Positions 1 to 64,000 of a DNA stretch of 64,000 bases are shown here, one piece after another; positions within the stretch are counted from its first letter, which is position 1, and each line of letters opens with the position of its first letter. Where the stretch lies: positions 1-64,000 of the forward strand of contig NZ_VJZP01000017.1 of NCBI RefSeq assembly GCF_007097265.1. Reading direction: 5' to 3'. A model generated the notes under the pieces. It was given only the letters and a program-made list of their open reading frames with translations. It was not told the origin of the DNA and searched no databases. Origin of the DNA: Flavobacterium gawalongense (GTDB lineage: Bacteria; Bacteroidota; Bacteroidia; Flavobacteriales; Flavobacteriaceae). A program made the position numbers and the translations under genes.

Positions 1-72
1 TATTATTCTTGCATGTTAATTTTGTTAAATTATTGATTTTCAATACATTAAACAAAAACGTCAATGGTAGTG

Positions 73-184
73 ATTTTGAATAGTAATGCGACAGCTTTAC
101 TATTCAAAATTGTATCGAGAAGTTTACAACATCAGGGTTCTCGATACATTTTATTAAAAAAAGCTATCGCATTTTTTAATAAAA
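73..184. repeat. Three consecutive perfect stem-loops
   Basis: Three adjacent inverted repeats are read directly: arms 73-85/98-110 (13 bp), 111-121/138-148 (11 bp) and 149-161/172-184 (13 bp). The loops of the first and third (86-97 and 162-171) are complementary to each other at 9 of 10 positions. No coding frame fits. It resembles intergenic repeats common in Flavobacterium genomes; that resemblance is from memory. Confidence 0.75.
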
Positions 185-291
185 CACTCGAACTGACGCA
201 CAGTTAAATTGATTTATCACAGTAAATTTAAAGCCTAAATGGTATTAGATTACTGGTTCACCATAAAGTTCACAAAAGATTAAATAAATAG

Positions 292-439
292 TGCTTGTCC
301 GTAATAACACCTAAAAAAAATTTAGCCACGAATTACACGAATTATCACCAATTTTAAATCAAAAAAATCTGTGCTAATCCGTTTAATCTGTATAATCTGT
401 GTGCTATTTTTTGCTGCTAGGTAACATTGCGGACAAGCA
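292..439 (+). repeat. MITE-like intergenic repeat, copy 1
   Basis: A 148-bp element with imperfect 21-bp terminal inverted repeats (starts TGCTTGTCCG, ends CGGACAAGCA). A second copy lies in inverse orientation at 9257-9412 with matching interior blocks such as ACGAATTACACGAATT and AATCCGTTTAATCTGT. It has no coding capacity. Similar flanking A/T strings may be target-site remnants. Confidence 0.7.
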
Positions 440-629
440 TAAAATAAATTAAACCATAAAAGGCATTTAAGAACAGGTACGGTTAGTATCGAATTAACTT
501 AAATGACCTTAAATACCTTAAAAGGAAATTAAATAAAAGAGAACTTTGTGTCTTTGTGTCTTCGTGGCGAAAAGAACTTCGTATTAAGCTAAAAAAAACG
601 TATTTTTACAATAGTTTATTTATAGAAAA
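440..629. other. Intergenic region before the Fic gene
   Basis: With 1-439 this completes a 629-base stretch without a gene. It holds the left copy of a 43-bp direct repeat (542-584) and a weak TAnnTTTG-like box, TATTTTTA, near 601-608, about 22 bases before the Fic start. Nothing else was recognised. Confidence 0.5.
542..584 (+). repeat. 43-bp direct repeat, left of the Fic gene
   Basis: This 43-bp block matches 1458-1500 with four mismatches; both contain CTTTGTGTCTTCGTGGC and AAAAGAACTTC. The pair brackets the Fic gene with a period of 916 bp. Related but more diverged text occurs near 51676 and 61690. This CTTTG-rich family is frequent before flavobacterial genes; its function is unknown to me. 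Confidence 0.7.
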
Positions 630-1439
630 ATGGAAAAACTAATCGACTTACTAAAAAAGTATGCAGTATTAAATGTCATTCCGTCTTTGGAAGAAGAGCA
701 AGCGCAGATGTGTGAATACGTTTATACCACAAACCGATTAGAAGGCAATCAATTATCGCTTTTGCAAACTACCGAATTATTCAAAAGCGACACCATTTCT
801 GGAAATAACATCCGAAATTTCGATATTTTAGAACAAAAAGGAATGTATCGCGCATTGAAAAGAATGCTTTTGGCGGTAAAAAACAAAGAAGAATTATCGA
901 TAAAATTGATTTTAGAATTAAATTGGTTGACTATTGGAAGCCTATGGAATGAAGATTATTATACGAATGCCAAAGAAAAAGGGCAACTCCAAAATCAATT
1001 TAAGGTTAGCCAAAACGTAATTTCCATAAAGCAAAACGGAGTTGAGAAAGAAAAAATAATGCCTTTGAGTTCTCCCGATGATGTTCAAAAAAATATGGAA
1101 GCCTTGATTGAAAATGTCAACAAAAGTGAGACTTCTGTCTTGGACAAAGCAGTTTTCCTGGCTCAAGAAATTTGGATTCATCAACCCTTTGTTGACGGAA
1201 ATAAAAGAACGGGAAGACTTTTAATCAATTTTTTATTGATGAAAGAAGGTTTTCCTTTGTTTTCTTATGATACCGAAAATTTGAATTATAATAGTTTACT
1301 AGTCGAACAATATTATGATTCGAAACCTGATTTAGTAAAAAACTATATTATTGAAACCCTTTCCAAAAAAATGAATGACGATATTGTATCGTTTTCAAAA
1401 ATTAAAAAAGATTTTAAAGGATTTAGATTGATGTTGTAA
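630..1439 (+). CDS. Fic family protein (putative AMP transferase)
   Basis: A 269-aa protein with a Fic core near residues 184-196, reading HQPFVDGNKRTGR. Fic enzymes usually transfer AMP from ATP to a hydroxyl side chain of a target protein. An N-terminal TNRLEG at residues 34-39 fits the inhibitory [S/T]xxxE[G/N] motif, pointing to a self-inhibited (class II-like) Fic protein. The core is unusual: one residue (Q) sits between the catalytic His and the PF pair, whereas the family consensus is HPFx[D/E]GN[G/K]R. No antitoxin-like gene adjoins it. It stands alone between two 43-bp direct repeats, so it may be an accessory gene. The target is unknown and catalytic activity is uncertain because of the motif spacing. 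Confidence 0.85.
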   Translation: MEKLIDLLKKYAVLNVIPSLEEEQAQMCEYVYTTNRLEGNQLSLLQTTELFKSDTISGNNIRNFDILEQKGMYRALKRMLLAVKNKEELSIKLILELNWLTIGSLWNEDYYTNAKEKGQLQNQFKVSQNVISIKQNGVEKEKIMPLSSPDDVQKNMEALIENVNKSETSVLDKAVFLAQEIWIHQPFVDGNKRTGRLLINFLLMKEGFPLFSYDTENLNYNSLLVEQYYDSKPDLVKNYIIETLSKKMNDDIVSFSKIKKDFKGFRLML

Positions 1440-1457
1440 ATCTACTTCCAAACTATA

Positions 1458-1500
1458 AACTTTGCGCCTTTGTGTCTTCGTGGCAAAAAGAACTTCTTAT
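1458..1500 (+). repeat. 43-bp direct repeat, right of the Fic gene
   Basis: Second copy of the block at 542-584, with four mismatches. Its right end touches the presumed gltX promoter (TATCTTTG, 1498-1505), so this copy may supply promoter sequence to gltX. Confidence 0.7.
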
Positions 1501-1505
1501 CTTTG
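1498..1505 (+). promoter_or_regulatory. -7 promoter element before gltX
   Basis: TATCTTTG matches the Bacteroidota -7 consensus TAnnTTTG exactly and ends 16 bases before the gltX ATG. TTG triplets lie upstream but at a rather long spacing. The location also supports the ATG at 1522 over an upstream start. Confidence 0.55.
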
Positions 1506-1521
1506 CAAAAAATTTACAGCA

Positions 1522-3033
1522 ATGTCTAAACAAGTTCGGGTGCGTTTTGCACCAAGTCCAACTGGACCTTTACATATTGGCGGAGTTCGTACCGCATTAT
1601 TCAATTATTTGTTTGCCAAAAAAAACAATGGCGTTTTCTTCTTAAGAATTGAAGATACCGACCAAAACCGCTATGTTCCCGGTGCCGAAGAATATATTAT
1701 GGAAGCGTTGGAATGGCTAGGAATTGCACCAGATGAAACCATTGGAAAAAACGAAAAATTTGGACCTTACCGTCAAAGCGAAAGAAAACACTTGTACAAA
1801 CAATACGCTGATGAATTAATCAATTCCGGTAATGCGTATTATGCTTTTGATACTGCAGAAGATTTGGACGCACATAGAAAGCTAGAAGAAGAACAAGGAA
1901 AAACCTTTATATACAATCACCACAACAGAGAAAAACTAGACACTTCTTTGGTTATTTCTGCTTCAGCAACTGCCAAAAGAATTGCTGACGGTTCAGCTTA
2001 TGTGATTCGTTTTAAAACTCCGGTAAACGAAACCTTGCATTTGCATGACATCATTCGTGGAGATGTAAAGTTCGAAACGAATCTTTTAGATGATAAAGTA
2101 TTGTTTAAAAGCGATGGAATGCCAACGTATCATTTAGCCAATATTGTAGATGATCATTTAATGGAAACTTCTCATGTAATTCGTGGTGAAGAATGGTTGC
2201 CTTCCATGCCTTTACACGTTTTATTGTACAGAGCCTTTGGTTGGGAAGCACCGGAATTTGCACATTTACCATTGATTATGAAACCTGTTGGAAACGGAAA
2301 ATTATCCAAACGTGACGGTGACAAAATGGGATTTCCTGTTTTCCCATTAGATTGGAAAACTGCAGAAGGCGTTTCATCCGGTTACAGAGAAAAAGGATTT
2401 TTTCCGGAAACCGTTATAAACTTTTTGGCATTATTGGGTTGGAATGACGGAACCGAAAAAGAATTATTCTCACTAGAAGAATTAATTCAAGCTTTTGATT
2501 TGAAAAGAGTTCATAAAGCTGGAGCGAAATTTGATCCGGAAAAAAACAAATGGTTCAATCACCAATATTTGATAAAACAAAAAGAGGAAGATTTGGCGAA
2601 AGCCTTTGCTCCTATTGTTGCTGAAAAAGGTTTCTCGACTGCGCTCGAAATGACAAAGTTGAACAAAATAGTTTCCTTAATCAAAGACCGTGCTCATTTC
2701 GTTTCGGAATTTTGGGAATTGAGTGATTTCTTTTTTGTGGCTCCAACGGTTTATGATGAAAAAGCAAGCAAAAACTGGAAGGAAGAAACGCCAGCATTAA
2801 TGCAAGAATTGATTTCTGTTATAGAGGAAATTACAGATTTCACCTCAATGAATATAGAAACCATCGTTAAAGATTGGATGACAAAAAACGAAATTGGAAT
2901 GGGAAAAGTAATGCAGCCATTTCGTTTGAGTTTGGTTGGCGCGCTGAAAGGTCCTCACCTATTTGATATCGTGGAAGTAATTGGAAAAGACGAAACAATC
3001 AAGAGAATTCAAAAAGCAATAGCTACTTTATAA
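1522..3033 (+). CDS. gltX: Glutamate--tRNA ligase
   Basis: A 503-aa class I aminoacyl-tRNA synthetase that charges tRNA-Glu with glutamate in the cytoplasm. The HIGH-type motif is HIGG at residues 18-21, preceded by FAPSPTGPL. The KMSKS-type motif is KLSK at residues 260-263, followed by RDG. Length and motif spacing are normal for bacterial GluRS. The frame is open upstream to 1462, but the ATG at 1522 starts the conserved N-terminus directly and follows a promoter-like box, so I use it. A strong terminator-like hairpin follows at 3039-3071. Transcription appears monocistronic. Confidence 0.97.
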   Translation: MSKQVRVRFAPSPTGPLHIGGVRTALFNYLFAKKNNGVFFLRIEDTDQNRYVPGAEEYIMEALEWLGIAPDETIGKNEKFGPYRQSERKHLYKQYADELINSGNAYYAFDTAEDLDAHRKLEEEQGKTFIYNHHNREKLDTSLVISASATAKRIADGSAYVIRFKTPVNETLHLHDIIRGDVKFETNLLDDKVLFKSDGMPTYHLANIVDDHLMETSHVIRGEEWLPSMPLHVLLYRAFGWEAPEFAHLPLIMKPVGNGKLSKRDGDKMGFPVFPLDWKTAEGVSSGYREKGFFPETVINFLALLGWNDGTEKELFSLEELIQAFDLKRVHKAGAKFDPEKNKWFNHQYLIKQKEEDLAKAFAPIVAEKGFSTALEMTKLNKIVSLIKDRAHFVSEFWELSDFFFVAPTVYDEKASKNWKEETPALMQELISVIEEITDFTSMNIETIVKDWMTKNEIGMGKVMQPFRLSLVGALKGPHLFDIVEVIGKDETIKRIQKAIATL

Positions 3034-3038
3034 AAAAG

Positions 3039-3071
3039 AACCCTTTCAGAATTTGAAACTCTGAAAGGGTT
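3039..3071. terminator. Terminator hairpin after gltX
   Basis: Perfect 11-bp arms, AACCCTTTCAG and CTGAAAGGGTT, around an 11-base loop, starting 6 bases after the gltX stop. The T-run on the plus strand is short, so termination strength is inferred. Confidence 0.6.
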
Positions 3072-3080
3072 TAATGATAA

Positions 3081-3116
3081 AAAGCTTCTAATCCTGAAAT
3101 CTGGATTGGAGGCTTT
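3081..3116. terminator. Second hairpin between convergent genes
   Basis: Arms 3081-3094 and 3103-3116 pair with two mismatches (wobble-compatible), ending in TTTTCTTTT on the plus strand. It lies just beyond the stop of the minus-strand outer-membrane gene and could serve both convergent genes. Confidence 0.55.
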
Positions 3117-3120
3117 TCTT

Positions 3121-3762
3121 TTATAAATAAAGAATCAAATTTCCATTTATAATTCCCGGATTACCTTTGAAATTTACTCCTAAATTTTTGTTTTTCAAAT
3201 TTTCAAGCATGTTATTGATTCCATATTGATACGAAATATTAGCTCTAAAATGACGAACACCAAAAGTGATTCCAACTGTTGGATAAAAATTAAACTTGGA
3301 AATATCTACAATATCTTTGGCCAGCAAAGTAGTTCCTGAAATTATATTATTTTCATTTTCGCTATCTACTTTAAATTTTCCGTTTACTTGAACTAAGGGT
3401 CCAAACTCTACACTCAAATGATTTTCGATCAATTTATAACTCAATTGTAATGATATTTGAGCAGAAGCCAGTTTATAATTTACATCTTCATTTGCTAAAA
3501 AAAGACTTTTTGTAGCAACTGAAAAATTATTTTCGCTAAACTGCATTGCGTAAACCATATCCCAATCATTGTAAAAATTTCCTCGCATAGAAAGTCCTGC
3601 ATTCCATCCTGTTCCAGGTTTGGTCTGGAAATTATTAGTGTTCAAAGTAAATTGATTGACACCAAAACTAATCCCAATTCTGTTAGAATCCCTATAGTCG
3701 TATTGAGCAAAAACAGTTATCGAAATCAAAATAAAAACTAAAGTAAAATATCTCTTTTTCAT
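3121..3762 (-). CDS. Outer membrane beta-barrel domain protein
   Basis: A 213-aa protein beginning with a typical signal peptide (MKKRYFTLVF, hydrophobic to VFAQ near residue 19). The mature part alternates hydrophobic and polar residues with many aromatic strand ends, as in small outer-membrane beta-barrels of the porin-like/PorT-like type in Bacteroidota. No catalytic motif is visible. It stands alone, convergent with gltX and divergent from the SPFH gene. A TAGGTTTG promoter box on the minus strand (3783-3790) precedes it. Ligand and role are unknown; the barrel assignment rests on composition and pattern. Confidence 0.65.
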   Translation of the reverse strand: MKKRYFTLVFILISITVFAQYDYRDSNRIGISFGVNQFTLNTNNFQTKPGTGWNAGLSMRGNFYNDWDMVYAMQFSENNFSVATKSLFLANEDVNYKLASAQISLQLSYKLIENHLSVEFGPLVQVNGKFKVDSENENNIISGTTLLAKDIVDISKFNFYPTVGITFGVRHFRANISYQYGINNMLENLKNKNLGVNFKGNPGIINGNLILYL

Positions 3763-3782
3763 AAAATTAGATTAAACAAAGA

Positions 3783-3790
3783 CAAACCTA
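3783..3790 (-). promoter_or_regulatory. -7 promoter element of the outer membrane protein gene
   Basis: On the minus strand this reads TAGGTTTG, an exact TAnnTTTG match, 20 bases before the start codon. Confidence 0.5.
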
Positions 3791-3839
3791 AAGTTTTTTT
3801 GTAATTTAACAGTAATTTTTTAACTAAATTATTCTTACT

Positions 3840-4829
3840 ATGGACATTCCATTAATTATTTTTCTTGTATTCGGATTATTTATTTTCCTTTCTGCTTTTT
3901 TTACCGTCAAGCAGCAAACCTCTGTTGTTGTTGAACGATTCGGAAAATTTTTAAGCATTAGACAATCAGGCCTGCAACTTAAAATTCCTTTAATTGACAG
4001 AATTGCCGGACGTGTCAATCTAAAAATCCAACAGTTGGATGTTATTATTGAAACCAAAACCAAAGACAACGTCTTTGTGAAATTGAAAGTTTCAGTTCAA
4101 TTTATGGTCGTAAAAGAAACTGTTTACGATGCTTTTTACAAACTGGAATACCCACACGATCAAATTACGTCTTATGTGTTTGATGTGGTTCGTGCCGAAG
4201 TACCAAAATTAAAACTAGATGATGTTTTTGAGCGAAAAGACGATATTGCCATTGCTGTAAAAAGAGAATTAAACGAAGCGATGACTACTTATGGTTACAC
4301 GATTATCAATACATTGGTAACGGATATTGATCCCGATATTCAGGTAAAAAATGCGATGAACAGAATTAATGCAGCGGATAGAGAAAAAACTGTTGCAGAA
4401 TTTGAAGCAGAAGCATCTAGAATTAGAATTGTTGCCAAGGCCAAAGCGGAAGCAGAAAGCAAACGTTTGCAAGGACAAGGTATTGCAGACCAAAGAAGAG
4501 AAATTGCTCGTGGTTTAGTGGAAAGTGTGGATATATTAAACAGAGTTGGGATAAACTCCCAGGAAGCCTCAGCTTTAATTGTCGTAACACAACATTACGA
4601 CACCTTACAAGCCATAGGTGCAGATACAAATTCTAATTTGATTTTATTACCCAATTCCCCACAAGCTGGAAGTGATATGTTGAATAATATGATTGCTTCT
4701 TTTAGCGCATCAAATCAAGTGGGCGAAATGATGAAGAAACGCAGCAGAAAACCAAAACCGAAAATTGATGAACCTCAAACGGGTTATCAAGCACCACAAG
4801 CTCCAGAAAATCCTGAAATAGAAATATAA
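3840..4829 (+). CDS. SPFH/Band 7 (stomatin-like) membrane protein
   Basis: A 329-aa protein with one N-terminal transmembrane segment (about residues 4-22) followed by a Band 7/SPFH domain (about 25-190) containing the typical run QTSVVVERFGKF. A charged Ala/Glu-rich helix follows near 180-215 (EFEAEASRI, AKAEAESKR), as in stomatins, QmcA and HflK/C relatives. Such proteins form membrane-associated oligomeric rings or scaffolds; the bacterial role here is unknown. The C-terminal 30 residues are Lys/Pro-rich and probably disordered. No NfeD partner gene lies next to it, so it seems a stand-alone member. Confidence 0.9.
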   Translation: MDIPLIIFLVFGLFIFLSAFFTVKQQTSVVVERFGKFLSIRQSGLQLKIPLIDRIAGRVNLKIQQLDVIIETKTKDNVFVKLKVSVQFMVVKETVYDAFYKLEYPHDQITSYVFDVVRAEVPKLKLDDVFERKDDIAIAVKRELNEAMTTYGYTIINTLVTDIDPDIQVKNAMNRINAADREKTVAEFEAEASRIRIVAKAKAEAESKRLQGQGIADQRREIARGLVESVDILNRVGINSQEASALIVVTQHYDTLQAIGADTNSNLILLPNSPQAGSDMLNNMIASFSASNQVGEMMKKRSRKPKPKIDEPQTGYQAPQAPENPEIEI

Positions 4830-4850
4830 TAAATGGAGATATTTAAATAA

Positions 4851-4874
4851 AAAAGAGGCTTAATCGCCTCTTTT
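4851..4874. terminator. Bidirectional terminator
   Basis: Perfect 9-bp arms, AAAAGAGGC (4851-4859) and GCCTCTTTT (4866-4874), with a 6-base loop, A-rich on the left and T-rich on the right. It suits both the SPFH gene and the minus-strand gene whose stop codon lies inside it. Confidence 0.8.
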
Positions 4875-5144
4875 TCTTTTTGATAACCAATTTTTAATGA
4901 AAGGAACAGCCGTTTTTAGTATAAAAGGAACCGCTGTATTTATGATAGCCCCGTAAGGATTTGATGCAGCTGCAGCTGAACTATACGTTCCCAACAGATC
5001 ACTTACAATGTTTTGTGGTGTAAAGCTTTCTTTAGTTTTTTTTAGACCAAAAACCAATTTTTGATAATTGATTTCTTTTTCAATCTTCAAAATTTCAAGT
5101 TCCCTATTAATTTGAGCATATGAAGAATATTTTTTGGTTTCCAT
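4860..5144 (-). CDS. Small conserved envelope-associated protein (DUF6327-like)
   Basis: A 94-aa protein with a charged N-terminal half (residues 5-40, probably helical) and a hydrophobic, Ala/Pro-rich stretch near 55-83 ending in a basic tail. I believe it is the family named DUF6327, but this is from memory. It is the last gene of a three-gene minus-strand operon with a holin-X-like and a YtxH-like protein, separated from the next by 3 bases. That context suggests a membrane or envelope-stress role. Function unknown. Confidence 0.65.
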   Translation of the reverse strand: METKKYSSYAQINRELEILKIEKEINYQKLVFGLKKTKESFTPQNIVSDLLGTYSSAAAASNPYGAIINTAVPFILKTAVPFIKNWLSKRKRGD

Positions 5145-5147
5145 AAT

Positions 5148-5498
5148 TTAGTCGTTAAAAAATATTTCTGAAAATTTCTCCAAAATGGGTCCTTCAATGA
5201 TTTTATCTTTAACCAAAAATAAAAGTCCCGTTGAAATAAGATAAATTCCTCCAACGATTAAAAAACCCAACGCATAACTATCCAAAGCTACACCTATTGC
5301 AAAAGCAGCAGCAATAGAACAAAATAACAAAACCATGCCGAAACACAATAAAATTAATGTGAATTTCAAAATCATGGTGGTCGATTTCATTGCAACTTTA
5401 AACCCCCTTAATTTATAATAAGACACATTGCTTTCAATGTACGCATGCACTTGATCATGAATGTTCTCAGCATTTTCTTTTAATTCTTCAAAAGCCAT
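5148..5498 (-). CDS. Phage holin family (holin-X-like) membrane protein
   Basis: A 116-aa protein with two transmembrane segments (about 43-70 and 76-98), an amphipathic N-terminal helix and a short cytoplasmic tail. This architecture matches the chromosomal Actinobacterial holin-X/phage holin family group, which are membrane proteins usually not tied to phage. It sits between a YtxH-like gene and the DUF6327-like gene on the minus strand. No endolysin or phage gene is near, so the holin name should not be read as lysis function. Confidence 0.75.
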   Translation of the reverse strand: MAFEELKENAENIHDQVHAYIESNVSYYKLRGFKVAMKSTTMILKFTLILLCFGMVLLFCSIAAAFAIGVALDSYALGFLIVGGIYLISTGLLFLVKDKIIEGPILEKFSEIFFND

Positions 5499-5539
5499 GT
5501 TTTTGTTTTTTTAATATCAATTAGTATCAGTAACCAATA

Positions 5540-5872
5540 TTATTTTTGAAGTTTGGCATTTTGTTCTTTCAAATCGGCCAATTTTGATTCTAAAAAAGAA
5601 ATCACATCCTCCGTTTTATGACTCACATTTGAAATCAAATCTTCGTAAGTTTCTTGTAAATTATTTTTTTTGTTACAAGAAAATTTTTTTTTCAATTCAT
5701 CTGATGCATCTTCAAATCTATGTCTTAAATTATTTTTTGCATCATCATAACCATCTTTAAATTTTTCTCTTGTTCTTGTACCTTTATCCGGAGCAAACAA
5801 AATTCCAATCCCAGCTCCAATGGCCGCACCAGTTAATAAAGCTATTAATGTATTTCCCGCGTTATTCGACAT
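5540..5872 (-). CDS. YtxH domain-containing protein
   Basis: A 110-aa protein starting with a Gly/Ala-rich transmembrane segment (residues 8-27, TGAAIGAGIGILFAP) followed by the YtxH hallmark DKGTRTREK and then a long charged helix with coiled-coil character to the end. In Firmicutes YtxH belongs to the general stress regulon; in flavobacteria the role is not known. It is the first gene of the operon with the holin-X and DUF6327-like genes. No TAnnTTTG box was found immediately upstream. Confidence 0.85.
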   Translation of the reverse strand: MSNNAGNTLIALLTGAAIGAGIGILFAPDKGTRTREKFKDGYDDAKNNLRHRFEDASDELKKKFSCNKKNNLQETYEDLISNVSHKTEDVISFLESKLADLKEQNAKLQK

Positions 5873-6179
5873 GATATTCCATTTTTGATTGTTAATAATC
5901 TAAAATTACGAATTTTATTAACATATCGCTGTTAACAAGCCGTTAATTTATTTTAAACAAGGTTAAAAAACGAAATAAAACACGCTATTGAAACAAATCT
6001 TTAACAAGTATATTGGAACTCGTAAAACTCAAAAAAAGGTTTTAAATCTAATTTATTTAAGTTGTTTTTAATTAATAAATCTTATAATAAATTGAATTAT
6101 AATAAAAAATATCAATAATAAAAAAAGCGCCTTATAAAAAGCGCTTTTCATTGTTAAAATCTATATTTTAAATTATGTC
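5873..6179. other. Gene-free AT-rich stretch
   Basis: About 307 bases, very AT-rich, between the YtxH operon start and the end of glnS. Apart from the glnS terminator at 6123-6148 I see no gene, RNA or repeat. It presumably carries the YtxH operon promoter. Confidence 0.5.
6123..6148 (-). terminator. Terminator after glnS
   Basis: Perfect arms AAAAGCGC (6123-6130) and GCGCTTTT (6141-6148) around a 10-base loop. On the minus strand it ends in a T-run beyond the glnS stop. Confidence 0.75.
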
Positions 6180-8282
6180 TTATAATTTTAGATTATTTAA
6201 TAATTCCAAAACTTTTTCTGTTTTTTCTGTTTTTTTTAATTCTGAAAGTTGAGTTTCGAAAAGACTGAAATTATTCAAATCATTTTGTAAATTTTGAATA
6301 GCTAAAATTCTAACGGCAGCCATTTGACTTTTTAATGACATCGTGTATAATTTTGTCAAAGACTCCTCTTCAATATCTTTTACTTGCACTTTATCGGAAT
6401 AATGCAAAATTAAATTAGAAAACAACAACGAGTTATTGTCATTCTTAATATTTTTGACAATAGTCTGAATAATTAAACTGTAATTATCAATACTTTTTAT
6501 GTTATCAACAATACTATTTATAATCAAATTAGCATTGTTTTCGTCCTTTTCTTTTACATATTTATTGATTTCTTTTTGAGTATTCATCAATAAATTTTCT
6601 TCTTTCTTGCCTTTTTCTTCCCATGCATCTTTCAATCCAACGGTTTTATTAAAGACAATTTTACCTTCAGTAGTATCTTTATCAACATTGAAATAACCCA
6701 AACGTTGAAATTGGAATTTTTCTCCTGATGCAACAGTTGCTAAACTTGGTTCAACAAATCCTTTGGCAATTTGTAAAGAACTAGGATTCATAAACTCCAA
6801 GAAATTTTTCTCTTTGTGACTGTCTGGTGCTTCATCAATAAACAAGCGATCATACAAACGAACTTCCGCTTCTAAAGCATGTTGTATAGAAACCCAATGT
6901 AAGGTTCCGGCCACTTTTCTTTGACTGGCTTCACTCCCACTTCCGCTTCGACTGTCTTCATCGTACGTTACATGAATTTCAATACTATTTCCTGCAGCAT
7001 CTTTTACAACACTTTCTCCTTTAATAATATACCCATTTTTAAGACGCACTTCTCTGCCTAAACTCAATCGGAAAAATTTAGCCGGAGCTTCTTCTAAAAA
7101 GTCTTCTCTTTCAATGTATAATTCTCTTGAAAAAGGAACTTTTCTAAATCCTGCACTTTCATCTTCCTGATTATTTTCAGCTTCTAACCATTCTTCTTTA
7201 TCTTCAGGATAATTTATAATCACCAATTTTATTGGATCTAAAACTGCCATAACTCTTGGAGCTGTTTTGTTTAAATCTTCACGTAAACAAAATTCCAAAA
7301 GTGAAAAATCAATTATATTTTCTCTTTTGGCAACACCAATTATATCACAAAATTTACGAATAGAATTCGCTGTATATCCTCTTCTTCTCAATCCTGAAAT
7401 AGTAGGCATTCTTGGATCGTCCCAACCATTTACAATATTTTCCTGAACCAATTGCAAGAGTTTTCGCTTGCTCATTACGGTGTAATTCAAGTTCAAACGA
7501 GCAAACTCATATTGATGTGGTCTCACTTTTGAGTCATCGTAAATCTGGTCTAAAAACCAATCGTATAATTCACGGTGCATTACAAATTCAAGTGTACAAA
7601 TAGAATGTGAAATTTGTTCGATATAATCACTTTCTCCGTGTGCATAATCATACATTGGATAGATATTCCAATCATTTCCTGTTCTATGATGATGACGGTG
7701 TAAAATACGGTACATCAATGGATCACGCATCAACATATTAGTCGAAGTCATATCAATTTTAGCACGTAAAACATGACTTCCTTCAGGGAAATCACCATTT
7801 TTCATTCCTTCGAATAAAGTAATGTTTTCTTCAACTGAACGGTTTCTATAAGGTCCATCAACTCCAGGTTGAGTTGGCGTTCCTTTTTGAGCAGCCATGT
7901 CTTCAGAAGATTGACTGTCTATATAGGCTTTTCCATTTTTAATCATGGCAACCGCCCATTCATATAACTGCTGAAAATAATCAGAAGAATACAATTCTTC
8001 GGTCCAATTAAAACCCAACCATTTCAAATCTTCTTTGATTGCATCTACATATTCCTGCTCTTCTTTGGCTGGATTCGTATCATCAAAACGCAAATTAACT
8101 GGCGCATTGTACTTTAATCCTAAACCAAAATTTAAGCAAATGGATTTAGCGTGACCAATGTGTAAATACCCATTAGGCTCAGGTGGAAAACGAAAACGTA
8201 ATTTATCTTGTGGAAAACCATTAGATAAACTGTCTTCAATGATTTGTTCTATAAAATGGAGTGATTTTTCTTCGGTTGACAT
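6180..8282 (-). CDS. glnS: Glutamine--tRNA ligase with C-terminal extension
   Basis: A 700-aa class I synthetase that charges tRNA-Gln. HIGH is at residues 41-44, preceded by PPEPNGYL, and the KMSKS-type motif is MSKRK at 270-274. The catalytic and anticodon-binding beta-barrel parts fill about 1-560. The last about 140 residues are an extra Asn/Lys-rich helical module absent from the usual about 555-aa bacterial enzyme. Bacteroidota and Deinococcus GlnRS can carry a YqeY-type tail that helps bind tRNA; this module may be a diverged version, but I cannot see a clear YqeY signature. The ATG at 8280-8282 is chosen over a TTG 21 bases upstream because it follows a promoter box and precedes the conserved start. 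Confidence 0.95.
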   Translation of the reverse strand: MSTEEKSLHFIEQIIEDSLSNGFPQDKLRFRFPPEPNGYLHIGHAKSICLNFGLGLKYNAPVNLRFDDTNPAKEEQEYVDAIKEDLKWLGFNWTEELYSSDYFQQLYEWAVAMIKNGKAYIDSQSSEDMAAQKGTPTQPGVDGPYRNRSVEENITLFEGMKNGDFPEGSHVLRAKIDMTSTNMLMRDPLMYRILHRHHHRTGNDWNIYPMYDYAHGESDYIEQISHSICTLEFVMHRELYDWFLDQIYDDSKVRPHQYEFARLNLNYTVMSKRKLLQLVQENIVNGWDDPRMPTISGLRRRGYTANSIRKFCDIIGVAKRENIIDFSLLEFCLREDLNKTAPRVMAVLDPIKLVIINYPEDKEEWLEAENNQEDESAGFRKVPFSRELYIEREDFLEEAPAKFFRLSLGREVRLKNGYIIKGESVVKDAAGNSIEIHVTYDEDSRSGSGSEASQRKVAGTLHWVSIQHALEAEVRLYDRLFIDEAPDSHKEKNFLEFMNPSSLQIAKGFVEPSLATVASGEKFQFQRLGYFNVDKDTTEGKIVFNKTVGLKDAWEEKGKKEENLLMNTQKEINKYVKEKDENNANLIINSIVDNIKSIDNYSLIIQTIVKNIKNDNNSLLFSNLILHYSDKVQVKDIEEESLTKLYTMSLKSQMAAVRILAIQNLQNDLNNFSLFETQLSELKKTEKTEKVLELLNNLKL

Positions 8283-8300
8283 TTTTTTGTTTAATTTTAG

Positions 8301-8308
8301 CAAAGATA
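8301..8308 (-). promoter_or_regulatory. -7 promoter element before glnS
   Basis: On the minus strand this reads TATCTTTG, an exact TAnnTTTG match, 18 bases before the glnS ATG. It overlaps the rejected TTG start, which supports the shorter protein. Confidence 0.6.
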
Positions 8309-8313
8309 AAAAA

Positions 8314-8401
8314 AGTTTAAGGTTTAAAGTTTAAAGTTTCTCTAGAAACCTATAAAAAGTTAAAAGTTAGCACCACCAACCTTAAACCTTAAACTTTAAA
8401 C
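8314..8401. repeat. Inverted TTTAAA-rich repeat between glnS and folB
   Basis: GTTTAAGGTTTAAAGTTTAA-type text at 8314-8338 is mirrored by AACCTTAAACCTTAAAC-type text at 8378-8401. Similar TTAAAC strings occur at 8815-8842. Such strings are frequent around flavobacterial promoters; significance unknown. Confidence 0.5.
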
Positions 8402-8409
8402 AAAAATTT

Positions 8410-8769
8410 ATGGGATTTATAAAACTAAAAAATATTAGAACCTACTCCTATCATGGCTGTTTGATTGAGGAAGGAAAAATTGGTTCTGATTATTCAGTTG
8501 ATTTAAAAGTTAAAACAGATTTGAGACAATCTTCAATTACTGACAACCTTGTTGATACGGTTGATTATGTATTATTAAACCAAATTGTAGTTGAAGAAAT
8601 GGCTATCAGAGCGAACTTACTAGAACATGTTGCACAACGTATTATAGCAAGAATTTTGAAAGAAGTTCCAGAAATTTCGAGAGTTATTCTAGGTGTTTCA
8701 AAATTAAATCCTCCTATTGGTGGTGACGTTGAAGCGGTTACAATAGAAATGGAAGAATATAGAAGTTAA
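8410..8769 (+). CDS. folB: Dihydroneopterin aldolase
   Basis: A 119-aa protein of normal FolB length, converting 7,8-dihydroneopterin to 6-hydroxymethyl-7,8-dihydropterin and glycolaldehyde in folate synthesis. Family features seen are the early GCLIEEG segment, DTVDY around residue 51 and the LLEHVAQRI helix near 71-79, then a KLNPPIGGDVEAV strand close to the end. It is divergent from glnS, with 107-128 bases between them, and is followed by the tRNA-Cys gene on the same strand. Confidence 0.92.
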   Translation: MGFIKLKNIRTYSYHGCLIEEGKIGSDYSVDLKVKTDLRQSSITDNLVDTVDYVLLNQIVVEEMAIRANLLEHVAQRIIARILKEVPEISRVILGVSKLNPPIGGDVEAVTIEMEEYRS

Positions 8770-8849
8770 ATTAAAAATATTTCAAAGGGTTTAATAAATA
8801 TTTTTTGAAATTTTTAAACTTTAAACTTTTAAACATTAAACTTTTTAAG

Positions 8850-8857
8850 TACTTTTG
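8850..8857 (+). promoter_or_regulatory. -7 promoter element before tRNA-Cys
   Basis: TACTTTTG matches TAnnTTTG and lies 16 bases before the first base of the tRNA, a suitable distance for a short 5' leader. Confidence 0.6.
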
Positions 8858-8873
8858 CCATCCGTTCAACTAC

Positions 8874-8944
8874 GGCGTCGTGGCCGAGCGGCTAGGCTGG
8901 GCTCTGCAAAAGCTCCTACTCCGGTTCGAATCCGGACGATGCCT
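8874..8944 (+). tRNA. tRNA-Cys (anticodon GCA)
   Basis: A complete cloverleaf can be drawn by hand: acceptor GGCGTCG with CGATGCC (one G-T pair), D-stem GCC/GGC, anticodon stem GGGCT/AGCTC with loop CTGCAAA giving anticodon GCA, a four-base variable loop, and T-stem TCCGG/CCGGA with loop TTCGAAT. The discriminator base is T73, the usual identity base of tRNA-Cys. CCA is not encoded. A terminator hairpin follows at 8948. Confidence 0.95.
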
Positions 8945-8947
8945 CTA

Positions 8948-8977
8948 AAACCTTCAAAGCAATTTGGAGGTTTTTTT
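8948..8977 (+). terminator. tRNA-Cys terminator, copy 1
   Basis: Arms AAACCTTCAAA (8948-8958) and TTTGGAGGTTT (8963-8973), one wobble pair, followed by a T-run. Further copies are at 9051-9080 and, with a damaged left arm, at about 9140-9168. Confidence 0.8.
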
Positions 8978-9024
8978 ATGGCTAATTTTTAAGAAAAATT
9001 AAATAAAGTTTTGGTTCGAATCCG

Positions 9025-9040
9025 TCCCGAAGCTTCGGGA
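9025..9040. repeat. 16-bp palindrome TCCCGAAGCTTCGGGA
   Basis: A perfect 16-bp palindrome inside the second tRNA-tail copy. Related hairpins occur within coding sequence at 41060-41075 (TCCCGA/TCGGGA) and around 18091-18115. It resembles a short palindromic element dispersed in flavobacterial genomes. Confidence 0.65.
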
Positions 9041-9256
9041 GATGCGGCTGAAACCTTCAAAGCAATTTGGAGGTTTTTTTATGGCTAATTTTTAGGGAAA
9101 ATTAAATAAAGGTATAGTTCGAATCCGGACGAATATCTAATCATTCAAAGTAATTTGGAGGTTTTTTTATGGCTAATTTTTAAGAAAAAATATAAAACAT
9201 TCTCTATTGTAAACCATTAAGATATTTAGAAAATTAAATTTCATTAATAAATATTA

Positions 9257-9412
9257 TGCTTATCGGCAATGTTACCTAGCGGCTAAAAATAGCACACAGA
9301 TTATACAGATTAAACGGATTGGCATAGATTTTTTGATTGATTAATTTAAAATTAGAGTTAATTCGTGTAATTCGTGGCAAAAAACTTTTTTAGGTATTAT
9401 TACGGACAAGCA
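9257..9412 (-). repeat. MITE-like intergenic repeat, copy 2
   Basis: Inverse-orientation copy of the element at 292-439, about 156 bp. Here the inverted ends continue outwards: TTTCATTAATAAATATTATG at 9239 is repeated in inverse form up to 9430, so nearly 40 bp on each side can pair. There is no coding capacity. The stretch 8945-9586 holds no gene; it contains the tRNA-tail repeats, this element and the terminator at 9515. Confidence 0.7.
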
Positions 9413-9514
9413 TAATATTTATTAATGAAACTTAATTCTTTAAAACTAAAATGAACTTATTATTCAATTTTATTAAAGTAAAAACTAAAATGGTATAAAA
9501 TATTCGATAGTAAA

Positions 9515-9550
9515 AAAGCCTTGATTCTATATATTTAGAATCAAGGCTTT
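9515..9550. terminator. Terminator after the LysE-type gene
   Basis: Perfect 15-bp arms AAAGCCTTGATTCTA and its complement around a 6-base loop; pairing extends a few bases further. It lies 36 bases beyond the minus-strand stop at 9587. Confidence 0.8.
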
Positions 9551-9586
9551 ACTATTTTAATAAAGGAAAATAAGAGTTAAAATCTT

Positions 9587-10264
9587 TTATTTCTCAATTT
9601 TTTCGAATGCATTTTTTACCATTTCTTTTTCTTTTGGAAACCATCCTTGTGTTATTAAAACTATCCCAAAAACCATCATCACGATACTGATTCCTTTCTT
9701 AATTTTAAGGATATTATTCGGTGTTAATTTTCTTTTTAATTGTTTGGCCAATACTATTTTGATGGAATCAATAAGTAAATAAGATAGTATTACACTAATA
9801 AAAAAAGTTGTCATTCTGGACGTTTGCATTTCTAATTTTGGTCCTACAGAAATAATAATGGCTAACCAAAAACCAAGAACTCCAATATTGATAATATTTA
9901 ATAAAAATCCTTTTAAAAAAAGACTTCCATAATTCTTTCTTATAATCTCATTATCTATTGCTTCAGTGTTTATTTTTTCTTCTTTTTTTAATCTTACAAA
10001 GGAAATTATACCGTAAACTAACATCAATATTCCTCCAAAAATAAAAAGAGCGGGTTTATCTTTTAAACTTTGAATTAATCTGTAACTGCCTAAATATGCT
10101 ATCCCAATGAAAACAATATCGCCTAAAACAACTCCTAAATCGAAAACTAATGCGGCTCTAAACCCTTTTATAATACTCGTTTCAAGTAAAATAAAAAAAA
10201 CAGGACCAACCATAAAACTTAAAAAAATTCCCCAAGGAATACCGGATAAAATATCGTTTATCAT
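9587..10264 (-). CDS. LysE family amino-acid exporter-like protein
   Basis: A 225-aa inner-membrane protein with about six hydrophobic segments. The first segment has the LysE/RhtB pattern (IPWGIFLSFMVGPVFF), with a Gly-Pro in helix one and GVVLGDI at residues 44-50. Family members export amino acids or related small molecules; the substrate cannot be told. It is the third gene of a minus-strand run rnr, GIN protein, LysE, 38 bases after the GIN gene, so it may be cotranscribed. Confidence 0.85.
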   Translation of the reverse strand: MINDILSGIPWGIFLSFMVGPVFFILLETSIIKGFRAALVFDLGVVLGDIVFIGIAYLGSYRLIQSLKDKPALFIFGGILMLVYGIISFVRLKKEEKINTEAIDNEIIRKNYGSLFLKGFLLNIINIGVLGFWLAIIISVGPKLEMQTSRMTTFFISVILSYLLIDSIKIVLAKQLKRKLTPNNILKIKKGISIVMMVFGIVLITQGWFPKEKEMVKNAFEKIEK

Positions 10265-10302
10265 TAAAAATTAAAATTTATCAGAATAGAATTGCAAAAC
10301 TA

Positions 10303-10968
10303 TTATTTTTCTATGATTGTACCACCAATGAAAACTTCTTTATTAATTTGTTTTGGTTTTCCATAAATGTAAATCGAGCCACCAGCTTTCACTTTTGCAT
10401 CAACTAAAGCGGTAGCATAGATTTCTGCTTTTCCTCCTGCAGCAACGCTTATTGATGTTTGCGAAGTATGCAATTCACTTGCTTTCAAAATTCCTCCAGA
10501 TGTAATAACAACATCTTGATTTAATGCTTTTCCTGATAATTTAATTATTCCTCCTGCATTCGCTTTTACATTCACTTTATCAACATTTATATCAATGTTT
10601 ATTTCTGATCCGGCTTTCGCATTCAAATCCAATATGGTTTGTTTGAACGCTGCTTCTCCTGAAATGTAACTTCCCTCGTTTGCAACAATACTTTCAATGT
10701 TTTTAAAATACAGTTTTACCACAATGTTATTACCTGATAATAATTGTGGAAATGGCATTCTGATTTTTAATTCCCCATTTTTATTTACTGTTTCCACTTC
10801 ATCCGCTCTGTCCCCTGTTATAACAACTTTATTTTCTGAGGATGAAATTAATTTTACATTAATTTTATCAAATACTTTCAATTCATCAAAATCTCCTAAG
10901 TTTCTGGTTACTTGGGCATTTGTTATTTGGCTTAATAATACAAAAGCAATAATCACTAATTTTTTCAT
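10303..10968 (-). CDS. Head GIN domain protein (DUF2807)
   Basis: A 221-aa secreted protein with an N-terminal signal peptide (about residues 1-18, ending in TNAQ). The rest is rich in short Gly/Ala/Val beta-strand repeats with recurring Gly-Gly turns (KANAGGIIKLSG, VAAGGKAEIY), the pattern of the GIN/DUF2807 beta-helical domain. These are often called putative auto-transporter adhesins in Bacteroidota, but the function is not established. It follows rnr by 5 bases on the same strand, implying cotranscription. Confidence 0.85.
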   Translation of the reverse strand: MKKLVIIAFVLLSQITNAQVTRNLGDFDELKVFDKINVKLISSSENKVVITGDRADEVETVNKNGELKIRMPFPQLLSGNNIVVKLYFKNIESIVANEGSYISGEAAFKQTILDLNAKAGSEINIDINVDKVNVKANAGGIIKLSGKALNQDVVITSGGILKASELHTSQTSISVAAGGKAEIYATALVDAKVKAGGSIYIYGKPKQINKEVFIGGTIIEK

Positions 10969-10973
10969 TTTTT

Positions 10974-13166
10974 TTACTTTAATGGTTCTTCAATTCTTCT
11001 TAAAAAATTAAAATCCAGTTGTTTTTTAACTAAATCGGCATTTTTTACTTTAACGTAAATTTCATCTCCTAATTGTAATAGTTTACCCGAAGTTGCGCCT
11101 GTTAGTGCATATTGTTTTTCGTCAAATGTGTAGTAATCGTCTTTTATATCTCGAATTCTACACATTCCTTCACATTTATTCTCTATAATTTCTACATAAA
11201 TTCCCCATTCAGTAACACCCGAAATTACTCCTAAAAATTCTTGATCCTGATGATCTTGCATGTATTTTACCTGCATATATTTAATAGAATCTCGCTCCGC
11301 ATTTGTAGCCAACCCTTCCATAGTTGAAGAATGAACACATTTCGTTTCATACGTTTCTTCATCTACAGATTTTCCTCCATCCAAATAATGCTGCAACAAT
11401 CGATGTACCATTACATCGGGATAACGACGAATTGGTGATGTAAAATGGGAATAATAATCAAATGCTAAACCGTAATGCCCTATATTATCAGTAGAATATT
11501 TTGCTTTACTCATACTTCTGATAGCCAAAGTATCAATTAAATTTTGCTCTTTTTTACCATTGACTTCTTCCATTAAAGCATTCAATGATTTTGAAATATC
11601 TCCTTTATTACGGAAATCAATTTTGTAACCAAACTTTGCAATTACTGTTTGCATAGCAATTAATTTATCTTCATTTGGTTCATCGTGAATCCTATAAATA
11701 AAAGTTTTCTTTTGTTTTCCAATGAATTCTGCTACTTTTTTATTAGCCAAAAGCATAAATTCTTCAATCAGATGATTAGCATCTTTTGATATTTTAAAAT
11801 AAACTCCCTGAGGTTCACCATTTTGATCTAAATTAAATTTTACTTCTACTTTATCAAAAGAAATTGCCCCTTCGGCCATTCTTCTTTTTCTAAAAATTTT
11901 AGCTAATTCATCGAGTTTTAAAGTAGCTGATACAATTTCCTCAGCAACTTGATATGAACTTCCAGTTATTGCAATTTCTTCCGGAATAATATCGTCTTTC
12001 GTCTCTATGATATATTGCGCTTCTTCGTAAGAAAATCGTTGGTCTGAAAAAATTACTGTTCTACCAAACCACTGATTGACCACTTGTGATTTTTCAGTAA
12101 TTTCGAATATAGCTGAAAAGGTATATTTTTCTTCATTTGGTCGTAATGAACAAGCAAAATTCGATAATACTTCAGGTAACATTGGTACTACTCTATCCAC
12201 TAAATAAACTGAAGTAGCTCTTTGAAACGCCTCGTCATCCAAGATTGTTCCTTCTTCAAGATAATATGAAACATCGGCAATATGAATACCAATTTCGTAA
12301 TTACCATTTTCTAATTTTTTAAATGATAAGGCATCGTCAAAATCTTTGGCATCTTTTGGATCAATCGTAAAAGTCAACGTATCACGCATGTCACGACGTT
12401 TGGCAATTTCACTTGCTTCTATCGATGTATCTATTTTTTGGGCATAGGTTTCCACTTCAATAGGAAATTCAGCTGGCAAACCATATTCAGCAAGAATAGC
12501 GTGAATCTCCGTATCATGTTCTCCTGGTTTCCCTAATACTTTAATTACTTTTCCAAAAGGACTATCCGCTCTGTCTGGCCAATCTTCAATATGAACTAAA
12601 ACCACATCGCCTTGCTCTGCGGCTCCTATTTTATCTTTTGGAATAAAAATATCCGTGTACATTTTTGGATTGGCTGTAGAAACAAAAGAGAAGTTTTTCT
12701 GGATATCAATGACACCCACAAAATCAGTTTTATTTCTTTCAATCACTTCAATCACTTCACCTTCAGGTCTTTTCCCTTTTCTTCTATTGTAAACATATAC
12801 TTTTACAATATCTTTATCTAAAGCGTGATTTAAATTATTGGTTGGAATGAAGACATCTTCTTCTAAATCTGGACAAACAAAATAAGCTGTTTTACGACCT
12901 GTCATATCAATCTTACCTTCGTAATAATCTTTACTGACTGCTTTTACTAAATATTTTCCAGGTTCTGATTCTATAATTTTATTTTGAGAAGCCAGAATCT
13001 TCAAATCTTTTATAATTTGATTTCTGCTTTGGGTATCATCGAGTTCCAGCTTTGCACCTATTTGTTTATAATTGAATGCTTTATTAGCACTTTGCGACAA
13101 TATTTTTAATATTTTATCAGAGAAATCTTTCTCTTTTTTGATCGGCTTTCTTAATCTTTTACTCAT
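10974..13166 (-). CDS. rnr: Ribonuclease R
   Basis: A 730-aa 3'-5' exoribonuclease of the RNB family that degrades structured RNA. From the N-terminus: a winged-helix region (about 12-75), cold-shock-type domains (about 80-235), the RNB catalytic domain with DPKDAKDFDDAL at 269-280 supplying the metal-binding aspartates, HIADVS at 295-300, and a C-terminal S1 domain (about 640-720). Length is typical. It is the first gene of a minus-strand run with the GIN and LysE genes and lies left of the candidate replication origin, transcribed away from it. Confidence 0.96.
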   Translation of the reverse strand: MSKRLRKPIKKEKDFSDKILKILSQSANKAFNYKQIGAKLELDDTQSRNQIIKDLKILASQNKIIESEPGKYLVKAVSKDYYEGKIDMTGRKTAYFVCPDLEEDVFIPTNNLNHALDKDIVKVYVYNRRKGKRPEGEVIEVIERNKTDFVGVIDIQKNFSFVSTANPKMYTDIFIPKDKIGAAEQGDVVLVHIEDWPDRADSPFGKVIKVLGKPGEHDTEIHAILAEYGLPAEFPIEVETYAQKIDTSIEASEIAKRRDMRDTLTFTIDPKDAKDFDDALSFKKLENGNYEIGIHIADVSYYLEEGTILDDEAFQRATSVYLVDRVVPMLPEVLSNFACSLRPNEEKYTFSAIFEITEKSQVVNQWFGRTVIFSDQRFSYEEAQYIIETKDDIIPEEIAITGSSYQVAEEIVSATLKLDELAKIFRKRRMAEGAISFDKVEVKFNLDQNGEPQGVYFKISKDANHLIEEFMLLANKKVAEFIGKQKKTFIYRIHDEPNEDKLIAMQTVIAKFGYKIDFRNKGDISKSLNALMEEVNGKKEQNLIDTLAIRSMSKAKYSTDNIGHYGLAFDYYSHFTSPIRRYPDVMVHRLLQHYLDGGKSVDEETYETKCVHSSTMEGLATNAERDSIKYMQVKYMQDHQDQEFLGVISGVTEWGIYVEIIENKCEGMCRIRDIKDDYYTFDEKQYALTGATSGKLLQLGDEIYVKVKNADLVKKQLDFNFLRRIEEPLK

Positions 13167-13285
13167 ACATCTTTTCTTATAGCGTATAAAATTACGAAAT
13201 AGTTAATCGTTATCAATAAACGGTTAGCAGTTTTAAAGAAAATATAACTTTACAGAATAGTTGTATCTTTATAAAAACAATTAAA

Positions 13286-13519
13286 ATGGAAGAATTTCAA
13301 ACCATTGCTATTTTTAATTATTCGCATGAAATTGTAGTTCTGAAACATATTTTAGATCAAGAGGAAATCCCTTATTTTTTTGAAAATGAAACTACATTAT
13401 CCGTGGCTCCTTTTTATTCAAATGCTTTAGGCGGAATTAAATTAAAAGTTCATCTAAACGATTTTGAAAAGGTTCAGGAAATTTTAGATCATTTGAATAA
13501 CAATCTAACCATCGTTTAA
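13286..13519 (+). CDS. DUF2007 domain protein
   Basis: A 77-aa protein with the DUF2007 layout: an N-terminal strand ending in a helix that starts IVVLKHILDQEEIPYFFEN, then a GGIKLKV strand and a final helix EKVQEILDHL. Members are sometimes called putative signal-transducing proteins and resemble PII-like small folds; no function is proven. It is divergent from rnr, with 119 bases between them, and lies directly left of the gene-free AT-rich region. Confidence 0.8.
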   Translation: MEEFQTIAIFNYSHEIVVLKHILDQEEIPYFFENETTLSVAPFYSNALGGIKLKVHLNDFEKVQEILDHLNNNLTIV

Positions 13520-14242
13520 TTCAATTTGAATGTTTTATTTTTCAAAGTTGTCAACATATATTAATATAAACAAAAAGAAAAATTAAATTTAAATTATTTT
13601 TTGGTTGTTATTATAGCTTGTTAATAGCTACAATAAATTTATTTTAAAAGGTATTGAAATGAAGTTTAAAGTTGTTATACCGACTTATCAACAATACTAT
13701 TTTAGGGTAAAGGATTAGTTTTAAAGTGTTTTTAAATTTTAATTAACAATGGTTAATAATTCTAATAGAATTGTTTTTGTAAATAAGTATTTTTTGAATT
13801 TTTGTTGATAAACTACTTTTTTATAATGATAACTATTCTAAAAATTCAACAAACAAAATTTGGATTTCTAATATGGGTTTTGGATTACTTATTTTTTGGT
13901 TACAACCAAAAAAAACTTCTAATATTCTATCCAAAGTTATGAACATCTTATGTTAATTTAAAGTTAACTGAATATCAAGCAATTAAGTTTTGCTATTAAC
14001 AATGTGAAAAATTAACATTTTAAATATAAAATATACATTGATCCACAGCTATTTATATATTTATTAGAATTGTTAATAAAGCCTAATCAAATAGCAATCT
14101 GATAGTTATAGAATCTACAATTTACTTTAATTTTTAATGACTTATTTGAATTAAATTAATCTATTAAAGAAAGCGAGATTTAAATTCAACAAAACTAAAT
14201 TTCTTTATTTAAATTTGCACCATACAACTTAACACATTAAAA
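13520..14242. other. Candidate chromosomal replication origin (oriC)
   Basis: A 723-base gap without any credible gene, extremely AT-rich. DnaA-box-like 9-mers seen: TTATCAACA at 13685-13693 (plus) and 13803-13811 (minus), TTGTCAACA at 13548-13556, TTATGAACA at 13937-13945 and TGATCCACA at 14039-14047; the consensus is TTATCCACA. Genes to the left run mainly on the minus strand and genes to the right mainly on the plus strand, as expected when replication leaves here in both directions. The origin call is inference: in an AT-rich genome some near-matches arise by chance, and dnaA is not nearby (in Bacteroidota this is not required). Confidence 0.45.
14210..14217 (+). promoter_or_regulatory. 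-7 promoter element before rpiB
   Basis: TAAATTTG fits TAnnTTTG and ends 25 bases before the rpiB start codon. Confidence 0.5.
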
Positions 14243-14671
14243 ATGAAAATATCCATAGGAAACGATCACGCTGGTCCAGAATACAAACACGCCATTGTTG
14301 AAATGTTAAAAGCAAAAGGACATGAAGTAACTAATTATGGAACTGATTCTGCAGATAGTGTAGATTATCCTGATTTTGGACGTCCGGTTGCCATAGATGT
14401 TTCTGAAGGAAAAGCTGATTTTGGAATTGTTATTTGCGGAAGCGGTAACGGAATTTCAATGACAGTAAATAAACAGTCTAAAGTACGTGCTGCTTTATGC
14501 TGGATGAAAGAAATTGCAGTATTAGCCCGTCAACATAATGACGCTAATATTATCAGTATTCCTGCACGTTACACTTCAATTCCGCAAGCAGTAGAAATGG
14601 TGGAAGCTTTCTTGGATACTAAATTTGAAGGAGGAAGACATCAAACAAGAGTGAATAAAATTAGCTGTTAG
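14243..14671 (+). CDS. rpiB: Ribose-5-phosphate isomerase B
   Basis: A 142-aa RpiB/LacAB-type enzyme interconverting ribulose 5-phosphate and ribose 5-phosphate in the pentose phosphate pathway. Family signatures are GNDHAG at residues 6-11, DSVDYPDFG near 41-49, and the active-site loop ICGSGNGIS around residue 70 with its catalytic Cys, followed by the NxQSKVRAALC helix. Length is normal. It is the first gene right of the candidate origin, and its 3' end overlaps the convergent DUF1294 gene by 11 bases. Confidence 0.94.
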   Translation: MKISIGNDHAGPEYKHAIVEMLKAKGHEVTNYGTDSADSVDYPDFGRPVAIDVSEGKADFGIVICGSGNGISMTVNKQSKVRAALCWMKEIAVLARQHNDANIISIPARYTSIPQAVEMVEAFLDTKFEGGRHQTRVNKISC

Positions 14672-14945
14672 TAACTATTTTTTCATAAAAATAAAATAAT
14701 CCAACCGCAATTAAAATTTGGATAATTACAATTTTGTAAAACTTAAAAAGATAGTATTTTTTAGAAGTTTTATGATTGAAAATATACATGGCTAATGCCG
14801 AACCAATTGTACCGCCAAAAGCAACAAATGTTAAAAGGGTTTCTTCGGAAATCCTTTTTTTATTGGCAATTGCTAATCGTTTATCATATGCAGTAATTAT
14901 AAAAGTTAAAATATTCAAGATTAAAAAACTATATAATAAAGTCAT
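14661..14945 (-). CDS. DUF1294 membrane protein
   Basis: A 94-aa protein with about three hydrophobic segments and the DUF1294 signature: YDKRLAI near residues 20-26, then FGGTIGSALAMYIFNHKT in the middle, followed by SKKYYLFKF. Function is unknown. The last codons overlap the 3' end of rpiB on the other strand. The upstream side faces tex with a 121-base gap. Confidence 0.85.
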   Translation of the reverse strand: MTLLYSFLILNILTFIITAYDKRLAIANKKRISEETLLTFVAFGGTIGSALAMYIFNHKTSKKYYLFKFYKIVIIQILIAVGLFYFYEKIVTNS

Positions 14946-15066
14946 AATTGATTATAAATTTCAAGTTTAAAGCTATTATTTTAGCTAAAAAATTAATTAG
15001 ACGATTTCATTTTTTTCTAATTAAACATTTTTCAAGTTAAAACATTTAAAATTATCTAATTACAGG

Positions 15067-17190
15067 ATGACTAATATACAATTTATAGCTAAAACTGTTA
15101 CAACAGCCGCAATTAATATTCAGAATACGGTTCAATTATTACAAGAGGATTGTACGATTCCTTTTATTTCACGTTATCGAAAAGACAAAACCGGTAATCT
15201 GGACGAAGTGGTAATTGAGCAAATTGCCAAACTGCAAAAAGAATATGAAGTTATTGTAAAACGCAAAGAAGCGATTTTAAAATTCATTCAGCAACAAAAT
15301 GCGCTTAGTCCAGAATTAGAGAAAAAAATCCAGCAAAGTTTTGATTTACAGGAACTGGAAGATTTTTATCTGCCATTCAAAAAGAAGAAAAAAACCAAAG
15401 CCGATGTCGCTCGTGAAAACGGATTAGAGCCTTTGGCAAAAATCATTATGGCGCAAAATAATGATGCTATTGATTTTATTTCAACACAGTATTTGAATGA
15501 AAATGTGATTAATGAAGAAGCGGCGCTACAAGGTGCCAGAGACATTATTGCGGAATGGATTAATGAAAATATTTATGTTCGAAAACAACTCCGAAGATTG
15601 TATCAGCGAAAAGCTACAATTACCACAAAGGTTGTAAAGACCAAAAAAGAGGATGAGAAAGCACAAAAATTTGATCAATATTTTGATTGGTCGGAACCAT
15701 TAAGCAAAACGCCATCTCATCGTTTATTGGCCATGCTTCGTGCCGAAAATGAAGGTTTTGTGAAAATGAAAATCGAAGTTGATACGGATGAAGCCTATGA
15801 TATTATTGATGAATTGATTTTAAAAAGCCAAAATAGCACAACGCCTCATATACAATTGGCAATTGAGGATAGTTTTAAAAGATTATTAAATCCTGCGATT
15901 TCAAATGAAGCTTTGCAAGAAGCAAAAGCCAAGGCCGATGCCAATTCTATTCAGGTTTTCGCGAATAATCTTGGACAGTTATTATTAGCACCGCCTTTGG
16001 GTGAAAAACGAATTCTGGCGATTGATCCAGGATTTAGAAGTGGTTGCAAAGTGGTTTGTCTGGACGAAAAAGGGGATTTGTTATACAATGAAACCATTTA
16101 TCCGCATGCGCCTCAAAAAGAGGAAGCGATGGCAATGAAAAAAATCCGTTCGATGGTCAATTCTTATAAAATTGATGCGATTTCCATAGGAAACGGAACA
16201 GCTTCCCGAGAAACGGAATTCTTTATCAAGAAAATAGCTTTTGACAAACCCGTTCCCGTTTTTATCGTTTCTGAGGCCGGAGCATCTGTTTATTCTGCAT
16301 CAAAAATTGCGAGAGAGGAGTTTCCCGATTATGATGTTACGGTTCGTGGTTCGGTTTCTATAGGGCGACGATTGAGTGATCCATTGGCTGAATTGGTGAA
16401 AATTGATCCTAAAGCCATTGGCGTAGGCCAATACCAACACGATGTTGACCAAAATAAGTTAAAAGAGGAATTGGATAACACGGTGATTCGCTGCGTGAAT
16501 TCCGTTGGGATAAATATTAATACGGCGAGTAAACACTTGTTGAGTTATGTGAGTGGAATAGGAGAGAAGCTGGCCGAAAATATTGTGCAATATCGTTCTG
16601 AAAACGGTCCTTTTCAAGACCGAAAACAACTCAAAAAAGTACCGCGATTAGGAGAAAAAGCGTACCAACAAGGGGTTGCTTTTATTCGAATTTCGAATGC
16701 AAAAAATCCATTGGATAATTCAGCAGTGCATCCGGAAGCCTATGGAATTGTGGAAAAAATGGCAAAAGATTTGAAATTGACGGTGAATGATTTGATTGGC
16801 AATGCAGCAAAAACGGCTTTAATAAAACCAGAGAATTACATTACCCCAGAAATAGGTTTGCTAGGTTTAAAAGACATTATCAAAGAACTTGAAAAACCAG
16901 GATTAGATCCAAGAAAATCAGCCAAAGTATTTGAATTTGATCCGAATGTAAAAACGATAAAAGACGTAAAAACAGGAATGATTTTGCCAGGAATTGTGAA
17001 TAACATTACCAATTTTGGTTGTTTTGTGGACATTGGAGTAAAAGAAAGCGGTTTGGTACATATTTCACAACTCAAAGCGGGTTTTGTGAGTGATGTGAAT
17101 GAAGTAGTGAAATTACACCAACACGTTCAGGTAAAAGTGACGGAAGTCGATGAGGAAAGAAAGCGTATTCAGTTGAGTATGATAATCTAA
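15067..17190 (+). CDS. Tex family RNA-binding transcription accessory protein
   Basis: A 707-aa cytoplasmic Tex/YhgF-type protein. Order: helical N-terminal region with FISRYRKDKTG near residues 32-42, YqgF/RNase H-like domain (about 315-440; LAIDPGFRSGCKV), helix-hairpin-helix segment (about 480-560; YVSGIGEKLAENIV), and a C-terminal S1 RNA-binding domain (about 635-705; GCFVDIGVKESGLVHIS). Tex binds nucleic acid and affects transcription and RNA metabolism; its exact role in flavobacteria is not settled. It is convergent with tatA, sharing a hairpin terminator. Confidence 0.93.
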   Translation: MTNIQFIAKTVTTAAINIQNTVQLLQEDCTIPFISRYRKDKTGNLDEVVIEQIAKLQKEYEVIVKRKEAILKFIQQQNALSPELEKKIQQSFDLQELEDFYLPFKKKKKTKADVARENGLEPLAKIIMAQNNDAIDFISTQYLNENVINEEAALQGARDIIAEWINENIYVRKQLRRLYQRKATITTKVVKTKKEDEKAQKFDQYFDWSEPLSKTPSHRLLAMLRAENEGFVKMKIEVDTDEAYDIIDELILKSQNSTTPHIQLAIEDSFKRLLNPAISNEALQEAKAKADANSIQVFANNLGQLLLAPPLGEKRILAIDPGFRSGCKVVCLDEKGDLLYNETIYPHAPQKEEAMAMKKIRSMVNSYKIDAISIGNGTASRETEFFIKKIAFDKPVPVFIVSEAGASVYSASKIAREEFPDYDVTVRGSVSIGRRLSDPLAELVKIDPKAIGVGQYQHDVDQNKLKEELDNTVIRCVNSVGININTASKHLLSYVSGIGEKLAENIVQYRSENGPFQDRKQLKKVPRLGEKAYQQGVAFIRISNAKNPLDNSAVHPEAYGIVEKMAKDLKLTVNDLIGNAAKTALIKPENYITPEIGLLGLKDIIKELEKPGLDPRKSAKVFEFDPNVKTIKDVKTGMILPGIVNNITNFGCFVDIGVKESGLVHISQLKAGFVSDVNEVVKLHQHVQVKVTEVDEERKRIQLSMII

Positions 17191-17196
17191 GAATAA

Positions 17197-17231
17197 AAAA
17201 AAGCCTTTTCAAATTATGAAAAGGCTTTTTT
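17197..17231. terminator. Bidirectional terminator between tex and tatA
   Basis: Arms AAAAAAGCCTTTTC (17197-17210) and GAAAAGGCTTTTTT (17218-17231) are perfectly complementary around a 7-base loop, A-rich on one side and T-rich on the other. Confidence 0.85.
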
Positions 17232-17408
17232 TTATTTTGTTTCTTCTTCTTCTTTTTTATCAGCTGGCTGACTGTCTTTAGCAGCGTTTTTGAATTCTTT
17301 TATTCCGCTTCCTAGACCTTTCATTAGTTCTGGAATTTTTTTACCTCCAAAAAGTAATAAAACAATAGCCAATATAACAAGGATTTCTGTAACACCTAAT
17401 CTTCCCAT
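17232..17408 (-). CDS. tatA: Sec-independent translocase subunit TatA
   Basis: A 58-aa protein translated by hand from the minus strand: it starts [20 protein letters not shown], continues with [20 protein letters not shown] (amphipathic helix) and ends in a Glu/Lys-rich tail. This is the TatA/TatE plan: one N-terminal membrane helix, the FGxKKxPE-type hinge, an amphipathic helix and an acidic tail. TatA oligomers form the pathway through which folded twin-arginine proteins cross the inner membrane. It is very short, which makes it easy to miss. tatC is not in this neighbourhood. Confidence 0.93.
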
Positions 17409-17621
17409 GATTGAATAATTTATTGCCGTAGCAAATTTGTAATAAATCTAAAGACAAAGGTATATAGAATTAGTTAATAGGAACTCATTTTAATTCATTT
17501 ATTTGGTTTCAAAAGCGTTAAAAATTTATTAAAAATAAATTCAGGTTAAGAATAGCGGTACAAAAGCAAGCGAATACAATCAATGACAATAATTGTTATA
17601 TTTGTTGAATAATAAAAAAGG

Positions 17622-18134
17622 ATGTCCAAAAAACGGCTAAAACGGCGCAAACTTAAAGAAAATCTCTTCAATAAAAGACGTTTAATAATTTTAAACGAGG
17701 ATACTTTTGAGGAAACGTTTTCTTTAAAACTTACTTTGATGAATGTCTTTGTGTTTGCTTCTTTGAGTACAATAATTATTATAACGATTACCACTTTTAT
17801 CATTGCTTTTACACCTTTACGTGAATTTATTCCGGGATATTCTTCTTCTCAACTTAAAAGAGATGCAACCCAGTTGGCTTTAAAAGCGGATTCTTTGTCT
17901 TATGCTTTAAAGAAAAATGAAGCCTACATTAAATCAATTCAAAAAGTATTAACAGGAGAGTTGGAATACGCAAAATTCAATAAAGATTCCATTCTTGCAG
18001 CAACTGAAGAAGTTCAGCCTCCAGTGGATTTATCTGCTTCAAAAAAGGAATTAGAATTAAGAGAACAAGTGGACAAAGAAGAGAAAAATCCCCTCCCAGC
18101 CTTCCCGAAGGGGAGTAGCAGAAAAACGAAATAA
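17622..18134 (+). CDS. Membrane-anchored hypothetical (M23-peptidase N-terminal region-like)
   Basis: A 170-aa protein: a very basic N-terminus (RLKRRKLK), a charged stretch, one transmembrane helix near residues 40-66, the conserved-looking segment LREFIPGYSS, and a helical region to about 120. This matches, from memory, the N-terminal membrane-anchor part of Bacteroidota M23 metallopeptidases, but the peptidase domain is absent. The last about 15 residues (NPLPAFPKGSS) are encoded by a palindromic repeat at 18091-18115, suggesting the C-terminus was altered by a repeat insertion. It is followed 33 bases later by the GH3 gene. Function unknown; a role in envelope or cell-wall assembly is a guess. 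Confidence 0.65.
   Translation: MSKKRLKRRKLKENLFNKRRLIILNEDTFEETFSLKLTLMNVFVFASLSTIIIITITTFIIAFTPLREFIPGYSSSQLKRDATQLALKADSLSYALKKNEAYIKSIQKVLTGELEYAKFNKDSILAATEEVQPPVDLSASKKELELREQVDKEEKNPLPAFPKGSSRKTK
18091..18115. repeat. Palindromic repeat inside a coding 3' end
   Basis: CTCCC and GGGAG-type arms enclose CCTTCCCGAAGG, itself a hairpin. It encodes the last residues of the upstream protein. It is related to the CCCGAAG palindromes at 9025 and 41060. Confidence 0.5.
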
Positions 18135-18167
18135 AAAAACATCTTTTCAATTTTTTAAAGAACATAA

Positions 18168-19655
18168 ATGTCAATAAAATCAGTTGCAGCAAAACTATTT
18201 GCACTTAAAATTTATAAAAAAACGCAAGCTTGGGCCAATAATCCCGTGGAAACCCAAAACAAGGTTTTACAACAATTAATCAAAGAAGCTAAGGGAACTG
18301 AATTTGGCATCGACCACCATTTTCATACTATTAAATCAAGTGCCGATTTTGCGGTTAAGGTCCCTATTCGGGATTATGAAGAGTTGAAACCGTATGTTGA
18401 TAAGGTGGTAAAAGGGGAGGAAAACATTCTTTGGAAAGGGAAACCGTTGTATTTTGCAAAAACATCGGGAACAACATCTGGAGCAAAATATATTCCGTTG
18501 ACCAAGGAATCGATGCCTTTTCATATTGAAGCGGCTCGAAATGCTATTTTGCATTATATTCATGAAACGGGAAAAGCGGATTTTATTGACGGAAAAATGA
18601 TTTTCCTTCAAGGAAGTCCTATTCTGGAAGAAAAGTACGGTATAAAACTGGGAAGATTATCTGGAATTGTAGCTCATTTTGTTCCAAAATATTTACAAAA
18701 AAACCGAATGCCTTCTTGGGAAACGAATTGTATTGAAGACTGGGAAACCAAAGTAAATGCGATTGTTGAAGAAACATTCAATGAAAATATGACGGTGATT
18801 TCAGGAATTCCATCTTGGGTGCAAATGTATTTTGAAAAATTACAGCAAAAAGGAGGGAAGCCGGTGGGAGAAATCTTTAAAAACTTTAATTTGTTTATTT
18901 ACGGAGGTGTCAATTACGAACCGTATCGCGCTAAATTTGAAAATCTAATAGGCAGAAAAGTAGATAGTATTGAATTATTTCCTGCTTCGGAAGGATTTTT
19001 TGCCTATCAGGATTCCCAAAAAGAAAAGGGTATGTTGCTGCTTTTGAACGCTGGAATTTTTTATGAATTTATAAAAAGTGACGAATTCTATGCCGAAAAA
19101 CCAATACGTTATACCATTGGTGAAGTGGAATTAGGTGTGAATTATGTTTTAATAATTTCTACCAATGCTGGACTTTGGGGTTATAATATTGGTGATACCG
19201 TCCAGTTTACTTCATTAAAACCCTATCGTGTGATTGTGTCGGGAAGAATCAAGCATTATATTTCGGCTTTTGGAGAACATGTTATTGGAAAAGAAGTAGA
19301 AAGTGCGTTGCAGGAAGCTATAATTGGGACTACTATTCGAATAAATGAATTTACTGTTGCACCACAAATCACACCAACGGAAGGATTACCGTATCACGAA
19401 TGGTTCATTGAATTTGAGAACGAACCGGAAGACAGCGCAACTTTTGCGGAAGCGATAGACAATGCTATGCGAAAACAAAACGTATATTACGACGATTTGA
19501 TTGTGGGACACGTATTGCGAAAAGTTGTGATTACGAAAGTGGCCAAAAACGGGTTTCAGGATTATATGAAATCGATAGGCAAACTGGGCGGGCAAAATAA
19601 AATCCCAAGACTTTCTAATGATAGAAGCATTGTGGATTTATTAAACAAAAAATAA
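18168..19655 (+). CDS. GH3 family adenylate-forming enzyme
   Basis: A 495-aa protein of the GH3 family, whose plant members adenylate a carboxylic acid and join it to an amino acid. The ATP-loop TSGTTSGAKYIPLT lies near residues 97-110, and later motifs include LFPASEGFFAYQ (about 268-279) and YNIGDTVQF (about 342-350). Bacterial GH3 proteins in Bacteroidota have no established substrate. It is 33 bases after the membrane-anchored hypothetical and 35 bases before the 559-aa uncharacterised gene, so the three may form an operon. It is cytoplasmic by sequence. Confidence 0.88.
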   Translation: MSIKSVAAKLFALKIYKKTQAWANNPVETQNKVLQQLIKEAKGTEFGIDHHFHTIKSSADFAVKVPIRDYEELKPYVDKVVKGEENILWKGKPLYFAKTSGTTSGAKYIPLTKESMPFHIEAARNAILHYIHETGKADFIDGKMIFLQGSPILEEKYGIKLGRLSGIVAHFVPKYLQKNRMPSWETNCIEDWETKVNAIVEETFNENMTVISGIPSWVQMYFEKLQQKGGKPVGEIFKNFNLFIYGGVNYEPYRAKFENLIGRKVDSIELFPASEGFFAYQDSQKEKGMLLLLNAGIFYEFIKSDEFYAEKPIRYTIGEVELGVNYVLIISTNAGLWGYNIGDTVQFTSLKPYRVIVSGRIKHYISAFGEHVIGKEVESALQEAIIGTTIRINEFTVAPQITPTEGLPYHEWFIEFENEPEDSATFAEAIDNAMRKQNVYYDDLIVGHVLRKVVITKVAKNGFQDYMKSIGKLGGQNKIPRLSNDRSIVDLLNKK

Positions 19656-19690
19656 AAAGTTTACATTTGAGTTTTAGAAAATAAAAAATA

Positions 19691-21370
19691 ATGAAAGAGA
19701 CTAAACATATATCGAGATCCAGAGCACAGGAATCATCAGCAGCCATTGAAAAAATGTACATCACGATGCGTCATTTGTTTAATAGAGGATTTTATAAACC
19801 GATGGGTGTCTCAGGTGATACTTTGAGAGAAGCTTTGTTGGCCTTACGTCCAGAAATCTACGGAAATATTGGCGAAGAAAAAGTGGAGTTAAATGGTCTT
19901 TTGTATGTTATAGAACGGCTGCCTACAGGAATTGAAGAATGTAGATTCATTAATTTAACTTCGGATGAAGGGTATTCCAAATCCCATTTTCAAGCTATTG
20001 TTCCACCAAAAAGGCGCCGTAATTGTTATCGAATTGACGAGGAGCAAATGAATGTGGAAATTACGCGTGGACGTTCAGACATCTATGATATTTTGACGCA
20101 TTTAACGTTCATTTTTATTGAATCCCATAAAATAAGAAACAGGGTTTTACTTGATGATGCAGGAGAAGTGTCGCGCGATTGGTTTAAACTGGAACAAGCT
20201 GTTTCCCAAAACAAAAAATTGACTCTTGTAGAAAAAGAAAAAGCGATTTCACATGCATCAAACATTCTAGGGAGGACATTTGAGGAAGTTTTAGATATTT
20301 ATGACACATTTGGATCCGTAACAACACCAGATCGCTTTTTACATGTTATTTATTGGTTGGGGAAATTAGCCATAGAAGAAATTGTTGATGACAACAAAAG
20401 AACCATAACATTCAGCCCTATTTTAAGAGAACGATTGGGGCATCATATTCATGGCGAAATATGGGCAACGAACATCAAGGAGGTTTTGAAAGAAAATCAA
20501 CTTTTAGATCGCCCAATTCATGTGATTAGCGCCAATATGCACAGTGTAATGAACTCTATATTTGCGATGCCATCATTAAAAACAAAGTTTAAAGACAAAT
20601 CAGATTTCTTTATTTATGAAGAATTGAGTAAATCAGGTGCTTATGAAGTTCGCAATCAAGTGGAAGAAGTGGCTTTGAAATACGGAATGATTTCGTTACC
20701 GGATACTTCAGGAACTAATATAGATGTGCAAATTTTTGATACTGCCAAAATCGACTGGGCCAAAACCTCATTTCCAACAGCAAATACAGCAGATAAAAAA
20801 CCGGTGTTAATTGTCATGGATTACGCTTTTGGCGAGCAAGCGTATGAAACGATTGACGAATTATTAAAACCGTATAAAAAAGAGACCTTATTGAATGTGG
20901 AATCGGTTTCCATCATGGGAAAAGCGGGGATTCTGGAAGGTGGAAAAGGAGATATCATGATTCCGAATGCGCACATCAATGAGGGAACGGCAGATAATTA
21001 TTTTTTCCACAATGAATTATCGGCAGCAATGTTTGAAGGGAATGATATTGCAGTTTTTGCAGGACCAATGGTTACTGTACTAGGAACGTCATTACAAAAC
21101 AGGGATTTATTAAAGTTTTTTCACGAATCGACTTGGGGTGTTATTGGTTTAGAAATGGAAGGTTCCTATTATCAAAAAGCCATTCAATCGGCATCAAAAA
21201 TCAGAAAAAGCGTTCCTCTGGATATAAAAGTAAGATATGCTTATTATGCATCAGATAATCCACTAGAAACAGGAAGCACATTGGCTTCTGGCGGACTGGG
21301 AACCACAGGTGTAAAACCAACGTACTTGATTACCATTAAGATATTGGAACAAATTTTCAACGCAAAATAG
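19691..21370 (+). CDS. Uncharacterised 559-aa protein (DUF6909-like) with nucleosidase-like C-terminus
   Basis: I do not recognise a characterised family; I believe it is the Bacteroidota family called DUF6909, unverified. The N-terminal half is helical and charged with conserved-looking LRPEIYG and PPKRRRNCYRID stretches. The C-terminal half (about 360-555) reads like a purine/uridine phosphorylase or MTA/SAH nucleosidase fold: FAGPMVTVLG, then GLEMEGSYY near residue 485, then YYASDNPL, which resemble the substrate-binding MEG and late SDN motifs of those enzymes. No signal peptide or membrane segment. It sits between GH3 (35 bases) and the Wzz-like gene (9 bases) and could be cotranscribed with both. 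Enzymatic activity is inference only. Confidence 0.7.
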   Translation: MKETKHISRSRAQESSAAIEKMYITMRHLFNRGFYKPMGVSGDTLREALLALRPEIYGNIGEEKVELNGLLYVIERLPTGIEECRFINLTSDEGYSKSHFQAIVPPKRRRNCYRIDEEQMNVEITRGRSDIYDILTHLTFIFIESHKIRNRVLLDDAGEVSRDWFKLEQAVSQNKKLTLVEKEKAISHASNILGRTFEEVLDIYDTFGSVTTPDRFLHVIYWLGKLAIEEIVDDNKRTITFSPILRERLGHHIHGEIWATNIKEVLKENQLLDRPIHVISANMHSVMNSIFAMPSLKTKFKDKSDFFIYEELSKSGAYEVRNQVEEVALKYGMISLPDTSGTNIDVQIFDTAKIDWAKTSFPTANTADKKPVLIVMDYAFGEQAYETIDELLKPYKKETLLNVESVSIMGKAGILEGGKGDIMIPNAHINEGTADNYFFHNELSAAMFEGNDIAVFAGPMVTVLGTSLQNRDLLKFFHESTWGVIGLEMEGSYYQKAIQSASKIRKSVPLDIKVRYAYYASDNPLETGSTLASGGLGTTGVKPTYLITIKILEQIFNAK

Positions 21371-21379
21371 AATAGTAGA

Positions 21380-22372
21380 ATGAATAAAAACGTACCCAAT
21401 AACCTGGAGGATCAGGAGATTGATTTATCGCAAATTTCTAAGAAAATTAGGAGTCTTCTTCAAAGATTTAATACCTTTTTATTCAGATGTATTCAGTTTT
21501 TTGTAAAAAATGGGATTGTAGTTTCGATTTTGTTGATAGTTGGAGTAGGTTTAGGATTGTTTTTAGACCAAACAGAAAAAAACTATGAACATCAAATTAT
21601 AGTTGCACCAAATTTTAAATCAACGGATTATTTATATTCTAAGATTGATTTATTAGCCTCTAAAATTGCAGAAAAAGATTTTTTTTTTTTAAAGTCAATT
21701 GGCATTAAAAATACACAAGAAATTAATAAAATTTCAATTGAACCTATTGTCGATATATACAAGTTTATTAACAATGAGGGTCAAAATTTAGAACTATTGC
21801 AACTAATGGCACAAAATGGGGATTTAAAAACAATAGCTAAGGAAACCTCAATAAGTAAGAACTATGATTTTCATACAATTATCCTTTCGACACAAGGAAT
21901 AACAAGCCAAAAAAGAACGGTTGAACCGATATTAAACTATTTGAATACAAGTCCTTATTTTAGAGGGGCTCAAAAAATTTCAATTAGTAATATTCGACAA
22001 AATATAAAAACGAAAGAAGGAATTATAGCTCAAATAGATGGAATATTGGATCAGTATTCAAGTTCCAATGGCAATCGTCAAAAAAGTGACAAACTCATTT
22101 ATTATAATGAAAATACACAATTAAATGACATTATAAAAACCAAGGATTCCTTAACTAAGGATATTGGAACATTAAAAATACAGTTATTTAATTCTGATAA
22201 AATAATAAAAGATTGTACAGTTATAATGAATATCCAAAACACTAAATCCATAAATGGCAAGCTTAAGTTTGTATTGCCGGCGGTTTTAATTCTTGGGTTT
22301 ATTTTTATAAGTTTTTTCATTTCTTTTTATAGAAAACAATCCTTAAAGACGGAACAAAACAGTACAATTTAG
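21380..22372 (+). CDS. Wzz-like chain-length determinant/polysaccharide copolymerase protein
   Basis: A 330-aa protein with two transmembrane helices near the ends (about 46-66 and 295-317) enclosing a periplasmic helical region, the plan of Wzz/PCP proteins that control the length of O-antigen or capsule chains. The C-terminal membrane segment is followed by a short basic tail; no kinase domain is attached. A run of 12 T at 21679-21690 (residue about 100) is a possible slippage site. It starts 9 bases after the preceding gene and opens the polysaccharide locus. The family call rests on topology and context. Confidence 0.65.
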   Translation: MNKNVPNNLEDQEIDLSQISKKIRSLLQRFNTFLFRCIQFFVKNGIVVSILLIVGVGLGLFLDQTEKNYEHQIIVAPNFKSTDYLYSKIDLLASKIAEKDFFFLKSIGIKNTQEINKISIEPIVDIYKFINNEGQNLELLQLMAQNGDLKTIAKETSISKNYDFHTIILSTQGITSQKRTVEPILNYLNTSPYFRGAQKISISNIRQNIKTKEGIIAQIDGILDQYSSSNGNRQKSDKLIYYNENTQLNDIIKTKDSLTKDIGTLKIQLFNSDKIIKDCTVIMNIQNTKSINGKLKFVLPAVLILGFIFISFFISFYRKQSLKTEQNSTI

Positions 22373-22470
22373 GTGTAAAAATAGATTTATAATTACAACT
22401 GATTTTAACAAGATAGCAAATCGATCGTTATTTTATTTAACGAATATAGAATAGATTATTAGAAATTAAT

Positions 22471-23781
22471 ATGTTGAAAATATTCACGAACTATCTTCAG
22501 AAAATTAAAAGCAACCCCTTTATTTTACAAAGTTTAAACACATTAATTTTGAGAGTTTTGGGAGTACTAATTTTGTTTGGATTTACTTTATTTCTGACAA
22601 ATAATTTTAGTCCAAAAATTGTTGGACAATATGATTTTGTTCGATCTTTTCTTTTGGTAATAGGCAGTATCTGTTTATTGGGTTGCGACCAATCCATTTT
22701 ATATTTTAGGGGAAGATTAAAAGATGCCAATGCTTTATATGCCTTAAAAGAGATTTATATAAAAATGGTTGGAATACTATTTTCAATGTCAATAATTTTA
22801 TTTTTAATCGTTTTATGTACTAACAAAGAGCTTATTAATACTTTTTTTTCTGATCAAGGGGTTCATTTAATTCTTTTAAAATCATCAGGGATCTTGTTTT
22901 TTTCGGCTTTAACTACTTTAAATACAGAAGTTTTTCGAGCATTGGATCGTTTGTATGTTGCGGAACTCTTTAGAAATACCATAAAATATATTCCTTTAAT
23001 TCTGGGCGCAATTTTATTGTTTTACGTCAAAAAGGAAATTTATTTAGTGGATGTTTTTCTTATTGGTTTTGTGATTCTTGCCGTAATTACTTCAGTTTTG
23101 GTTTTTAATTATTTTAGCAAAGCAAAAACCAATACTATAAACGAGCCTGTTACTTATAAAGAAATAGTTGTTAAATCCTATCCCATCGCTATAAGCGGGA
23201 TGGCTTTGTTTTTATTGATGAGTTTTGATATTATGTTTTTAAAAAAATATAGAGACGATGCAACAGTCGCTTTTTATTCATTGGCAGTGAAGTTAATGAC
23301 AATTTTGTCAATGGTAATCGTTACGGTTAATATTACGGTTTCTACAAAAATAGCGGAATACTTTTCGATTAAAAATAATGCAGAATTGAATAAAATAGTA
23401 AAAAACAGTTCTCGCTTAATTTTTATCTTAACATTACCCGCGACAGTATTGATAGGTATTTTTTCGGAATATATTTTGAGTTTTTTTGGTAAAGATTATG
23501 TCGCAGCAAAAGACGCATTGCTTATTTTGATAGTAGGACAAGGAATTTGTTCTGCTTTTGGTTCAGCATCCGTTTATTTGAATATGACCGGAAGACAACA
23601 TGTTTTTCAAGTGATTCTTGTTGCTGCTGTACTCATTAATTTTGTTTTAAACAGGCTTTTAATACCTGAATACGGAATGACGGGAGCGGCAATTACATTT
23701 GTTGCAAGTTCGTTTTTCTGGAATTTTATTTCCACGGTTGTCATTTATTACAAAGACAAAGTGAAAGTGTATTTAAATTAA
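22471..23781 (+). CDS. Oligosaccharide flippase (Wzx-like, MATE/MOP superfamily)
   Basis: A 436-aa polytopic membrane protein with about 12 hydrophobic segments. The first conserved stretch (ILFGFTLFLTNNFSPKIVGQ) and the central SYPIAISGMALFLLMSFDIMFL pattern are typical of Wzx-type flippases, which move lipid-linked repeat units to the periplasmic face. It sits between the Wzz-like gene and a glycosyltransferase, consistent with a Wzx/Wzy-dependent polysaccharide pathway. There are 98 bases before it without a recognised promoter. Confidence 0.85.
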   Translation: MLKIFTNYLQKIKSNPFILQSLNTLILRVLGVLILFGFTLFLTNNFSPKIVGQYDFVRSFLLVIGSICLLGCDQSILYFRGRLKDANALYALKEIYIKMVGILFSMSIILFLIVLCTNKELINTFFSDQGVHLILLKSSGILFFSALTTLNTEVFRALDRLYVAELFRNTIKYIPLILGAILLFYVKKEIYLVDVFLIGFVILAVITSVLVFNYFSKAKTNTINEPVTYKEIVVKSYPIAISGMALFLLMSFDIMFLKKYRDDATVAFYSLAVKLMTILSMVIVTVNITVSTKIAEYFSIKNNAELNKIVKNSSRLIFILTLPATVLIGIFSEYILSFFGKDYVAAKDALLILIVGQGICSAFGSASVYLNMTGRQHVFQVILVAAVLINFVLNRLLIPEYGMTGAAITFVASSFFWNFISTVVIYYKDKVKVYLN

Positions 23782-23838
23782 GTATTTTAAAAATTAAAAT
23801 TTTATTTAGAAAGGTCTTTGTTTGTAAACCAATATGCG

Positions 23839-24930
23839 ATGAAAATAGTACAAATAATAGGCAATATGGGTTCGGGAGGAGCAGAAAAATTGCTGTTGGA
23901 TACATTGCCTTTGTATCGAAAAAAAGGAATTGAAATGGACCTCCTCGTTTTGAATGATAACGAATATCCGTTTATGAAAGCGTTAAAAGAAACGGGTTGT
24001 TGTACAATTCATTCGCTAGGTTCGGGGTCAATATATAATCCGATTCATGTTTTAAGGTTAATTCCTTTTTTAAGGAAATACGACATTGTTCAGGTGCACT
24101 TATTTCCCTCACAATATTGGGTGGTACTTGCGAAAATAATTTCTTTTTCTAAAGCTAAATTAATATTGTCAGAGCATAATACTACCAGTCCTCGCATGAA
24201 AAGCTATTTTATAAGTAAAATCGATAAATTGATGTATCGGTTTTATGATACAGTGGTTTGTGTAAAAGAGGAGGTTTGTCAAATAATACAAAAATATACC
24301 GGTCAGGTAAAATCAACGTTTGTTGTAATTGAAAATGGTATTGATCTAGAAAATATATATGCTGCTAAATCGTATTCTAAAAATAACATTTCGGATTCAT
24401 TTAGATCGCAAGACATTTTATTAATTCAAGTAGCAAGGTTTAGCATACAAAAAGATCAAGAAACAGCAATCAAGGCATTACAATATTTACAAGAAAACGT
24501 AAAATTAGTATTGGTTGGTGCCGGTGATTTAAAAAAAAATTGTGAAGATTTGGTTCAAAAGCTTGAATTGTCAGCGCGCGTTTTATTTTTAGGATTGCGA
24601 ATGGACGTGCCTCAATTATTGAAAACGGCTGACATTTCAATTTTAAGCACCAATCATGAGGGATTTCCTTTGGTTGCATTAGAAGCAATGGCAGCGGGAA
24701 AACCTTTAATTGCATCGGATGTTCCGGGAGTATCGGATGTTGTTAAGGATGCAGGTATTTTATTCGAAAAAGGAAATGCAAAAGAACTTGCCATGCATGT
24801 TGACAAATTGATAAATAATCCGGAATATTATCAGGAGATTGTGTCTTCTTGTAAAGAAAGGGTTAAGAAAAATGACATACAGTCTATGGTAGACAAACAC
24901 ATTCTATTGTATAAATCATTGGTTCAATAA
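23839..24930 (+). CDS. Glycosyltransferase family 4 protein
   Basis: A 363-aa GT-B fold enzyme. The N-terminus MKIVQIIGNMGSGGAEKLL has the glycine-rich acceptor loop, and the C-terminal half carries the EGFPLVALEAMAAGKP motif (E-x7-E) that binds the nucleotide-sugar donor. A TTG 21 bases upstream could extend the protein, but the ATG at 23839 begins the first beta-strand exactly. It probably adds one sugar to the lipid-linked repeat unit; donor and acceptor are unknown. The next gene begins 8 bases after it. Confidence 0.9.
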   Translation: MKIVQIIGNMGSGGAEKLLLDTLPLYRKKGIEMDLLVLNDNEYPFMKALKETGCCTIHSLGSGSIYNPIHVLRLIPFLRKYDIVQVHLFPSQYWVVLAKIISFSKAKLILSEHNTTSPRMKSYFISKIDKLMYRFYDTVVCVKEEVCQIIQKYTGQVKSTFVVIENGIDLENIYAAKSYSKNNISDSFRSQDILLIQVARFSIQKDQETAIKALQYLQENVKLVLVGAGDLKKNCEDLVQKLELSARVLFLGLRMDVPQLLKTADISILSTNHEGFPLVALEAMAAGKPLIASDVPGVSDVVKDAGILFEKGNAKELAMHVDKLINNPEYYQEIVSSCKERVKKNDIQSMVDKHILLYKSLVQ

Positions 24931-24938
24931 AAAATGAA

Positions 24939-26012
24939 ATGCAAATTTTAGTTAAGAAGAAAACGGCTTTTTTTATGGGTTTGTTTATTGCAAATTTATT
25001 TATTGCAATGGCATCTTCTTTTGTTTTGCCTGATAAATTTTTTTATGATGCCAAAACGATTGTGTTACATGAATATAATGAAACAGGAATTTCAGGAAGT
25101 TATTCCGCTGCGATCTTATTTTATAAAATCACAGGATTGAAATACCTGCCTTATTTTTTAGTAGCATTAATACAATATCCAATCCTAATTTATCTTCTTT
25201 ATAAAATAGGAATACCGACCAATTTCCATAAAATAAATGTAAAAAACGTTTTGGTATATATTGGGTTTTTTATGATAGCCATTTTTATCGCTATGCCGTC
25301 AAAAGAATTTATAACTTTTATTTATTTGGCAATCATACCATTTGTCTTTCATTCTGCGAGGATACCATCAAAATACAAGGTCGTTATAACTTTAATGATC
25401 GTGGCTTTTTTTGGTGTTTTTTTTCGTTCCTACTTTTTGCTGATTCCAATAATAGCCATTGGGATGTATTTTATAACCTTAATTGATTTTCAAAACAGAG
25501 CGCTTTCCTCTGTTTTTTATGGATTGTTAATTGCAATTTTTATATCATTAAGTGTTGGCGTTATAAAAGGCAAGTATTTATCAGAGAGTTCCCGTGATGT
25601 GGTAAATAGGGATCGAATGAATTCTAAAGATGCCAATTCAATAATCATTTCGCCCATTAAAACTGACACTTGGTATGGAGAAACTGTCGGAATTGTATAT
25701 GGTTTTTTTGCAGTTAATATTCCTTTGGAAGGGTTTAAACATATTTTTTCACCTCAAATTATTGCTTTTATAATTTGGCAAATTCTACTGTTCTATATTC
25801 TTTTTGTGCGTTTTTCTCGTTGTCTGATTGACCGGAAAAAACATCGATATTTACTTTGGACCTTGCTTATTTTATTTTCTTATTTTATAGTTCAAGGTAT
25901 TTTTGAACCGGATTTAGGTACTGCAACACGTCATAAAATAGGAGTTTTTCCTCTAATTTATTATGCTTTATATTATGAATATTTCAGAAAAGAACTTCAA
26001 CAAAATATTTAA
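24939..26012 (+). CDS. Polytopic membrane protein, EpsG/Wzy-type polymerase candidate
   Basis: A 357-aa protein with about nine hydrophobic segments, a short basic C-terminus and a larger loop near residues 200-250. FIAMPSKEF around residue 119 recalls EpsG-like polymerases of exopolysaccharide loci. It lies between a glycosyltransferase and an O-antigen ligase/polymerase-type gene, overlapping the latter by 50 bases. No decisive motif is visible; O-antigen polymerase (Wzy) is the most likely role from size, topology and context. Confidence 0.6.
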   Translation: MQILVKKKTAFFMGLFIANLFIAMASSFVLPDKFFYDAKTIVLHEYNETGISGSYSAAILFYKITGLKYLPYFLVALIQYPILIYLLYKIGIPTNFHKINVKNVLVYIGFFMIAIFIAMPSKEFITFIYLAIIPFVFHSARIPSKYKVVITLMIVAFFGVFFRSYFLLIPIIAIGMYFITLIDFQNRALSSVFYGLLIAIFISLSVGVIKGKYLSESSRDVVNRDRMNSKDANSIIISPIKTDTWYGETVGIVYGFFAVNIPLEGFKHIFSPQIIAFIIWQILLFYILFVRFSRCLIDRKKHRYLLWTLLILFSYFIVQGIFEPDLGTATRHKIGVFPLIYYALYYEYFRKELQQNI

Positions 26013-27279
26013 TGGCTTTCTGTTTTTTATTGCGATTGCAATGATTTTTAGAAAACCATGTACTTGGTTAATTATTCTTTTTGCGGTATCTAATTTATTC
26101 TTTCTAAAAAAATTAAAGTTTACCCAAACATCGTTGTTGCTGGGGGCAGTTATCGCTTCTCCATTACTATTGGAAATTTTACTTTTCTGGAACAATAATT
26201 CTTATTTAATGGGAATTAAATCTATCGAAAAAAGCATTTCCTTGCTTATTTTTCCATTGTTCATTTTGGGTAATTTCCAGCGAATTAAATTCTTTAAACT
26301 GACACAATTGTATTCATTTTTTACAACAAGCATTATACTTTTTTTCTTTATCCGTTTTACGGTTATAGCTCCGGATTTAATGAATAAATATCTAAATGGA
26401 ATTGATTTATGGGAAATGGGATATGAGTTTTCTAATAGCATCGGGATTCATGCGCCTGCGCTAAACATGCATTTGTCCTTTGTGGCTATTATTAATCTTT
26501 ATTTTGTTTTCAATGCCTTTCGTGAAAGAAAAGGTTTCCTCATTAAAATTGTCAATTTCACCATTTTTGGACTATCATTCTTCTTTGTCCTTTTTGTGAA
26601 TACTCGAATGGCCTTGTTTAATATGCTAATTGGTTTTGTTTTGGTTTTTTTCTATCAGGTTATCAGAAAATATAATTTTAAAAAGGGTATTGGAATAGCA
26701 GCTGTCGGATTGGTTTTATTGGGTAGTATCTTTTTGCTGTTTGTCCAAAAAAATCCCTATATGAAAGAGAAATACACAGCGGCAACATTTGCTTATATGG
26801 ATAAAATCGGGAAACTTGATGCCATAGAAAATCCTGAAATAAAAGTATTTAATTCATTTGTTACTCGTGTTTCTATTTGGAAATCAGCATGGGAACTTTC
26901 GTTAAAAAACCTGCCTTTTGGAGTTGGAGCTTCTGATGGAAAACCTGAATTAGACAATTATTACAAGCAAACGAATCAACATTTTTTGGCAAAATATGAA
27001 TTTCCAACTCACAATCAGTTTCTTGATTTTTTATTAAAATATGGAATTTTGGGACCAATAGTGGTTTTTTTGTACATTTTCACCATTGGTTATTTAGGTT
27101 TTAGGGTAAAAAATGCCATTATTATTGCTTTCTTTTTTATCTTTTTTACTTCGAATCTTACAGATGATTTTTTGCTTCGTTTTGACGGAATTGTATTTAG
27201 TGGTTTGTGGTTCTCTATTTTTGGAAGTTATTGGCTGCAGGAGAAAATTACCGCTGGTAAAGAGGAATTAGTTTTTTAA
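25963..27279 (+). CDS. O-antigen ligase/polymerase family protein (Wzy_C)
   Basis: A 438-aa protein with about ten transmembrane segments and one large periplasmic loop (about residues 260-355) containing RVSIWKSAWELSLKNLPFGVG and the HNQFLDFLLKYGILG element typical of the Wzy_C/WaaL group. Such enzymes either polymerise repeat units or transfer glycan to lipid A or protein. Its start overlaps the preceding gene by 50 bases; another ATG at 25975 would reduce the overlap. The last 32 bases overlap the convergent glycosyltransferase gene. Confidence 0.82.
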   Translation: MLYIMNISEKNFNKIFNGFLFFIAIAMIFRKPCTWLIILFAVSNLFFLKKLKFTQTSLLLGAVIASPLLLEILLFWNNNSYLMGIKSIEKSISLLIFPLFILGNFQRIKFFKLTQLYSFFTTSIILFFFIRFTVIAPDLMNKYLNGIDLWEMGYEFSNSIGIHAPALNMHLSFVAIINLYFVFNAFRERKGFLIKIVNFTIFGLSFFFVLFVNTRMALFNMLIGFVLVFFYQVIRKYNFKKGIGIAAVGLVLLGSIFLLFVQKNPYMKEKYTAATFAYMDKIGKLDAIENPEIKVFNSFVTRVSIWKSAWELSLKNLPFGVGASDGKPELDNYYKQTNQHFLAKYEFPTHNQFLDFLLKYGILGPIVVFLYIFTIGYLGFRVKNAIIIAFFFIFFTSNLTDDFLLRFDGIVFSGLWFSIFGSYWLQEKITAGKEELVF

Positions 27280-28324
27280 AGTTTTTGTTTTTATCAAATA
27301 AATCGCGGCATCTTTCTAACGCTTTTTCTCCAAATATTTTTCTTGTCTTTTCATCCTTCAGAATTTCAAAATAGTTGTCGAGTTCCTCTATTTCATTAAA
27401 AAGAAATCCGGTTTCATTATGACGTACCACATCTTTATTGCCGATTATATTGGTTGCTATGACAGGCTTTTTCATTGCCATTGCTTCTAAGACCGCAATG
27501 GGTAATCCTTCCCAAAGCGAGGTTTGAATGTAAATATCAATAGCATTGAGTTCTTTCAAGGCATGATCTCTTTCCAAGAACCACCCGGTGATTCGGATAT
27601 TTGGTGCAGTTATTTCATGTCCTAATTCACCATCACCAATCCAAACAAAATTAAAATCTGGAAACTTTATGGCAATAGCATTGAAAAGTTTCGGGTTTCT
27701 TGCAAAAGTGATGCGTCCTACTATACCAATCGTTAAGACCTCATTTTTATATTCTGCACTCTTTTTAGTAACGTATTCAATGTTAATACCGTTTCTTACT
27801 AAAGAAGATTTCCCTATTTTTTTTGCAATTTCATATTCGGTATCACCACAAGCAATCGTTTCGCCTCCAAATAGTTTCTGAAAGCTTTTTTCAATGATCC
27901 AATATGTTTTTTTATTCCAAATTGAGATGTCTGTTCGAAGAAAAGAATAGCCATGAGGAGTGTAAAACACTTTCTTTTTCTTAAATAATAGAAAACAAGC
28001 AAATCTTCCCAGAACTCCGGCTTTTGAAGAGTGGAGATGGATAACATCGGGATTTAGTCTTCGGAGTGCTGCAGCTAATTCTAGTGCTGATTTTAAATCT
28101 TTAATTGGTGAAAAATTCCTAACCATGCTTACTTCAATAAGCAAAACACCGTTTGAAAATTCCTCTTTTATTTTTTTCGAATCAATTTCTTTTCGATTGC
28201 CACTATAAATAATAGTGGTGTTGATGGTCGCATTTACTTCATGATCTCCAAAAAAAAAGGATAAATCTTTGAAATAAGTATGAACTCCACCGGCTACCGC
28301 TTCGACAACATGGACAACTTTCAA
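27248..28324 (-). CDS. Glycosyltransferase family 4 protein
   Basis: A 358-aa GT-B enzyme. It begins at TTG (no ATG is available), giving MKVVHVVEAVAGGVHTY, a complete first strand with glycine-rich loop. Donor-site residues appear as EGLPIAVLEAMAMKKP near 273-288. It is on the minus strand within an otherwise plus-strand cluster, and its 3' end overlaps the O-antigen ligase gene. Similar EpsD/Cps2-like transferases act in capsule assembly. Sugar specificity is not readable. Confidence 0.9.
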   Translation of the reverse strand: MKVVHVVEAVAGGVHTYFKDLSFFFGDHEVNATINTTIIYSGNRKEIDSKKIKEEFSNGVLLIEVSMVRNFSPIKDLKSALELAAALRRLNPDVIHLHSSKAGVLGRFACFLLFKKKKVFYTPHGYSFLRTDISIWNKKTYWIIEKSFQKLFGGETIACGDTEYEIAKKIGKSSLVRNGINIEYVTKKSAEYKNEVLTIGIVGRITFARNPKLFNAIAIKFPDFNFVWIGDGELGHEITAPNIRITGWFLERDHALKELNAIDIYIQTSLWEGLPIAVLEAMAMKKPVIATNIIGNKDVVRHNETGFLFNEIEELDNYFEILKDEKTRKIFGEKALERCRDLFDKNKNFKKLIPLYQR

Positions 28325-28532
28325 AATAGAGGTTTTTTAGTTACACAAAAATAGATAAAATAGAACTAGCGATACTTCTTTTTTGAGCTGCAATAGGGAG
28401 AAAAAATAAATTCTTCCGAAGCACATGAACTACTATTAATTAGATTTATGCCTAAAATTTATTGAATCTGCAGCAAGTAAAACGCCATAGTTTCCTTGAT
28501 AATTTATACCTTGCAATCGTAAAATTGATTTT

Positions 28533-29516
28533 ATGAAAAGAATACTTATCACCGGAGCCGCTGGATTTTTAGGATCACATCTTTGTGACCGTTTTATTAA
28601 AGAAGGCTATTTTGTCATTGGAATGGATAATCTCATTACTGGAGATTTAAAAAATATAGAACATCTGTTCAAACTGGAGAATTTCGAATTTTATCATCAT
28701 GATATTACCAAATTTGTTCATGTTCCGGGCCAGTTAGATTATATTTTGCATTTTGCATCGCCTGCAAGTCCAATAGATTATTTAAAAATTCCAATACAAA
28801 CGCTAAAAGTGGGTTCTCTTGGAACGCATAATCTTTTAGGTTTGGCACGAGTAAAAAAAGCTAGAATTCTTATTGCATCCACTTCTGAAGTATACGGAGA
28901 TCCATTGGTTCACCCACAAACCGAAGAGTACTATGGAAATGTAAACACAATAGGACCAAGAGGGGTCTATGATGAAGCGAAACGTTTTCAGGAATCGATA
29001 ACCATGGCGTATCATACTTTTCATGGAGTAGAAACTCGGATCGTTCGAATTTTTAATACTTATGGTCCAAGAATGAGACTCAATGACGGTAGAGTTATTC
29101 CAGCATTTATAGGTCAGGCGCTTCGTGGTGAAGATTTAACTATTTTTGGAGACGGAATGCAAACGCGTTCTTTTTGTTATGTTGATGATCAAGTTGAGGG
29201 TATTTTCAGATTATTACATTCTGATTATGTTCTTCCTGTAAATATTGGCAATCCGGACGAAATCACCATTAAAGATTTTGCTGAAGAAATTATAAAACTG
29301 ACTGGAACCAATCAGAAAGTGGTTTACTTTCCTTTACCAATAAATGATCCTTTGCAACGACAACCAGATATTACAAAAGCGAGAAAGCTGTTAGGCTGGG
29401 AAGCCAAAGTAGATCGTGCAGAAGGAATGAAAATCACCTATGACTATTTTAAATCATTGTCCAAAGAAGAACTTTCTAAAGAGGAACATAAAGATTTTTC
29501 GGGCTATATTAAATAG
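28533..29516 (+). CDS. UDP-glucuronate decarboxylase (UDP-xylose synthase), extended SDR
   Basis: A 327-aa NAD-dependent extended SDR. The cofactor loop GAAGFLGSH is at residues 7-15, TSEVYGDPL near 113-121, and the catalytic YxxxK reads YDEAK at 146-150. The combination [12 protein letters not shown] and [11 protein letters not shown] is characteristic of UDP-glucuronic acid decarboxylase, making UDP-xylose, rather than of UDP-glucose 4-epimerase. It likely supplies a pentose donor to the surrounding glycosyltransferases. It is divergent from the preceding minus-strand transferase by 208 bases. Confidence 0.88.
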
Positions 29517-29577
29517 CGAAAGAATAGCATTTCTGGATTCATTTTTAAATTAATAGTATCGAATACATTCACTAATT

Positions 29578-30945
29578 ATGACAGCATCACAAATAGGAAG
29601 ATATTCAAAATACATACGGCCTATTAGTGTTTCAATTGATCTAATAATTATTTCAATGCTCAGCTTGTCTGTCTTCAAAGAACTCGATTTAGACATTGAA
29701 TATTATCTTATTTATCAGGCAATCGGATGGATTATTGCTGCTTTTTTCATAAGGTTTTATGACATATATCGCTTCACTACACCCATTGAAATTATTTCAA
29801 AAATAATCAAACAAGGGGTTTTATTTCTTTTGATAATTATTTCTTTTTTTCCATTTTCAAAACAGGTTGTTTTTAGCGGAGAAGTGATTGCGATGTTTAT
29901 TTCTTCAGTTATATTGCTGATTACTATTTCAAAATTTTTACTGTTTTATTATTTAAAAGAATATAGAATACTAACAGGCAGTAATTTTAGAAACACTGTT
30001 ATTATTGGATATACGCCAGAAGCAATTCAATTAAAAGATCTTTTTGAAACAAGAAATGATTATGGATATCGTTTTTTAGGTTATTTTTCTGATAAGAAAT
30101 CAAATCAAAATATCAAAGGAAAATTAGCGGATTTAAAGCCTTTTGTAATTGAAAATTGTGTGGATGAAATTTATTGTTCATTAAATGAAATTTCCAATGA
30201 GCATTTGAAAGATTTGATTGATTTTGCGGATGAAAACAATAAAACAATAAAATTTATACCAGATACAAAAGAGATTTTCTCTAAAAATTTAAAAATAGAC
30301 TATTACGAGTTTTTCCCTGTCTTGTCTTTAAAGAAAACGATGCTGCATGAGCCTGCTACAAAAGTATTTAAAAGGTTTTTCGATATTGTTTTCTCCCTTA
30401 TTATTATTGTTTTTCTCTTATCCTGGCTAATTCCATTAGTAGCGATTTTAATAAAATTAGAATCCAGAGGCCCGGTTTTTTTCAAGCAAGGAAGACCTGG
30501 AATTGATGAAAACGAATTTTTCTGTTATAAACTTCGTTCTATGAAAATCAATAAGATAACCGAAACTGAAGCCTCAAAAAATGATCCTCGGGTTACTAGA
30601 ATAGGGAAGTTTATGAGAAAGACAAGTATGGACGAAATGCCTCAATTTCTAAATGTATTACTTGGTGACATGTCAGTTGTGGGCCCGAGGCCCCATCTAT
30701 GGGCACAAAATAAAGTCTATGGGAATACCGTTAAAAAATATATGGTACGCCATTATGTGAAGCCGGGAATTACCGGATTAGCTCAAGTTAAAGGTTTTCG
30801 TGGCGAAATTGAAACAGAAGGCGATATGATTAACAGAATAAAATTTGATGTTTTTTATATCGAAAATTGGTCTCTTATTCTAGATTTGAAAATAATTTTC
30901 CAAACGGTAGTTAATATTTTAAAGGGCGAAGAAAAAGCATATTAA
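29578..30945 (+). CDS. Initiating sugar transferase (polyprenyl glycosylphosphotransferase)
   Basis: A 455-aa membrane protein: about four N-terminal transmembrane helices, a CoA-binding-like Rossmann region (about 135-235), then one membrane helix (about 270-293) and a cytoplasmic bacterial sugar-transferase domain with GPVFFKQGRPG, YKLRSMK, TSMDEMPQFLNVLLGDMS and VGPRPH. It transfers a sugar-1-phosphate to undecaprenyl phosphate, starting repeat-unit synthesis. Its stop overlaps the convergent next gene by 4 bases. Confidence 0.93.
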   Translation: MTASQIGRYSKYIRPISVSIDLIIISMLSLSVFKELDLDIEYYLIYQAIGWIIAAFFIRFYDIYRFTTPIEIISKIIKQGVLFLLIIISFFPFSKQVVFSGEVIAMFISSVILLITISKFLLFYYLKEYRILTGSNFRNTVIIGYTPEAIQLKDLFETRNDYGYRFLGYFSDKKSNQNIKGKLADLKPFVIENCVDEIYCSLNEISNEHLKDLIDFADENNKTIKFIPDTKEIFSKNLKIDYYEFFPVLSLKKTMLHEPATKVFKRFFDIVFSLIIIVFLLSWLIPLVAILIKLESRGPVFFKQGRPGIDENEFFCYKLRSMKINKITETEASKNDPRVTRIGKFMRKTSMDEMPQFLNVLLGDMSVVGPRPHLWAQNKVYGNTVKKYMVRHYVKPGITGLAQVKGFRGEIETEGDMINRIKFDVFYIENWSLILDLKIIFQTVVNILKGEEKAY

Positions 30946-32126
30946 AAAAAATTTTTTTCAATTAATTCTTTTATTTGAGAATCAAGATTAAAGTTGTTTT
31001 TAGCATTTTCAAAAATCTGTTGCTTCATTATTTGAATTTGCTGTTTATCTATTTTTGAAATTTCGATTATAGTAGCATTCAGGTGTTGGAAATTTGCTAC
31101 TTCTGCGACCCATCCTAAATTATTGTTAGATACAATAGTTTCACCTTCGCCTCCTCCAAAATAAAGAATGGGTATTCCTAAAGCACTATATTCGAATATT
31201 TTAGATGGAACCGAGCCGTAAATCCTCGTTTTCAATGGAACTAAAGCAATATCAAAGGTTGCTAATTTCGAGATCAATTCATTGCGTTCCAGCATCCCAT
31301 GAAAAACGATATTTTTTTTAGGATTATCCTTTATATAATCTTCAATTTGAACTTTTTCAGCGCCATCACCAAAAATATGAAATTCTAAATTTAGATTTTC
31401 CAAATTCATTTTTTCACAAACTTCCAAAACACCTTGCGCGACACCGAGTAATCCTGCGTAAAATAATTTAACAGGTTGGTTTTCAATTAAATTTGATTCA
31501 AAATTTTCAATTTGATGGTCTGGGAAATTACGATATAAACGACATTTTTTTTCTGGATATAAAGAGTGAATATGAGCAATAATTTCATTGGACTGGCCTA
31601 AAATCAGCGTTGAATTTTTATAAATAAACCGTTCTAAAAACAATGAAACTTTATGTGAAAATGAACCTGCCGGAAGGGCGTTCAATTCAATAGCTGCCAA
31701 AGGCCATAAATCGGAAACATTTAAAATAATTTTTTTTCGCTTTAGCGAAAGTACCAAAACACTAATAAAAGATAATAATAATGGCGGAGATTGGATCACT
31801 ACTTTTTTTGGTGTTTTTTTAAACACTAAATAAAAAAATAATCCAATAGAAAAAGACACTATTGAAACAATACGTTTGAAGATGTTTTTACTATTGCTTG
31901 GATAAATCCAAAGTCGCTTCACGCTTATATTTTGCATCATTTCTTCTACAAAAAACCTTCCTTTGTATTCCGGAAATAACGCTCCTTTTGGATAATTAGC
32001 CAACGGACAAATTACGGTTACTTTGTAATTATTTTGATGTAGTTTCAAAGCCAACTGCTCAATTCTATTGGCAGCAGCACCTTTTTCCGGTGGAAAATAA
32101 TTCGAGATAATTACAATTTCTTCCAT
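30942..32126 (-). CDS. Glycosyltransferase family 4 protein (WbuB-like)
   Basis: A 394-aa GT-B transferase. The N-terminus has the SNYFPPEKGAAANRIEQLA pattern of WbuB-type enzymes, a membrane-associating hydrophobic segment lies near 90-125, and the donor region contains ALVPLKTRIYGSVPSK and a YSALGIPIL segment instead of the usual E-x7-E. It is the third gene of a minus-strand set CapK-like, wecB, this gene; its start overlaps the wecB stop by one base. WbuB-type enzymes often use N-acetyl-fucosamine-type donors, but specificity is not shown here. Confidence 0.85.
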   Translation of the reverse strand: MEEIVIISNYFPPEKGAAANRIEQLALKLHQNNYKVTVICPLANYPKGALFPEYKGRFFVEEMMQNISVKRLWIYPSNSKNIFKRIVSIVSFSIGLFFYLVFKKTPKKVVIQSPPLLLSFISVLVLSLKRKKIILNVSDLWPLAAIELNALPAGSFSHKVSLFLERFIYKNSTLILGQSNEIIAHIHSLYPEKKCRLYRNFPDHQIENFESNLIENQPVKLFYAGLLGVAQGVLEVCEKMNLENLNLEFHIFGDGAEKVQIEDYIKDNPKKNIVFHGMLERNELISKLATFDIALVPLKTRIYGSVPSKIFEYSALGIPILYFGGGEGETIVSNNNLGWVAEVANFQHLNATIIEISKIDKQQIQIMKQQIFENAKNNFNLDSQIKELIEKNFF

Positions 32127-33214
32127 TAGTTTTTGGTTAGCAAAATAGCAATAATTCGTTCAGAAGCTTTACCATCCCAAAGTTCAGGAATACCACTTTC
32201 TCTCCTTCCATTTTCAAGAAATGAAGTGTAAATTTCGGTCAGTTTTTCGATGCCTATTCCTACCAAAGTATTGGTTCCAATCGATTGTGTTTCGGGTCTT
32301 TCGGTATTTTCGCGCATCGTAAAACAAGGAATTTCTAAAACGGTAGTTTCCTCAGAAATGCCACCGGAATCTGTAATTACTGCAAAACTGTTTTTGATAA
32401 GATACATAAAGGCTAAATATCCTTGTGGCTCTATACAAATGATATTTTTAAAGTTTAATTTTTTTTCTCCTAAAACAGCTTTGGTTCTGGGATGAACAGG
32501 AAAGATTACTTTTTTATCATTAGCTAAAATATCAATACCCAATAATAATTGTTGCAACGATTGTTCTTCATCTACGTTCGATGGACGATGCAAGGTGAGA
32601 ATGATGTAATTTTCAAGTTCTAATTGGTATTCATCCCAAAAAGCAGGTTTTGTAATTCTATTTAAATTTTGATATAAAGTATCAATCATTACGTTTCCTA
32701 CGAAATGGATTTTTTCTTTGGAAGTTCCAGATTTCAAAAGATTTTCATTTGCCCAAAGTGATGTGGTGAAGAGATAATCCGAAATACTATCGGTGACAAT
32801 TCGGTTGATTTCCTCGGGCATTGTCATGTCACCAGAACGGATGCCGGCTTCAACATGCGCAACTTTGATATTCAGTTTTTTTGCTACAATTGCGCAAGCC
32901 ATTGTCGAATTGACATCGCCAACCACCAAAACTAAATCACATGAATTTTGTAATAATTCCTGTTCAAAAGCCACCATAATCGCAGCTGTTTGCACGGATT
33001 GAGAACCACTTTTTACTTCTAGATTGTTATTTGGTTGCGGAATATTAAGTTCTTCGAAAAAAGTTTCGCTCAGGCTTTTGTCATAATGCTGACCCGTATG
33101 CACCAAACGATAGAAAATTGCAGCACCGTCGTTTTGCTTTTTCTCTATCGCTTTGATAATAGGGGCGATTTTAATAAAATTGGGTCTAGCTCCTGCAACT
33201 ATGGTGATTTTCAT
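32126..33214 (-). CDS. wecB: UDP-N-acetylglucosamine 2-epimerase (non-hydrolysing)
   Basis: A 362-aa enzyme of the WecB family, converting UDP-GlcNAc to UDP-ManNAc for surface polysaccharides. Seen motifs: GARPNFIKIAP (7-17), VVGDVNSTMA (near 98-107), HVEAGIRSGD-MPEEINR (near 121-137), VHPRTKA and TDSGGISEETTVL near 278-290. It overlaps the CapK-like gene upstream by 4 bases and the glycosyltransferase gene downstream by 1 base, so the three are translationally coupled. No wecC (UDP-ManNAc dehydrogenase) gene lies in the window. Confidence 0.93.
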   Translation of the reverse strand: MKITIVAGARPNFIKIAPIIKAIEKKQNDGAAIFYRLVHTGQHYDKSLSETFFEELNIPQPNNNLEVKSGSQSVQTAAIMVAFEQELLQNSCDLVLVVGDVNSTMACAIVAKKLNIKVAHVEAGIRSGDMTMPEEINRIVTDSISDYLFTTSLWANENLLKSGTSKEKIHFVGNVMIDTLYQNLNRITKPAFWDEYQLELENYIILTLHRPSNVDEEQSLQQLLLGIDILANDKKVIFPVHPRTKAVLGEKKLNFKNIICIEPQGYLAFMYLIKNSFAVITDSGGISEETTVLEIPCFTMRENTERPETQSIGTNTLVGIGIEKLTEIYTSFLENGRRESGIPELWDGKASERIIAILLTKN

Positions 33215-34551
33215 CCTTTGATTTCTTTAATTAAGGAAATAAACTGCTTTAATTTTCTGTTTTTGTTTCGTTCCAGTTTTTCTTTTCGGGTGAATGAAAA
33301 GGTTAAACCGTTTTCTAAATAAGTTGCAATTGCTTTTTCAATTTTTTGAATTTGTGTTGCCGTTAATTCTTTTTCGCTCACATATTCTATTTCAAAAGTA
33401 TCAATTTTTGTTTGTTTGATTATGAATTCTTTTACGTTTCCGTCATCTTCAATGATGCTTTTTGTCACGTAATAAAACGTCAATCCGGGTGATTTTTTCC
33501 CACTTGGCAAAAGGGCAACATCGTTTGTTCTCCCAATTAATTTCTTGAGAATGGGTTTTTTTAATGTGCTGTTTTCGTCTAGAATTCCAATATCGCCAAT
33601 ATCATATCGTATAAATGGATGCGCTTTGTTGAATAAGGAAGTAATCACAATTCGGCCAGCTTCACCGTTTGGAACAGCTTGATTATTTTCATCTAAAATC
33701 TCGACAAATAACGTTTCCGAGTTCACTTGCCATTCGCCATTAGGGTTTTGAAAAGCAATTAAATCTAACTCAGAAGCACCATATTCATTAATAATTGGAA
33801 TTCCAAATTGTAGCTTTAAAAGAATTTGATCCTCTTCAAAAAGCATTTCGGAAGTCACCATGCACACTTTCAGGGTGGGACAAATGTCTTTTAATACAAT
33901 ATTGCTCTTTTGTAAAAATTTGGCAAACAAAACAATCGAACTGGTATAACCATTTATGTAATCAAATTTTTTTGTTTGAAAATGTTTCAAGAATCCTTCT
34001 AAAATTTCATCCGATAAATCAAAAATTGAAAACCGAAACCGATGGACTAAAAAATCTTTAAAGCGCTCTTTTTTGTTGCCAATAAAATCCATAGGAATAC
34101 CATAAAAACGCGCTTGATATGAACTGTTAAAATCAATTCCGTACCAGCCAAAACGATAAACAACAGAAGCCCAGGTCAAAGCATGACTGTATTTGTCTTT
34201 GGCAAAAATAAAAGGATCACCGCTAGAACCGGATGTTTTATTAACGTAACTATTTTTAGGAGAATACCCATTCGAAAGCCTTTCAAGCAATGGTTTTTGT
34301 AAGTTTTTTTTATTCAAAATGGGTAAATCGTCCCAGTTGGTAGAATTTGAACCAACTAATTCCTGATAAAAGGGATTATTTAGTAAATGATATGTTACAA
34401 TTTCTAACTTTTTATTTTCAATGAAAGCTTTGTGTTCTTTTTCTGATAAAGAGACAATTTTTCGCAATTCGGCTTTAGCTTCCTTCATCGGGAAACCATT
34501 TAGTTGCAGTGATAAGTCGAAAAGTGGAAACATTTTAAAGGTATATTTCAT
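33211..34551 (-). CDS. CapK-like phenylacetate--CoA ligase family protein
   Basis: A 446-aa adenylate-forming protein with the ATP-loop NKTSGSSGDPF (near 105-115), IINEYGASELD (about 253-263) and FIRYDIGDIG (about 312-321), as in phenylacetate-CoA ligases and CapK proteins of capsule loci. CapK-type enzymes probably activate an acyl or amino acid group used to decorate a polysaccharide; this is unproven. The ATG at 34549-34551 is preferred to the TTG directly before it. It is the first gene of the minus-strand trio with wecB and the WbuB-like transferase. Confidence 0.85.
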   Translation of the reverse strand: MKYTFKMFPLFDLSLQLNGFPMKEAKAELRKIVSLSEKEHKAFIENKKLEIVTYHLLNNPFYQELVGSNSTNWDDLPILNKKNLQKPLLERLSNGYSPKNSYVNKTSGSSGDPFIFAKDKYSHALTWASVVYRFGWYGIDFNSSYQARFYGIPMDFIGNKKERFKDFLVHRFRFSIFDLSDEILEGFLKHFQTKKFDYINGYTSSIVLFAKFLQKSNIVLKDICPTLKVCMVTSEMLFEEDQILLKLQFGIPIINEYGASELDLIAFQNPNGEWQVNSETLFVEILDENNQAVPNGEAGRIVITSLFNKAHPFIRYDIGDIGILDENSTLKKPILKKLIGRTNDVALLPSGKKSPGLTFYYVTKSIIEDDGNVKEFIIKQTKIDTFEIEYVSEKELTATQIQKIEKAIATYLENGLTFSFTRKEKLERNKNRKLKQFISLIKEIKG

Positions 34552-34633
34552 CAAAAATAATATTTACGTACAACTAATGACCAAGAACCAACAACTTTTT
34601 GAAAATTAATTATTTTTTAAGTTCAAAAGCAAT

Positions 34634-34641
34634 TATTTTTG
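34634..34641 (+). promoter_or_regulatory. -7 promoter element before purD
   Basis: TATTTTTG matches TAnnTTTG and ends 25 bases before the purD ATG. No purine riboswitch-like fold was seen. Confidence 0.5.
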
Positions 34642-34666
34642 CACCACAACTAAAGAAAACAACATC

Positions 34667-35941
34667 ATGACTATTTTACTATTGGGTTCAGGCGGAAGAG
34701 AGCATGCATTTGCATGGAAAATGATTCAAAGTCCGCTTTGCGACACACTTTTTGTAGCACCGGGAAACGCTGGAACGGCCGCAATAGCTAATAATATAAA
34801 CATTAGCCCAACTGATTTTGACGCTATAAAAGCTTTTGTTCTTCAGGAAAAAGTAGAAATGGTTGTTGTGGGACCAGAAGATCCATTAGTAAAAGGCATC
34901 TACGATTTCTTTTTAAATGATGCTGAGTTAGAACATATTCCGGTTATTGGGCCATCAAAAATTGGTGCTCAGTTAGAAGGAAGTAAAGAATTTGCCAAAG
35001 AATTTTTGATCAAACATAATATCCCGACAGCTGCTTACGATAGTTTCACCGCCGAAACAGTTGAAAAAGGATGTGAATTTCTGGAGACATTGCAACCGCC
35101 TTATGTTTTAAAAGCAGACGGATTAGCAGCTGGAAAAGGTGTTTTGATTATTGAGGATTTGGCGGAAGCCAAAGAAGAATTAAGAAACATGTTAGTGCAC
35201 CAAAAATTTGGAGATGCCAGTTCTAAAGTTGTGATTGAAGAATTCCTTGACGGAATAGAATTAAGCTGTTTTGTTCTGACGGACGGAAAAAATTATAAAA
35301 TCCTGCCAACTGCCAAAGATTACAAACGTATTGGCGAAGGCGACACCGGATTAAATACAGGCGGAATGGGAGCAGTTTCTCCAGTTCCTTATGTTGACGC
35401 TGTTTTGATGGAAAAAATTGAAACACGCATCGTAAAACCAACTATTGATGGCTTTCAAAAGGACGGAATTCCGTACAAAGGATTTGTTTTTATTGGATTG
35501 ATTAATGTGAATAACGAACCAATTGTAATTGAATACAATGTGAGAATGGGTGATCCGGAAACGGAAGTGGTTGTTCCAAGATTGAAAACAGATTTAGTGG
35601 AATTATTTTTGGCTGTAGCCAATGAAAAGCTAGATGAAATAACGCTGGAAGTTGACGAAAGAAGTGCTACTACAATTATGGTAGTTTCTGGCGGATATCC
35701 TGAAGATTTCGAAAAAGGGAAAGTGATTTCAGGATTAGAAACCATTGAAGACTCCATCGTTTTTCACGCAGGAACCAAACTTGATAATGGAAATGTTGTT
35801 TCTAATGGAGGAAGAGTTTTAACCGTAACTTCTTATGGAAATGATTTCGAAGAGGCCATAAAAAAATCTTACCAAAACATAGATAAACTAAATTTTGATA
35901 AGATGTATTTTAGAAAAGATATTGGAAACGATTTAAAATAG
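34667..35941 (+). CDS. purD: Phosphoribosylamine--glycine ligase
   Basis: A 424-aa ATP-grasp enzyme, second step of purine synthesis: 5-phosphoribosylamine + glycine + ATP give GAR. The N-terminus LLGSGGREHAFAWKM, the ADGLAAGKGVLI strand-loop (about 145-156), EEFLDGIELSCFVL, and GDTGLNTGGMGAVSP (about 225-239) are all standard. Length is normal. It stands apart from other purine genes and is convergent with the small DUF6341-like gene. Confidence 0.97.
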   Translation: MTILLLGSGGREHAFAWKMIQSPLCDTLFVAPGNAGTAAIANNINISPTDFDAIKAFVLQEKVEMVVVGPEDPLVKGIYDFFLNDAELEHIPVIGPSKIGAQLEGSKEFAKEFLIKHNIPTAAYDSFTAETVEKGCEFLETLQPPYVLKADGLAAGKGVLIIEDLAEAKEELRNMLVHQKFGDASSKVVIEEFLDGIELSCFVLTDGKNYKILPTAKDYKRIGEGDTGLNTGGMGAVSPVPYVDAVLMEKIETRIVKPTIDGFQKDGIPYKGFVFIGLINVNNEPIVIEYNVRMGDPETEVVVPRLKTDLVELFLAVANEKLDEITLEVDERSATTIMVVSGGYPEDFEKGKVISGLETIEDSIVFHAGTKLDNGNVVSNGGRVLTVTSYGNDFEEAIKKSYQNIDKLNFDKMYFRKDIGNDLK

Positions 35942-35953
35942 TTTCCAATTACC

Positions 35954-35991
35954 GCTCACTTTTTTTTAAATTACTTTAAGAAAGAGTGAGC
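35954..35991. terminator. Possible terminator between purD and the DUF6341-like gene
   Basis: GCTCACTTTTTTTT pairs with AAAGAGTGAGC across a 20-30 base loop; the right arm lies in the last codons of the minus-strand gene. A weak but suitably placed structure. Confidence 0.35.
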
Positions 35992-36201
35992 CGTAGTATC
36001 TTGGTTTTCTTCTTTATTGTCTTCAAAGATTTTCAATTGTTTGATCCAATATACCATTGCAGCTGCACAAATAATCATGAAAATCCAGTTGATTGTATTA
36101 GCAACAAACCAAGATTTTAGCTCTAAGGAGCGTAAAAAGTCTAGAGGAGCAAATAAAATATTTACAAATAAGTATTCTATTCCTTCGAAAAATGATTTCA
36201 T
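35971..36201 (-). CDS. Small membrane protein (DUF6341-like)
   Basis: A 76-aa protein with an amphipathic N-terminus (FFEGIEYLFVNILFAP), one clear transmembrane helix (about 33-52) and an acidic, Asn/Glu-rich tail. I associate it from memory with the flavobacterial family DUF6341 that travels with purD, upp and the DUF6427 gene. Function unknown. It is divergent from the DUF6427-like gene, with 145 bases between them. Confidence 0.65.
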   Translation of the reverse strand: MKSFFEGIEYLFVNILFAPLDFLRSLELKSWFVANTINWIFMIICAAAMVYWIKQLKIFEDNKEENQDTTAHSFLK

Positions 36202-36346
36202 AATGTATAAAATTAATTTTATTACTTGTTTTAGGTAACTCTGTATATTAAAAAAGTTCTCATTTATGAAGAATCTTTTTGAACTTGCAGGGTTTCCTTT
36301 TTAAACAAGTATTATATTTACAATCACAAAAGTATAAAATATCCTT

Positions 36347-37276
36347 ATGATAACAAGTGTTTTTAAAAAATCTACACCATTAAATTTTTCATTGGTTGTA
36401 ATTTTAATACTGGTTTTCTTTTTAATGTACCAATTTCAAGATTTATCTTGGACCAATTCCCTTTTTTTGATTTTAAAAAAAGGGACTCTGTTTTGTATTT
36501 TATTGGCTTCTGTTTTTATTACGAATTTCATTGTAAAGAAAAATGGATTGAGTAAAGACAGTACGTACACCGTTTTTTTTTACTTTTTATTTTTACTTTT
36601 TTTTCCTTCAGTATTAGACAATACGAACCTAATTGTTTCAAATTTCTTCATTCTATTAGCACTTCGCCGATTAATTTCACTACAATCTCTTAAAGCTTCC
36701 AAAGAAAAAATATTTGATGCGTCATTGTGGATTTTTTTAGCCGCATTATTTCATTTCTGGAGTATTATTTTTATTGTATTGGTTTTTATATCAATAATTT
36801 TCCATGTTTCCAGAGATTATAGGAACTGGTTCTTGCCGTTTATTGCCTTTTTTACTGCGGTAATTATTTTCTTGTTATATGCTGCAGTATTCAATGTTAA
36901 TATAATAGAATACATAACGAGGAGTGTAACAGTCAATTTCCAGATTGATTATTTTACTAATAATTACCAAAATGCTGCTTTTTCGATATATGCTACTATT
37001 GCATTGTTTTTTGTTGTTTCTATGTTTGCGACATTGTCTAACAGGCCACAGCTTTTACATGTTTCTTTCAAAAAAATAATAGCCTCATTCTTTATTGGAA
37101 TAGTAATTTTCTTGATTTCGTCTAATAAAAGTAATGATTTGTTGATGTTTACCTTTGCCCCTTTGGCCGTGATGGCAACAAGCCATATTGAAATTGCGCA
37201 ACTAAAATTAAAACAGGAAATGGTATTATTTGTTCTTATTGCCTGTAGTCTATTTGCTTTTTTCTCCCAATTATAA
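36347..37276 (+). CDS. Polytopic membrane protein (DUF6427-like)
   Basis: A 309-aa protein with about eight transmembrane segments, basic loops and a KKSTPLNFSL start. I assign it to the uncharacterised flavobacterial family DUF6427 from memory and context (next to the DUF6341-like gene and upp). No catalytic motif is visible. Its last 6 bases overlap the end of upp on the other strand. Function unknown. Confidence 0.7.
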   Translation: MITSVFKKSTPLNFSLVVILILVFFLMYQFQDLSWTNSLFLILKKGTLFCILLASVFITNFIVKKNGLSKDSTYTVFFYFLFLLFFPSVLDNTNLIVSNFFILLALRRLISLQSLKASKEKIFDASLWIFLAALFHFWSIIFIVLVFISIIFHVSRDYRNWFLPFIAFFTAVIIFLLYAAVFNVNIIEYITRSVTVNFQIDYFTNNYQNAAFSIYATIALFFVVSMFATLSNRPQLLHVSFKKIIASFFIGIVIFLISSNKSNDLLMFTFAPLAVMATSHIEIAQLKLKQEMVLFVLIACSLFAFFSQL

Positions 37277-37924
37277 TTTTTCTCCAAAAGCTAAATCTCC
37301 CGCATCACCAAGTCCTGGAACGATGTAACTGTGTTCATTTAGTTTCTCATCTAAAGCAGCTATCCAAAGATGACAGGTGTCAGGCAAATGGTTTTTGAGA
37401 TAGGCAATTCCTTCAGGAGCTGCGATTACAACTGCAATGTGAATTGCCGCAGGAGTTCCTCTCTCCATTAGTTTATTAAAAGCAGCAACTATAGATTGTC
37501 CTGTGGCAAGCATGGGGTCAATCAATAGCACACTTTTGTCGTTTATATCAGCAATAGCTTGATATTGAACAACAATTTCAAAGTAATCATCATTATTAGG
37601 ATGGTGTCTGTAGGCTGAAATAAAACCATTTTCTGCATTGTCAAAATAATTCAAAAAACCCAAATGCAAAGGTAACCCTGCGCGTAAGATGGAGCATAAA
37701 ACCAATTGGTCTCCAATTTCGGTAGTTTTTTTTATGCCAAGTGGACTTTGAATTTCTATGTTTTTGTAATGCAGTTCTTTACTCAATTCATAAGCCATTA
37801 TTTCACCGATACGCTCAATATTTCTACGAAAACGCATGCTGTCGTTATGAACATTCACATTTCGAATTTGTCCTAAAAAATGGTTCAGAACACTATTGTT
37901 TTCTGATAAAATATGGATTTGCAT
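37271..37924 (-). CDS. upp: Uracil phosphoribosyltransferase
   Basis: A 217-aa type I phosphoribosyltransferase that salvages uracil to UMP using PRPP. The PRPP loop is DPMLATGQS at residues 136-144, SILRAGLPLHLGF (about 78-90) matches the uracil family, and the C-terminal GLGDAGDLAFG (about 204-214) matches the uracil-binding GDAGDRxFG element. Length is normal. It is divergent from the DUF4254 gene. Confidence 0.96.
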   Translation of the reverse strand: MQIHILSENNSVLNHFLGQIRNVNVHNDSMRFRRNIERIGEIMAYELSKELHYKNIEIQSPLGIKKTTEIGDQLVLCSILRAGLPLHLGFLNYFDNAENGFISAYRHHPNNDDYFEIVVQYQAIADINDKSVLLIDPMLATGQSIVAAFNKLMERGTPAAIHIAVVIAAPEGIAYLKNHLPDTCHLWIAALDEKLNEHSYIVPGLGDAGDLAFGEKL

Positions 37925-37983
37925 GGTTTTAATTTTGGAATTAAACTTCTAAAGTTTTTTTAATCTATAAAAGTATAAAAAAG

Positions 37984-37991
37984 TATCTTTG
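37984..37991 (+). promoter_or_regulatory. -7 promoter element before the DUF4254 gene
   Basis: TATCTTTG, an exact TAnnTTTG match, ends 19 bases before the start at 38011. Confidence 0.55.
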
Positions 37992-38010
37992 CCTTTTAAT
38001 ATATAAAGAT

Positions 38011-38616
38011 ATGTTTTCAAAATTAGCTTATTCAGTTTTCGAACAAAGTATTAAAGATTATCATCAATTTGATAATGTAGATCAGCCCATAAATAATCCT
38101 TTTCCGAAGGATAAATTTGAACATTTATTGTATCATAAAAATTGGATTGACACTGTTCAATGGCATTTTGAAGATATTATTCGTGATCCAAATATTGACC
38201 CGGTTGCAGCTTTGACTTTGAAAAGAAGAATCGATGCTTCTAATCAAGAGCGTACGGATATGGTGGAATATATTGACAGTTATTTTCTTCAAAAATACAG
38301 CCATGTAGTAGTAAAAGATAGTGCAAAAATCAACTCTGAAAGTCCTGCTTGGGCTTTTGACAGATTGTCGATTTTAGCCTTAAAAATTTACCACATGAAT
38401 GAAGAAGCTACTCGTGCAGCAGCTTCCCAAGATCACAGAGATAAATGTCAGGCAAAATTGAATATTCTATTGGAACAAAGAACTGATTTGTCAACCGCAA
38501 TTGATGACTTAATAAAAGACATTGAAAATGGAGATAAATTCATGAAAGTGTACAAACAGATGAAAATGTACAATGATGATGATTTGAATCCTGTTTTATA
38601 CCAGAATAAGAAGTAA
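38011..38616 (+). CDS. DUF4254 domain protein
   Basis: A 201-aa soluble, mostly helical protein with conserved-looking HNxxW-type text (YHKNWIDTVQWHFEDI near 48-63) and LKRRIDASNQERTDMVEYID near 83-102, as in the DUF4254 family. In Bacteroidota this family is usually found directly before a GT9 heptosyltransferase-like gene, suggesting a link to lipopolysaccharide assembly; its activity is unknown. Here an AlbA_2 gene separates the two. Confidence 0.85.
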   Translation: MFSKLAYSVFEQSIKDYHQFDNVDQPINNPFPKDKFEHLLYHKNWIDTVQWHFEDIIRDPNIDPVAALTLKRRIDASNQERTDMVEYIDSYFLQKYSHVVVKDSAKINSESPAWAFDRLSILALKIYHMNEEATRAAASQDHRDKCQAKLNILLEQRTDLSTAIDDLIKDIENGDKFMKVYKQMKMYNDDDLNPVLYQNKK

Positions 38617-38650
38617 AAATTTTAAAGAATCTGTTAAAGTAAATTTGTCT

Positions 38651-40429
38651 ATGATAACTATTGATATACTTAAAAAACTCAAGGAGTCAGAAGATAAAGT
38701 TGAATTTAAAAAAGGCGAAGGTGGAAATGTTTCTTATAATGGAGGAAATAAAATAAACCCATCTGACAGAAGAAGATGTATTTTAGGTTATGTGACGGCA
38801 TTATGTAACGAAGGAGGAGGGTATTTGGTTATTGGGATGAGTGATAATCATCCTCATGATGTAATTGGCACAAAACAAAATTTAGATTCAATAGGAGAAT
38901 TAGAGTCTAAAATATATACAGATACGGGAATTCGACCTATTGTTTATGAACTATTTGAAAGTCTAAAAAGAGTTTTAGTAATAGAAGTTCCATGTCGTCC
39001 AGCTGGAAAAGTTTTTAAATTTGAGGATGTAGCTTTAATGCGTGTTGGTGAAGAATTGAAACCAATGTCTGATGAGGTCTATTTAAAGATTATTCAAGAA
39101 CAAGAGCCTGATTTTTCACAGCAAATATGTGACGGTATAACAATTGCCGATTTAGATGTTAAAGCAATAGCAATATTAAAAGAAAAGTATTCTATAAAAC
39201 AAAACAATCCACAGTTTAAGTTATTACCTGATGATCAAATTCTTTCGGATTTAGAACTTTCAAAAAATGGAAAACTAACCAATGCCGCTTTAATTCTTTT
39301 GGCTAAAAAAGAAATCCTACAAGAAAAATTGCCTCAAGCAAAAGTAATGTTGGAATACAGAAATTTTGAGAATCAAATCAATTTTGACAACAGAATAGAA
39401 TTTTCAGAACCTTTTTTTGTTTTAATAAATGAACTTTGGAATACCATTAATTTAAGAAATGGGAGTTTTCCAATTCAAGACGGGGCTTACATTTTTAATG
39501 TTCCCTATTTTAATGAAGAAGTTATTCGAGAATCTATTAATAATGCAATATCTCATCGCGATTATAGAAAAACATCAGAGATAGTGATCAAGCAATTCCC
39601 TCAAAGACTTGATGTTATTAATGCAGGAGGGTTTCCTGTTGGTGTAACTTTAGAAAACTTAATAAAAACTCCCAGCACTCCCAGGAATAGACTGTTAGCA
39701 GATATTTTGCAAAAAACAGGAATAGTTGAACGTTCCGGACAAGGAGTTGATAAAATATATTACAATACTCTTTCCGAAGGAAAAGCTGAACCTGATTATA
39801 CTCAATCTGACAACTTTCAAGTAAATTTAAAATTATCTGCTATAATTGAAGATAGAGCTTTTGCACTATTCATCGATTCTATTCAGAAAGAATTACCAAT
39901 AAATGAAAAGCTTTCGGTTTTAGAAATAGTCACTTTAAATAAAATCAAAAATAAGATTTCAAAAAAGGATTTAGATTTAGAGCAAGTAAATCAACTTCTG
40001 TATAAAAAATTGATTGAAAAAAGAGGAAAGACAAATGCCATTTTTTACATTTTGTCTAAAGATTATTATGAGTTTACAGATGAAAAAGCAAAATATTATA
40101 ATCTTCAAGAATTAGATGATAATCAAGTTTTGACAACTATTTTACAATTTTTATCTAAAGAAGGAAAAGCAAAAATGAAAGATTTTGTTGGACTCTTTGA
40201 GGATAAATTATCAAGAAAACAAGTAAGATTAAGAGTTGAAAAATTGGTAAAAAATAAAATTCTTAAACAAGATGGAGAAAGCTCTTCATCGATTTATGAA
40301 ATAGGTGAAAATTTTATAAATGATATGGAAGTAATATCTGAAGCATTGAATTTAGGATTTCAGTTATTAGAAAAAAATAAAGCCCCAAAAATTGAAAGGG
40401 CCAAGAAAAGACCAGAAAAAGACCAGTGA
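38651..40429 (+). CDS. AlbA_2 (Schlafen-like) ATP-binding protein
   Basis: A 592-aa protein. Residues about 8-135 are an AlbA_2/Schlafen-type putative nucleic-acid-binding domain (VEFKKGEGGN, YLVIGMSDNHPHDVIG). Residues about 270-390 form a GHKL ATPase-like module with INNAISHRDYRKTSE and RNRLLADILQKTGIVERSGQGV, seen in the HATPase_c_4 group. The C-terminus has one or two winged-helix segments and a Lys-rich tail. Such proteins are probable transcription regulators or accessory defence-type genes. It starts 34 bases after DUF4254 and separates it from the GT9 gene, so it looks inserted. A TTG 6 bases upstream is possible; the ATG is preferred. Confidence 0.82.
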   Translation: MITIDILKKLKESEDKVEFKKGEGGNVSYNGGNKINPSDRRRCILGYVTALCNEGGGYLVIGMSDNHPHDVIGTKQNLDSIGELESKIYTDTGIRPIVYELFESLKRVLVIEVPCRPAGKVFKFEDVALMRVGEELKPMSDEVYLKIIQEQEPDFSQQICDGITIADLDVKAIAILKEKYSIKQNNPQFKLLPDDQILSDLELSKNGKLTNAALILLAKKEILQEKLPQAKVMLEYRNFENQINFDNRIEFSEPFFVLINELWNTINLRNGSFPIQDGAYIFNVPYFNEEVIRESINNAISHRDYRKTSEIVIKQFPQRLDVINAGGFPVGVTLENLIKTPSTPRNRLLADILQKTGIVERSGQGVDKIYYNTLSEGKAEPDYTQSDNFQVNLKLSAIIEDRAFALFIDSIQKELPINEKLSVLEIVTLNKIKNKISKKDLDLEQVNQLLYKKLIEKRGKTNAIFYILSKDYYEFTDEKAKYYNLQELDDNQVLTTILQFLSKEGKAKMKDFVGLFEDKLSRKQVRLRVEKLVKNKILKQDGESSSSIYEIGENFINDMEVISEALNLGFQLLEKNKAPKIERAKKRPEKDQ

Positions 40430-40530
40430 ATTGTTAAAAACTAGAATTGATTGTTGATAAGTCACGTGTGAGCAGTTGATTTACAAGTCATTTTTATAAA
40501 ATGAAAAGGCCAAAGAAAGACCAAAAAAAT
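40395..40530 (+). repeat. Duplicated 3' tail of the AlbA_2 gene
   Basis: GGCCAAGAAAAGACCAGAAA at the end of the gene (from about 40399) is echoed by AAAGGCCAAAGAAAGACCAA at about 40503-40524 in the following spacer. The second copy begins a 25-codon frame (40501-40578) starting MKRPKKDQ, matching the KKRPEKDQ end of the gene. It may be a remnant of an exchanged 3' end. Confidence 0.5.
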
Positions 40531-40591
40531 GCCGCTTTTTACAACATTCCACCACATATTCTAAAAGTATTCAAATAAAACAATCAAAAAC

Positions 40592-41644
40592 TTGCCTGAA
40601 AAAATCAAACATATAGCCGTCATGAGACTTTCCGCAATGGGAGATGTCGCCATGACGGTTCCTATTTTACGTGCTTTTGTAAACCAGCATCCAGAAGTTA
40701 AAATTACAGTCGTTTCCAGACCATTTTTCAAACCTTTTTTCGATTCCATTCCCAACGTTTCTTTTTTTGCTTTCGATGAAAAAGAACGACACAAAGGACT
40801 TTTAGGATTGTTGCGTTTGTTCCAAGATTTAAAAGAACTAGATAGTGATGCTTTCGCCGATCTGCATAATGTTTTGCGTTCTAAAATCGTCAGAAGCCTT
40901 TTTGCTTTAAGCGGAAAAAAAGTGGCTTCAGTTGATAAAGGAAGAGCGGAGAAAAAAGCATTGACCCAACCCGAAAATAAAGTTTTCAAACAACTGCCAA
41001 CGATGTTTGAAAGACACGTAGAAGTGTTCAGACAACTTGGTTTTACAGTTGATTTATCATCCCGAAGTGTCGGGACGGTTTTCCCTGAAAAACAAGCGTT
41101 AGATACTGAAATCATCAAATTTACTGGAGAAAAAACCCAGAAATGGATAGGAATTGCACCTTTTGCACAATATGATTCTAAAGTGTATCCGTTGGATTTG
41201 ATGCAAGAAGTCATCAATCAATTATCAGAAAATTTAGAATATAAAATTTTTCTTTTTGGCGGAGGAAAAAAGGAAATCGAAATCTTAAATTCGCTTTCTT
41301 CCAACAAAGAAAATGTCATTACTATGGCAGGGCAACTCAAATTTCAGCAGGAATTACAACTCATCAGTAATCTTGATGTGATGCTTTCCATGGATTCCGG
41401 GAATGCACATATTGCGGCTATGCTTGGTGTAAAAGTGATTACACTTTGGGGTGCAACACATCCTTATGCCGGATTTTCACCTTTTAATCAACCGTTAGAA
41501 AATGCGCTGGTTTCCGATAGAAATCTGTTTCCAAAATTACCCACATCGGTTTATGGAAATAAAAAAGTGGAAGGTTATGAAGATGCGATGCGGACGATTT
41601 TACCAGAGAAAGTAGTTGAAAAAATTCAGTCCAAGTTTTCATAA
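40592..41644 (+). CDS. Glycosyltransferase family 9 (heptosyltransferase-like) protein
   Basis: A 350-aa GT-B enzyme of the ADP-heptose:LPS heptosyltransferase group. Motifs are MRLSAMGDVAMTVPIL at residues 11-26, WIGIAPFAQY near 180, and SMDSGNAHIAAMLGVKVITLWG near 267-288. It starts at TTG (40592); the only nearby ATG (40621) would cut the first beta-strand. A 16-base palindrome (41060-41075) lies in frame and encodes SRSVG. It probably adds a sugar to the LPS core. In relatives it follows DUF4254 directly. Confidence 0.88.
   Translation: MPEKIKHIAVMRLSAMGDVAMTVPILRAFVNQHPEVKITVVSRPFFKPFFDSIPNVSFFAFDEKERHKGLLGLLRLFQDLKELDSDAFADLHNVLRSKIVRSLFALSGKKVASVDKGRAEKKALTQPENKVFKQLPTMFERHVEVFRQLGFTVDLSSRSVGTVFPEKQALDTEIIKFTGEKTQKWIGIAPFAQYDSKVYPLDLMQEVINQLSENLEYKIFLFGGGKKEIEILNSLSSNKENVITMAGQLKFQQELQLISNLDVMLSMDSGNAHIAAMLGVKVITLWGATHPYAGFSPFNQPLENALVSDRNLFPKLPTSVYGNKKVEGYEDAMRTILPEKVVEKIQSKFS
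41060..41075. repeat. TCCCGA palindrome inside the GT9 gene
   Basis: Arms TCCCGA/TCGGGA with loop AGTG, in frame within the heptosyltransferase gene; related to the palindrome at 9025-9040. Confidence 0.5.
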
Positions 41645-41855
41645 AACAAGATCGAAAATTCCAATAAAAAAAAATCCAAATTCCAGCCTGATTCGATTGG
41701 AATTGGAATTTTTTAATTTGGAATTTCATTTGCAAATAAACTCGATAGCACTGATTTGCGAAGGTTTATTCAAATTCAAAATTTCTTAATTGTTCCTGAA
41801 ATTCGTGTTGTAAAAGAATGTCATATATTTTCTCTAAAATTTTATCATTATGATC

Positions 41856-42300
41856 AATATCCCCCACTGGTGCTCGTTTACAACGGGTACCTACTTACTT
41901 GTGTGAACTAAATAAAGCGTTTGCAACGCGGCTATTATAAACAGATTCTACCCAGTCTACAACCGTTATGGTTATAAAAGTAGATACTGTACTATCGATA
42001 ACTTTATATTTCTCAGACATTTTTTTCAAATATATTGATTTTAAGAAACTATAATATAAAACAGACGTATACTTGTTTAAAGGCACTCCTGTTTTAGCTA
42101 TCCGCGTTGCAAACGCTATAATTTGTCTCTTAATTTAAGTAGGCACTCGTCGCAGACGAGCACCAGAGAACGTGGACAAACGAGCGCCAGTTGGGATGTC
42201 ATTTTTACCAAACTTAATAAATGTAAATTTCTTATGTAAAACACAGTTGTTTTTGGCTCAGTTTTGCGGGCACGGATTGCAAATCCACGCTATCGTGTTT
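41856..42300. repeat. Cluster of REP-like hairpins with long inverted ends
   Basis: Text around 41867-41935 (CTGGTGCTCG, CCTACTT, AGCGTTTGCAACGCGG) recurs in inverse form around 42094-42166. Individual hairpins include GCGTTTGCAACGC near 41910, its inverse near 42105, CTCGTCTGCGACGAG (minus reading) at about 42147-42161 preceded by GTAGG, and GGATTGCAAATCC near 42275. The tetranucleotide-plus-hairpin arrangement recalls REP sequences of REP-associated transposases. The stretch 41645-42336 holds no credible gene; the short frame inside it is not convincing. Confidence 0.65.
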
Positions 42301-42336
42301 TTTCGCCTAGTTTGCTAGATGTTAGCGGTAGTTTTT

Positions 42337-43815
42337 TTATTTCGTTTCGATGTCAAATATTTTTTGTCCGTTTTTACCCAAATAATGTTTCAATAAGTTT
42401 TCATATACACTTGCGCCTGTGTCTGAGTTTGTAAAAATCAAAAGTCCTTGTTTTGTTTTTGGAAAAATAAATGCAATCGTTTGAACACCTTTGTCAGAAC
42501 CACCGTGTGACAAAGCATATTCTCCATTTCCTAAATCATAAATTTCAAAACCTAATCCAAAATGTTTTCCTTTTGAACTTTCAACTTGATGGGAAATCAT
42601 TTCATCAAATACTTTTTGTGTCAATCCATCGCTATTCATTACGCTTACTAAAAACTTTCCGTAATCTTCAATGGTTGTCAATAAATCATCCGCTGCATTT
42701 GGTGTTTTGTTTCTTACTGTTTCATAAGCGTTTCCATTTTTGTCATAACCAATAGCAAGTCTTGATGTATCTACATTTTTGTCCCAAACATATCTTGTCT
42801 CATACATTTTTAGTGGTTGAAAAATTAGTTCGTTGGCTAATTGTTGTAATGATTTATTAAACTTCTTTTCTAACGCTTTTTTCAAATATTCAAGACCTTC
42901 GCCAGAATATTGATATTTTGTCCTTGGGTCAAATTGAAAATGGAGTTTTTTATCTTCATTCAAAAAACGCCAATTCGGAAAACCTGTTTGATGGCTTAAA
43001 ATAAGTCTTGTTGTCAATTTTTTATTTCGTGGGTCATTTGCAATATCTAGGTCTGTCCAATATTTGTAAACAGGCTCGTCCAAATTCCATTTTCCTAAAC
43101 TTACTAACTTCAACGCTACCATTGCTGTTACGGGTTTTGTTAAAGAAGCAACATTAAAAATAGTATTGTAAGGTGCTGATACACCTTTTGTTATTTCTCC
43201 GAAAACTTTTATTTGTTTGAGTTTTCCATTTTCAATAATTCCAAGTCCAAGAGTTGGAACTTTATTTTCTTGTAGCCACTTTTCAATTTCAGCATCATTA
43301 TCAAAAAATGAGTTTTCTATTTTTTGTAATTGATATGCTTGATGGTCAAAACTTAAAGATGTCGCTAATTTCCAATCGCCGTTTTCCAATTGCCAAACGT
43401 TTGTGAACTTTGCAATTCCGGGTTGGTTTTCCTGTTTTTCATAAAATAAATGTTCTCCTTGTTGAACTGCTCCATAGAGCATTCCATTTTTATAAAGTGG
43501 AAAAATTTTAGTGCTTTCTTTTACTAAAATTCTTTTTACTTGACGGGTTTCGGGATTTTTGCACAATCCGTTTTTTAGATCATAAAGGAATTTTGTTTTG
43601 TCAGAAATTCCGTCTTTGTCGTGATAAAATTTTAAATTATTACTCAACAAATTTTCAAATTGAGAGATGTCGCAAGTGTTAAAACCTACATTGAAAAGTA
43701 AACTGTCTTTAGAAATAATGGCTTTATAGAGGTCTGAATTTTTGTCAACCTGTGCTTTGCTGTTTGCACTAAAAATGACGGCAATGATGAAGCTTAAGAG
43801 AATCTTTTTTGTCAT
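42337..43815 (-). CDS. Serine hydrolase (beta-lactamase class C-like) with N-terminal NTF2-like domain
   Basis: A 492-aa exported protein: signal peptide (1-21, ending SKAQ), an NTF2/DUF4440-like domain (about 25-160; NVWQLENGDWKLATS), then a class C beta-lactamase/PBP-type hydrolase domain. Catalytic SxxK reads SLTK at residues 224-227, the YxN-type motif is YSG near 303, and HGG appears near 434 (SHGGSDKG). It may be a peptidase or esterase acting in the periplasm; true beta-lactamase activity is unlikely to be its main role. It lies 108 bases downstream of the XRE gene on the same strand, in an accessory stretch. Confidence 0.88.
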   Translation of the reverse strand: MTKKILLSFIIAVIFSANSKAQVDKNSDLYKAIISKDSLLFNVGFNTCDISQFENLLSNNLKFYHDKDGISDKTKFLYDLKNGLCKNPETRQVKRILVKESTKIFPLYKNGMLYGAVQQGEHLFYEKQENQPGIAKFTNVWQLENGDWKLATSLSFDHQAYQLQKIENSFFDNDAEIEKWLQENKVPTLGLGIIENGKLKQIKVFGEITKGVSAPYNTIFNVASLTKPVTAMVALKLVSLGKWNLDEPVYKYWTDLDIANDPRNKKLTTRLILSHQTGFPNWRFLNEDKKLHFQFDPRTKYQYSGEGLEYLKKALEKKFNKSLQQLANELIFQPLKMYETRYVWDKNVDTSRLAIGYDKNGNAYETVRNKTPNAADDLLTTIEDYGKFLVSVMNSDGLTQKVFDEMISHQVESSKGKHFGLGFEIYDLGNGEYALSHGGSDKGVQTIAFIFPKTKQGLLIFTNSDTGASVYENLLKHYLGKNGQKIFDIETK

Positions 43816-43923
43816 AACGAAATTTTGTTTTGCTGTAATTATTTTTTTCGCAAAGGTTAGAAATTCATTTTTTCTGTCCTAAAAAGTTCCCCGACAATAA
43901 CCTGACAAAATCCCGACAAATTT

Positions 43924-44496
43924 TTATATCAGACTGAAATTCAGCATGAAATGAAGTTTTTTGTTTCTATCTATTTCTATTGCATTCCGAAGGATAATAA
44001 ACACATTCGATAAAACAATTAGTATCATAATGATTAGGGTAAACTTGTTGCCGAGCTTTAAAAAAATGCCTAACATAAACACGATGGGTGCAATTATCGT
44101 CCAAAGTATTTGAACAGAAATGAGTTGCTTTGTTAAGATATTTTTTTGTTTCATCGTCAGCATCAGAACAAGCGGAACGAGGATGTTCAGTGGCGGAATT
44201 ACGATAAATGGAATTGATGAAAGGTTGATTAATTTTAGAGAGGAATAGTTAATCAAAACCGCTTCTTTGGATTCTTTTTTTTCTTCGACAATCTCGGATT
44301 TTTCTTGTTCAGATTCTTTGTAAAGCAATTCGTCTTCTTCTACTTCTAATGCTTTTGCCAAAACTCGAAGTGTATAACCTTTTGGCTCTTTTCCTGATTC
44401 AATTCGCTGAATTGTTCTTACCGAAACTCCTGATTTTTCAGATAATTCCTGTTGAGTCAGATTTTGTAATTCTCTTATACTTTTTAATTTTGACAT
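43924..44496 (-). CDS. Membrane-bound XRE family transcriptional regulator
   Basis: A 190-aa protein with an N-terminal XRE helix-turn-helix (residues 3-58; LTQQELSEKSGVSVRTIQRIESGKEPKG), a charged linker (60-80) and three or four transmembrane helices (about 88-185). The layout resembles flavobacterial HTH-plus-DUF4870-like membrane regulators. It probably controls a nearby gene, the serine hydrolase 108 bases downstream being the obvious candidate; this is inference. The signal sensed is unknown. Confidence 0.85.
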   Translation of the reverse strand: MSKLKSIRELQNLTQQELSEKSGVSVRTIQRIESGKEPKGYTLRVLAKALEVEEDELLYKESEQEKSEIVEEKKESKEAVLINYSSLKLINLSSIPFIVIPPLNILVPLVLMLTMKQKNILTKQLISVQILWTIIAPIVFMLGIFLKLGNKFTLIIMILIVLSNVFIILRNAIEIDRNKKLHFMLNFSLI

Positions 44497-44673
44497 TCTG
44501 TGATTTTAAAATTACCGTTAACTCGTTTATAGGTCTGATAAAATCATACAAAGCCATCCCAAATCAGGTTTATATCTATGACTCCATCACATTTCTTTAG
44601 TCTAAACTTGGGAGATGATGATTGTCCTATTATTCTGCCAATATAGTTAAAATTACAATTTCCCTAAAATAAA

Positions 44674-44699
44674 AAAACTTCCCTTTTCAGAGAAGTTTT
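44674..44699 (-). terminator. Terminator after the PaaE-like reductase gene
   Basis: Arms AAAACTTC (44674-44681) and GAAGTTTT (44692-44699) with a 10-base loop; on the minus strand it ends in T-rich sequence beyond the stop at 44719. Confidence 0.7.
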
Positions 44700-44718
44700 C
44701 GTTATCATTTAGATTTTT

Positions 44719-45771
44719 CTAAACGTCATCATAATCCACATAAATGTTTTCTGATGTTGGGTGGGCTTGACAAGTAAGTATCAATCCATCAGCGATTTCT
44801 TTATCAGTAAGAATAGAGTTTTTAGTCATTTCGGCAGTTCCTGATGTAACTCTAGCCAGGCAACTACTGCAGATTCCGCCTTGGCAAGAATAAGGAGCAT
44901 CAAGACCTTGTTTTAAAGCTGCTTCAAGAATGGTTTGTTTTTGTGACATTTCAAAAGTCGTTTCTTCATCATCTACCATAACAGTGATTTTCGAATGTCC
45001 TTCTAATGATTTTTCGATTTTATGTTCTTTGGAAGAAGCAGAAAATAATTCAAATTTTATGGCTGATTCTTTGATATTGTGTGCTGCCAAAACACCGGAA
45101 ACCGAATTAATCATTTCCTCCGGTCCACATAAATAGAACTTATCAAATTCCAATTCCTTGTGTTTATTATTCAAAACAAAATTTACCGTCGATTTTTCAA
45201 TTCTTCCAAATAATGCATTTTCTGCTTTGGCTTGACTGAAAACATAATGCACAAAAAGACGACCTACATATTGCAATTGCAAATTGTGCAATTCTTGATG
45301 AAAGATAGTTTCTTCGGGAAATTTGTTACCATAAACAAGAACAAAAGAACTTTTAGGTTCGCTTTTCAATACTGATTTCAGGATAGAAAGTACGGGTGTG
45401 ATTCCGCTTCCGGCTACAAAAGCCACATAATTTTTTTGTCGGTCAGCTTGTGGTTCAAAAGTAAATTTCCCTTCTGGTTTTCCTACTTCTAGCGCGTCAC
45501 CTGCCTTCAATTTTGTATTGGCAAACTGAGAAAAAGCACCATTTGTTACTGCTTTTACAGCGATTCGTAATTCCCCACTTTCTGGAGCGGAACAAAGAGA
45601 ATACGCACGACGAATTTCCTGATTGTCTAAGGTAAGCCGAAGATTAATATATTGACCCGCAATGAAAGTATAGTTTGGTTTTAATTCCTCAGGAACATTA
45701 AAAAGTATGGAAACTGCGTCTTTGGTTTCACGTTTTACTTCTTTTATAATAAGTTTTAAAAAGGATGGCAT
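44719..45771 (-). CDS. PaaE-like ferredoxin-NAD(P)H oxidoreductase with C-terminal 2Fe-2S domain
   Basis: A 350-aa three-domain reductase. FAD domain: RRAYSLCSAPES near 54-65 (RxYS). NAD(P) domain: VAGSGITPVLSIL near 118-130 and CGPEEM near 224. C-terminal plant-type ferredoxin domain: SCQGGICSSCLARV near 295-308 and the fourth Cys about 30 residues later (LTCQAHP), giving CxxxxCxxC...C. It passes electrons from NAD(P)H to a partner oxygenase or ferredoxin. Related proteins serve phenylacetyl-CoA epoxidase, but no paa gene is here, so the partner is unknown. Confidence 0.9.
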   Translation of the reverse strand: MPSFLKLIIKEVKRETKDAVSILFNVPEELKPNYTFIAGQYINLRLTLDNQEIRRAYSLCSAPESGELRIAVKAVTNGAFSQFANTKLKAGDALEVGKPEGKFTFEPQADRQKNYVAFVAGSGITPVLSILKSVLKSEPKSSFVLVYGNKFPEETIFHQELHNLQLQYVGRLFVHYVFSQAKAENALFGRIEKSTVNFVLNNKHKELEFDKFYLCGPEEMINSVSGVLAAHNIKESAIKFELFSASSKEHKIEKSLEGHSKITVMVDDEETTFEMSQKQTILEAALKQGLDAPYSCQGGICSSCLARVTSGTAEMTKNSILTDKEIADGLILTCQAHPTSENIYVDYDDV

Positions 45772-45787
45772 GTGATTAATTTTTTTA

Positions 45788-45795
45788 CAAAAGTA
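45788..45795 (-). promoter_or_regulatory. -7 promoter element of the PaaE-like gene
   Basis: On the minus strand this reads TACTTTTG, matching TAnnTTTG, 16 bases before the start codon. Confidence 0.55.
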
Positions 45796-45895
45796 GGAAA
45801 CGACAAATAAATGGAGATTATAATTGCCGATTTTTTTATATTAGATGTAACATTTCAAGAATTTAACTACCAATTACGAAACCAAACTATAAATC

Positions 45896-47359
45896 ATGTT
45901 CGAAAAATTTATCTATCTCGAATGGAAGGCTTTTACGAGATCAGCTTCCTTCGCAACAAATTTAGGTTTAAAAATCTTGATGCTTTTTTTGGCTATTTAT
46001 TTTGCTTTAGTTTTTTTGGCTTTGGGAATTGGAGCCTTTTATTTCATCCGGAAAATGAACTTGGAACCATTGGTAACAGTAAATAAATTCCTGATTTACT
46101 ACTTTTTATTTGATTTAATTATTCGTCTGCTGTTGCAAAAAATTCCGGTAATGAACATTCGTCCCTTATTGGTTTTACCGTTTAAGAAACCAACAATTGT
46201 CCATTTTTCTTTGGGTAAAACCATGCTGTCTTTTTTTAATTACGCACATGCTTTTTTCTTTTTGCCATTTTCAGTAGTATTAATCATGGAAGGTTATGAT
46301 GTGGTGAGCGTATTGCTTTGGCATTTAGCCATGATTTCGTTGATTTATATCAATAATTTTCTAAATATCGTATTGAATAATAAAGACAATTTGTTTGCCA
46401 TTTTCGTCGGGATTGTGATTGTTTTGGGAGGCTGTCAGTATTATCATGTTTTTGATATTACCAATTACACTACGGTTTTCTTTGAGGGTCTATTCCATAC
46501 AAAATGGCTATTTTTACTGCCAATTTCGGCTTTAATTGGACTGTATTATGTTACGTTCAACTATTTCAAAAACAACTTGTATCTTGATTCAGGACTTTCA
46601 AATAAACACCAAATCGCCAAAACGGAGGATTTAACTTGGTTGAACCAGTTTGGAACATTGGGAACATTCTTAAAAAATGACATTAAACTCATCAAAAGAA
46701 ACAAACGATCAAAAACTACAGTTATCATGAGTGTGGTGTTTTTATTTTATGGTCTCCTGTTTTTTAAAAATCATGCTTTATACAATCCGGTGATGCACAT
46801 TTTCGCAGGAATTTTTGTCTCAGGAGGTTTTTTATTCACTTTCGGACAATTTGTGCCTAGTTGGGACAGCTCTTATTATCAATTAATGATGACACAAAAC
46901 ATTCCGTATCGAGGATATTTGAGCTCAAAATGGTGGCTGATTGTTATTGCAACAGTTATTTCGACGATTTTGTCTTCATTCTATTTGTATTTTGGATGGC
47001 ACGTGTATCTGACAATTGTTGTGGGCGCCATTTATAATATTGGAGTGAATTCACATTTGGTGCTTCTTGCGGGTGCTTATACAAAAACGCCAATAGATTT
47101 AGATTCCAGCAAAGGCGCTTTTGGAGATAAAAAAGCCTTTAATGTAAATACCATGTTGATCTCCTTGCCTAAATTGCTATTGCCGTTGGGACTTTATTGG
47201 ATTGGTTCCACTTTAATGAGTCCCAATTTAGGTTTAACAATGGTGGCTATTGCCGGAATAATAGGTTTTGCTTTGAGAGATAAAGTCTTTTCATTGATCG
47301 AAAAGATTTATAAAACCGAGAAGTACAAAACCATAGCCGCTTACAAGCAAAAGAGTTAA
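45896..47359 (+). CDS. DUF5687 family ABC-type membrane protein
   Basis: A 487-aa inner-membrane protein with about 12 hydrophobic segments. The start MFEKFIYLEWKAFTRSASF and the mid-region FLKNDIKLIKRNKRSK are typical of the Bacteroidota DUF5687 family, which pairs with an ABC ATPase. The ATPase gene follows 61 bases later, so together they form a probable exporter. Substrate unknown. The gene is divergent from the PaaE-like reductase. Confidence 0.83.
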   Translation: MFEKFIYLEWKAFTRSASFATNLGLKILMLFLAIYFALVFLALGIGAFYFIRKMNLEPLVTVNKFLIYYFLFDLIIRLLLQKIPVMNIRPLLVLPFKKPTIVHFSLGKTMLSFFNYAHAFFFLPFSVVLIMEGYDVVSVLLWHLAMISLIYINNFLNIVLNNKDNLFAIFVGIVIVLGGCQYYHVFDITNYTTVFFEGLFHTKWLFLLPISALIGLYYVTFNYFKNNLYLDSGLSNKHQIAKTEDLTWLNQFGTLGTFLKNDIKLIKRNKRSKTTVIMSVVFLFYGLLFFKNHALYNPVMHIFAGIFVSGGFLFTFGQFVPSWDSSYYQLMMTQNIPYRGYLSSKWWLIVIATVISTILSSFYLYFGWHVYLTIVVGAIYNIGVNSHLVLLAGAYTKTPIDLDSSKGAFGDKKAFNVNTMLISLPKLLLPLGLYWIGSTLMSPNLGLTMVAIAGIIGFALRDKVFSLIEKIYKTEKYKTIAAYKQKS

Positions 47360-47420
47360 TAGCCAATTTCCATAAAGCGATTAACCAAATCAACGAATAA
47401 CCGAATAAACCTTTCTAAAA

Positions 47421-48116
47421 ATGATACAAGTAAACGATCTTTCAAAAACATATAACGGCACAACGGTTCTTAAAATTAAAAATCTAGAAATTCCAAAAGG
47501 ACAAAGTTTTGGATTGGTAGGGAATAATGGCGCCGGAAAAACCACATTTTTTAGTTTGCTTTTGGATTTAATCCAACCTTCAACGGGGCACATTATCAAC
47601 AATGAGATTCAAGTAAATTCAAGCGAAAACTGGAAGCCTTTCACGGCTTCTTTTCTGGACGAAAGCTTTTTAATTGGCTACTTAACACCCGAAGAATATT
47701 TTTATTTCATAGGTGATTTACGCGGACAGAACAAAGCGGATATCGATGCTTTGCTAGCCAACCACGAGGAATTTTTTAATGGCGAAATCTTAAAAAACAA
47801 AAAGTATTTGCGGGATTTATCCAAAGGAAACCAAAAGAAAGTGGGAATTATCGCGACACTTATTGGTAACCCGGAAGTGGTAATTTTAGACGAACCATTT
47901 GCTAATTTAGATCCGACAACGGTCAATAGATTGAAAAAAATCATCAAAGAATTAGCCGAAAATCCTGACGTAACGGTTCTGGTTTCCAGTCATGATTTAT
48001 TGCATACCGTCGAGGTTTGCGATAGAATTGTGGCACTGAACAAGGGAGAAGTCGTGAAGGATATTCAAACATCTGCAGAAACTTTGCAAGAGCTGGAACT
48101 ATTTTTTGCAGTTTAA
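47421..48116 (+). CDS. ABC transporter ATP-binding protein
   Basis: A 231-aa ATPase partner of the preceding DUF5687 membrane protein. Walker A is GNNGAGKT at residues 34-41, the signature is LSKGNQKK (about 134-141, a degenerate LSGGQ), Walker B is VVILDEPFANLD near 152-163, and the switch His appears in SSHDLLH. Length is usual for CcmA/NatA-type exporters. A hairpin with T-run follows near 48127-48167. Confidence 0.92.
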   Translation: MIQVNDLSKTYNGTTVLKIKNLEIPKGQSFGLVGNNGAGKTTFFSLLLDLIQPSTGHIINNEIQVNSSENWKPFTASFLDESFLIGYLTPEEYFYFIGDLRGQNKADIDALLANHEEFFNGEILKNKKYLRDLSKGNQKKVGIIATLIGNPEVVILDEPFANLDPTTVNRLKKIIKELAENPDVTVLVSSHDLLHTVEVCDRIVALNKGEVVKDIQTSAETLQELELFFAV

Positions 48117-48124
48117 AATTTAAT

Positions 48125-48168
48125 TTGGGCGTGACCCGGAAAGAAAAATTCTGGGTCGGGCTTTTTTC
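48125..48168 (+). terminator. Repeat-derived terminator after the ABC gene
   Basis: GGGCGTGACCCGG pairs partly with CTGGGTCGGGC and is followed by TTTTTTC. The GGGCGTGACCC...GGGTCGGGCTTT pattern resembles a dispersed flavobacterial repeat that often sits after genes. Confidence 0.5.
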
Positions 48169-48221
48169 AAAATAAAATATAATAAGTGAATCTTTACCTA
48201 AAACAGCAATAATAAATACCT

Positions 48222-48238
48222 AACAGCCACTGGCTGTT
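48222..48238. repeat. Short perfect palindrome before sprE
   Basis: AACAGCCA and TGGCTGTT separated by one base. Function unknown; nothing else was recognised in the 265-base gap before sprE except a weak TATTTTTA box near 48319. Confidence 0.45.
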
Positions 48239-48381
48239 CTCCTCTTAATCTCAAATCTCACGCAAAACCAGGAATCAAAAAGAAACCCAATAATTTCCAC
48301 GATATCAAAAAGAAACGTATTTTTACAAGTCATTATACTAAATAGTATTTTTAGAAGTTAATTGATAAAAAACGTTTACCA

Positions 48382-51009
48382 TTGAAAACCAACACATTAA
48401 AACCTATATTTTCTCTAGTATTTTTGTTGTTTTTGGTAGCGTGTTCTACTAAAAAGGACACTTTTTTGGCGAGAAAATCCCATGCTTTGAGCACGAAATA
48501 TAATATTTTATACAACGGGCAAATCGGGTTAGACAAAGGGATTAATGGTATAAAATCAAATAGTAAAGATAATTTTTGGAAGCGTTTGCCTATCGAAAGA
48601 ATGCAAATGGATGAGGAAATATCTCCAGAAGGAAAACCTAAAAATGCTGATTTTGAATTGGCCGAGACCAAAGCCACAAAGGCAATTCAAAAACATTCCA
48701 TGAACATTGGCGGAAGGGAAAAAAACAGCCAGATTGATGAAGCGTATTTACTACTTGGGAAATCCCGTTATTACGACCAAAGATTCGTTCCGGCACTGGA
48801 TGCATTCAATTATATTTTATACAAATATCCCAATAGCAGCAGAATTTATGAAGCCAAAATTTGGCGTGAAAAAACCAACATGCGACTTGGGAATGATGCT
48901 TTGGTAGTAAAAAATATGACCAAAATGCTGAAGGATAGAGAGTTGAAAAAACAAGTTTTTGCCGATGCGAATGCACTTTTATCAGAAGCTTTTTTGAACT
49001 TGGAAGAAAAAGACAGCGCTTTAATAAAATTAAAAATAGCCGAGAGATACACGAAAGTAAATGCGGAAAGAGCAAGGTATCGTTTTATTCTTGGACAATT
49101 GTACGAGGAATTAGGTAAAAAGGACAGCGCCATTTACAGCTATCAATCGGTGATAGATATGAATAGAAAGTCCGAAAGGAAATATGTTATTCAGGCTTAC
49201 GCAAAAAAAGCGCAATTATTCGATTATAAAAGCGGAGACACAACTGCGTTTTTAAAAACATACAACAAATTAATTGCCGACAGAGAAAACAGACCATTTC
49301 TAGATGTAATTTATAGAGAAAAGGCGGTGTTTTATGATAAAAACAACAAACAAAAAATAGCTTTAAATTTTTACAATGCGTCGCTAAAAAAAGCAACAAC
49401 AGACCAATATTTGATTGCTTCAAACTACAGGGATTTAGGAAATATGTATTTCAAAAATGCCGATTATCCGGTGGCAGCTAAGTATTATGACAGTACTTTA
49501 GTAAAGCTGGATGTTAAAACCAGAGAATTCATTCGCATTCAAAAAACCAGAAAAGATTTAGATGAAGTAATACAACTCGAAGCTATTGCCAAAACAAACG
49601 ACAGTATTTTGAATGTAGTTGCTTTGTCAGAAACGGACAGGGTTTTGTATTTTGAAAATTATATCTATAACTTAAAAAAGACGGATGAAGCCAAAAGAAT
49701 TTTAGAAGAAAAACTGAAAGCCAAACAAGAAAATATAGAAAGGAACACTAAAACCGCTGCTATTGATCCGGCTTCTCCTAACCAGGAACCAGGAAAACCA
49801 GCGAAGAAATCATCCTTGGCACCACCCACTATGACCAGTATTTCCGGACAACAGACCAGTGTTTTCTATTTTTATAATCCTACGACTATTGCTTTTGGAA
49901 AACTGGAATTTAAAAAAACATGGGGAGACCGATCTTCAAACGGGAATTGGAGATTGTCAGCCAATAAAACTGATTTTGCTGTGAAAGACTCCATAAACGG
50001 AGACAAAGCGACATCGGAAGATAAATTAGCCGTAGACAAGCCAGTTGAAAAATACACCACCGATTATTATCTAAAACAACTTCCAACAAATCAAACCGCG
50101 ATTGACAGCATTGCCAAAGAACGTAATTTTGCCTATTATCAACTTGGGGTTATTTATAAAGAAAAATTCAAAGAATATGAATTGGCCAGCGCTAAACTGG
50201 AACAGTTATTAAAAAATAATCCAGAAGAAAAACTGATTCTTCCGGCACTTTATAATTTATATAAAATTTACCAAATTACAGATGCTGCTAAAGCGGAGGC
50301 CATTAAAAACAAAATTTCGAGTCAATTTCCAAATTCTCGTTATGCACAAATAATAAACAATACCAATTCGAATGTAGCTTCAGATAATGAATCACCGGAG
50401 AAAGTATATAACAAATGGTATAAATTGTATCAAGAAGAGCAATATGCTGTTGTGCTAGCAAAAATTGACGATTTGATTAATCAGTTTTCTGGTGATGAAA
50501 TTGTTTCAAAATTTGAACTTTTAAAAGCAACCACTCTTGGAAAACTTAGAGGATTGTCAGCCTATAAAAAAGCATTGCAGGAATTGGCGGATAACTATCC
50601 TAACAGTGAAGAAGGTAAAAAATCCGTAGAAATCCTGACCACTCAAATTCCGTTTTTAGAAGAAAAGGATTTTAGTATTGTTGATGCGAAGAATTGGAAA
50701 ATTCTTTATAAAGTAGCCGCAAGAGCCGATAAAAACACAAAGGCAATTGAAGATAAATTGAAGTTGTTCATTGCCAATGAGAATTTTCAGACGATTTCCT
50801 ATTCCTATGATATTTATACTGAAAAAGAAAATTTCATTACCATTCATGGAATTAATTCGGAGCCTTATGCAAAAAATATCATTCAGGTTTTAAAAGAAAA
50901 TAAGAAGTATAAAATTGACGAACCAGCAATAGTTGTTTCCGCAGAAAACTATAAAGTAATCCAAATCAAGAAAAATCTTGAGGCTTATTTAGCCCCTAAA
51001 AACCCATAA
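48382..51009 (+). CDS. sprE: Type IX secretion/gliding motility lipoprotein SprE (PorW)
   Basis: An 875-aa TPR-containing lipoprotein. It starts at TTG (no ATG in reach) and has a lipoprotein signal with LVAC, Cys21 being the probable lipid attachment site. Helical TPR-like repeats cover much of residues 85-460 and 580-800; a Lys/Pro-rich linker lies near 455-480. SprE/PorW is needed for type IX secretion and gliding motility in Flavobacterium and Porphyromonas. Size, N-terminal KDTFLARKSHALSTKYN and the bactofilin/ATP synthase neighbourhood match what I recall for F. johnsoniae. The bactofilin gene follows 2 bases later. Confidence 0.9.
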   Translation: MKTNTLKPIFSLVFLLFLVACSTKKDTFLARKSHALSTKYNILYNGQIGLDKGINGIKSNSKDNFWKRLPIERMQMDEEISPEGKPKNADFELAETKATKAIQKHSMNIGGREKNSQIDEAYLLLGKSRYYDQRFVPALDAFNYILYKYPNSSRIYEAKIWREKTNMRLGNDALVVKNMTKMLKDRELKKQVFADANALLSEAFLNLEEKDSALIKLKIAERYTKVNAERARYRFILGQLYEELGKKDSAIYSYQSVIDMNRKSERKYVIQAYAKKAQLFDYKSGDTTAFLKTYNKLIADRENRPFLDVIYREKAVFYDKNNKQKIALNFYNASLKKATTDQYLIASNYRDLGNMYFKNADYPVAAKYYDSTLVKLDVKTREFIRIQKTRKDLDEVIQLEAIAKTNDSILNVVALSETDRVLYFENYIYNLKKTDEAKRILEEKLKAKQENIERNTKTAAIDPASPNQEPGKPAKKSSLAPPTMTSISGQQTSVFYFYNPTTIAFGKLEFKKTWGDRSSNGNWRLSANKTDFAVKDSINGDKATSEDKLAVDKPVEKYTTDYYLKQLPTNQTAIDSIAKERNFAYYQLGVIYKEKFKEYELASAKLEQLLKNNPEEKLILPALYNLYKIYQITDAAKAEAIKNKISSQFPNSRYAQIINNTNSNVASDNESPEKVYNKWYKLYQEEQYAVVLAKIDDLINQFSGDEIVSKFELLKATTLGKLRGLSAYKKALQELADNYPNSEEGKKSVEILTTQIPFLEEKDFSIVDAKNWKILYKVAARADKNTKAIEDKLKLFIANENFQTISYSYDIYTEKENFITIHGINSEPYAKNIIQVLKENKKYKIDEPAIVVSAENYKVIQIKKNLEAYLAPKNP

Positions 51010-51011
51010 TC

Positions 51012-51419
51012 ATGTTTGATAAAAAGCCAAAATCATATACTGATCTTTTGGGTAAAACCAATAGAATAGTAGAGGGAACCACTATAAAAGGGGATATTAT
51101 TTCTCAGGCCGATTTTAGATTGGATGGGGAATTAATAGGCAATTTTCAATCCAGTGGTAAAATTGTTATTGGACCTGCGGGAAGCGTTACCGGTGATATA
51201 GTTTGCAAAAATGCTGATATAGAAGGGAAGTTCAATGGTAAAATTCATGTAACTGAAATCTTGAATGTAAAATCCAAAGCAAGTATTCAAGGCGAAGTTT
51301 CAGTAGGGAAATTGTCTGTGGAACCCGGTGCTGAATTTAGTGCTTCTTGTGCAATGAAGACCAATATAAAAAATCTAATGCCAAACGATGGAGAACAAAC
51401 CCAACAAAAAACAAGCTAG
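51012..51419 (+). CDS. Bactofilin family polymer-forming protein
   Basis: A 135-aa protein of the bactofilin (DUF583) family: an N-terminal tail, then a beta-helix of short Gly/Val/Ile repeats (GTTIKGDIISQADFRLDGEL, SGKIVIGPAGSVTGDI, GKIHVTEILNVKSKASIQGE). Bactofilins polymerise into filaments that act in cell shape and envelope organisation. It begins 2 bases after sprE, and its 3' end overlaps the atpZ-like gene by 32 bases, so these genes are tightly coupled. A scaffold role for the SprE complex is conceivable but inferred only from position. Confidence 0.92.
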   Translation: MFDKKPKSYTDLLGKTNRIVEGTTIKGDIISQADFRLDGELIGNFQSSGKIVIGPAGSVTGDIVCKNADIEGKFNGKIHVTEILNVKSKASIQGEVSVGKLSVEPGAEFSASCAMKTNIKNLMPNDGEQTQQKTS

Positions 51420-51615
51420 TAAGTGGCTGGCCCTGATTAATATCCCGATTCAAATGGGGGCAATCATCTTTCTGTTTTCCTATCTGGGAGACTGGTTAGA
51501 CGAAAATCATCCCCATCCAAAAGTGTATTACAATAAAATTTTAGTGATGGTTGGTGTTGCATTGGCTTTGTATAATGTAATAAGACAAGTAAACGAAATC
51601 AACAAAAAGCAGTAA
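51388..51615 (+). CDS. AtpZ/AtpI family protein
   Basis: A 75-aa protein with two transmembrane helices (about 12-31 and 50-66) and the Gly-Asp pair between them (YLGDWLDE), as in AtpZ/AtpI small proteins encoded before F-type ATP synthase operons; they assist c-ring or ion handling during assembly. It overlaps the bactofilin 3' end by 32 bases in another frame. The neighbouring atp genes support the assignment. Confidence 0.85.
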   Translation: MENKPNKKQASKWLALINIPIQMGAIIFLFSYLGDWLDENHPHPKVYYNKILVMVGVALALYNVIRQVNEINKKQ

Positions 51616-51675
51616 TTTTCCAAAAGACAAAGTCATTAAGAACCAACTATAAAACATTGTGATTTTGTTACAAAT

Positions 51676-51712
51676 CAAAATAACTTTGCGCCGTAGTGCC
51701 TTTGCGACAAAA
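51676..51712 (+). repeat. CTTTG-rich repeat fragment
   Basis: AACTTTGCGCC followed by GTGCCTTTGCGACAAAAA resembles the 43-bp repeats at 542 and 1458. It lies directly before the gene at 51723. Confidence 0.4.
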
Positions 51713-51722
51713 AACAAACCCA

Positions 51723-52115
51723 ATGAATTTACAAAATTCCAAACCGCTTCTAAGCTTACTGTTATTGGCTGGATTAGCTTACCTCCTTCATAAAATTGTT
51801 TTTTATGTTTTACATATAAATGACCAAGCTTTTTATTATTCGATAGAAACGCTTTATTTACTTTTTTTAGGTTTATCAACAATAGTCTTTATTGTTTTGT
51901 TGAAAGTCAAAGAACGCAGTTTTGATAATGTTGGAATGTCATTTCTTCTGGGAACAAGCATTAAAATGGTTTTTTGTTATTTGATTTTAAGACCATTATT
52001 ACAGGTTTCAACTCAAAACATTGCGGTAGAGAAAAAGAATTTTTTTGTAATGTTTATTCTCTTTTTAGCAATTGAAACGATATTAACGATACGCATATTA
52101 AATGAAAAGCAATGA
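51723..52115 (+). CDS. Small membrane protein between atpZ and atpB (DUF6168-like)
   Basis: A 130-aa protein with four transmembrane helices (about 8-27, 36-60, 70-88 and 103-125), the number and size expected of AtpI-like accessory subunits. I think it is the flavobacterial family DUF6168, unverified. The ATG at 51723 is preferred to a start 27 bases upstream, which lies in the repeat-like CTTTG text. Its place between atpZ and atpB suggests a helper of F0 assembly. Confidence 0.7.
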   Translation: MNLQNSKPLLSLLLLAGLAYLLHKIVFYVLHINDQAFYYSIETLYLLFLGLSTIVFIVLLKVKERSFDNVGMSFLLGTSIKMVFCYLILRPLLQVSTQNIAVEKKNFFVMFILFLAIETILTIRILNEKQ

Positions 52116-52184
52116 ATATGTCATTTATGTGTCAAATGTTCCAAAAATAATTTTTTATATTCTTTTGAATATTAATAAAAAATG

Positions 52185-52192
52185 TACCTTTG
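52185..52192 (+). promoter_or_regulatory. -7 promoter element before atpB
   Basis: TACCTTTG matches TAnnTTTG; a TTG at 52165-52167 lies 17 bases upstream, close to the expected -33 spacing. It suggests that atpBEFHAG has its own promoter. Confidence 0.65.
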
Positions 52193-52235
52193 CACCAAAT
52201 TTCAGAAACGTAATAAATTAAGATAATTAACTGTT

Positions 52236-53369
52236 ATGGTGATTTCAAACAAACCACTTAGATTTATATTAGTAGCTTTAGTAGCGTGTCTTCCTCTAAT
52301 TAGTTTTGCAAATCCTGAAGAGGGTTCTGTGAAAGTAAAAACGGAAGCTGCTCATGAAGTGACAGAAGAGGCTCATGCTGAACCAACAGATGTAAAATCT
52401 AAAATCAAGGAATTTATCAATCATCACCTTTTGGATGCTCATGATTTTACATTATCTGTAAATGAAGAAACGGGTGAGCATTATGGTTTTTCATTACCAA
52501 TTATTCTTTGGGATAATGGTCTTCAGGTTTTTTCTTCTTCAAAATTTCATCATGGCGAAAAAACGGCAGAACATAATGGTAATTATTATGTATTGCACCA
52601 CGAAAAAATATACAAAACGGAGGCGGATGGAACTTTAACAGAAGGAGAACACGGTCATCCTACAAATGCAACCCCACTTGATCTATCGATTACTAAAAGT
52701 GTTGTGGGAATTTTAGGAATAGCAGTTTTGATGTTTTTATTGTTTGCAGGTTTAGCGAAATCTTACGGTAAAAATAACGGAATCGCTTCTGGAGCCGGAC
52801 GTTTTTTTGAGCCTATTGTACTCTATATTAGAGACGAAATCGCAATTCCAAACATTGGAGAAAAAGGATATAAAAAATATATGAGTTATTTGTTAACTAT
52901 ATTTTTCTTTATTTTCTTCCTTAATATCTTAGGTTTAACACCACTGGGGTTTAACGTAACTGGGAATATTGCTATTACAGCGTCTTTAGCCTTATTGACT
53001 TATTTAATCACAACTTTCTCGGCAAATAAAAGTTATTGGGGACACATTTTCTGGATGCCAGGTGTGCCAACTCCAATGAAATTTATTTTGGCTCCAATAG
53101 AGTTACTAGGAACAATCATCAAACCATTTTCATTAATGATACGTTTGTATGCTAACATTTTGGCTGGGCACGTAGTTTTAATGAGTATTATCGGTTTAAT
53201 GTTTATCTTTAAAAGCTGGATTGGAAGTACGCTGTCTTTTGGATTGGCATTTGCGCTTTCTATCCTTGAAATATTAGTGGCGTTTTTACAAGCGTATATT
53301 TTCACAATGTTATCTGCACTTTATTTTGGAGCAGGAAACGAAGAGCATCATCACGAAGAATCGCATTAG
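52236..53369 (+). CDS. atpB: F0F1 ATP synthase subunit a
   Basis: A 377-aa protein, longer than the about 270-aa E. coli subunit. Residues 1-25 look like a signal peptide, followed by an acidic/His-containing extension to about 150, then five or six membrane helices with the conserved Arg in LMIRLYANILAGHVV (about 300-314). The extra N-terminal region is usual in Bacteroidota. The C-terminus is His-rich (HHHEESH). It forms the proton half-channels with the c-ring and opens the atpBEFHAG run. Confidence 0.95.
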   Translation: MVISNKPLRFILVALVACLPLISFANPEEGSVKVKTEAAHEVTEEAHAEPTDVKSKIKEFINHHLLDAHDFTLSVNEETGEHYGFSLPIILWDNGLQVFSSSKFHHGEKTAEHNGNYYVLHHEKIYKTEADGTLTEGEHGHPTNATPLDLSITKSVVGILGIAVLMFLLFAGLAKSYGKNNGIASGAGRFFEPIVLYIRDEIAIPNIGEKGYKKYMSYLLTIFFFIFFLNILGLTPLGFNVTGNIAITASLALLTYLITTFSANKSYWGHIFWMPGVPTPMKFILAPIELLGTIIKPFSLMIRLYANILAGHVVLMSIIGLMFIFKSWIGSTLSFGLAFALSILEILVAFLQAYIFTMLSALYFGAGNEEHHHEESH

Positions 53370-53384
53370 GCATATGCTATATGC
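53370..53384. repeat. Short hairpin between atpB and atpE
   Basis: GCATAT and ATATGC flank GCT one base after the atpB stop; a second partial pairing (AGCATACGGGC, GCGTATAGCT) follows to 53430. Possibly a repeat or an mRNA processing signal that helps set high atpE expression. Confidence 0.4.
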
Positions 53385-53465
53385 ACAAGGCTATTTAGCA
53401 TACGGGCTTACTGCCTAAAGCGTATAGCTTTCAAACAAGAATGTTTAATTTTTAATTTATATATT

Positions 53466-53657
53466 ATGGAAATTCCAACTATTGTAGGAGCAGGATTGAT
53501 TGTTATTGGAGCAGGTTTAGGTATTGGTAGAATTGGTGGTTCAGCAATGGACGCTATTGCTCGTCAACCAGAAGCTTCTGGAAAAATCCAAACAGCTATG
53601 CTTATTGCAGCTGCACTTATTGAAGGTATTGGTTTCGCTGCATTATTCGCATCTTAA
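53466..53657 (+). CDS. atpE: F0F1 ATP synthase subunit c
   Basis: A 63-aa two-helix proteolipid: helix one with the glycine ladder (GAGLIVIGAGLGIGRIGG), loop ARQPE around residues 36-40, and helix two with the ion-binding Glu in LIEGIGFAALF (about residue 54). It lacks the residues typical of sodium-binding c subunits next to the Glu, so proton use is likely. Spacers of 96 and 116 bases on either side are larger than those between most other atp genes. Confidence 0.97.
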   Translation: MEIPTIVGAGLIVIGAGLGIGRIGGSAMDAIARQPEASGKIQTAMLIAAALIEGIGFAALFAS

Positions 53658-53773
53658 TTAAAACTTAAAGAACAATAGTTACAACGGTTGGTTGTGACTA
53701 TTGTTTTTAAAATTAAAACATTAAAAATTGCGATTAAAAGCAATTCATACTTTAAAATTTATAATTAGATATA

Positions 53774-54274
53774 ATGGATAAGTTAATAAATGATTTTTCG
53801 TTTGGTTTGTTTATTTGGCAGATAGTAATATTTGTTGGATTGATATTCTTGTTAAAAAAATTCGCATGGAAACCTATTCTTGATGCAGTTAATGAAAGAG
53901 AAGAAGGAATTAAAAACGCATTGCTTTCAGCTGAGAACGCTAGAAAAGAAATGCAAAATTTGCAAGCGGATAACCAACGCATTTTACAAGAAGCAAGATT
54001 AGAGCGTGACAACATGCTTAAAGACGCTCGTGAAATGAAAGAGAAAATGGTTGCTGATGCTAAAAACGAAGCGCAAGCTCAAGGTCTGAAAATGATCGAG
54101 CAAGCGAAAGCAGCAATTGAAAGTGAAAAAAATGCAGCTATGGCCGAATTGAAATTACAGGTTTCCACTTTGTCATTGAGTATCGCAGAAAAAATATTGA
54201 AAGACGAATTATCTAACAAAGAAGCTCAAACTAAATTAGTTGAGAAAATGTTAGGTGACGTAAAGATAAACTAA
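53774..54274 (+). CDS. atpF: F0F1 ATP synthase subunit b
   Basis: A 166-aa peripheral stalk subunit: one N-terminal membrane helix (about 8-28, FGLFIWQIVIFVGLIFLL), the typical FAWKPI junction, then a long Ala/Glu/Lys-rich coiled-coil to the end. Length is normal. It ends 5 bases before atpH. Confidence 0.96.
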   Translation: MDKLINDFSFGLFIWQIVIFVGLIFLLKKFAWKPILDAVNEREEGIKNALLSAENARKEMQNLQADNQRILQEARLERDNMLKDAREMKEKMVADAKNEAQAQGLKMIEQAKAAIESEKNAAMAELKLQVSTLSLSIAEKILKDELSNKEAQTKLVEKMLGDVKIN

Positions 54275-54279
54275 CAATT

Positions 54280-54813
54280 ATGGCAAGTACAAGAGCAGCA
54301 ATTCGTTATGCAAAGGCAATTCTAGACTTAGCAAACTCCATTGGAGTGGACAATGAGGTGAGCAGCGATATGACTTTAATTGCTTCAACAATCAATGGAA
54401 ATAAGGAATTGAACACTTTCATTGGAAATCCTACCATTAAAGTTGAAGTGAAAGAAAGTGCACTATTGGAAGTTTTTGCAGATGCGAATGGGGTAACAAA
54501 AGGACTTTTCCATTTGTTGTTCGAAAACAAAAGATTCGAAATTCTTGAAGCTATTGCTTTAGAATACAACAAATTGTTTGACGAGATGAATGGCATTGAG
54601 GTAGCAAAGGTAACTACAGCTATTCCTATGGATGCAGCATTAGAAGCTAAAGTTTTAGCGAAAATTGCAACCCTTTCAGATAAAAAAATCACAATAGAAA
54701 ATATAGTAGATGCTTCAATCATTGGAGGATTTATTCTAAGAATAGGAGACAAGCAGTATAACGCTTCAGTAGCCAACAGATTACAAGTATTAAAAAGAGA
54801 GTTAAGTAATTAG
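54280..54813 (+). CDS. atpH: F0F1 ATP synthase subunit delta
   Basis: A 177-aa OSCP/delta subunit linking the b stalk to the top of F1. It has the helical N-terminal domain starting RAAIRYAKAILDLA and the C-terminal beta-alpha domain ending IIGGFILRIGDKQYNASVANRL, both standard. It follows atpF by 5 bases and precedes atpA by 38. Confidence 0.95.
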   Translation: MASTRAAIRYAKAILDLANSIGVDNEVSSDMTLIASTINGNKELNTFIGNPTIKVEVKESALLEVFADANGVTKGLFHLLFENKRFEILEAIALEYNKLFDEMNGIEVAKVTTAIPMDAALEAKVLAKIATLSDKKITIENIVDASIIGGFILRIGDKQYNASVANRLQVLKRELSN

Positions 54814-54851
54814 TTTTATTACACATTTAAGTGTCTAAATTATAAATTAAG

Positions 54852-56429
54852 ATGGCGGAAATCAAACCTGCTGAAATTTCAGCAATATTAAGAAAGCAAG
54901 TAGAAGGTTTTGAATCTGGTGCTACACTGGAAGAAGTAGGAACAGTACTTCAAGTTGGAGATGGTATTGCTCGTGTTTACGGGCTTTCTAATGTTCAATA
55001 TGGAGAGTTAGTTGAATTTGACAATGGTTTAGAAGCTATTGTTTTGAATCTTGAAGAAGATAATGTAGGTGTGGTACTTTTAGGACCATCAACAGGAATC
55101 AAAGAAGGCTCAACTGCAAAAAGAACACAACGTATTGCTTCTCTTAAAGTAGGAGAACAAATGGTAGGTCGTGTAGTAAACACTCTTGGTTTTCCAATTG
55201 ATGGAAAAGGACCAATTGGTGGAGATTTATACGAAATGCCTTTGGAAAGAAAAGCTCCTGGAGTTATCTTCCGTCAACCGGTTACTGAGCCATTACAAAC
55301 AGGAATAAAAGCAGTAGATGCAATGATTCCAGTTGGACGTGGACAACGTGAGCTAGTTATTGGTGACCGTCAAACAGGTAAATCAACTGTTTGTATCGAT
55401 ACTATCTTAAATCAAAAAGAATTTTACGATGCAGGAAAACCTGTATTTTGTATATATGTTGCAATTGGACAAAAAGCGTCAACTGTAGCTGGAATTGCTA
55501 AAATGTTAGAAGAAAAAGGCGCAATGGCTTATACCATTATTGTTGCTGCTAATGCTTCTGATCCGGCTCCGATGCAAGTTTACGCTCCTTTCGCAGGTGC
55601 TGCAATTGGAGAATATTTTAGAGATTCAGGTCGTCCGGCTTTAATTGTTTATGATGATTTATCTAAACAAGCTGTTGCTTACCGTGAGGTTTCTCTTTTA
55701 TTAAGAAGACCACCGGGACGTGAGGCATATCCTGGAGACGTTTTCTACCTTCACAGTAGATTATTAGAACGTGCTTGTAAAGTAATTGCTGATGATGGAA
55801 TTGCTAAAAACATGAACGATTTACCAGATTCATTGAAATCAATTGTAAAAGGTGGTGGTTCATTGACTGCTTTACCAATTATTGAAACTCAAGCTGGTGA
55901 CGTTTCTGCATATATCCCAACAAACGTAATTTCGATTACAGATGGTCAAATTTTCCTTGATGGAGATTTGTTTAACTCAGGGGTTCGTCCTGCGATTAAC
56001 GTAGGAATTTCTGTATCTCGTGTTGGAGGAAATGCACAAATTAAATCAATGAAAAAAGTAGCAGGTACTTTAAAACTAGATCAAGCTCAATTCCGTGAAT
56101 TGGAAGCTTTTGCTAAATTTGGTTCTGATTTAGATGCAGTTACTTTGAACGTAATTGAAAAAGGAAAAAGAAACGTTGAGATCTTGAAACAAGGTTTGAA
56201 TGATCCTTATACTGTTGAAGACCAAGTTGCGATTATCTATGCTGGTTCTAAAAACTTATTGAGAAATGTTCCTGTGAATAAAGTAAGAGAATTTGAGAAA
56301 GATTTCTTGGAATTCTTAAACAACAAACACAGAGCAACTCTTGATGCTTTGAAAGCAGGAAAGTTAACAGACGAAATTACAGATGTAATCGAAACTGTAG
56401 CAAAAGAATTATCAGCAAAATATAACTAA
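54852..56429 (+). CDS. atpA: F0F1 ATP synthase subunit alpha
   Basis: A 525-aa F1 alpha subunit: N-terminal beta-barrel, P-loop GDRQTGKST near residues 173-181, the conserved [21 protein letters not shown] stretch shown in part as [12 protein letters not shown], and the [14 protein letters not shown] signature (about 378-391). Length is normal for Bacteroidota. A 13-bp inverted repeat lies in the 87-base spacer before atpG. Confidence 0.98.
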
Positions 56430-56440
56430 GAAATGTATAT

Positions 56441-56484
56441 TGTATAATGTAAATGGTATCGAAAGACACTTTTTACATTATACA
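56441..56484. repeat. Perfect inverted repeat between atpA and atpG
   Basis: TGTATAATGTAAA (56441-56453) and its exact complement (56472-56484) surround an 18-base loop. There is no T-run, so it is more likely an RNA-stability or repeat element than a terminator. Confidence 0.6.
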
Positions 56485-56516
56485 TTTTACAATTTTTACA
56501 ATCTACGATAAATAAA

Positions 56517-57377
56517 ATGGCAAATTTAAAGGAAATCCGTAATAGAATTACTTCCGTTTCATCTACGATGCAAATTACATCGGCAATGAAAATGGTTTCT
56601 GCAGCAAAGCTAAAGAAAGCACAAGATGCAATCACAGCAATGCGCCCTTATGCCGAAAAATTAACGGAATTATTGCAAAATCTTTCTGCTACACTTGAAG
56701 GTGATGCAGGTGGGGAATTTACAACACAACGTGAGATAAAGAAAGTTTTAGTTGTAGCCATAACTTCAAATAGAGGTTTATGCGGTGCATTTAATACGAA
56801 TGTTATCAAAGAAGCTAAAAGCCGTTCTGAGTTTTATGCAGGAAAACAAGTTGATATTTTTGCTATTGGTAAAAAAGGAAATGATGTTTTGAGCAAATCA
56901 CTTTCGATTGTGGATAATCAAAGTGCTATTTTTGATGCATTGACTTTTGATAATGTTGCTAAAATTGCGGATATATTAACGGAGAAATTCGTTTCTGGTG
57001 AATATGATAAAATTGAGTTGATTTACAACCAATTTAAAAATGCTGCTACACAAATCGTTCAAACAGAACAATTTTTGCCATTAGCACCAATAAAATCTGA
57101 TCTTACAGTTTCAGCTGGCGATTATATCTTTGAACCTTCAAAAGAAGAAATCGTGTTGACTTTGATTCCAAAATCATTGAAAACACAATTGTATAAAGGA
57201 ATTCGTGATTCATTTGCTTCAGAGCACGGAGCACGTATGACTGCCATGCACAAAGCAACTGATAACGCAACGGAATTGAGAAATCAATTGAAATTGACTT
57301 ATAATAAAGCACGTCAAGCTTCTATTACTAATGAGATCTTAGAGATTGTTGGTGGTGCCGAAGCATTGAATGGATAA
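56517..57377 (+). CDS. atpG: F0F1 ATP synthase subunit gamma
   Basis: A 286-aa central-shaft subunit. It begins MANLKEIRNRITSVSSTMQI and ends with the conserved helix reading YNKARQASITNEILEIVGGA; ITSNRGLCGAFN at about 80-91 is also typical. A strong terminator follows, so the operon ends here. atpD (beta) and atpC (epsilon), which follow atpG in many bacteria, are not next; in Bacteroidota they are usually a separate pair. Confidence 0.97.
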   Translation: MANLKEIRNRITSVSSTMQITSAMKMVSAAKLKKAQDAITAMRPYAEKLTELLQNLSATLEGDAGGEFTTQREIKKVLVVAITSNRGLCGAFNTNVIKEAKSRSEFYAGKQVDIFAIGKKGNDVLSKSLSIVDNQSAIFDALTFDNVAKIADILTEKFVSGEYDKIELIYNQFKNAATQIVQTEQFLPLAPIKSDLTVSAGDYIFEPSKEEIVLTLIPKSLKTQLYKGIRDSFASEHGARMTAMHKATDNATELRNQLKLTYNKARQASITNEILEIVGGAEALNG

Positions 57378-57401
57378 TAAATTATTGATTCAAAATATAT
57401 T

Positions 57402-57430
57402 AAGAGCCAACAGATGTTGGCTCTTTTTTT
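57402..57430 (+). terminator. Terminator of the atp operon
   Basis: Perfect 10-bp arms AAGAGCCAAC (57402-57411) and GTTGGCTCTT (57416-57425) with a 4-base loop and following T-run. Confidence 0.9.
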
Positions 57431-57465
57431 GTTTAATTTTATAGTTTAAAATAATAGTAGGAAGA

Positions 57466-57909
57466 ATGAAATTAGAAATTAAAGAACTGACCACATTAGA
57501 TGAAATGCTTAGCAACATTGAAGTAATGCGATTTTTATATCCAACATTTACTTTAGAAAAATATGAATCGTATCTGGTTGAGATGATTCCACACAATTAC
57601 AAGCAAGTAGCCGTTTTTGAAAATGATGTTTGTGTTGCTGTTTCAGGATTTTGGTCGGGAACAAAACTTTGGTCGGGAAAATACATCGAGATAGACAATT
57701 TTATTGTTCATCCGGAACATCGTTCTAAAGGTTTGGGCAAAATGATGACAGATTATATAGATGCAAAAGCCAAAGAAACGGGTTGTACTATGATTGTTCT
57801 CGATGCTTTTACAGGAAATTTTACCGCGCATCGTTTTTATTACAACCAAGGATATGTTCCAAAAGGATTTCATTTTCTTAAAATTTTAAACGAAGAAGGA
57901 TTAAGTTAA
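57466..57909 (+). CDS. GNAT family N-acetyltransferase
   Basis: A 147-aa acetyltransferase of the GNAT fold. The acetyl-CoA loop is HRSKGLGKMM (R-x-x-G-x-G) near residues 85-94, preceded by the strand IDNFIVHPE, with the late FTAHRFYYNQGY element near 124-135. It transfers an acetyl group to an amine; substrate unknown. It is 11 bases before the next hypothetical gene and may be cotranscribed. Confidence 0.9.
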   Translation: MKLEIKELTTLDEMLSNIEVMRFLYPTFTLEKYESYLVEMIPHNYKQVAVFENDVCVAVSGFWSGTKLWSGKYIEIDNFIVHPEHRSKGLGKMMTDYIDAKAKETGCTMIVLDAFTGNFTAHRFYYNQGYVPKGFHFLKILNEEGLS

Positions 57910-57920
57910 GCCTCAAAAAG

Positions 57921-58418
57921 ATGAAACCGTATAAAAAAATAATTTTCTTTTTTATAATTGCAATTAGCTTTACTTTTTGTGCCATGAAACAAGAATTTCA
58001 AACGGAATTTCCACAAGAAATAAAATCAGTTTATTTTCAGAAATGGATTGGTGGACAGGAAGAAACCGGAAGCGCAACTGATTTTTATATTGAATTCAAA
58101 AAGCCTCTTTCTAAGGAAATTAAATTAGATAAAATCTATTTCAGAAATCAGGAAACGAATTTTGAAGAAGTTACCAAAAATACTTTTGTTGCACATTTTC
58201 CTCCAAAAAATATAATTCCAGATTTAATCTTGGATAGTGATTCCTTAAAAGAATATGGGAATAAAGCACCAGTTATAATAAAACCTAAATTCGATTTAAA
58301 ACCCAACGAAGCGGTATTAGAATATGCGAAAAACAATAAAACCCAATTTTTCAAAATAAGCAATCCCAAAGAAAAGCCAACTATTGCCTATCCATCGATA
58401 AATAAACCAAAGAATTAG
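57921..58418 (+). CDS. Putative lipoprotein, unknown function
   Basis: A 165-aa protein with a hydrophobic N-terminal signal (IIFFFIIAISFTFC) ending in a Cys at residue 20, possibly a lipoprotein site although the residues before it (FTF) fit the lipobox poorly. The mature part is beta-rich with no recognised motif. It lies between the GNAT gene and the second flippase gene. I cannot assign a function. Confidence 0.65.
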   Translation: MKPYKKIIFFFIIAISFTFCAMKQEFQTEFPQEIKSVYFQKWIGGQEETGSATDFYIEFKKPLSKEIKLDKIYFRNQETNFEEVTKNTFVAHFPPKNIIPDLILDSDSLKEYGNKAPVIIKPKFDLKPNEAVLEYAKNNKTQFFKISNPKEKPTIAYPSINKPKN

Positions 58419-58458
58419 TTATTTTTGTTTTTTATAAATATAAAAGAGATAAATCATT

Positions 58459-59925
58459 TTGGGATTATATAAAAGTCTTTTCAAACAAACAGCAATTTAC
58501 GGACTGGCAACGGTTTTACCGAGAATGTTCAGTTTTTTACTAGTTCCACTTTATACTGATTTACTGCCAAAAGCCGAATATGGAAAAGTTTCTATAATTT
58601 TCGCTTGGATGATTTTTTTCAATGTTATTCTTGCCTACGGAATGGAAACCGCTTTTTTTAGGTTTTATAATAATGAAACCAATAAGAAGTCCGTTGTAGA
58701 AACAACAATGGTTTCGATTTTTTGGACCTCAACTTGTTTTCTGTTTGTTGCACTTTTATTCCGAAACACATTGGCACAATGGTCTGGAATAGACGCGCAA
58801 TATATTACGTATACGATTTGGATTTTAGTGTTGGACGCTTTGGTAATTATTCCGTTTTCAAAATTGAGAGCCTATCAAAAATCAATGGTTTATGCTGGAA
58901 TTAAAATCGGAAATGTTTTAATCAATCTTTCTTTAAGTGTTTTCTTTTTGCTCTTTTTGCCCAAAATTGCGCAATCTCAACCCGACGGATTTTTAGGTTC
59001 TTTGTATGTTGAAAACTTTCAGATTGGGTATATATTTTTAGCTAATATCATCGCCAGTTTATTGACATTTGTAATCCTGTCACCAGATTATATTTTGTTA
59101 AAATGGAAGTTTGATTTCGCACTTTGGAAGCGAATGATGCGTTACGGATTACCCATAATGGTCGCTGGAATCGCATTTGCCATCAACGAACAGTTCGACA
59201 AAATTTTATTAGGGAGATTATTACCGGCAAATATCGCTGAAGCCGAAGTTGGAGTGTATTCCGCCTGTTATAAATTAGGGTTATTCATGGTTTTGTATAG
59301 AACTGCATACACCTTAGGAATAGAACCTTTCTTTTTTAGCCATGCTGCAAACACGGACGCACCTCAAACGTATGCCACAGTGACTAAATATTTTGTCATT
59401 TTTGGGTCCTTTATTTTATTGGCGGTAATCGTTTTTGCCGATATTTTAAAATACTTTATGATTAGGGATACCTCCTATTGGGAAGCCATGAAAGTCGTTC
59501 CGCTGATTATTTTGGCTAACTTCTTCCTTGGGATTTACACGAATCTTTCCGTTTGGTACAAACTCATCGACAAAACCTATATTGGAGCCTATATCTCCAT
59601 TGTTGGTGCCATAATAACATTGGTGGTCAACTACCTGCTTATCCCAACGATGAGTTATTATGGATCGGCAATCGCTACCATAGCAGCGTATGGAAGCATG
59701 ATGTTTATCTCTTATTATTTAGGAAATAAATACTACCCAATACCGTATGACACAAAAAAAATAGGAGGATATCTCTCCCTGTCAGTGGGATTCTCGGCCA
59801 TTTCATTCTATGGCTTTAGAGAAAATTATTTTGTTGGAATTCCATTATTACTTGCATTTATGTATTTCATATATTACAACGAAAAAGAAATGTTAATCCG
59901 AATTTTGAACCGAAAAAACAATTAG
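58459..59925 (+). CDS. Lipopolysaccharide/oligosaccharide flippase family protein
   Basis: A 488-aa MOP-superfamily membrane protein with about 14 hydrophobic segments. It starts at TTG, giving MGLYKSLFKQTAIYGLATV, the complete family N-terminus (LPRMFSFLLVPLYTD follows); no ATG is nearby upstream. It is distinct from the flippase at 22471 and sits outside the polysaccharide locus, before dut. Such stand-alone flippases near dut and a nucleotidyltransferase seem common in flavobacteria; the lipid-linked substrate is not known. Confidence 0.88.
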   Translation: MGLYKSLFKQTAIYGLATVLPRMFSFLLVPLYTDLLPKAEYGKVSIIFAWMIFFNVILAYGMETAFFRFYNNETNKKSVVETTMVSIFWTSTCFLFVALLFRNTLAQWSGIDAQYITYTIWILVLDALVIIPFSKLRAYQKSMVYAGIKIGNVLINLSLSVFFLLFLPKIAQSQPDGFLGSLYVENFQIGYIFLANIIASLLTFVILSPDYILLKWKFDFALWKRMMRYGLPIMVAGIAFAINEQFDKILLGRLLPANIAEAEVGVYSACYKLGLFMVLYRTAYTLGIEPFFFSHAANTDAPQTYATVTKYFVIFGSFILLAVIVFADILKYFMIRDTSYWEAMKVVPLIILANFFLGIYTNLSVWYKLIDKTYIGAYISIVGAIITLVVNYLLIPTMSYYGSAIATIAAYGSMMFISYYLGNKYYPIPYDTKKIGGYLSLSVGFSAISFYGFRENYFVGIPLLLAFMYFIYYNEKEMLIRILNRKNN

Positions 59926-59959
59926 AATTTAATTAGGAGCTAATCGCGCTGTACGTTAC

Positions 59960-60059
59960 AAGCTTTACTTTAAAATTGGTTTTTTCTAAGTCCAAAAAGG
60001 AGCTTCCTTTGGTCGCTCTTTTTTGTCCAAGAAAAAATACAATTTTAAAGTAAAGGCTT
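59960..60059. repeat. Long hairpin element (about 45-bp arms)
   Basis: Arms 59960-60003 and 60015-60059 pair with few mismatches; both contain TTTACTTTAAAATTG. The preceding text (GAGCTAATCGCGCTGTACGT) looks like part of the same dispersed element. The gap 59926-60327 has no gene; besides this it holds only the hairpin at 60242 and AT-rich sequence. Confidence 0.7.
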
Positions 60060-60241
60060 TTCACTTTCATCACGGCTAAAAAACAACAACAATGACGATA
60101 AACAGTATCAATTAATCACAGCACGATTTGCCAAACTATGAAACTGCGCATACAAACAACAAAACATATTGACTAAAACTGAATATATATAGAAAAAAAA
60201 TCTTTTTGAAAACCAATATTTATTATAGAAGGTAATGGTCA

Positions 60242-60256
60242 CAAGCGGGACGCTTG
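60242..60256. repeat. REP-like hairpin CAAGCG-GGA-CGCTTG
   Basis: A perfect 6-bp stem with a 3-base loop 72 bases before the transposase start, followed by AGCCAGCGATG. It is a likely left-side REP for the transposase. Confidence 0.55.
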
Positions 60257-60327
60257 AGCCAGCGATGATGATACCATTTAGGAAGCTAACAAAAAATTAT
60301 AGGAGATCGAAAAAAACAATTAAAGTT

Positions 60328-60795
60328 ATGTCGGGTACATTTTCTCAAATTTATATACAGATAGTTTTTGCAGTAAAAGGCAGACAGTCTTTAATTAACA
60401 ATAGTTGGGAAGAGGAACTATATAAGTACATAACAGGTATTGTTCAAAATAAAGGACAAAAAATGTTAGCTATAAATGGAATGCCGGATCACATCCATAT
60501 ATTTATAGGAATGAAACCTTCGTGTTGCTTATCTGATTTAGTTAGAGAAGTGAAAAAATCTTCAAATGAATTTATAAATGATAAGAAATTTTGTTCTAGA
60601 ACTTTTAGTTGGCAAGAAGGCTACGGAGTATTTTCATATAGTCATTCTGCATTAGACAATGTCATTGCCTATATTATGAACCAAAAGCAACATCATCATG
60701 TGAAAACTTTCAAGGAAGAATATTTAAAGATGTTGAAAAAATTTGAAATAGAATTTAAAGATGAATATTTGTTTGAATGGATTGAGGATGAATAA
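60328..60795 (+). CDS. REP-associated/IS200-like Y1 transposase
   Basis: A 155-aa Y1-type (HUH) transposase. The metal-binding HUH motif is HIH at residues 55-57 (MPDHIHIFIG), and the catalytic Tyr is Y115 in VIAYIMNQKQHH. The enzyme type cuts single-stranded DNA at hairpins. The ATG at 60328 fits the conserved start MSGTFSQIYIQIVF; an upstream in-frame ATG would add 31 residues partly encoded by a REP hairpin. It has no TnpB partner. Its 3' end and downstream hairpin are duplicated at about 60860-60994. Confidence 0.9.
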   Translation: MSGTFSQIYIQIVFAVKGRQSLINNSWEEELYKYITGIVQNKGQKMLAINGMPDHIHIFIGMKPSCCLSDLVREVKKSSNEFINDKKFCSRTFSWQEGYGVFSYSHSALDNVIAYIMNQKQHHHVKTFKEEYLKMLKKFEIEFKDEYLFEWIEDE

Positions 60796-60994
60796 TTTTT
60801 TGTGTAAAAAGATACCATACCAGAGACCCCAACGGGGGTAAAATGTTTATAGAAATTTTCAAGGAAGAATATTTGAAAAAATTTGAAATAGAATTCAAAG
60901 ATGAATATTTGTTTGAATGGATTGAGGATGAATAATTTTTTGTGAAAAAAGATATCATACTAGAGACCCTAACGGGGTCAAATGTTTATAGAAA
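60713..60994 (+). repeat. Tandem duplication of the transposase 3' end and downstream hairpin
   Basis: From AAGGAAGAATATTT through the stop, the GATAC/TCATAC text, a GACCCC-type hairpin and TGTTTATAGAAA, the block at 60713-60853 recurs at about 60861-60994. The second copy lacks one short segment (AAGATGTTG) and differs at a few bases. The second copy is not preceded by a start and is a gene fragment. Confidence 0.85.
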
Positions 60995-61080
60995 CAAACG
61001 CGTCACATGGGTTCGACCCCGAAGGGGTCGTACAATCTCGGGAAATGATGTTTTCTATAAACATGAAATCCCTTCGGGAT
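60825..61080. repeat. Cluster of four REP-like hairpins after the transposase
   Basis: Hairpins near 60825-60839 and 60965-60979 (GACCC-type stems), 61015-61029 (GACCCCGAAGGGGTC, perfect) and 61068-61080 (ATCCCTTCGGGAT, perfect). TGTTTATAGAAA follows the first two, and its complement precedes the fourth, so the fourth unit is in inverse orientation. The gap 60796-61109 has no intact gene. Confidence 0.75.
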
Positions 61081-61109
61081 CAGAAAGTAAAATAATATAA
61101 AATAAAAAA

Positions 61110-61544
61110 ATGACAATAAAAATTATCAACAAATCGCAACATGCTTTGCCAAACTATGAAACCATAGCTTCGGCAGGAATGGATTTAAGAGCAAATTTAA
61201 CGGAATCAATAATTTTAAAACCATTGGAAAGAGCCATTGTAAAAACAGGTCTTTTCATAGAATTACCAATAGGTTACGAAGCACAAGTGCGCCCTAGAAG
61301 TGGTTTGGCTGCCAAAAAAGGAATCACCGTTCTCAATTCTCCTGGAACAGTTGATGCAGATTACCGTGGTGAAATAGGTGTGATTTTAGTAAATTTATCC
61401 AATGAAGCTTTTGTGGTCGAAAATGGGGAACGTATCGCACAACTCATCATCGCACAACACGAACGTGCGGAGTGGATTGAAGTTCAGGAATTAACCGAAA
61501 CTTCCAGAGGTGAAGGCGGTTTTGGAAGTACGGGAGTGAAGTAG
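61110..61544 (+). CDS. dut: Deoxyuridine 5'-triphosphate nucleotidohydrolase (dUTPase)
   Basis: A 144-aa trimeric dUTPase that hydrolyses dUTP to dUMP and pyrophosphate. All five family motifs are visible in order: AGMDLRA (22-28), [35 protein letters not shown] and the C-terminal [10 protein letters not shown]. Length is normal. It is followed by a repeat-containing spacer and the nucleotidyltransferase gene. Confidence 0.97.
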
Positions 61545-61559
61545 TAATCAGTGTTCAGT

Positions 61560-61735
61560 ATTTTAGTGTTCAGTCGCAGTTAGCAGTTGTGAAACGAGAT
61601 GAAATTTTGCAACAAATTTCAAATAAAAAATCCGTGGAAATCGGTTTAATCCGTTTAATCTGTGGCCAAATAATATAAAAAAACCTTCGTGAACTTTGCA
61701 GAAAACGCTGCAAACTTTGCGGTTAAAAAAAAATA
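61560..61735. repeat. Repeat-rich spacer before the nucleotidyltransferase gene
   Basis: It contains AGTGTTCAGT twice, the 16-mer AATCCGTTTAATCTGT (61648-61663) shared with the MITE-like elements at 292 and 9257, and CTTTGCAGAAAACGCTGCAAACTTTGCGG related to the CTTTG repeats (given here in pieces: AACTTTGCAG, CTGCAAACTTTGCGG). No gene. Confidence 0.5.
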
Positions 61736-61739
61736 ACAA

Positions 61740-62750
61740 ATGAAAATAATTGTACCAATGGCTGGGCGAGGTTCCAGATTAAGACCACACACATTAACCA
61801 TTCCTAAACCATTAATTCCTATTGCCGGAAAACCTATTGTGCACCGCTTGGTAGAAGATATTGCGGGTGTTTTAAATCAACATATTGAAGAAATTGCCTT
61901 TATTATTCATGAAAGTTTTGGAGCAAAAGTGGAAGAAGATTTAATCGCAATCGCTCAAAATTTAGGTGCCAAAGGGACAATTTACTATCAAAACGAGGCG
62001 CTTGGAACAGGTCATGCCATTATGTGTGCCAAAGATTCTTTGAGTGGACCAGCTGTTATTGCTTATGCCGATACTTTAATTCGTGCCGATTTCGATTTAG
62101 ATCAAAATGCAGATAGTGTTATTTGGGTAAAACAAGTAGATCAACCAGAAGCTTTTGGTGTGATAAATTTAAACGAAGCGAATGAAATAGTCGAACTGGT
62201 GGAGAAACCTGCGGCATTTGTTTCGGACCTTGCCGTTATTGGAATTTACTATTTTAAAGATGTTGCCGTTTTAAAAAACGAACTTCAATTAGTATTAGAT
62301 AATAATATTATTCACGGTGGAGAATATCAAATTAACGATGGAATAAAGCAAATGATGGCAAAAGGCATGAAATTTGTACCAGGTAAAGTAGAGGAGTGGA
62401 TGGATTGTGGAAACAAAGACGTTACCGTGGAAACGAATTCCAGAATGTTAGGGTTCTTACACAACGATGGAATACATTTAGTGGACTTTGATGTTAAGTT
62501 AGAAAACTCAACTATCATTCCGCCATGTTATATTGGAGAAGATGTGGTTTTGATAAATGCAACTGTTGGTCCTAATGTGTCATTAGGAAATGGGTGTCAT
62601 GTTTCAAACAGTACCATAAAAAATAGTTTGGTTCAAACACATTCTCATATAAAAAATGCGAATCTGGATAATGCCATGATAGGGAATCATGCCAGTTTTG
62701 ACGGTAACTTTACAAGTATAAGTATTGGAGATTATTCTGTGTTGGAATAA
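61740..62750 (+). CDS. Sugar-1-phosphate nucleotidyltransferase
   Basis: A 336-aa enzyme. The N-terminal NTP_transferase domain has MAGRGSRLRPHT and PKPLIPIAGKP at residues 7-31 (GxGxRxxP...PKP) and catalytic/metal regions at YADTLIRADF and WMDCGNKD. The C-terminal part (about 245-336) consists of hexapeptide-like left-handed beta-helix repeats (PPCYIGEDVVLINATVGPNV). It makes an NDP-sugar, probably dTDP- or UDP-glucose type, for polysaccharides; the exact nucleotide and sugar are not readable. Confidence 0.9.
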   Translation: MKIIVPMAGRGSRLRPHTLTIPKPLIPIAGKPIVHRLVEDIAGVLNQHIEEIAFIIHESFGAKVEEDLIAIAQNLGAKGTIYYQNEALGTGHAIMCAKDSLSGPAVIAYADTLIRADFDLDQNADSVIWVKQVDQPEAFGVINLNEANEIVELVEKPAAFVSDLAVIGIYYFKDVAVLKNELQLVLDNNIIHGGEYQINDGIKQMMAKGMKFVPGKVEEWMDCGNKDVTVETNSRMLGFLHNDGIHLVDFDVKLENSTIIPPCYIGEDVVLINATVGPNVSLGNGCHVSNSTIKNSLVQTHSHIKNANLDNAMIGNHASFDGNFTSISIGDYSVLE

Positions 62751-62769
62751 ATAAGTCATTCAATTCCTG

Positions 62770-62788
62770 CACCGTTTTCAAAACGGTG
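62770..62788. repeat. Hairpin CACCGTTTT-C-AAAACGGTG
   Basis: A perfect 9-bp stem with a one-base loop in the 55-base gap between two genes, followed by TAGG. No T-run, so it is REP-like rather than a terminator. Confidence 0.5.
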
Positions 62789-62805
62789 TAGGTATTTAAA
62801 TTACA

Positions 62806-64000
62806 ATGAAAAAAAGAGTTTTCATAATTCTATTTTTGGTTTTGCAATGCAATTCAACTTTGCTATTGGCGCAAACTGAGCCGGAAGAAATTAAGCAGGA
62901 TATTGATCAGTTTCAGGAGTTTTTTTATGAATCGTTGCTTCAAAAAGGAATCGAAAACTATGACAAAGCCATTAAGGCTTTGGAAAAATGTGTAAAGTTG
63001 CAGCCGAATAATGCCACAGTGTTTTTCGAATTAGGGAAAAACTATTTGGCATTAAAGGATTATGAAAATGCCTATAATTCATTTGAACACGCCACACAAA
63101 TTGATCCAAAAAACAGATGGTTTTGGGTGGGGATGTATGATGTGAGTTATGAAACCAGCAATTATAATCAGGCCCTAATTGCCATTAATAAATTAATACC
63201 ATTTGATGAAAAGTACAAAGAGGATTTAACGTCTCTTTATATGGGCACCAGGCAATTTGATAAAGCGCTTAATCTCATCAATGAATTGAATGATACTTTT
63301 GGAAAAACTGAAAGAAGGGAATTATACAAAATGCAGATTTTATCGGAGGGGAAGTTTCAAAATGTTGAAGAATCCAATTTAATAACACAAATCGATAAAA
63401 ACCCAAAGGAAGAATCTAATTATATTGCGCTAATTAATTTGTACTCTAAGAATAATGAAGCTGAAAAGGCTTTTGAAGTAACAAAAAAGTTAGCGGCAGC
63501 AATTCCAACTTCTGAATGGGCACAAGTGAGTTTATTCAAAGTTTATTTGGAGAATAATGAGGCGCCAAAAGCTATAAATGCGATGCATATTTCTTTGGCC
63601 AGTGCCAAAATAGATTCAAAGATAAAACATAGAATGCTGAATGAGTTTTTGATTTTTGTGGATAGAAACCCTCAATATTCCTCTGATTTAGAAAAAGCAA
63701 TTGCCTATTTTGATAATGACAATGAGGTTAATGTAGCCAAAGAAATTGGTAAATATTATAACAATAAAAAGCAATGGGACAAATCCATCAGGTATTATGA
63801 ACAAGCATTAAAGAATGGTTCTGCTGAAGATATCGAAACGAATTTGCTTTTGCTTCAAGCATATACCGAAGTAAAACAATTTGAGCTTTTGTCCAAAAAA
63901 GCCATGACAATGATTGAAACGTTTCCTACGCAACCGCAGTTTTATTATTATTCGGGTTTGGCAAACAATCAGTTGCAGCAATTTAAAAAAGCGGTAGCAA
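62806..64000 (+). CDS. TPR-repeat protein, 3' end outside the window
   Basis: An open frame of about 398 codons running off the right edge. It starts with a signal peptide (MKKRVFIILFLVLQCNS, cleavage near LLLAQ at 23). Tetratricopeptide repeats follow, for example near residues 45-110 (FYESLLQKGIENYDKAIKAL, FFELGKNYLALKDYENAYNS) and again near 330-390. It is probably a periplasmic or outer-membrane-associated assembly protein; no catalytic motif is visible in the part present. It follows the nucleotidyltransferase by 55 bases. Confidence 0.85.
   Translation, partial: MKKRVFIILFLVLQCNSTLLLAQTEPEEIKQDIDQFQEFFYESLLQKGIENYDKAIKALEKCVKLQPNNATVFFELGKNYLALKDYENAYNSFEHATQIDPKNRWFWVGMYDVSYETSNYNQALIAINKLIPFDEKYKEDLTSLYMGTRQFDKALNLINELNDTFGKTERRELYKMQILSEGKFQNVEESNLITQIDKNPKEESNYIALINLYSKNNEAEKAFEVTKKLAAAIPTSEWAQVSLFKVYLENNEAPKAINAMHISLASAKIDSKIKHRMLNEFLIFVDRNPQYSSDLEKAIAYFDNDNEVNVAKEIGKYYNNKKQWDKSIRYYEQALKNGSAEDIETNLLLLQAYTEVKQFELLSKKAMTMIETFPTQPQFYYYSGLANNQLQQFKKAVA

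Follow-up and report, generated by a model that had tools for sequence, protein, structure and literature searches.

A predicted chromosomal replication origin with a divergent DnaA-box-like motif upstream of rpiB in a Flavobacterium

The 723-bp gap between the DUF2007 and rpiB genes of a Flavobacterium is very probably the chromosomal origin of replication (oriC), a function predicted here by comparative analysis of a stretch of 64,000 nucleotides (the window). The gap holds an array of DnaA-box-like 9-mers that is conserved, occurs as one strong copy per genome, coincides with a GC skew switch in complete relatives and has parS sites near it in relatives. DnaA would assemble on about nine conserved TTATYAACA/CTATTAACA boxes lying on both strands from 13548 to 14079 and would melt the most AT-rich block beside the first box, at about 13553-13602; two forks would then depart in opposite directions. 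Points against this assignment are the non-canonical box, whose binding by the cell's own DnaA is predicted, the draft state of the genome, two relatives lacking the element (G022 and G027) and the weak skew of G022. A preliminary description of this DNA had already interpreted the gap as an origin, and the box excess, the conservation and the skew in complete congeners support that interpretation.

Table 1. Features of the predicted origin region and its surroundings (window coordinates)
Feature	Position	Strand	Basis and remarks
gltX, adjoins the element in four other species	1522..3033	+	ORF, start set at ATG; tblastn in L131, L169, L171, L191
rnr, points leftwards from the origin	10974..13166	-	ORF
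DUF2007 gene, left neighbour of the gap	13286..13519	+	ORF; family name from the preliminary description
Predicted oriC region	13520..14242		intergenic DUF2007/rpiB; 723 bp; 19.4% GC; no ORF; conserved among relatives
DnaA-box-like TTGTCAACA	13548..13556	+	box at this place in 57/77 named loci
Candidate DNA unwinding element; 50-mer with the lowest predicted stability in the gap	13553..13602		prediction from nearest-neighbour stability scan; AT block conserved in alignment
DnaA-box-like CTATTAACA	13619..13627	-	exact offset in 34/77 loci (fewest)
DnaA-box-like TTATCAACA	13685..13693	+	73/77 loci
DnaA-box-like TAATTAACA, facing the 13751 site	13740..13748	+	70/77 loci
Segment for sequence-only model R1	13741..14015	+	alignment A1 and model R1
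Weaker box-like TTATTAACC	13751..13759	-	matrix score 6.2, below cluster threshold 7; conserved in alignment
DnaA-box-like TTATCAACA	13803..13811	-	35/77 loci, same offset or +1 base
Conserved block GTTTTGGATTAC	13877..13888		alignment
DnaA-box-like TTATGAACA	13937..13945	+	41/77 loci one base on (window-equivalent 13938)
DnaA-box-like CTATTAACA	13993..14001	+	50/77 loci, same offset or +1 base
DnaA-box-like TTATTAACA	14071..14079	-	50/77 loci, same offset or +1 base
Probable rpiB promoter -7 element TAAATTTG, outside the origin proper	14211..14218	+	conserved directly upstream of rpiB in alignment
rpiB, right neighbour of the gap	14243..14671	+	ORF

Results

The gap and its neighbours

The boundaries of the gene-free gap proved exact, with the DUF2007 reading frame ending at 13519 and rpiB starting at 14243, and it contains no ORF of 70 or more amino acids. 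Its very high AT content was also borne out (19.4% GC compared to 32.5% across the whole window). No Rfam family reached its gathering score within the gap; elsewhere in the window a Flavo-1 RNA (RF01705, 57.2 bits) was found at 59938-60081 on the minus strand. The switch of gene orientation around the gap was confirmed with one exception. Rnr, GIN and LysE indeed lie on the minus strand and rpiB and tex on the plus strand, but a 94-amino-acid minus-strand ORF between rpiB and tex (14661-14945) opposes the general rightward orientation. Except for DnaA, which was assigned by a family model match, gene names are those of the preliminary description or of our own recognition. TAAATTTG is probably a promoter -7 motif.

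The box motif of the lineage and DnaA

DnaA boxes vary between bacterial lineages, and a non-canonical box was therefore not treated as excluding an oriC. As judged from sequence comparison, the predicted box of this lineage is TTATYAACA/CTATTAACA and not TTATCCACA. This departs from the earlier view of boxes close to the canonical form and is derived from 26 same-genus gaps upstream of rpiB, in which DnaA-box-like words with A replacing C at position 6 are strongly over-represented. CTATTAACA was counted 37 times versus 0.8 expected and is present in 24 of the 26 gaps; the corresponding values were 30 versus 1.3 for TTATCAACA, 47 versus 3.7 for TTATTAACA and 18 versus 0.3 for TTGTCAACA, all of these counts being inflated by shared descent. 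GTTAACTGA was among the other conserved words ranking high beside the box variants. The gaps derive from 30 rpiB loci, four of which (L009, L019, L024 and L030) offered no gap that could be used; 25 gaps entered the alignment, and L031 with only 215 bp was added for the 9-mer count. In L003, L013, L015, L018 and L020 DUF2007 was not found or was found only in part; there, rnr, the incomplete DUF2007 match or a manual choice defined where the gap starts on the left.

The exact canonical TTATCCACA is absent from the gap, and no cluster of it was found in three genomes, where it occurs at 50, 30 and 34 scattered places with the closest pair in our own genome (G000) 480 bp apart. A canonical cluster elsewhere was rejected as the origin because of this scattering. 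Genome-wide, TTRTYAACA occurs 313 times in G000 and is thus rarer than the pattern read backwards (488), a shortage that would fit avoidance of the motif away from the origin.

Domain IV of the DnaA encoded by this genome, aligned with that of E. coli (1J1V), has RDHATVLHAC where the E. coli protein has RDHTTVLHAC, and SLANIG where it has SLPEIG. The altered Thr and Pro are residues which we take to be base-contacting in the E. coli DnaA complex. A link between these changes and the A at box position 6 may be regarded as a lead only. G061, an order-level relative, has the same Ala for Thr, and the DNA upstream of its rpiB contains both CACA boxes and AACA boxes. Of 26 DnaA-trio runs in 25 gaps, 4 end 0-15 nt before a box, a raw count, and none was convincing.

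Box sites in the gap

All five 9-mers cited in the preliminary description were located at their positions, namely TTGTCAACA (13548, plus), TTATCAACA (13685, plus, and 13803, minus), TTATGAACA (13937, plus) and TGATCCACA (14039, plus). Four of them recur in relatives, while TGATCCACA is not conserved as a box in the alignment. The inventory was incomplete, since both copies of CTATTAACA (13619, minus; 13993, plus), TAATTAACA (13740, plus) and TTATTAACA (14071, minus), all recurrent in relatives, had been overlooked. In total, eight box places are recurrent, the least frequent being shared by 34 and the most frequent by 73 of the 77 named loci; in many relatives the site at 13937 is occupied by TTATTAACA or TTATCAACA. 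This box map covers 77 of 80 named loci, L214 (partial element) as well as L224 and L235 (no match) having been left out.

The probability that the array is a chance pile-up of AT-rich words in a gene-free gap is close to nil. At 81% AT, AT-rich 9-mers are common, but the strict box pattern matches 7 sites in the gap compared to a mean of 0.40 and a maximum of 4 in 5000 dinucleotide shuffles, none of which reached 7; this box class was learned from the gaps of the relatives themselves. Moreover, the places recur over the 77 loci, and this conservation refutes a chance origin. With the canonical box as reference, 3 sites with at most one mismatch to TTATCCACA were found versus 0.21 expected (P 0.0015) and 10 sites with at most two mismatches versus 3.2 expected (P 0.0005; 2000 Markov sequences in both cases). 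The excess over a shuffled background proposed earlier as a check was thus found, and the gap is also the densest cluster of the window, with 8 sites per 700 bp compared to 5 for the next one. The latter comparison used a matrix trained on 21 gaps with G000, G010, G036 and G045 left out and a cluster threshold of 7. Its background averages 0.34-0.52 sites per 700 bp in sampled stretches of five genomes, and clusters of 9 sites were found at the element in G010 and in G042, whereas the sampled stretches missed the element in G036 and cut through it in G045. Over the 77 loci, box density amounts to 5.6 and 6.5 per kb in the two element bins and to 0 to 1.7 per kb elsewhere.

Three further box-like 9-mers, two of them TTATTAACA and one TTGTTAACA, lie in intergenic DNA at 5890-5938, 7.6 kb left of the gap. 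In the corresponding bin of the 77 loci box density is raised, too.

In the stability prediction, 87 of the 673 50-mers of the gap fall in the least stable 1% of the window. The least stable one is the candidate melting site and lies next to the first box.

Conservation and changing place of the element

The gap can be aligned across 25 species with the boxes well kept on both strands. R1 matches 44 of 49 same-genus genomes (6/7, 22/24 and 16/18), of which 25 are training genomes; outside the training set 19 of 24 genomes were matched. Of the five genomes without a match, G003, G031 and G034 are fragmented or incomplete drafts, and G022 and G027 are 99% complete. The element is present as one strong copy per genome. 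A second, weak match was obtained in 2 of the 44 genomes, and the one in G021 is possibly the other half of an element split between contigs. Among the 80 named loci, at least 8 of which are records already included in the earlier genomes so that the two sets are not independent, 78 were matched; in the two loci without a match, rpiB is preceded by 9 and 105 bases of sequence. Hence, the boxes are kept in close relatives, where their loss had been named as a possible refutation, and the element conforms to the single, conserved copy expected of a chromosomal origin.

In 25 of the 30 rpiB loci inspected the element is situated directly upstream of rpiB, and the promoter-like TAAATTTG is conserved at the right end of the gap in most alignment rows. 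Both observations would fit a gap that serves rpiB as an extended regulatory leader or as its promoter region, with the boxes as transcription factor sites. This reading is largely refuted and was rejected as highly improbable because the element is separate from rpiB in five species, 1.8 kb away in G042 and 14-16 kb away, adjoining gltX, in G009, G011, G020 and G041. Nor does a leader predict a chromosome-wide skew switch, and in G042 the skew still switches at the element. In the window, the end of gltX is 10.5 kb from the gap.

G022, in which just 215 bp separate rnr from rpiB, has a box array of at least 5 sites at about 999.4-999.7 kb (L135:19434-19692), upstream of ybeY-mnmG, and two parS sites lie 0.7-1.0 kb from it. 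Raw skew changes from slightly negative to positive at this array, while strand-corrected values are noisy. The sibling G027 (L273, upstream) also shows boxes upstream of mnmG, some at places matching those in G022. This array is a tentative candidate and likely represents a relocated or replaced origin. Four matrix clusters of 7 or 8 sites were found in G022 near 1.0-1.05 Mb. In the same genome, CTATTAACA and TTATTAACA alternate at L137:17123-18216 and L138:1482-2612, often at spacings of 150-200 bp, a pattern that resembles a repeated element more than an origin.

With slightly less than even confidence, we propose that the origin element shifts within the genus among a few nearby intergenic sites (at rpiB, at gltX and perhaps at the ybeY-mnmG array of G022 and G027), parS staying beside mnmG where both were located (G000, G010, G022 and G045), and that A at base 6 of the box is possibly matched by the DnaA domain IV changes.

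GC skew, dnaA and parS

Within the window, most GC skew values between about 3 and 14 kb are negative and most of those to the right of the gap are positive; positive skew is also seen over the first 4 kb. As our genome is a draft of 86 contigs, in which skew can be seen only locally, skew was tested in complete congeners. Third-position GC skew was calculated per gene strand and averaged in 20-kb stretches, which removes the effect of gene orientation; 5 of 73 stretches were unusable due to too few genes on one strand. In G010, G036, G042 and G045, 30 of 33 stretches left of the element were negative and 33 of 35 right of it positive. In the fifth complete congener, G022, which lacks the element, strand-corrected skew about rpiB was weak (7 of 10 negative to the left, 6 of 10 positive to the right).

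Under the assumption of an antipodal terminus, the best-scoring origin interval contains the element in all four complete congeners that carry it; its width of 10-15 kb partly reflects the sampling design with denser stretches near rpiB. Origin scores for the element and for dnaA were 1.96 and -0.40 in G010, 2.18 and -0.11 in G045, 1.58 and 0.60 in G042, and 1.40 and 0.04 in G036. The skew analysis suggested in the preliminary description thus came out in favour of the element, with lower values for dnaA.

A location of dnaA beside oriC is common but not universal. As described before, dnaA is not near the gap. In G000 the two are on different contigs; in the four complete congeners, which have rpiB at 0.87-1.12 Mb, dnaA and the element are 0.87-1.12 Mb apart. 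In G000, three scattered box-like sites were found in the 1.5 kb upstream of dnaA. The dnaA region was rejected as the origin, its skew score being below that of the element in these congeners. The five single-contig records of the genus that we used all start at dnaA or shortly ahead of it; the match to DnaA begins at base 25 in four of them and at base 127 in G022.

Sites matching TGTTNCACGTGNAACA, which we take to be the parS consensus, are located 16-19 kb from the element (3 of 3 sites in each of G010, G042 and G045; 2 of 3 in G036). In our draft genome both parS sites are on a contig other than that of the gap. At about 0.64 Mb from the element, a lone parS-like site in G036 (G036:C1:1513385-1513400) departs from the pattern of the remaining sites in the complete congeners.

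It may be asked whether the gap is a DnaA-titrating or regulatory cluster, the true origin residing in another gap within about 20 kb, e.g. at 5890-5938 or by mnmG, whose distance from the element is 16-18 kb in both G010 and G045. This view is in line with the second box cluster at 5890-5938, with the elevated box density of several flanking bins (at most 1.7 per kb) and with origin predictions published for the family, which name mnmG and gltX. In G010, however, the skew sign flips between stretches that meet at the element, all other bins stay far below the two element bins in box density, and the 1.5 kb preceding mnmG proved free of boxes in G000, G010 and G045. We consider a titrating cluster very unlikely and retain the interpretation of the gap as oriC.

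Order-level relatives

R1 found no match in six order-level genomes. For 26 order-level genomes, a broader box pattern of our own choice was counted over the 1 kb upstream of rpiB and exceeded expectation in 11 (P <=0.05, uncorrected); the 31 genomes considered also included three in which rpiB gave no match, one in which upstream DNA was missing and one beyond the limit of 20 stretches. parS was found about 3-39 kb from the place upstream of rpiB in G050, G061, G065 (with a box excess of only P 0.09) and G076; a parS search in G058 and G059 found none. Raw skew in the 10 kb on each side changed from -0.154 to 0.235 in G050, from -0.072 to 0.012 in G061, from -0.013 to 0.040 in G065 and from -0.006 to 0.069 in G076. 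Since R1 finds nothing at this distance, continuity within the order is based on box counts upstream of rpiB and on raw skew in four genomes, which hints, but no more than hints, at a long-standing origin near rpiB in the order.

Discussion

This type of origin is well known. The divergent box and the changes of place of the element within a genus are of interest to specialists, the changes of place being the most novel side. In the four complete congeners with the element, the likely origin is 0.87-1.12 Mb from dnaA, and methods that equate dnaA with the origin would be wrong there. Narrowed down to about 0.53 kb and to a defined box, the predicted origin would lend itself to origin plasmids, marker-frequency checks and tests of DnaA specificity in a large genus of environmental bacteria, where the differing neighbourhoods also allow the study of small-scale origin relocation. 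Among the matches listed, no paper was recognized by title or start of the abstract as placing a Flavobacterium origin in this gap, and none of the five papers containing the whole words rpiB and oriC was flavobacterial by title; DoriC may hold an automatic prediction.

Origins of the E. coli/B. subtilis type consist of a DnaA-box cluster and an AT-rich unwinding element. The gap resembles them in its cluster of 9-mers on both strands, the adjacent AT-rich block, the skew switch, the single strong copy and, in four complete relatives, parS sites no more than 20 kb away. It differs in its box (TTATYAACA/CTATTAACA instead of TTATCCACA) and in the distance to dnaA, 0.87-1.12 Mb in the complete relatives, and no convincing DnaA-trio was found.

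In the flavobacterial endosymbiont Blattabacterium Bge the origin was likewise placed by GC skew, but unlike in our case neither DnaA boxes nor dnaA were reported to be found (PMC2768785). The predicted oriC of Elizabethkingia meningoseptica comprises 649 bp with three matches to TTATCCACA (at most one mismatch) and has dnaA 1.87 Mb further along the record (PMC8994065). It shares box matches and a distant dnaA with the gap, whereas it is based on the canonical box. mnmG was named as origin by Ori-Finder 2022 in Algorimicrobium (PMC12843772) and in Mariniflexile litorale (PMC11278836); in the latter, dnaA disagrees with the skew plot, and text and figure legend conflict on the ori and ter labels (PMC11278836). 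For F. enshiense, gltX was named as the origin where skew turns (PMC9867689). These three automatic predictions point to the same neighbourhood as ours and, in the portions of the reports available, name a gene and not the gap and give no box array or comparison. The gltX origin of F. enshiense (PMC9867689) agrees with the arrangement in G009, G011, G020 and G041, in which the element adjoins gltX.
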